DNA of 19,844 bases, from assembly GCA_030040175.1 (NCBI GenBank), contig JASHUF010000113.1:1-19844 (forward strand), written 5' to 3'. The position numbers and the translations under genes are program-made. Below are positions 1 through 19,844 of this stretch, one piece after another (position 1 is the stretch's first letter; every line of letters begins with the position of its first letter). The notes under the pieces were generated by a model, which searched no databases, had not been told where the DNA came from, and saw only the letters and a list, made by a program, of their open reading frames with translations. This stretch comes from Acidobacteriaceae bacterium (lineage in GTDB: Bacteria > Acidobacteriota > Terriglobia > Terriglobales > Acidobacteriaceae).

Positions 1-762
1 TTTGACCCCGCAACCAAAACCTGTCATCCTGAGCGACGAGCGGAGCGAGGAGTCGAAGGACCTGCTTTTTCTCGTGCTCTTCCTCCTGAGCGCTCAATTG
101 ATTGTCATCCTGAGCAAAGCCGCGAGAGCGGCCGAGCTGAAGGACCCGCTTCTACTCTCGATTGTCATCCTGAGCGAAGCCATCCCGCGGTGCGGGATGG
201 CGCAGTCGAAGGACCCGCTTCCCCCGTCAACGCAACCACCCTCGCCGGCTTCACCCTCACCATTGCCGGCGACATCCTCCACTCCCGCGTTGCCCGCTCC
301 AACATGCTGCTGCTGCCGCGCCTGGGCGCGCGCGTGCTGCTCTGCGGCCCGCCGCCGCTGCTGCCCGAAGTCGCTGCGCAATCATCTCCTGGCATCCCAC
401 CCCAGCGACAAGGACCCGTCGCTGGGGACCCCGGCATCGAAATCGTCCGTGACTTCGACACCGCGCTGCGCCAGTCCCAGGCCGTGATGATGCTAAGAAT
501 CCAGGCCGAGCGCCTCGCCGGCCTTGAGCTCGATCTCGACGAGTACAAGGCCGCCTACCAGCTCACCGGCCAGCGCCTCGCCGCGCACGCGCCCCGCGCG
601 CTCGTCCTCCATCCCGGCCCCATCATCCGCGGCATGGAGATCACCGCCGGCGTCGCCGACGGGCCGCAATCCGCCATCCTCGAGCAGGTCACGCATGGGT
701 TGGCGATCCGCATGGCCGTGTTGGAGCGGGCGCTGCTCGCAAGCGAGGGAATGCACCCATGA
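1..762 (+). CDS. pyrB: Aspartate carbamoyltransferase catalytic chain, C-terminal part (5' end outside window)
   Basis: PyrB condenses carbamoyl phosphate with aspartate in pyrimidine synthesis. The frame starting at base 1 is open to the TGA at 760-762. From about base 235 the protein is clear ATCase second domain: LAGFTLTIAGDILHSRVARSN (bases 241-303, carrying the GDI-HSRVARSN signature), then VMMLRIQAER (484-513) and VLHPGPIIRGMEI (604-642), ending in the usual C-terminal helix. The start and the carbamoyl-phosphate domain lie off the left edge. It is odd in two places. Bases 22-222 read as three in-frame copies of a dispersed repeat, where the family normally has a short link before the GDILHSR strand. 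Bases 388-435 add 16 codons between LLPEVAAQ and IEIVRDFDTAL. Both stay in frame, so the gene may still be functional. It overlaps pyrC by ATGA, implying an operon. Identity is sure; intactness is inferred. Confidence 0.9.
   Translation, partial: FDPATKTCHPERRAERGVEGPAFSRALPPERSIDCHPEQSRESGRAEGPASTLDCHPERSHPAVRDGAVEGPASPVNATTLAGFTLTIAGDILHSRVARSNMLLLPRLGARVLLCGPPPLLPEVAAQSSPGIPPQRQGPVAGDPGIEIVRDFDTALRQSQAVMMLRIQAERLAGLELDLDEYKAAYQLTGQRLAAHAPRALVLHPGPIIRGMEITAGVADGPQSAILEQVTHGLAIRMAVLERALLASEGMHP
22..222 (+). repeat. Three in-frame copies of dispersed repeat family A inside pyrB
   Basis: Copies begin with TGTCATCCTGAGC at 22, 103 and 163 and end around GAAGGACC(T/C)GCTT near 70, 155 and 220. 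Starts are 81 and 60 bases apart, both multiples of three, so each copy reads CHPE...EGPA in the same frame as pyrB. The middle of each copy differs and can carry its own hairpin: CATCCCGC/GCGGGATG at 181-199 in the third, GCCGC/GCGGC at 119-132 in the second. A fourth, noncoding copy lies at 2143-2208. Confidence 0.85.
388..435 (+). repeat. Palindromic repeat family B, in-frame 16-codon copy inside pyrB
   Basis: The arms CCCCAGCGA (400-408) and TCGCTGGGG (419-427) form a perfect 9-bp stem with a 10-base loop, flanked by CCA on the left and ACCCCGG on the right. The same flanks and architecture recur at 10613-10651 with a different stem, so this is a copy of a dispersed element. The 48 bases from 388 to 435 are 16 whole codons and no stop is introduced. 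Confidence 0.8.
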
Positions 763-2078
763 CCGCCCTCGTAATTCTCAACGGCCATCTCCTCGACCCC
801 GCCGCCGGCGTCGACGCGCCCCAAGACCTGCTTCTCCAAGACGGCTGCGTTGCCGAGGTCGCCTCGCCCGGCAAGCTCAAAGGCGCGAACGGTGCGCAGA
901 CACTCGACGCCTCCGGCCTCATCGTCGCCCCCGGCCTCATCGATCTCCACGTACACCTGCGCGAGCCCGGCCAGGCTTACAAGGAGACCATCGCCACCGG
1001 CACCGCCGCTGCCGCCGCCGGCGGATTCACCGCCGTCTGCGCCATGCCCAACACCACGCCTGTCAACGACTCGCCCGAGATCACGCGCTGGATGCAGTCG
1101 CCCGACCGCGGGGCCCAGGTTCGGGTTTTTCCCATCGCCGCCGCCACGCGCGCGTCCAAAGGCGAAGCCCTCAACGACTACGCCGCCCTCAAGGCCGCCG
1201 GCGCCGTCGCCGTCACCGACGACGGCCGTCCCATCCTCAAAGACTCCGTCATGCGCGAGTCGCTCGCCGCCGCCGCACGCGCCGGCGTCGCCGTCATCCA
1301 GCACGCGGAAGACACGCGCCTCACCCACTTCGGAAATGGGGTCGCCTCCATGAACCTCGGCCCCACTTCGTTTCGTCTCGGCCTGCGCGGCATGCCCACG
1401 GAAGCAGAATCCGATCTCGTCGAGCGCGACATTCGATTGGTTGCAGAACTGCGCGAAACCCATCCTCAGCTCAGCCCGCATCTGCACGTCGCCCATCTCT
1501 CCACATCCGCCGCGCTCGCCGCCGTGCGCCAGGCACGCCGCAACGGCCTGCGCGTCACCTGCGAGGTCGCTCCGCACCACTTCCTGCTCACCGAGGAGCA
1601 CGTGGGCCTCTATAACACCCACGCCAAGATGAACCCGCCCTTACGGTCATTCGAAGATCGCGATACCCTCATCGAAGGCATTCTGGATGGAGTGGTCGAT
1701 GCCATCGCCACCGACCACGCGCCCCACGCGCAGCACGAGAAGGAAGTCGAGTTCGACCTCGCGCCCAACGGCATCACCGGCCTCGAGACCGCGCTCGGGC
1801 TCGCCGTTCGCTGGCTGCATGGCGAATGGAAACTGCCCTTGGGGCGCGTTTTGAGTCTCCTGAGCGCACAACCCGCCGCGCTGCTCAACCTGAAAGGCCG
1901 CGGGACGCTCACGGTCGGCAGCTACGCCGACGTGATCGTCTTCGATCCCAAAGCCGAATGGACCTTCCGCGCTTCGGAATCAAAGTCGAAGGCCAAGAAC
2001 ACCCCCTTCGACGGCTGGACGATGCAGGGAAAAATCCGCTGGACGATTGCCGAAGGGCGCGTAGCGTACCCCGCCTGA
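759..2078 (+). CDS. pyrC: Dihydroorotase (class I amidohydrolase type)
   Basis: Dihydroorotase cyclises carbamoyl aspartate to dihydroorotate, the step after PyrB. The 439-residue length fits the long bacterial class I form. Visible motifs are the zinc site DLHVHLREPG (D62, H64, H66, R68), substrate motif MPNTTPVND (97-104), the VTDD pair at 152-155, H182 in IQHAED, H246 in HVAHLSTS, CEVAPHHFLLTEE near 268-280, AKMNPPLR (289-296), and ATDHAPH with the likely catalytic D319. NTPFDGW near the C-terminus is also typical of the family. The ATG sits inside the pyrB stop (ATGA, 759-762), which fixes the start and suggests translational coupling. All expected catalytic residues are present, so it should be active. 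No further pyrimidine genes follow; a repeat-rich gap comes next. Confidence 0.96.
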   Translation: MTALVILNGHLLDPAAGVDAPQDLLLQDGCVAEVASPGKLKGANGAQTLDASGLIVAPGLIDLHVHLREPGQAYKETIATGTAAAAAGGFTAVCAMPNTTPVNDSPEITRWMQSPDRGAQVRVFPIAAATRASKGEALNDYAALKAAGAVAVTDDGRPILKDSVMRESLAAAARAGVAVIQHAEDTRLTHFGNGVASMNLGPTSFRLGLRGMPTEAESDLVERDIRLVAELRETHPQLSPHLHVAHLSTSAALAAVRQARRNGLRVTCEVAPHHFLLTEEHVGLYNTHAKMNPPLRSFEDRDTLIEGILDGVVDAIATDHAPHAQHEKEVEFDLAPNGITGLETALGLAVRWLHGEWKLPLGRVLSLLSAQPAALLNLKGRGTLTVGSYADVIVFDPKAEWTFRASESKSKAKNTPFDGWTMQGKIRWTIAEGRVAYPA

Positions 2079-2100
2079 GTGCGGAGGACTCGGAAGGAGC

Positions 2101-2400
2101 AGAGGCCTTCAGGCCTCTGAATGCAGCCGCCCAATTTTGGTCTGTCATCCTGAGCGAAGCAGGCCGCGACTCCTCGCGGACTGCGCAGTCGAAGGACCTG
2201 CTTCTCCACCTCGACGCGTCTTGTATCAGGGCACGGATTCATCCGTGCCGAAAAGGCGATTAAAAGGACCCCGGGCTTCAGCCCCTGAGGGCCGTGCTTT
2301 CCCAGGTCTCTCAGGAGACCTGGGGCACCCGGGGATTGGGCCGGGGCTAAAGCCCGCTCGATTTTTCGTCGCAGATTCATGGGCCTGAAGGCCCATGCTC
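2101..2400 (+). repeat. Mosaic of small perfect palindromes between pyrC and the dehydrogenase
   Basis: The 435-base gap 2079-2513 holds no convincing gene. It contains hairpins in series: AGAGGCCT-TC-AGGCCTCT (2101-2118); GGCACGGAT-TC-ATCCGTGCC (2230-2249); GGGCT-TC-AGCCC (2273-2284); CCCAGGTCTC/GAGACCTGGG with a 4-base loop (2301-2324); GGGCT-AA-AGCCC (2344-2355); and CATGGGCCT-GA-AGGCCCATG (2378-2397). Five of the six have two unpaired central bases and a centre reading TTCA, TGAA or TAAA, while the arms differ and stay self-complementary. None is followed by a T-run, so they do not look like ordinary terminators, although the first lies only 22 bases after the pyrC stop. Confidence 0.85.
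2143..2208 (+). repeat. Noncoding copy of dispersed repeat family A
   Basis: Begins TGTCATCCTGAGCGAAGC and ends CAGTCGAAGGACCTGCTTCT, with a central CCGCGA/TCGCGG hairpin at 2163-2179. It is closely similar to the three copies inside pyrB (22, 103, 163) but lies outside any gene, which shows that the pyrB copies are a mobile or dispersed element and not native coding sequence. Confidence 0.85.
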
Positions 2401-2404
2401 CATC

Positions 2405-2425
2405 CCTTGTTCCCTGATCCCTGTC
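2405..2425 (+). repeat. Heptamer tandem repeat, family C (three units)
   Basis: Units CCTTGTT, CCCTGAT and CCCTGTC lie in tandem with 7-base periodicity. Related heptamer arrays occur at 13596-13623 (opposite orientation) and 15527-15561 inside egtB. Confidence 0.6.
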
Positions 2426-2513
2426 TCCCGTCCACTCGGCTTTAATGCGTCCTTGTGGTCCGATGGCGCATCATGGGATTGACAACCATCCCGGTCGAGA
2501 CCGAGGGAGAACC

Positions 2514-3572
2514 ATGTACAAAGCAAAAGCTTACGCTGCATCGAGCGCCACTTCGCCGGTTGCCGCCACTTCGATCGCGCGGCGCGATCCCACTGAAGAC
2601 GATGTGCAGATCGAGATCCTGTTCTGCGGTATCTGCCACTCCGATCTGCACCAGGTGCGCGACGAGTGGAGCGGGATGATGCCGACCGTGTATCCGTGCG
2701 TGCCCGGCCACGAGATTGTGGGCCGCGTGACCCGGGTGGGCGCGGCGGTGAACAAGTTCAAGCCGGGGGATTTGGCCGCAGTGGGCTGCATGGTGGATTC
2801 CGACGGCACCTGCCCGGAGTGCAAGGCGGGCTTTGAGCAGTTCTGTCCCAACTTTGTGCTCACCTATAACTTCCCTGACAAGCACCTGGGCGGCGTGACC
2901 TACGGCGGCTACTCCGACAGCATTGTGGTGAAAGAACGGTTTGTGCTGCGCGTGCCGGGAAATCTCGACTTGGCCGGCGCGGCGCCTCTCTTATGCGCGG
3001 GGATTACCACCTACTCGCCCATGCGCCACTGGGGCGTGAGCAAGGGCAAGAAGGTGGGGGTGGTGGGACTGGGCGGGCTGGGCCACATGGCGGTGAAGTT
3101 TGCGCATGCGCTGGGCGCGCATACGGTGGTGTTTACCACCTCGGCGAGCAAGAAGGACGACGCGCTGCGGCTGGGCGCCGACGAAGTGGTGCTCTCCAAA
3201 GACGCGAACGAGATGGGCAAGCACGCCGGCAGCTTCGACTTTATTCTCGATGCCGTGGCCGCACCGCACGACATCAACGCGTATATCAATCTGCTGGCGC
3301 GCGACGGCAATATCACCATGGTCGGCGCGCCCGCGGAGCCGCTGGCGGTCGGCGTCTTCGGCCTGCTGTTCCGGCGGCGGAGTTTTTCGGGGTCGATCAT
3401 CGGCGGCATCGCGGAGACGCAGGAGATGCTGGACTTCTGCGGCAAGCACACGATTACGTCGGACGTGGAGGTGATTCCCATCCAGAAGGTGAACGAAGCC
3501 TATGAGCGGCTGGCGAAGTCGGATGTGAAGTACCGCTTCTCGATCGACATGGCCTCGTTGAAATCGGAATGA
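2514..3572 (+). CDS. Zinc-dependent NAD(P) alcohol dehydrogenase, cinnamyl-alcohol-dehydrogenase/YahK type
   Basis: A cytosolic medium-chain dehydrogenase interconverting alcohols and aldehydes; 352 residues, normal length. Catalytic zinc residues are C38 (FCGICHSDLH), H66-E67 (PGHEIVG) and C161. The Rossmann motif GLGGLGHMAVKFA is at 185-197. SASKK (210-214), at the end of the next strand, resembles the NADPH-preferring members. The structural zinc loop reads VDSDGTCPECKAGFEQFC: Asp97 stands where the family usually has the first of four cysteines, and C100, C103 and C111 remain. The start at 2514 is preferred over an upstream in-frame one because GAGGGAGA lies just before it and the protein begins at the normal MYKAKAYAA position. 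The gene is followed after 47 bases by an aldo/keto reductase on the same strand. The substrate cannot be read from sequence. Confidence 0.93.
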   Translation: MYKAKAYAASSATSPVAATSIARRDPTEDDVQIEILFCGICHSDLHQVRDEWSGMMPTVYPCVPGHEIVGRVTRVGAAVNKFKPGDLAAVGCMVDSDGTCPECKAGFEQFCPNFVLTYNFPDKHLGGVTYGGYSDSIVVKERFVLRVPGNLDLAGAAPLLCAGITTYSPMRHWGVSKGKKVGVVGLGGLGHMAVKFAHALGAHTVVFTTSASKKDDALRLGADEVVLSKDANEMGKHAGSFDFILDAVAAPHDINAYINLLARDGNITMVGAPAEPLAVGVFGLLFRRRSFSGSIIGGIAETQEMLDFCGKHTITSDVEVIPIQKVNEAYERLAKSDVKYRFSIDMASLKSE

Positions 3573-3613
3573 GGGCACGCGCGCGGACAGCCGACGCGAA
3601 GCGAGGGAATTGA

Positions 3614-4618
<1,005 letters not shown>

Positions 4619-4694
4619 GCGAGGGCGCGGGCGCGCGTCGAAATGGAGCGGAGCGCGAGCACGAGCACAGGCGAGATCACAGGAGAAAAATTCC

Positions 4695-5090
4695 ATGGAA
4701 ATCAAACGAGCGGGCTCGCAACCTTCGGGCAAAGGGCCGGCCGAGTGGTTCACGGGCGCGGTGCGCATCGATCCGCTGTTTGCGGCGGCCGATCCGGCGC
4801 GGGCGCAGGGAGCGAGCGTGACCTTCGAGCCGGGCGCGCGCACGGCGTGGCATACGCATCCGCTGGGGCAGACGCTGATTGTGATCGCGGGCTGCGGGCG
4901 GGCGCAGCGCTGGGGCGGGCCGGTCGAGGAGATCAGGCCGGGCGACGTGGTGTGGTTTGCGCCGGGCGAAAAACACTGGCATGGCGCCACCGCGACCACG
5001 GCGATGACCCACATCGCCATCCAGGAGCGGATGGACGGCAGGGTGGTCGATTGGATGGAGCCGGTGAGCGAGGAGCAGTACCGGGGCTGA
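4695..5090 (+). CDS. Single-domain Mn-cupin, hydroxynitrile lyase homologue (GtHNL type)
   Basis: A 131-residue one-domain cupin. Its length and residue positions match, from memory, the manganese-dependent (R)-hydroxynitrile lyase of Granulicella tundricola, which splits or forms cyanohydrins from aldehyde and HCN. The expected metal ligands fall at the same numbers: H53, H55, Q59 and H94. Other active-site positions described for that enzyme are also present: A40, V42, T50, H96, H106 and Q110. The visible cupin motifs are [16 protein letters not shown] (48-63) and [16 protein letters not shown] (82-97). AGGAGA at 4681-4686, eight bases before the ATG, supports this start over in-frame codons inside the preceding gene. 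It follows the aldo/keto reductase by 76 bases. The physiological role of these proteins is unsettled; the lyase activity may be incidental. Confidence 0.9.
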
Positions 5091-5261
5091 AGAGGCTGCG
5101 GAAAGCTGCCAAATTTGCGGCTGATTCTCAGAGAGCGGCGCGCAGGGACTGAATCCCATGCTCATTTTGCGTCCATTATGGCCCGTCTGAAGCCGTGCCC
5201 CTGTTACAAGCCCCCTATCGAATTCTTCGGCGACCCGTGAAGGCCCTTGCTCCCTCCGGCG

Positions 5262-5342
5262 GGCGTGGCGCTTGTGGCAGTGTGGCTGCCGGCAGCGCGC
5301 GCGGCGCGGCTCGATGCGAACCGGGCACTGCGCGAGGGGTAA
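5262..5342 (+). pseudogene. Relic of the C-terminus of an FtsX/MacB-type (ADOP) permease
   Basis: Bases 5262-5339 encode GVALVAVWLPAARAARLDAN followed by RALREG and a TAA. This is the characteristic last helix and tail (LxAxxxPARRAARxDPxxALR) of MacB/FtsX-like permeases that are very numerous in acidobacteria. The frame closes at a TGA at 5238, and no other part of such a protein lies upstream, where the cupin gene ends at 5090. It therefore looks like a leftover 3' fragment. The rest of the 5091-5407 gap holds no gene I can support, only a 14-base palindrome CCCGGCGCGCCGGG at 5362-5375. Confidence 0.5.
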
Positions 5343-5407
5343 ACGAAGGCTTGGCCACTCGCCCGGCGCGCCGGGAGGCTGGCGCGGACCCGGTAGACTG
5401 GTAGCTC

Positions 5408-6589
5408 ATGGGATGGGAGCGCAGTCAGAGCCGGATGGCGGGAGCCAAGCGGCCGGCTGCCGCGCTGAGCGGCGCGCTGGCCCTCGGCGTTTTCGGACTC
5501 ATGGTGACCGGATGCGGGATGCCGGGCGCGCCGCAGCCGCCTTCGCTGCATCTGCCCGAGCCGGTGAGCGGCCTCTCGGCGAGCCGCGCCGGCGACGAGG
5601 TTACGCTCTCCTGGACCATGCCCAAACGCAACACCGACAAGATCCTGTTGAAGGATCCGATCCAGGCGCGCATCTGCCGCCGGGAGAGCGCGGAGGGTGG
5701 GTGCGCGCCGGCAGGAAGCGTGAAGTTTGCGCCCGGAGCCGATGCCAGGTTTAGCGAGACACTGCCCACGGCGCTGGACTCCGGAGCGCCGCGCGCGCTC
5801 ACCTATTATGTGGAACTTGTGAATGCGAAGGGGCGCTCGGCAGGGCCTTCGAATGGGGCGGAGGTTCCGGCGGGCGCTGCGCCCGCGGCGGTGGAAGGAC
5901 TGCACGCGCAGATGCGGCGGGAAGGCGTGCTGCTCGAGTGGACGCCGGCGGCACAGGATGGATTGACAGAGGTGCGGCTCGTGCGCACGCTGCTCACGCC
6001 CCCGGCAAAAAAAGAAGAAACGCGCGGCGCGAACCCGCTTGCCGCCCCTCCGGAAGCAGTGGAGCAGAATCTGATGGTTGCCGCGGGCGGGCCAGGGGGC
6101 GCGCTGGACAAGGACATCCGTTTCGGCGAGAGCTACGTGTACCGGGCGCAGCGCGTGGCCGAGGTGACGGTGGGCGCGGAGAAGCTCGAGCCCCAGAAAC
6201 TGGAACTTGCGGGGCCGCTTTCGGCGCCGGTGCGCATCGATGCGGTGCAGGAATTTCCGCCGGCCGTGCCCACGGGTCTGGCGGCGGTGGCGACGGCGGC
6301 CCAAGAGGGAGCGCCTGCGGCGATCGACCTGAGCTGGCAGTCGAACACGGACACGGACCTTGCCGGCTATGCGGTGTACCGGTGCGAACTCACAGCAGCG
6401 CGTGAATGCGGCGCGTGGGAGCGCATCTCCGGCGAGCAGCCGGTGGCAGGTCCGGGTTTTCACGATGCGAACGTCGCGCCCGGGTACACGTATGCGTATG
6501 CGGTGAGCGCAATCGACCAGGAGGGACACGAGAGCGCACGCTCGGCCGAGGCGCAGGAGACGGTTCCAAATTCGCAACTGGGGCCCTGA
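5408..6589 (+). CDS. Predicted lipoprotein with fibronectin type III domains
   Basis: A 393-residue exported protein. The N-terminal hydrophobic stretch (about 18-35) ends in the lipobox LMVTGC, so C36 is the expected lipidated cysteine. Three fibronectin-type-III-like segments follow, at about 48-155 (PEPVSGLSASRAGDEVTLSW), 157-280 (AAVEGLHAQMRREGVLLEW) and 283-390 (PTGLAAVATAAQEG, then LAGYAVYRCEL and YTYAYAVSAIDQEGHES). No enzymatic domain is seen, so a structural or binding role at the envelope is likely. The start could also be the in-frame ATG at 5435, which gives a more compact signal peptide. A FAH-family gene follows 42 bases downstream on the same strand. Function beyond 'surface lipoprotein' cannot be assigned. 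Confidence 0.82.
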   Translation: MGWERSQSRMAGAKRPAAALSGALALGVFGLMVTGCGMPGAPQPPSLHLPEPVSGLSASRAGDEVTLSWTMPKRNTDKILLKDPIQARICRRESAEGGCAPAGSVKFAPGADARFSETLPTALDSGAPRALTYYVELVNAKGRSAGPSNGAEVPAGAAPAAVEGLHAQMRREGVLLEWTPAAQDGLTEVRLVRTLLTPPAKKEETRGANPLAAPPEAVEQNLMVAAGGPGGALDKDIRFGESYVYRAQRVAEVTVGAEKLEPQKLELAGPLSAPVRIDAVQEFPPAVPTGLAAVATAAQEGAPAAIDLSWQSNTDTDLAGYAVYRCELTAARECGAWERISGEQPVAGPGFHDANVAPGYTYAYAVSAIDQEGHESARSAEAQETVPNSQLGP

Positions 6590-6631
6590 GGTGAAAGACA
6601 GCCGATCGGCCAATCCTGAGGAGGATTCCCG

Positions 6632-7444
6632 ATGAAGTATTGCCGCTTTCTGCTCGACGACGCGATTCATTACGGCACCCTCGAAGAGAGAGGCGGGGAA
6701 CTCTGGATTGCGCGCGCTTCGCCGGCGCCGGCCGAAGATATGGAGTACCGGCTGGCGCTGGAGCAGAACGACGCCATCCGCTTCGACTTTGAGCCCATGC
6801 CGCTGAGCGCGGCCCATCTGCTGCCCCCGGTGACGCCGTCGAAGATTGTCTGCGTGGGGCGGAATTACCGTGAGCATGCGCGCGAACTGGGCAACGAGGC
6901 GCCGGCGGAGCCGATCCTCTTTTTCAAGCCGCCTTCGGCGCTGCTCCGGCCGGGAGGGACGATTCTGTTGCCGGCGCTCGCCCAACGCGTGGACTTCGAG
7001 GGCGAGCTGGCGCTGGTGATCGGGCGCAGGACGCGGCGGTTTCCGCACGGGGGAAACTGGCGCAATGTGGTGCGCGGGCTGACGCTGGCCAACGATGTCT
7101 CCGCGCGCGACCTGCAGAAGAAGGATGGGCAGTGGACGCGCGCGAAGGGTTTCGACACCTTTTGCCCGGTAGGACCGATGGTGAGCGACGAACTCGATCT
7201 CGACGCGGGCCTCAAGCTGGAGACGCGGCTGAACGGCGAGCTGCGGCAGACGGGCTCGACGCGCGATTTCATCTTTGCCGCGCCGGAGCTGTTGAGCGCC
7301 ATCACCGCGGTGATGACGCTCGAGGCGGGAGACCTGGTGCTGACGGGAACACCGGCCGGCGTGGGTCCGCTCGCGCCTGGCGACCGCATCGAGGTGAGCA
7401 TGGCGGGACTGGGAACGCTCATGAATTTTGTGCAAGCCGGTTGA
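6632..7444 (+). CDS. Fumarylacetoacetate hydrolase (FAH) family protein
   Basis: A 270-residue enzyme of the FAH superfamily, whose members hydrolyse, decarboxylate or isomerise 2-oxo-acid substrates using Mg or Mn. The architecture is a short N-terminal domain (1-65) and the FAH fold from [17 protein letters not shown] (71-87). Metal ligands are E123 and E125 ([12 protein letters not shown]) and D155 ([13 protein letters not shown]); the lid pair is E81-H82. The C-terminal [18 protein letters not shown] motif is complete. All key residues are present. GAGGAGGA at 6618-6625 is an excellent ribosome site for this ATG. The sequence does not separate fumarylpyruvate hydrolase, oxaloacetate decarboxylase or HHDD-isomerase activities. 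Neighbours (a lipoprotein and transaldolase) give no pathway clue. Confidence 0.93.
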
Positions 7445-7620
7445 GCGCACGGCGGGGCGAGCGCGGCGAAAGAAAGTTGCAGATTCCCATTCCCTCGATT
7501 GCACGTCAACCGACTGTCATTTCCCTTGAGGCGCAACCGGGCCGTATTCCGGGCATCGTAACAAGGGGTAAACTGTTGCCATGGGGCGATGAATCCGCTC
7601 GGACTTCCCAAGGAGGGATT

Positions 7621-8622
7621 ATGCCGCAGAATCTGCTGGAGCAATTGCGCACTTATACCGTGGTGGTGGCCGATACGGGCGACATCGAGGCAATGGAGGA
7701 GTTCCGGCCGCAGGATGCGACAACCAATCCCTCGCTGATCACGGCAGCTGCGCAAATGCCGCAGTATCAGCCGATTGTGGACGGCGTGCTGATGGATGCG
7801 AAGAACGAGCTGGGCGAGGGCGCGAGCGACAAGTCCGTGGCTAACCTGGCCTTCAAGCGGCTGGCGATCGCTTTCGGCAAAAAGATCCTGGCGATCGTTC
7901 CCGGGCGCGTCTCGACGGAAGTGGATGCGCGGCTTTCCTTTGACACTGAGAGGACGATTGCCCAGGCGCGGGAGATCATCGGTCTTTACAAGAAGGCGGG
8001 CATCGGAACGGACCGCGTGCTGATCAAGATTGCGTCCACGTGGGAGGGGATTCGCGCGGCAGAGGTGCTGGAAAAGGAGGGCATCCACTGCAACCTGACG
8101 CTGCTCTTCGGTTTGCACCAGGCGATTGCCGCGGCCGAGGCGGGCGTAACGCTGATTTCTCCTTTCGTGGGGCGCATTCTGGACTGGTACAAGAAGAGCA
8201 CGGGCAAGGATTTTCACGGCGCGGACGATCCCGGCGTGCAATCGGTGACGCGGGTCTACAACTACTTCAAGAAATTCGGATACAAGACGGTGGTGATGGG
8301 CGCGAGCTTCCGCAATATCGGCGAGATCTGCGAGCTGGCGGGATGCGATCTGCTGACCATCTCGCCGCAGCTGCTGACTGAGCTCGAAAAGACCGAGGGC
8401 GCGCTGCCGCGCAAGCTCGATCCGGAGAAAGCGAAGGGGATGGCGATTGCGAAAATCGCGATGGACAAGGCCACCTTCGACCGGATGCACAAGGAGGACC
8501 CGATGGCGACGGACAAGCTCAAGGAAGGGATCGAGGGATTCTCTGCGGCGCTGGAGAAGCTTGAGGGACTGCTGGCGGCGCGGCTGGCGGCGCTCGAATC
8601 GCGGGCGCCGGCCGCGGTGTAA
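7621..8622 (+). CDS. tal: Transaldolase
   Basis: Transaldolase moves a dihydroxyacetone unit between sugar phosphates in the non-oxidative pentose phosphate pathway. The 333-residue protein aligns end to end with the TalB class: [12 protein letters not shown] with D18, DATTNPSLI with N36, [15 protein letters not shown] with E100, and the Schiff-base lysine K136 in [27 protein letters not shown] and [13 protein letters not shown] follow, then a C-terminal helix. It is about 15 residues longer than E. coli TalB, mostly at an Ala-rich C-terminal tail. AAGGAGGG (7610-7617) precedes the ATG directly. The 176 bases upstream, after the FAH gene, may contain its own promoter, but I could not identify clear boxes. 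A strong terminator follows at 8671, so transcription ends here. Confidence 0.97.
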
Positions 8623-8670
8623 GGAAGCGCGCACAGGGCCGCTTGCTCAATTTAGACGGTTGGAAACGCG

Positions 8671-8698
8671 AAGAGGCAGCCCGCAGGCTGCCTCTTTT
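8671..8698 (+). terminator. Intrinsic terminator downstream of tal
   Basis: AAGAGGCAGCC (8671-8681) pairs perfectly with GGCTGCCTCTT (8686-8696) around a CGCA loop, giving an 11-bp stem whose end runs into TTTT (8695-8698). It lies 48 bases after the tal stop codon. Confidence 0.9.
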
Positions 8699-8904
8699 GT
8701 GTCAGGTCCGTTTGCAATGGATGGACCAAATTACTAACGAAAGTGGCACATTCTCACCCCAAACAGAATATTTCCGATAGATTCCGTGTTACAGCATCTT
8801 AAAGGAAGCAGCGGCTGCTCTCCGGCAGGCAATGCGCGCAGGGAAGGCGGCCGAGGCTTTTTGAAGAAAGGCCGGCTGTGCGCGCACGGCCACAGGAGGT
8901 GGGT

Positions 8905-9447
8905 ATGCAGGCTCAGAGTCATCCGCTCGAACCGTTCTTTCAGCAGGTGGTCCGCAACAGCTACGAAGGCAAGCTGGGCTTGCACGATCCCGATGTGACC
9001 GGCTACGTAGCGCGCCTGCTGTGCGAGTTCGCCGAGGCAGAAAACCTCTACAAGGTGCGCGACGAGATGGGCCGGCCGATTGCCGAGCTCGAAGAGATGC
9101 TGACCGCGGCCGACCCGGTGCACGGCTCGGCGCCCTCATTTGATGCCGAGCGCGCGCTGCGCAAGTACATCGGCGACTACGCCTTGTTTGTGGGCGGCAT
9201 GTATCCCGAGGCCACGGGCTCGAACCGCCGCATGCGCCGCCATTATCCCAGCCTGGAAGAGCTGATTCACGCGGGCAAAGAGAGCTACTTCATCGTGAGC
9301 CAGTTCAACCTGTTCGAGTACGAGAAGGAGGCGCCGCTGTTTGCCCGGCTGGCCGACGGATTCGAGCGCTGCATTCTGGGCTTGACGCTGGTGCGCGAGG
9401 AGTTGGGCACGCACCGGCCGCCGCTCGCGTCCCCACACCTGAATTAG
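8905..9447 (+). CDS. Conserved-looking hypothetical protein, 180 aa, unrecognised
   Basis: I do not recognise this family. The protein has no signal peptide or membrane segment and appears soluble, mainly helical and acidic, with notable stretches FFQQVVRNSYEGKLGLHDPD, YVARLLCEFAEAENLYKVRD, YIGDYALFVGGMYPE and KESYFIVSQFNLFEYEKEAP. It has no cysteine cluster or nucleotide-binding motif; the YIGDYALF/YFIVSQF aromatic segments may form a hydrophobic core. The start at 8905 is chosen because AGGAGG (8894-8899) lies five bases before it; an upstream in-frame GTG has no such site. It is monocistronic: the tal terminator lies upstream, and a 339-base gap follows. The upstream interval 8699-8893 is less GC-rich than its surroundings and probably holds the promoter, although I cannot pick boxes with confidence. 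Confidence 0.8.
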   Translation: MQAQSHPLEPFFQQVVRNSYEGKLGLHDPDVTGYVARLLCEFAEAENLYKVRDEMGRPIAELEEMLTAADPVHGSAPSFDAERALRKYIGDYALFVGGMYPEATGSNRRMRRHYPSLEELIHAGKESYFIVSQFNLFEYEKEAPLFARLADGFERCILGLTLVREELGTHRPPLASPHLN

Positions 9448-9786
9448 AGAATACCCGTGTCGCGCACGCGCGGTCGTGAAAAGTGACCGCACGTCCATTC
9501 TCCGCAAACGGCCCCTGCTGCCGGCGCCCCCGCGCGTTTTCTTCTCCCATTGATCTGCCCTTGAGCCGATTTGCATCCCAGCACCCAGGCGGACGTGTAC
9601 ACCGCGATGCGCGCGTTCCCGATTTCATTGAAAGCCTTGGCCGGGCAGGCGATACTGATTACGGCAAAACCGGAGTAGGTGCGAACGGGCCCCAGGTCGT
9701 CGCTCCCTGCTGGTCGCGCCGGTTCAGCGGTTTTGGCTTTGGTAGACAGCAACTCTGGTTTGGCTACAGCGAACGGGGGAGGGGGG
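9448..9786. other. Intergenic stretch of 339 bases with no supported gene
   Basis: Nothing here matches a known RNA, repeat family or terminator in the window. Short frames cross it on both strands but lack ribosome sites. The minus-strand frame reading AFNEIGNARIAVYTSAWV (around 9575-9630) looks somewhat protein-like, but it begins inside the downstream gene's antisense strand and has no start signal. Confidence 0.5.
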
Positions 9787-10458
9787 ATGAGCGAATACGT
9801 GAAGCTGCGCGCGGCCGACGGCCACCAGTTGGGCGCGTATGTGGCCCTGCCGGCGGGCGAGCCGGCGGCGGCGCTGGTGGTGGTGCAGGAGATCTTCGGC
9901 GTGAACGCGCACATCCGCTCCGTGGCCGACGGCTACGCCAAGGATGGATTCCTGGCCGTGGCGCCGGCGCTTTTTGACCGCATTGAGCCGGGCATCGAGT
10001 TGGGCTACCAGGGCGCGGACCTGGAGACGGCGCGGAACCTGATGCCCAAGATCGATCTTGAACATGCCCTGACCGATGTGCAGGCGGCCGTAGAGTACGC
10101 GGCCAACGCTACGGCCAAGAACGTAGGCGTAATCGGCTATTGTTACGGCGGAACGCTGGCGTGGCTCGCCGCCACGCGGCTGCGGCCCACAGCGGCGGCG
10201 GGCTACTATGGCGGCATGATTGCGAAATACGCCGACGAGGAGCCCACCTGCCCCGTCATGCTGCATTTCGGCAAAGAGGACGCGCACATTCCCGCCGAGT
10301 CAGTGGAAAAGGTGCGGGCGGCGCATCCCGAGGTGGAGGTTTACTGGTACGATGCGGGCCACGGCTTCAACTGCGATGCGCGCGGGAGCTACAACGCCGC
10401 GGCGGCCAAAGAGGCGCGCGCGCGGTCGCTCGCGTTCCTCAAGAAACATCTGGCGTGA
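9787..10458 (+). CDS. Dienelactone hydrolase family protein
   Basis: An alpha/beta hydrolase of 223 residues. Members open dienelactone rings in chloroaromatic degradation, or act as general carboxylesterases. The triad is complete: C119 in the nucleophile elbow GYCYGG, D165 in FGKEDAHIP and H192 in DAGHGFNCD. E35 in VVVQEIFGVN is the residue that primes the cysteine in the Pseudomonas enzyme. The cysteine nucleophile, rather than serine, marks it as the DLH family proper. The start at 9787 is supported by a G-rich site (GGGGGAGGGG) just before the ATG and by the normal N-terminus; an upstream in-frame alternative would add 36 non-family residues. No other aromatic-degradation gene is adjacent, so the substrate is open. 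Confidence 0.92.
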   Translation: MSEYVKLRAADGHQLGAYVALPAGEPAAALVVVQEIFGVNAHIRSVADGYAKDGFLAVAPALFDRIEPGIELGYQGADLETARNLMPKIDLEHALTDVQAAVEYAANATAKNVGVIGYCYGGTLAWLAATRLRPTAAAGYYGGMIAKYADEEPTCPVMLHFGKEDAHIPAESVEKVRAAHPEVEVYWYDAGHGFNCDARGSYNAAAAKEARARSLAFLKKHLA

Positions 10459-10489
10459 GCGGCCGTTTCTATTAAGCGCTGAATATGCC

Positions 10490-10690
10490 TTCACTTTGGA
10501 GGGTCGTTGGCTCGGTTCCATCGCCCCTCCGGGGCTCCCGAATTCATTCCTGTGCGCGATTCCCGGGATTCCGTCCGCCGCTCCGCGGTCGCGGGCGACG
10601 GACTCCATCCTGCCACCCCGGCGAGCAAAGATCGCTCGCCGGGGACCCCGGGCTGGGCTATTTTCCTCGCATCCCTCCGGGATGCGTTTG
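10490..10690 (+). repeat. Second palindrome mosaic, including a family B copy at 10613-10651
   Basis: The 315-base gap 10459-10773 holds repeats but no additional gene. The family B copy has arms CCCCGGCGAGC (10616-10626) and GCTCGCCGGGG (10634-10644), an 11-bp perfect stem with a 7-base loop. Its flanks CCA and ACCCCGG equal those of the copy within pyrB (388-435). Downstream, CGCATCCC-TCC-GGGATGCG (10668-10686) is another perfect hairpin. The stretch around 10570-10603 has overlapping inverted repeats of CCGC/GCGG type. Confidence 0.8.
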
Positions 10691-10773
10691 CTGCGCGACC
10701 GGTGTCGGCTATGATGCTGTTTGCGCGCCTTGGCGCGCGAGCGCAAAGAAAACAAGACAGGATGGACGCGAGG

Positions 10774-11253
10774 ATGCCGGTAGAAAACACGATGAAGAAC
10801 AGGAGCGGCGGCGTGCGCTGGGGCGTGATGGCCAGCCGGGTTGTGGGCCTCTCCATCTTCGTTTGGGCGTTCTTTCTTCCCGCGGTGCGCAACGGCGCGG
10901 CCGGCGATCCGGCGTCGGCTGTGTTCCCGGGATGGAAATGCGCCTCCGTGGCCCTGAACCTGAACATGGCGCTGTTCGGCAAGGCCGTCAAAGGCGCGCC
11001 TCCCATCACGGCTTGCCTGGCGGCGATGAGCGGATGGATCAACCTGCTGATCCTGATCGACCTGGCGCTGAGCTTCTGGCGGAGAGCGCTGGTGGTACGG
11101 CGGATCGCGGGCGTGCTGGTGATTTTGTGCATGGCGGCGACGTGGACTTTTTTCGCAGTGGAGACGCTGACGCCGCTCCTTGGACATTTCCTGTGGATCG
11201 CAGGCACACTGCTGATCCTGTTGCCGGACGCGCTGCAGCGGTCTCAGAGTTAA
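10774..11253 (+). CDS. Small integral membrane protein, four predicted helices
   Basis: I do not recognise the family. The 159-residue protein has four hydrophobic segments, at about 18-38 (ending WAFFLPAV), 77-101 (GWINLLILIDLALSFW), 109-129 (RRIAGVLVILCMAATWTFFA) and 132-153 (LGHFLWIAGTLLILLPDAL). Positive residues cluster before helix 1 and between helices 2 and 3 (FWRRALVVRR), so both ends are probably cytoplasmic. Between helices 1 and 2 lies a roughly 40-residue loop with WKCASVALNLNMALFG. The start is uncertain: in-frame ATGs at 10711, 10762, 10774 and 10792 are possible, and none has a strong ribosome site; AGGA at 10759 favours 10774. The gene stands alone between a repeat mosaic and the next gene. 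Confidence 0.65.
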   Translation: MPVENTMKNRSGGVRWGVMASRVVGLSIFVWAFFLPAVRNGAAGDPASAVFPGWKCASVALNLNMALFGKAVKGAPPITACLAAMSGWINLLILIDLALSFWRRALVVRRIAGVLVILCMAATWTFFAVETLTPLLGHFLWIAGTLLILLPDALQRSQS

Positions 11254-11414
11254 ATTCGCTATTTCCCACATTGTGCGGGGTGGCTTCTTCTTTAGGAAAA
11301 AGCCGCTTCGCGTTGCGGGCTTCGGAATACAGCAACTCTGAAACCGCTGTAGCCGGCGCGCCGGAGGAAGGGCGCGTAGAGCGGCGCGTGCTACCTTGGG
11401 CATAAGCATTGCCC

Positions 11415-12260
11415 ATGCGCCGCCTGCTTTTACTTTTCTTCCTGCTTGCTGCATTGTTCAGCGCCTCGAAAGCGCGCGCGCAGGGAGGACCTCCGTTTAT
11501 CACCGACGATCCGGGAACGCCGGGCAATCATCACTGGGAGATCAACTTCGGGTGGATTGCGAATCACAATCCCGGGCAGTCCTACTATGAGATTCCCGAC
11601 GCCGACATGAACTACGGCTGGGGCAACCGGATTCAGCTCAAGTACGAGCTGCCGCTGGCCGCGGGGACGAATGCGAATGACTCGACCGGCGTAGGACTGG
11701 GCGAGTCGCTGCTGGGGATCAAAATGCGGCCCTACGAGCGCCACACGGCGGGCGAGCCGCCGAGCGACGAAAACATGAAATTCTCGCTCGGGTTTTATCC
11801 CCAGGCCTCGATCAACAACCCTACCAGCTCCGTGCGGCGCGGGATTGTGGAGGCGGGTCCGCAATATTATCTCCCGATGGAGATGACGGCGAAGATCGGG
11901 CCCATCAGTTTGAACGGCGAAGTGGGCCGATGGATCGGGAACGCGAATGAACCCGACCAGTGGGGGCGCGGGCTGATTGCCGGGCGCGAGTTCAACGATG
12001 CGTTCGAGCTCTACGGCGAGCTCTACGATCTGCAGGCGATCAACCGGATCGGGAACCAACCCAAGCAGCGTGCGTTTACGCTGGATGTGGGGGGAAGGCG
12101 GTCGCTCGACCGCGCCAATCACATCCGGCTTTTGTTCATGGGCGGGCGCGCGCTGCAGGCGGTGACGCCCGAGAATGGCGAGCCGAGCTGGATTGCGTAC
12201 CTTGGGGTCCAGTTCCTGCTGGGTCCGAAGCAGAAAGAGGTTCCGGGACAAAGGCCGTAA
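11415..12260 (+). CDS. Exported protein, predicted outer-membrane barrel of the phenol-MetA/transporter-like family
   Basis: A 281-residue protein with a clean signal peptide (MRRLLLLFFLLAALFSASKA, then RAQ). The mature part starts GGPPFITDDPGTPGNHHWEI, typical of proteins labelled 'putative MetA-pathway of phenol degradation' or 'transporter', which are predicted outer-membrane beta-barrels. Alternating hydrophobic/polar strands follow (NRIQLKYELPLA, ESLLGIKMRP, KFSLGFYPQASI, GPISLNGEVGRW, AFELYGELYDLQ). The chain ends in WIAYLGVQFLLG, a plausible terminal strand, with a short polar tail. An upstream in-frame TTG at 11409 is less likely than this ATG. I see no strong ribosome site. The family has no proven function; an alpha-galactosidase gene follows 93 bases later, but a sugar-uptake link would be speculation. 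Confidence 0.72.
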   Translation: MRRLLLLFFLLAALFSASKARAQGGPPFITDDPGTPGNHHWEINFGWIANHNPGQSYYEIPDADMNYGWGNRIQLKYELPLAAGTNANDSTGVGLGESLLGIKMRPYERHTAGEPPSDENMKFSLGFYPQASINNPTSSVRRGIVEAGPQYYLPMEMTAKIGPISLNGEVGRWIGNANEPDQWGRGLIAGREFNDAFELYGELYDLQAINRIGNQPKQRAFTLDVGGRRSLDRANHIRLLFMGGRALQAVTPENGEPSWIAYLGVQFLLGPKQKEVPGQRP

Positions 12261-12353
12261 GCGGGAACCGGGCAAGACGGGGCGCGGGCCATTGCCGAAT
12301 GGGGGCGGGCAGCGTAGTATTCCACTCGAAAAGGTTTGAGGAGGATTTTGCCC

Positions 12354-13595
12354 ATGCGAGTACGTATTTCAGCGTGGCTAGTATTGCTGGCTTTGATAAC
12401 GTTTACCGCGAGGGCGCAGACCGCGCCTTCCTCTGCTTCGCACAAGCAGATCCATCGCCTTGCACCATCTCAGGCAGTCGCGCTGACACCGCCGATGGGC
12501 TGGAACAGCTGGAACTTTTTTGAGGGAAGAGTGACGGATCAGGATGTCCGCAATGCGGCCGACCAGATGGTGGCCACGGGAATGAAGGACGCGGGCTACG
12601 AGTACATCAATATCGACGACACCTGGGAAGGCGAGCGGGACGCGAACGGCGTGCTGCACTCCAATGAAAAGTTTCCCGACATGAAGGCGCTGGCCGACTA
12701 TGTGCACGCGAAGGGATTGAAGCTGGGCATCTATTCGTCGCCGGGACCGAAGACCTGCGCCGGCTACGCGGCTTCGCTGGACCACGAGGTGCAGGACGCG
12801 CAGCTCTATGCCTCATGGGGAGTCGATTACCTGAAGTACGACCTGTGCAGCTTTATCCCGGCGGTGATGGAGAAGCAGGCGCCGGGCGACAGGGCCGAGC
12901 AGATGCGGCTGATGATTGCTGCGTACAAGAAGATGGACGCGGCGCTCAAGGCCACGGGGCGCCCGATCGTCTACTCGCTCTGCCAGTACGGATGGGATGC
13001 GGTGTGGGAGTGGGGGCCGAGCGTGGGCGCGAACCTGTGGCGCACGACGGGCGACATCCAGGCCAACTGGAACAGCATTTACGCAATCCTGAATGCGCAG
13101 GCGGGCCTCGGGAAGTACGCGGGGCCGGGGCACTGGAACGATCCCGACATGCTGGAGGTGGGCAACGGGAAGCTCACGCTGGCCGAGGACCGCACGCATT
13201 TCTCCATGTGGGCCATGCTGGCGGCGCCGTTGCTCGCCGGCAACGACCTGCCGAATATGAAGCCGGAGGTGAAGGCCATTCTGACTAACCGCGAGGTGAT
13301 CGCAATCGACCAGGACCGGCTGTGCCGCGAGGCCACGCGCGCTTACTCCGAAGGCGAGGTGGATGTATGGACGCGGCATCTCGCCGGCGGCGCGCTCGCC
13401 GTTGCGCTGGTGAACGCGGGCAGCGCGCGATACTCGACGCATCCGTTTCACCTCGATCTTGCGCGGCTGGGATTGCACGGGCCGCTCGAGGCGAGGAATC
13501 TTTGGACGGGGGAGACCATGACGCTCGCCGACGGGATGCCGCTCGAGATCGGGTCACACGACATTCTGCTGGTGCGGATCGCGGCGCCGAAGTAG
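12354..13595 (+). CDS. Secreted alpha-galactosidase, glycoside hydrolase family 27
   Basis: GH27 enzymes release terminal alpha-galactose with retention of configuration. The 413-residue protein has a signal peptide (1-21, ending TARA) and the family's opening TPPMGWNSWNFF (45-56). INIDDTWEGERD (86-97) and GLKLGIYSSPGPKTCAG (121-137) follow. The nucleophile is D163 in YLKYDLC; the acid/base is D234 in LWRTTGDI by comparison with human GLA D170 and D231. WNDPDMLEVGN (261-271) and the C-terminal beta-sandwich with LWTGE complete it. The start at 12354 is chosen over the in-frame TTG at 12336 because GAGGAGGA (12338-12345) is then ideally placed eight bases upstream. It probably acts in the periplasm or outside the cell on plant galactosides. 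A heptamer repeat begins at the base after the stop codon. Confidence 0.95.
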   Translation: MRVRISAWLVLLALITFTARAQTAPSSASHKQIHRLAPSQAVALTPPMGWNSWNFFEGRVTDQDVRNAADQMVATGMKDAGYEYINIDDTWEGERDANGVLHSNEKFPDMKALADYVHAKGLKLGIYSSPGPKTCAGYAASLDHEVQDAQLYASWGVDYLKYDLCSFIPAVMEKQAPGDRAEQMRLMIAAYKKMDAALKATGRPIVYSLCQYGWDAVWEWGPSVGANLWRTTGDIQANWNSIYAILNAQAGLGKYAGPGHWNDPDMLEVGNGKLTLAEDRTHFSMWAMLAAPLLAGNDLPNMKPEVKAILTNREVIAIDQDRLCREATRAYSEGEVDVWTRHLAGGALAVALVNAGSARYSTHPFHLDLARLGLHGPLEARNLWTGETMTLADGMPLEIGSHDILLVRIAAPK

Positions 13596-13623
13596 GGGTC
13601 AGGGGTCAGGGAACAGGGATCAG
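13596..13623 (-). repeat. Heptamer tandem repeat, family C (four units, abutting a stop codon)
   Basis: Units GGGTCAG, GGGTCAG, GGAACAG and GGATCAG lie in tandem with exact 7-base periodicity. They begin at the base directly after the TAG of the alpha-galactosidase gene. In the reverse sense they read CTGATCC, CTGTTCC, CTGACCC, CTGACCC, matching the arrays at 2405 and 15527. The remaining convergent gap to 13699 shows nothing else I can name. Confidence 0.75.
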
Positions 13624-13699
13624 GCAGGCTCGATCAATAGTGGCGTCCTATTTCAATATTCTCGCCGGACCGCGCGTTGCGTAACGGGACGAGCGAACT

Positions 13700-14680
13700 T
13701 CAACCCGCGACGCCGAGGCAGACGGCGTACCAGCCGCGCGTGTCAGTCCAGCAAGCGGCGGGTGCAAAGCCGGCGCGGACGAGCATCTCCTGGGCCTGGC
13801 CCTGCCTGTACTTGTAGCTGTTTTCGGTGTGGATGGTCTCGCCGCAGCAAAAATTCACGGTCAGATCGAGGGCCGCGAGGCGCACGCGCTGGGCGCAGAC
13901 GCTTTCGAGATGCATCTCGATGCGGGAGTGGATGGGATCCCAGCGGGCGCGATGGGCAAAGGCCGCAGGGTCGAAGTCGGCGCCGAGCTCGCGGTTGAGG
14001 CGAGTCAACACGTTCTTGTTGAAATCGGCGGTCACGCCTGCGGCATCGTCGTAGGCGCGGAGAAGTGTGGACGCATCTTTCACCAGATCGACGCCGAGAA
14101 GAAGGCTGTCACCGGGCTCAAGCTGGGTGCGCAGCTTACGCACAAGGCGCGCCGACTCCGCGGGCTCGAAGTTGCCGATGCTCGAACCGATGTAAAGCAA
14201 CAGCCGGCGCTCGCGGGGAGCGGCGGGATCGAGGGCGAAGCCGTTGGTGTAGTCCGTGGCCAGGGGGCGCACGCGCGCGCCCGGAACGTCACGCTCGATG
14301 CGCGCCTGCGCCACCAGAAGCGCGGTCATGGAGATGTCAATGGGCTCGTAGAGCACGGAGCCCTGCCGCGCGACGGCTGGCGCCAGCAGGAGACGCGTTT
14401 TGGCGGCTGAGCCCGCGCCCAGCTCCGTGATGCGCAGACGCTCCCCAGCCGAGGCGACGGCAAGAATTTCGCCGGCGTGGCGGGCGAGGATCGAGTGCTC
14501 CGTGCGGGTGAGGTAGTATTCGGGCAGCTCCGTGATCTCCTCGAAGAGCCGGGAGCCGGCTTCGTCGTAAAGAAGCCAGGGCGGCAGATGCCGCGGCGCG
14601 GAGGCGAGGCCGGCGCGCACGGCGCGAGCCAGCTTCTCACCGGCAAGAGTCTCTGTTGCAACGGGAATCGCGAGAGCCAT
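13700..14680 (-). CDS. egtD: L-histidine N-alpha-methyltransferase (ergothioneine biosynthesis)
   Basis: EgtD trimethylates histidine to hercynine with three S-adenosylmethionine molecules, the first step of ergothioneine synthesis. At 326 residues it is full length. The SAM-binding loop is TELGAGSAAKT (85-95), followed by EPIDIS (112-117) and the YIGSSIGNFEP segment (163-173) with N170. The histidine-pocket tyrosine is in PEYYLTRTE (53-61), another tyrosine is Y210, and the C-terminal HTENSYKY (284-291) supplies the conserved Glu and Ser. No key residue seems missing. It lies 70 bases downstream of egtB on the same strand and is almost certainly co-transcribed with it. No egtA, egtC or egtE is visible, so later steps must be encoded elsewhere or done by EgtB on free cysteine or related thiols. 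Confidence 0.95.
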   Translation of the reverse strand: MALAIPVATETLAGEKLARAVRAGLASAPRHLPPWLLYDEAGSRLFEEITELPEYYLTRTEHSILARHAGEILAVASAGERLRITELGAGSAAKTRLLLAPAVARQGSVLYEPIDISMTALLVAQARIERDVPGARVRPLATDYTNGFALDPAAPRERRLLLYIGSSIGNFEPAESARLVRKLRTQLEPGDSLLLGVDLVKDASTLLRAYDDAAGVTADFNKNVLTRLNRELGADFDPAAFAHRARWDPIHSRIEMHLESVCAQRVRLAALDLTVNFCCGETIHTENSYKYRQGQAQEMLVRAGFAPAACWTDTRGWYAVCLGVAG

Positions 14681-14750
14681 GCTTCGTTTTTGGATGCAGC
14701 CGGTTGAGGTTCGTAGCAGGAATTCCGCCTGGGGAAATTGCGGGGATGGG

Positions 14751-16064
14751 TTATTGCGCCAGGCGGATGCCGGAAAACTGCCAGCGCGTCTCCGGCGGGA
14801 AGAAATTGCGGTAGCTCGGGCGGATGTGGCGCCGCGGCGTAAGGCAGGAGCCTCCGCGCAGGACCATCTGGCCGCTCATGAATTTTCCGTTGTACTCGCC
14901 GAGTGCGCCCGCGAGCGGCTTGAATCCGGGATAGGGCAGGTAAGCGCTCGCGGTCCACTGCCAGCAATCCCCAGACCACTTCGTGGCGTTCTGGTCTTGG
15001 AGTGGCTCCGAGGCTGGGGAGGGCGCCGGCGCACCCGATTCGAGGAAGTTGCAGGCGATCAATGTGTCTCGGGCGGGCGCGTCTTCGCTCGCCGCCTCCC
15101 ACTCGAACTCGGTGGGCAGCCGGCAACCGGCCCAGCGCGCATAGGCATCGGCCTCGTAGTAGCTCACCTGGCTTACGGGCGCATCCATGCGCTCTTCGAG
15201 TGGAATGAATCCGCGGAGCGTGAAGACGCTCCAGCCGGTGTCGCCGGGGCTTTCCCCGGGGTCGTCGTTTGTCCAGTAGAGCGGGGCGCGCCAGCCGTTG
15301 TTCTTGACCGCGTCCCAGCCGGCAGAGAGCCAGAGCTCCGGCCGGCGATAGCCGCCATCGGCCATGAAGGCGAGATACTCGCCGCAGGTGACGAGGCGAT
15401 GGCTCAGGGCGTAAGGCTCCAGCCAGACCTGGTGGCGGGCCAGCTCGTTGTCGAAACAAAAGCCGTTTCCCGAGTAACCGACCTGGCGTAGACCGCTTTC
15501 AAACTGCCGGAATTGAAGCGGCCGGTCCTGATCCCTGATCCCTGTTCCCTGTTCCCTTGCCTTGATGTACGAAGGGCGCAGCGGATTGGTGAAAAAGGCG
15601 TGCAGGATGTCGGTGAGCAGGAGCTCCTGGTGCTGCTCCTCGTGGTTCGCGCCGAGCTCAATGCGCTTGAGCGCTTCCGGTTCGGCGCCGGACTCAAGCA
15701 GACGCTCGATGGCGTCATCGACATGCGCACGGTAGTTCAGGATTTCGTCGAGCGCTGGACGCGAGAACGAGGAGCGCAGCTTTTTCTCCGGGAAGGCCGA
15801 ATAGCCCTCGTAGTAACTGTTGAAGAGCCATTGGAAGTCGGAGTGAAAGGGGCGATAGCCGGGAAGGTATTGGCGCAGGATAAAGGACTCGAAGAACCAG
15901 GAGGTGTGAGCAAGGTGCCACTTGGCCGGCGAGGCTTCAGGACACGATTGCACCATCATGTCCTCCGGCGTGAGGGGCGCGCAGAGCTCGAGGGTCTTGC
16001 GGCGAACCGCGCCCAACCGCTCGCTCAGCCCGGCCACGGCTTCAGGGATCGCCGCTGATTTCAT
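14751..16064 (-). CDS. egtB: Ergothioneine sulfoxide synthase (DinB-like plus FGE-sulfatase domain)
   Basis: EgtB is a non-heme iron enzyme that joins hercynine and a cysteine-type thiol with O2. The 437-residue protein has an N-terminal DinB-like bundle carrying the three-histidine iron site: H53 (WHLAHTSWFFE), then H141 and H145 in NHEEQHQE (HxxxHxE). After about residue 190 comes the formylglycine-enzyme-like domain (FDNELARHQVWLEPY, TCGEYLAFMADGGY, VSYYEADAYARWAGCRLPTE, GDCWQWTASAY, VLRGGSC and HIRPSYRNFF). Residues 168-180 (KAREQGTGIRDQD) are encoded by a dispersed heptamer repeat inserted in frame in the linker. The ATG at 16064 is preferred over an upstream TTG; GGGAGG lies 13 bases before it. 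EgtD is next downstream. Whether the thiol donor is gamma-glutamylcysteine or cysteine cannot be read. Confidence 0.95.
   Translation of the reverse strand: MKSAAIPEAVAGLSERLGAVRRKTLELCAPLTPEDMMVQSCPEASPAKWHLAHTSWFFESFILRQYLPGYRPFHSDFQWLFNSYYEGYSAFPEKKLRSSFSRPALDEILNYRAHVDDAIERLLESGAEPEALKRIELGANHEEQHQELLLTDILHAFFTNPLRPSYIKAREQGTGIRDQDRPLQFRQFESGLRQVGYSGNGFCFDNELARHQVWLEPYALSHRLVTCGEYLAFMADGGYRRPELWLSAGWDAVKNNGWRAPLYWTNDDPGESPGDTGWSVFTLRGFIPLEERMDAPVSQVSYYEADAYARWAGCRLPTEFEWEAASEDAPARDTLIACNFLESGAPAPSPASEPLQDQNATKWSGDCWQWTASAYLPYPGFKPLAGALGEYNGKFMSGQMVLRGGSCLTPRRHIRPSYRNFFPPETRWQFSGIRLAQ
15527..15561 (+). repeat. Heptamer tandem repeat, family C, inside egtB
   Basis: Five tandem units: CCTGATC, CCTGATC, CCTGTTC, CCTGTTC and CCTTGCC. 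On the minus (coding) strand they encode part of KAREQGTGIRDQD, residues 168-180 of EgtB, and introduce no stop. The location is the linker between the DinB-like and FGE-like domains, a place that can tolerate length changes. Confidence 0.8.
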
Positions 16065-16093
16065 ATCTTTCAGGACCTCCCGACGGATCAAGG

Positions 16094-16111
16094 GTTTATA
16101 CCCAGGTAAAC
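16094..16111 (-). promoter_or_regulatory. Operator-like inverted repeat upstream of egtB, overlapping a TATAAA box
   Basis: GTTTA (16094-16098) and TAAAC (16107-16111) form an inverted repeat with eight bases between, 30 bases before the egtB ATG and just upstream of its ribosome site. The minus strand carries TATAAA at 16100-16095, which could be a -10 box; I find no convincing -35. The rest of the 16065-16268 divergent gap presumably holds promoters for both egtB and the TPR gene. Confidence 0.25.
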
Positions 16112-16268
16112 GCCGTGCCCGCTTCCCTTCACGGTACGTTGGGGAAAATTTATCGCTCCCTCACTTCACTTGGCCGACTTTTGGTGCTTTAATTTTCTCG
16201 AACGATTTCCACAATCGGTCTTCCCTTCGCCCCCTCGCCGGCTCCGCGACGGGAAACCGGGAGGAGTC

Positions 16269-17141
16269 ATGTTCAGGCTGGTCGAATCCGGCTCGGTGCT
16301 GGTCATGGGACTGATTTCAGTCCAGTTGGCTGCGCCAAATCCGGTGCGTGCCCAGATTGCATTCCTGGACCAGACTCCCCCGCAGGCTCAGGCTCCCGTT
16401 CCGGTGCAGGCTCCAGGGCCGGTTCCCGCTCAGGCTCCGCCGGCTCCCATGGCCGCGAAGGCGGGGCCGGTTTTGAGTCCGCCCCCCACACCTGAAGAAC
16501 TGGGGGACACACTCACCATCCATCAAAGGTATCAGGCTGCCTTGGCCGCCTACGCCAAGGCGCCGCCGTCGGCGGCCGTCTTGAATAAGATGGGGATCGC
16601 CTATCAAATGATGTTTAATTTGAGAGATGCGACCCGCTGCTACAAGGAGTCGCTTGAACTGGACCCCAAAAACGCCGATGTGCTGAACAATCTGGGCACC
16701 ATATACGACTCAGTGAAGGAATACGGGCAGGCTGAGAAATATTATAAGAAGGCCTTGAAGCTGGATCCGAAGTCGGCGCTTGTTCTCAAGAACCTGGGCA
16801 CGAACCTCTTGAGCCAGCACAAGTACAATCGCGGCTGGGAGATGTACGAACAGGCGCTGGCCGTCGATCCGCAAATCTTCGAGGACCGCAACAGCCCCCA
16901 GGTGCAGAACCCCACGTCAGTGCAGCAGCGGGGAGTAATGAACTATTACATGGCGGTTGGTTGCGTCCGGGTGGGGCAAACCGCTTGCGCCCTCCAGTAT
17001 CTGCGCATGGCGATGGACGAGGGATATACCACCCCCAAGAAGGTAGCGTCAGACCTGGCCTTCGCCAGCCTGCGCGATAATCCGGATTTCAAGCTGCTGC
17101 TCGCCTCGCAGAAAACCGCAAAACCCGCGCAATCCCGCTAA
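16269..17141 (+). CDS. Exported tetratricopeptide-repeat protein
   Basis: A 290-residue protein with an N-terminal hydrophobic segment (8-28, ending VRA-Q), probably a signal peptide. A Pro/Ala/Gln-rich linker follows (36-63, repeating QAPxPV units). Then come three 34-residue TPRs at about 101-134, 135-168 and 169-202; DVLNNLGTIYDSVKEYGQAE is a textbook example. A C-terminal helical part ends in DLAFASLRDNPDFKLLL, a form often seen after TPRs. The linker is encoded by a DNA run of CAGGCTCC-type repeats (16383-16450). GGGAGGAG directly before the ATG at 16269 decides the start over upstream in-frame codons. It probably acts as a protein-protein scaffold in the periplasm; the partner is unknown. 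It is divergent from egtB. Confidence 0.85.
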   Translation: MFRLVESGSVLVMGLISVQLAAPNPVRAQIAFLDQTPPQAQAPVPVQAPGPVPAQAPPAPMAAKAGPVLSPPPTPEELGDTLTIHQRYQAALAAYAKAPPSAAVLNKMGIAYQMMFNLRDATRCYKESLELDPKNADVLNNLGTIYDSVKEYGQAEKYYKKALKLDPKSALVLKNLGTNLLSQHKYNRGWEMYEQALAVDPQIFEDRNSPQVQNPTSVQQRGVMNYYMAVGCVRVGQTACALQYLRMAMDEGYTTPKKVASDLAFASLRDNPDFKLLLASQKTAKPAQSR

Positions 17142-17301
17142 TCGATTTCGAAGATCCGAACCCGCCTTGGGGGGCTTGAGCCCGCAGCCGGAGTGCGTCG
17201 TCCGATGCCGGGATTCCAGCGTCTATGAGTGCAGTGCGGCCGGAGGGCTTGTCCCTGGGGATAAGGTCAGGCTCCGGCGAGCGCAGACCGGGAGCGAAAT
17301 C

Positions 17302-18156
17302 ATGAAGAGCAGCGTTGCCCTTGTGTTTCTCCTTGCGCTGGTGCTGTCTGCCGCCGGCGCGGCCCAGAATTCGAATTCGGACTCGAATGCGCAATCGGCG
17401 AGCGGGGAGAATGCCGGGCCCGGCGCAGGAAACGGCCCGCGCGGCGGACGGGGCGGGTTCGGGGGCATGGGCATGATGGGCCGCGGCGTGGCGGGGACGG
17501 TGACCGAAGCGGCGGCGGATCACTTCGCGATCAAGACCTTTCTGGGCGATACGTACACGGTTCAGTTCAGCGGCAACACGCGCTTCGTGAAGATGCCGGC
17601 CGACATGCGCCGCGGAGAGGGCGAAGGAAACGGCGCCGGCAATGGTGCGGGCAGCGGTGAAGACAGCGGGCAGGGGTATCGCCAGGGCCGCGGCACGGGC
17701 TATGGGGGAAACCCTCCGCAGGAGATCAAGGCCACGGATATCAAGGTGGGCGACGTGATCGAGGCGCGCGGCGAGGTGGACGCGACGGCGAAGTCGGTGG
17801 GCGCCACGTCGGTGGCGCTGGTGGATCCCGAGCGCGCCAAGCAGATGGAAGAGATGGAGGCAAACTTCGGCAAGACCTGGCTGATGGGGAAAGTGACGGC
17901 GATCGACGGCGTGAAGGTGACGCTGGTGGGCGCGCTGGATAACCAGCCGCATAGCTTTGTGGCCGACGAAAATACGACCTTCCGCCGGCGGCGCGACCCG
18001 ATCACGCTGGCCGACATCCAGGTGGGCGATACCGTGCGCGTGGATGGAGCGGTGAACGGAGGGGTGTTTACAGCCACCAGCGTGGGCGACATGGGCGCCA
18101 TGCAGCCGGGGCAACGGCGCGGCCCCGAGGGAACGCCGCCGCCCGCTCCACAGTAA
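17302..18156 (+). CDS. Exported Gly-rich protein with DUF5666-like beta domains
   Basis: A 284-residue protein with a signal peptide (1-21, ending AGAA-Q), then a low-complexity Asn/Ser/Gly segment (23-62, including PRGGRGGFGGMGMMGRG). Two similar modules follow: VAGTVTEAAADHFAIKTFLG with KATDIKVGDVIEARGEVD, and LMGKVTAIDGVKVTLVGALD with TLADIQVGDTVRVDGAVNGG. This 'G-x-V-x-x-(hydrophobic)...DIxVGDxVxVxG' layout is that of DUF5666, small OB-like beta folds found in exported proteins. The first module is interrupted by a second Gly-rich insert (RRGEGEGNGAGNGAGSGE). The tail is Pro-rich. GGGAG precedes the ATG; in-frame codons further upstream lack a signal peptide. Function is unknown. The 160-base gap before it shows no clear feature. 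Confidence 0.75.
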   Translation: MKSSVALVFLLALVLSAAGAAQNSNSDSNAQSASGENAGPGAGNGPRGGRGGFGGMGMMGRGVAGTVTEAAADHFAIKTFLGDTYTVQFSGNTRFVKMPADMRRGEGEGNGAGNGAGSGEDSGQGYRQGRGTGYGGNPPQEIKATDIKVGDVIEARGEVDATAKSVGATSVALVDPERAKQMEEMEANFGKTWLMGKVTAIDGVKVTLVGALDNQPHSFVADENTTFRRRRDPITLADIQVGDTVRVDGAVNGGVFTATSVGDMGAMQPGQRRGPEGTPPPAPQ

Positions 18157-18266
18157 GCGGGCGAGGCAGCAAGTCGGCGAATCGGCGAGCAAGCAGAATC
18201 GACGCTGCTTCGCGCCCTTGCATCCCTTTGAAGAATGCGGGGAGAAGCCCGCACGGAGCGGCGATT

Positions 18267-18289
18267 CTTCCCGGAAGCGAGCCGGGAAG
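18267..18289. terminator. Hairpin between convergent genes, possible bidirectional terminator
   Basis: CTTCCCGG (18267-18274) and CCGGGAAG (18282-18289) form a perfect 8-bp stem with a 7-base loop, just after the stop codon of the minus-strand lipoprotein gene and 110 bases after the plus-strand gene. There is no T-run on either side, so termination function is uncertain. Confidence 0.35.
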
Positions 18290-18295
18290 CCGGTG

Positions 18296-19189
18296 TCAGT
18301 CGAGGTTTTTGACCTGGGTGTCCGCGGGATAGCTGACCACGAACTGATCGTCCTTGAGATTCTGATTCTGATTGACACTTAAAACGGTAAGGACGAACTG
18401 GATGCCCTCGATGGGGCGCTTGATGGTGATGGTGGACGGGTATTGTATGCCGTCGAAGTCGCGGTAGCCGGAATAGAGGACCTGCGTCTCCACCTGGCCG
18501 TCGCCGGAGTAGACGTCCTGCTCGTAGGGAAGCAGGTCCGTACGATTAAAAATAACTTCGCGTGCAGTTTTGACCTCGTGGCTACCCGACTTCTGATGAA
18601 GAATGTTGAGAACATACTCGGGCCGGAGCAGCAGGTGCTTCTCGGCGGGATCCTCGATAGTTTCGGAGTCCGAGGTGACGGAGTAAAAGTCGTCCGGCCC
18701 CAGGCCTTTCACGACCATGGCGTCAAAGAAGAAGCCGGGGCGGAGGTTTTCGAGGGGGTTGGCGGATTTCTTCGCGAGCGCATTCGAGCCGGTGAGCGCC
18801 TGCTTGCGCGAAGGGATGTAAGTGGTGAAGCGCTTGCCGTCGCTGGCCATATCGAACATGGGTGTTCCCAGCACCGGGACGCGGCCGTAGACGCGGAGCA
18901 TCTCCGGCTTGCGCAGCAGAATCACGGCGGGAAATGTGGGCTCTGTCGTTTCCAGGCCCTGAGCGGCGTTTTGCTGGCTGGCCTGGATGGTCACCTTGGC
19001 GTTGAGAGTCTGGAGCGCATCCCAGCGCTGATTAAGCTGGGCGACGAGCTGGCCGGGATCGGCGGTCTGGACGATGGCAGGCGCTTTGGGGACGGGCAGC
19101 TTGCGCGTGCTGGGCAGCAGGGAGCAGCCGGCGACGAGGAGCGGCGCGGCCAGCAGGACAGACGAGAAAGCGCGGCGGACGGCTCTCAT
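18296..19189 (-). CDS. Lipoprotein with LolA-like fold (DUF4292-like)
   Basis: A 297-residue lipoprotein: the signal peptide ends in the lipobox LLVAGC, with C22 as the lipidated residue. The mature part starts with a helix (QLVAQLNQRWDALQTLNAKV) and then runs through extended strands: PAVILLRKPEMLRVYGRVPV, MFDMASDGKRFTTYIPSRKQ, DDFYSVTS and IQYPSTITIKRP. This resembles the half-barrel fold of LolA/LolB and DUF4292 proteins, which bind lipids. The assignment rests on pattern, not on catalytic residues, and is moderately sure. Its ATG overlaps the mltG stop by four bases (19186-19189), so it is probably translationally coupled to mltG and may have an envelope role, such as lipid handling near the peptidoglycan or outer membrane. 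Confidence 0.7.
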   Translation of the reverse strand: MRAVRRAFSSVLLAAPLLVAGCSLLPSTRKLPVPKAPAIVQTADPGQLVAQLNQRWDALQTLNAKVTIQASQQNAAQGLETTEPTFPAVILLRKPEMLRVYGRVPVLGTPMFDMASDGKRFTTYIPSRKQALTGSNALAKKSANPLENLRPGFFFDAMVVKGLGPDDFYSVTSDSETIEDPAEKHLLLRPEYVLNILHQKSGSHEVKTAREVIFNRTDLLPYEQDVYSGDGQVETQVLYSGYRDFDGIQYPSTITIKRPIEGIQFVLTVLSVNQNQNLKDDQFVVSYPADTQVKNLD

Positions 19190-19844
19190 GGCGTACCCGT
19201 CTTGCGCATGGCGCGGCGGTAGCCGGACACGTTGCGCTTGTGCTCGTCGAGGGTGGCTGCGAACAGAGAGTGGCCCTGGGCGTCGCTGCCGGCGGCAACG
19301 AAGTAGAGATAATTGGTACTGGCGGGATAGAGGGCTGCGCGCAGGGAGGCGATGCCGGGGTTGGCTACGGGTCCGGGCGGCAGGCCGGGATGAAGATAGG
19401 TGTTGTAAGCGGTGTCGCGGGTGAGATCGCTCTGGTAGATGGCGCCCCGCCAGAGCCCGGCAAGCTCCAGTCCGTAGATTACCGAGGGGTCGGTTTCGAG
19501 GGGCATGTTTTTCTTCAGACGGTTCAAGAAAACACTGGCCACCAGCGGCCGGTCGGCGTCGGCCGCGGTTTCCTTCTCAACCAGGGAGGCGATGGTGACC
19601 ACCTGGTGCACGTTGTTCTCAAGTCCCAGCTCCGCGGCGACGGTCCGGAAGCGGTGCACCATGGCCGTGACAATCTGCGCCGCCCCGGCCGTCGGCGAGA
19701 AGCGGTAGGTATCCGGGAACAGGTAGCCCTCGAGCGATTTTGCCTGGGGATCGAGATCGGCAACAAGGCTAACCTGTTGGGCGGCGGCCTGGAGAAAATC
19801 GGCGCGGGTGGCGAGACCGGCCTGCTCAACGCGCGCAGCGATAT
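19186..19844 (-). CDS. mltG: Endolytic murein transglycosylase MltG (YceG-like), C-terminal part, 5' end outside window
   Basis: MltG is an inner-membrane lytic transglycosylase that cuts nascent peptidoglycan strands and sets their length. The frame is open from the right edge to the TGA at 19188-19186, giving about 219 codons; the first visible residues are IAARVEQAGLATRADFLQAA. Signature segments follow: SLEGYLFPDTYRF, then VTIASLVEKETA with the catalytic glutamate, ASVFLNRLKKNMPLETDPSV, then YNTYLHPGLPPGPVANPG and ASTNYLYFVA. The C-terminus is HSLFAATLDEHKRNVSGYRR, as usual. The N-terminal membrane helix and LysM-like part are off the edge. It overlaps the downstream lipoprotein gene by ATGA. 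A methionine partway (19662) should not be taken as the start. Confidence 0.95.
   Translation of the reverse strand, partial: IAARVEQAGLATRADFLQAAAQQVSLVADLDPQAKSLEGYLFPDTYRFSPTAGAAQIVTAMVHRFRTVAAELGLENNVHQVVTIASLVEKETAADADRPLVASVFLNRLKKNMPLETDPSVIYGLELAGLWRGAIYQSDLTRDTAYNTYLHPGLPPGPVANPGIASLRAALYPASTNYLYFVAAGSDAQGHSLFAATLDEHKRNVSGYRRAMRKTGTP

Follow-up and report, generated by a model that had tools for sequence, protein, structure and literature searches.

In-frame copies of dispersed hairpin repeats in the interdomain link of aspartate carbamoyltransferase in an acidobacterial genus

How several copies of a dispersed hairpin repeat come to lie in frame within pyrB, the gene of an essential enzyme (aspartate carbamoyltransferase, ATCase), and whether the enzyme survives them, are the questions raised by this locus. 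The window, namely the whole stretch of 19,844 nucleotides analysed, is the entire contig C489 of a MAG (562 contigs, 3.37 Mb, 80% complete). The N-terminal half of pyrB lies outside the window and its frame is unreadable upstream, because base 1 is the end of the contig. The remaining frame was free of stops from position 1 to 759 and was closed by a stop codon at 760-762. Its product was matched by the Asp/Orn-binding domain profile PF00185 with 70.3 bits (cut-off 29.4) and by NF002032 at residues 79-244 with 150.9 bits, which is below the whole-protein cut-off of 263. The carbamoyl-phosphate domain was found upstream in frame in the relative P0005, and the window's own would lie beyond the contig end. 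Codons 1-7 of the window (FDPATKT) agreed with the in-frame pre-insert context in relatives, e.g. L036 and L105. As the best reading of this locus (Table 1), with a probability of roughly 0.78, the copies are considered to be repeat insertions that turn over quickly and are tolerated in permissive loops.

Table 1. Coordinates of the features of the pyrB locus and of the repeats in the window
Feature	Position	Strand	Basis or remark
pyrB 3' part (aspartate carbamoyltransferase)	1..762	+	PF00185 match; contig end at base 1
Pre-insert flank FDPATKT	1..21	+	similar form in inserted alleles of relatives
Repeat copy 1 (CHPERRAERGVEGPA)	22..68	+	exact core match, in pyrB
Possible degenerate 5' half-copy (LPPERS)	79..91	+	3 mismatches to 13-mer; in phase
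Repeat copy 2 (CHPEQSRESGRAEGPA), hairpin	103..152	+	exact core match, in pyrB
Repeat copy 3 (CHPERSHPAVRDGAVEGPA), 10-bp hairpin stem	163..220	+	exact core match, in pyrB
Asp-binding domain of pyrB	from about 247	+	PF00185
Second dispersed palindrome (IPPQRQGPVAGDPG), 42 nt, in pyrB frame	394..435	+	pattern search of genome
pyrC (dihydroorotase)	759..2078	+	open start to stop; PF01979, PF12890; overlaps pyrB end
Noncoding copy of first repeat, downstream of pyrC	2143..2203	+	exact core match
Further dispersed repeat (GGGAACAGGGATCAGG type; peptide REQGTGIRDQ) in gene 14751-16091	15527..15557	-	in frame

The sequence TGTCATCCTGAGC was found exactly four times in the window, always on the plus strand (starts at 22, 103, 163 and 2143), with a mean of 0.00 occurrences in 200 shuffles of the window. 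The three copies in pyrB were spaced by 81 and 60 nt in a single codon phase of the open frame and the fourth was noncoding, all as reported in the preliminary description. That the element is dispersed, also claimed there, was borne out by its 12-base core GTCATCCTGAGC, with 69 exact matches in the window's genome and 0 for the reversed control. The repeat is laid out as (C)TGTCATCCTGAGCG, a hairpin with a copy-specific stem, and AGTCGAAGGAYCTGC, in that order. By eye and uncounted, the stems of the G000 copies vary and are often near-perfect palindromes, as if the arms were corrected mutually. For the possible half-copy, seven matches with three mismatches were present in the window against 5.1 expected, and seven were reached in 47 of the 200 shuffles; it is not significant by itself, and the sole point in its favour is its location in the array, where the following core comes 24 nt later.

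Core-like matches with two mismatches or fewer numbered 111 in the stretches read, of which 81 were kept (70 with the 3' core) and 30, having neither a 3' core nor a near-exact 5' core, were dropped. Some open frame, with 40 codons on each side, surrounded 28 of the 81 copies, and few were marked as coding by a codon score calibrated on the window genes. In-gene copies were recognised in UvrC (VILS..VEGSA; gene name from Pfam and NCBIfam; negative score of one flank) and in a PTPS-related membrane protein (VILS..VEGPA). Three cases were doubtful: in C465 the copy lay opposite to the strand of a membrane-protein-like frame, and in C33 and C314 it lay close to a frame end.

The preliminary description had proposed selection of the repeat for an open coding phase, or its pre-adaptation to one, and the counts spoke against this. 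The length from 5' core to 3' core was distributed over the modulo-3 classes as 26/23/21 among the genome copies in which both cores were present (n=70), and as 22/23/21 (n=66) without the four pyrB rows, all of which fell into the first class. Spacings of neighbouring cores were divisible by 3 in all three pairs in pyrB (the doubtful half-copy being used twice) and in one of eight pairs outside pyrB in the stretches read. Of the 26 pyrB inserts in which at least two 5' cores were recognised, 13 contained cores in both the CHPE and the VILS phase. As for the second element, its tandem copies in C392, whose flanks did not score as coding, were 40 and 41 nt apart, whereas those in PEP carboxylase were 42 nt apart. 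From this contrast, together with the modulo-3 data of the first repeat, the reading frame is set by the host gene and is not carried by the repeat. Since TGA occurs in one of the three phases in which the 5' core can be read, two further copies would fall in phase by chance about 1 time in 4 by reasoning, and the shared phase of the three pyrB copies is by itself weak evidence. The count of genome copies per phase, suggested in the preliminary description, gave a divided result: the copies at large had no preference, and those recognised within genes, three in all, had the 3'-core frame VEGPA/VEGSA in common. Three frames of the 3' core are open, of which a single one (VEGPA) was used by all 70 recognised 3' cores in the pyrB inserts; a common origin in one early insert, or selection acting on the peptide, may be the cause.

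In the preliminary description the copies had been placed in the link that immediately precedes the LAG..GDILHSRVARSN strand of ATCase, and the inserts of relatives were found in the same interdomain link. The plain link, counted from HPTQALLD to GDI..HSRVARSN, was 27-30 aa long in 17 acidobacterial rows outside the genus. A full C-terminal match to pyrB was present in 72 genomes of the same genus; among these, the link was 28 aa in 61 and 44-66 aa, at the same site, in nine others; a long insert was present in 10 with the window counted, the link of the window being at least 89 residues from base 1. The relatives at genus level include G005 (taken as Terracidiphilus gabretensis), whose link was 37 aa without a recognisable core. 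No stop was present in the searched C-terminal part of pyrB in these 72 full genome matches, and in protein databases, which hold open frames only, broken inserts would escape. Links of 39-99 aa were found in 73 of 121 proteins (the best 120 homologues of 8000 scored, and the query), which is no frequency, because the homologue list favours the query, itself inserted.

In the 77 distinct inserted links, the 5' cores were of the CHPE type in 75 cases and of the VILS type in 29, and 70 3' cores were recognised, in the VEGPA frame; loose patterns were used for these motif counts as well as for those in UvrC and in the EgtB-like gene (see below). Most inserts spelled CHPE.. or VILS.. plus VEGPA or VEGSA, and three of the 77 links, including that of the nearest relative (L036), had no recognisable core. 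The inserted alleles mostly had the flank type H[FL]DPx[TS][KR], and the uninserted ones mostly LRPG. The uniformity of the 3'-core frame and of the flank exceeds what repeated independent insertion would predict, so that common descent or some selection on the peptide may have contributed. The median number of cores was 45 in the 10 inserted genomes and 11 in the 62 others (one-sided p=2e-4, without correction for relatedness); 72 of the 80 genomes were taken, the eight without a full C-terminal match being excluded.

A large insert in an essential gene, together with an N-terminal half missing from the window, might mean that pyrB is decaying and that the repeats mark a pseudogene, which the preliminary description had offered as the other outcome (a dying gene). 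The missing half falls past the contig end, the frame is stop-free, and this outcome is very improbable. The dN/dS of the C-terminal part was 0.21 against L036 and 0.17-0.30 against 10 relatives, which points to purifying selection on pyrB of the window. Of 96 columns invariant among 80 relatives, 23 differed in the window, all of them at positions 71-158 of the absent N-terminal domain, and no invariant residue was lost downstream of the insert. A second intact pyrB, a caveat of the preliminary description, was not found in the window's genome (80% complete); the only other carbamoyl-phosphate domain found there was argF beside argD (names from reading the ORFs).

The AlphaFold model of the relative P0005 (not of the window protein) had a mean pLDDT of 78.5 and a pTM of 0.80, and the insert was modelled between helix 155-168, the last of the first domain, and strand 228-232, the first of the second domain, with pLDDT below 50 at 187-209. 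The site corresponds to residue 143 of B. subtilis ATCase. Judging from this model, the insert would be a low-confidence loop in the link of the carbamoyl-phosphate and aspartate domains; it is apparently tolerated as a loop, in keeping with the preliminary description, and the enzyme presumably tolerates such inserts.

Since the contig terminates at the repeat and MAG data were used, and since several homologues including P0005 are on contigs shorter than 2 kb, an assembly artefact in which repeat reads were collapsed into the pyrB locus was considered. It is scarcely credible, as in-frame inserts at the same site were present in many separate assemblies, including the genomes G001 and G009 of about 20 contigs, and one allele (P0040) was found on 14 contigs.

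The distribution of the inserted state was followed on a protein tree (198 rows, link excluded), on which 78 rows were inserted, including the 37-aa link of G005; the tree is weak, 79 of its 195 inner branches being open. The state changed at least 33 times, 12 of these changes being forced by supported branches, and shuffled labels needed 62 changes on average, from which the insert state is partly inherited. Between the sister genes P0027 and P0042, 98-99% identical outside the link, the number of 5' cores was three and one, respectively. P0024 and P0063 were identical across the 162 N-terminal residues and 95% identical in the C-terminal part, with different link alleles; their contigs are of 1.6 and 4.0 kb, so that chimeras are possible.

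These changes on the tree, the unlike links of P0024 and P0063 behind the same N-terminal residues and the common flank type would also be expected from a single ancient insertion, after which link alleles with and without the insert passed from one species to another through short recombination tracts. Such exchange is conceivable, with the odds against it: the P0024/P0063 pair is possibly chimeric, and the junction codons bore no sign of shared ancestry. Their excess similarity among the nine inserted alleles with DNA (z 5.5) disappeared without the C-ending codons (z 0.2), and a local tree of 60 codons, weakly resolved, left the inserted alleles ungrouped with 9 changes, equal to a distant part of the gene. 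As for linkage of the insert state with its flank in the protein, the identity of same-class minus different-class pairs reached 0.03 at the junction, and in no other segment along the protein did it depart from zero by more than 0.006.

A recombination tract ("co-conversion") was also tried as a candidate and was rejected as evidence, the synonymous similarity of the inserted alleles near the junction lying in C-ending codons. The proportion of third-position C in the nearest 20 codons was 0.81 in the nine inserted genus genomes; near the junction, uninserted genes had 0.50, and the 15 of them that were richest in C had 0.72.

Repeats of this kind are known from other bacteria. In Rickettsia, palindromic elements (RPEs) are inserted at protein surfaces. 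The resemblance to RPEs, pointed out in the preliminary description, holds as regards behaviour, this repeat being likewise dispersed, palindromic and in frame in conserved genes including an essential enzyme; membership among the RPEs is not claimed, and Rickettsia belongs to another phylum. RPEs are dispersed palindromic repeats of several families, in and outside genes and many of them in frame (PMC10969869; also treated in PMC2635572). Here, unlike in RPEs, two dispersed elements share one enzyme, and many species have inserts in one and the same link. REPs of the GTAG and CGTC families, where intragenic, are short hairpins in ORFs, as here, whose clusters encode 43 to 82 residues; according to the 2013 paper, they strike DNA repair genes and, in one case, about the same recB site in two Xanthomonas (PMC3733652), and the same-site recurrence is wider in this genus. 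No GTAG or CGTC tetranucleotide was seen by eye at the stem-loop ends of the listed copies, which end in TGTCATCC... and ...AGTCGAAGGAYCTGC. In PMC3733652, TIR repeats are also described as small dispersed repeats near tyrosine transposases (TIRYT genes) in acidobacteria, i.e. in the same phylum; the present repeat, in contrast, was absent from the 32 stretches read in the neighbourhood of such genes. The inserts act like RPEs and intragenic REPs, by analogy only.

Mobilisation by RAYT was rejected, the repeat core being absent (0/32, one mismatch or fewer) from the RAYT-gene stretches examined (97 kb, 31 distinct RAYT genes), which were 30 loci out of a longer list and two further G000 stretches. 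A REP survey of 2025 includes acidobacterial genomes, without an intragenic case in its accessible part (PMC12306157). Among the top-ranked literature matches, by which subscription journals are mostly uncovered, no description of this repeat or of acidobacterial ATCase inserts was found. The sequence family, the reuse of one link of an essential enzyme across the genus and the padding of several enzymes by several repeats were not found described among these matches.

The second palindrome of pyrB, which went unmentioned in the preliminary description, gave 61 strand-counted matches by its pattern in the window's genome (control 0), many sites being counted twice because the sequence is palindromic. 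At position 394-435 it was absent from most of the listed genus relatives. An insert of its size was found at the same place in 17 of 191 scored PyrBs, with 16 changes on the tree against 16.5 for shuffled labels, and such inserts are no more clustered than shuffled labels. In the gene of PEP carboxylase (L230, 3515-3670; G000:C50), four tandem 42-nt copies of the same palindrome (PPQRQGPVAGDPG) were in frame. The first link of UvrC varied from 30 to 114 aa in the 28 genes read (loci L235-L264, i.e. 30 loci out of 80 genomes with a match, two being unreadable), and repeat-type peptides of four motif types, defined loosely, were found in 22 of these 28. Two of the four types were tied to repeats shown to be dispersed; the other two (GAPG..SETW and KGHDFSRAEN..ALAPEG) are presumably derived from dispersed repeats as well.

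The REQGTGIRDQ-encoding repeat, which lies in a gene taken by us to be EgtB-like, consists of 7-nt units (GGGAACA/GGGATCA), has a second copy at 13594-13624 just beyond another gene, and gave 51 strand-counted matches in the genome (one mismatch or fewer; control 5). The peptide type was found at the same link in 14 of 30 related loci (30 loci out of 66 genomes with a match). It may tentatively be supposed that interdomain links in this genus are built chiefly from dispersed repeats, several unrelated families of which would be inserted in frame in the links of many housekeeping enzymes, with link-confined swaps between near-identical genes. If this were true, the non-essential loops of the proteome would change with mobile repeats and not by point mutation.

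The recurrence of inserts at a single link between two domains, the single 3'-core frame (70/70 recognised cores) and the common flank type of the inserted alleles could also be taken to mean that the repeat-derived link was recruited for a benefit such as tethering, assembly with dihydroorotase or slower translation between the domains. This is unlikely, as the link is plain in 61 of the 72 same-genus genomes, the insert is present or absent between sister genes, its length varies from 39 to 99 aa with the sequence not kept, and different repeats occupy the links of other enzymes. Under the preferred reading of tolerated insertions, a small cluster of the dispersed hairpin repeat would have settled in the interdomain link of ATCase. 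Copies landing at most coding positions would be lost by selection, and those in flexible links may persist when the frame stays open, the survivors being translated as a probably disordered peptide. Such link copies would then grow, shrink and get replaced quickly because they are still repetitive, and the repeat-derived peptide itself would need no role. The locus would thus offer a natural replicated experiment on the tolerance of an essential enzyme, the same joint being plain or up to 99 residues long in close relatives, and would add soil bacteria that are free-living and of another phylum to the hosts of in-frame palindromic elements, at one link in many species.

A practical warning for acidobacterial MAGs is that such repeats can end contigs, as in this window, and can lengthen gene models. 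A full C-terminal match to pyrB was lacking in eight genomes (G025, G010, G017, G014, G094, G096, G099 and G068), even in G025, which is 94% complete; assembly breaks at such repeats may be the reason. In G098 (99% complete) and G009 (100%), an inserted pyrB was the sole match.
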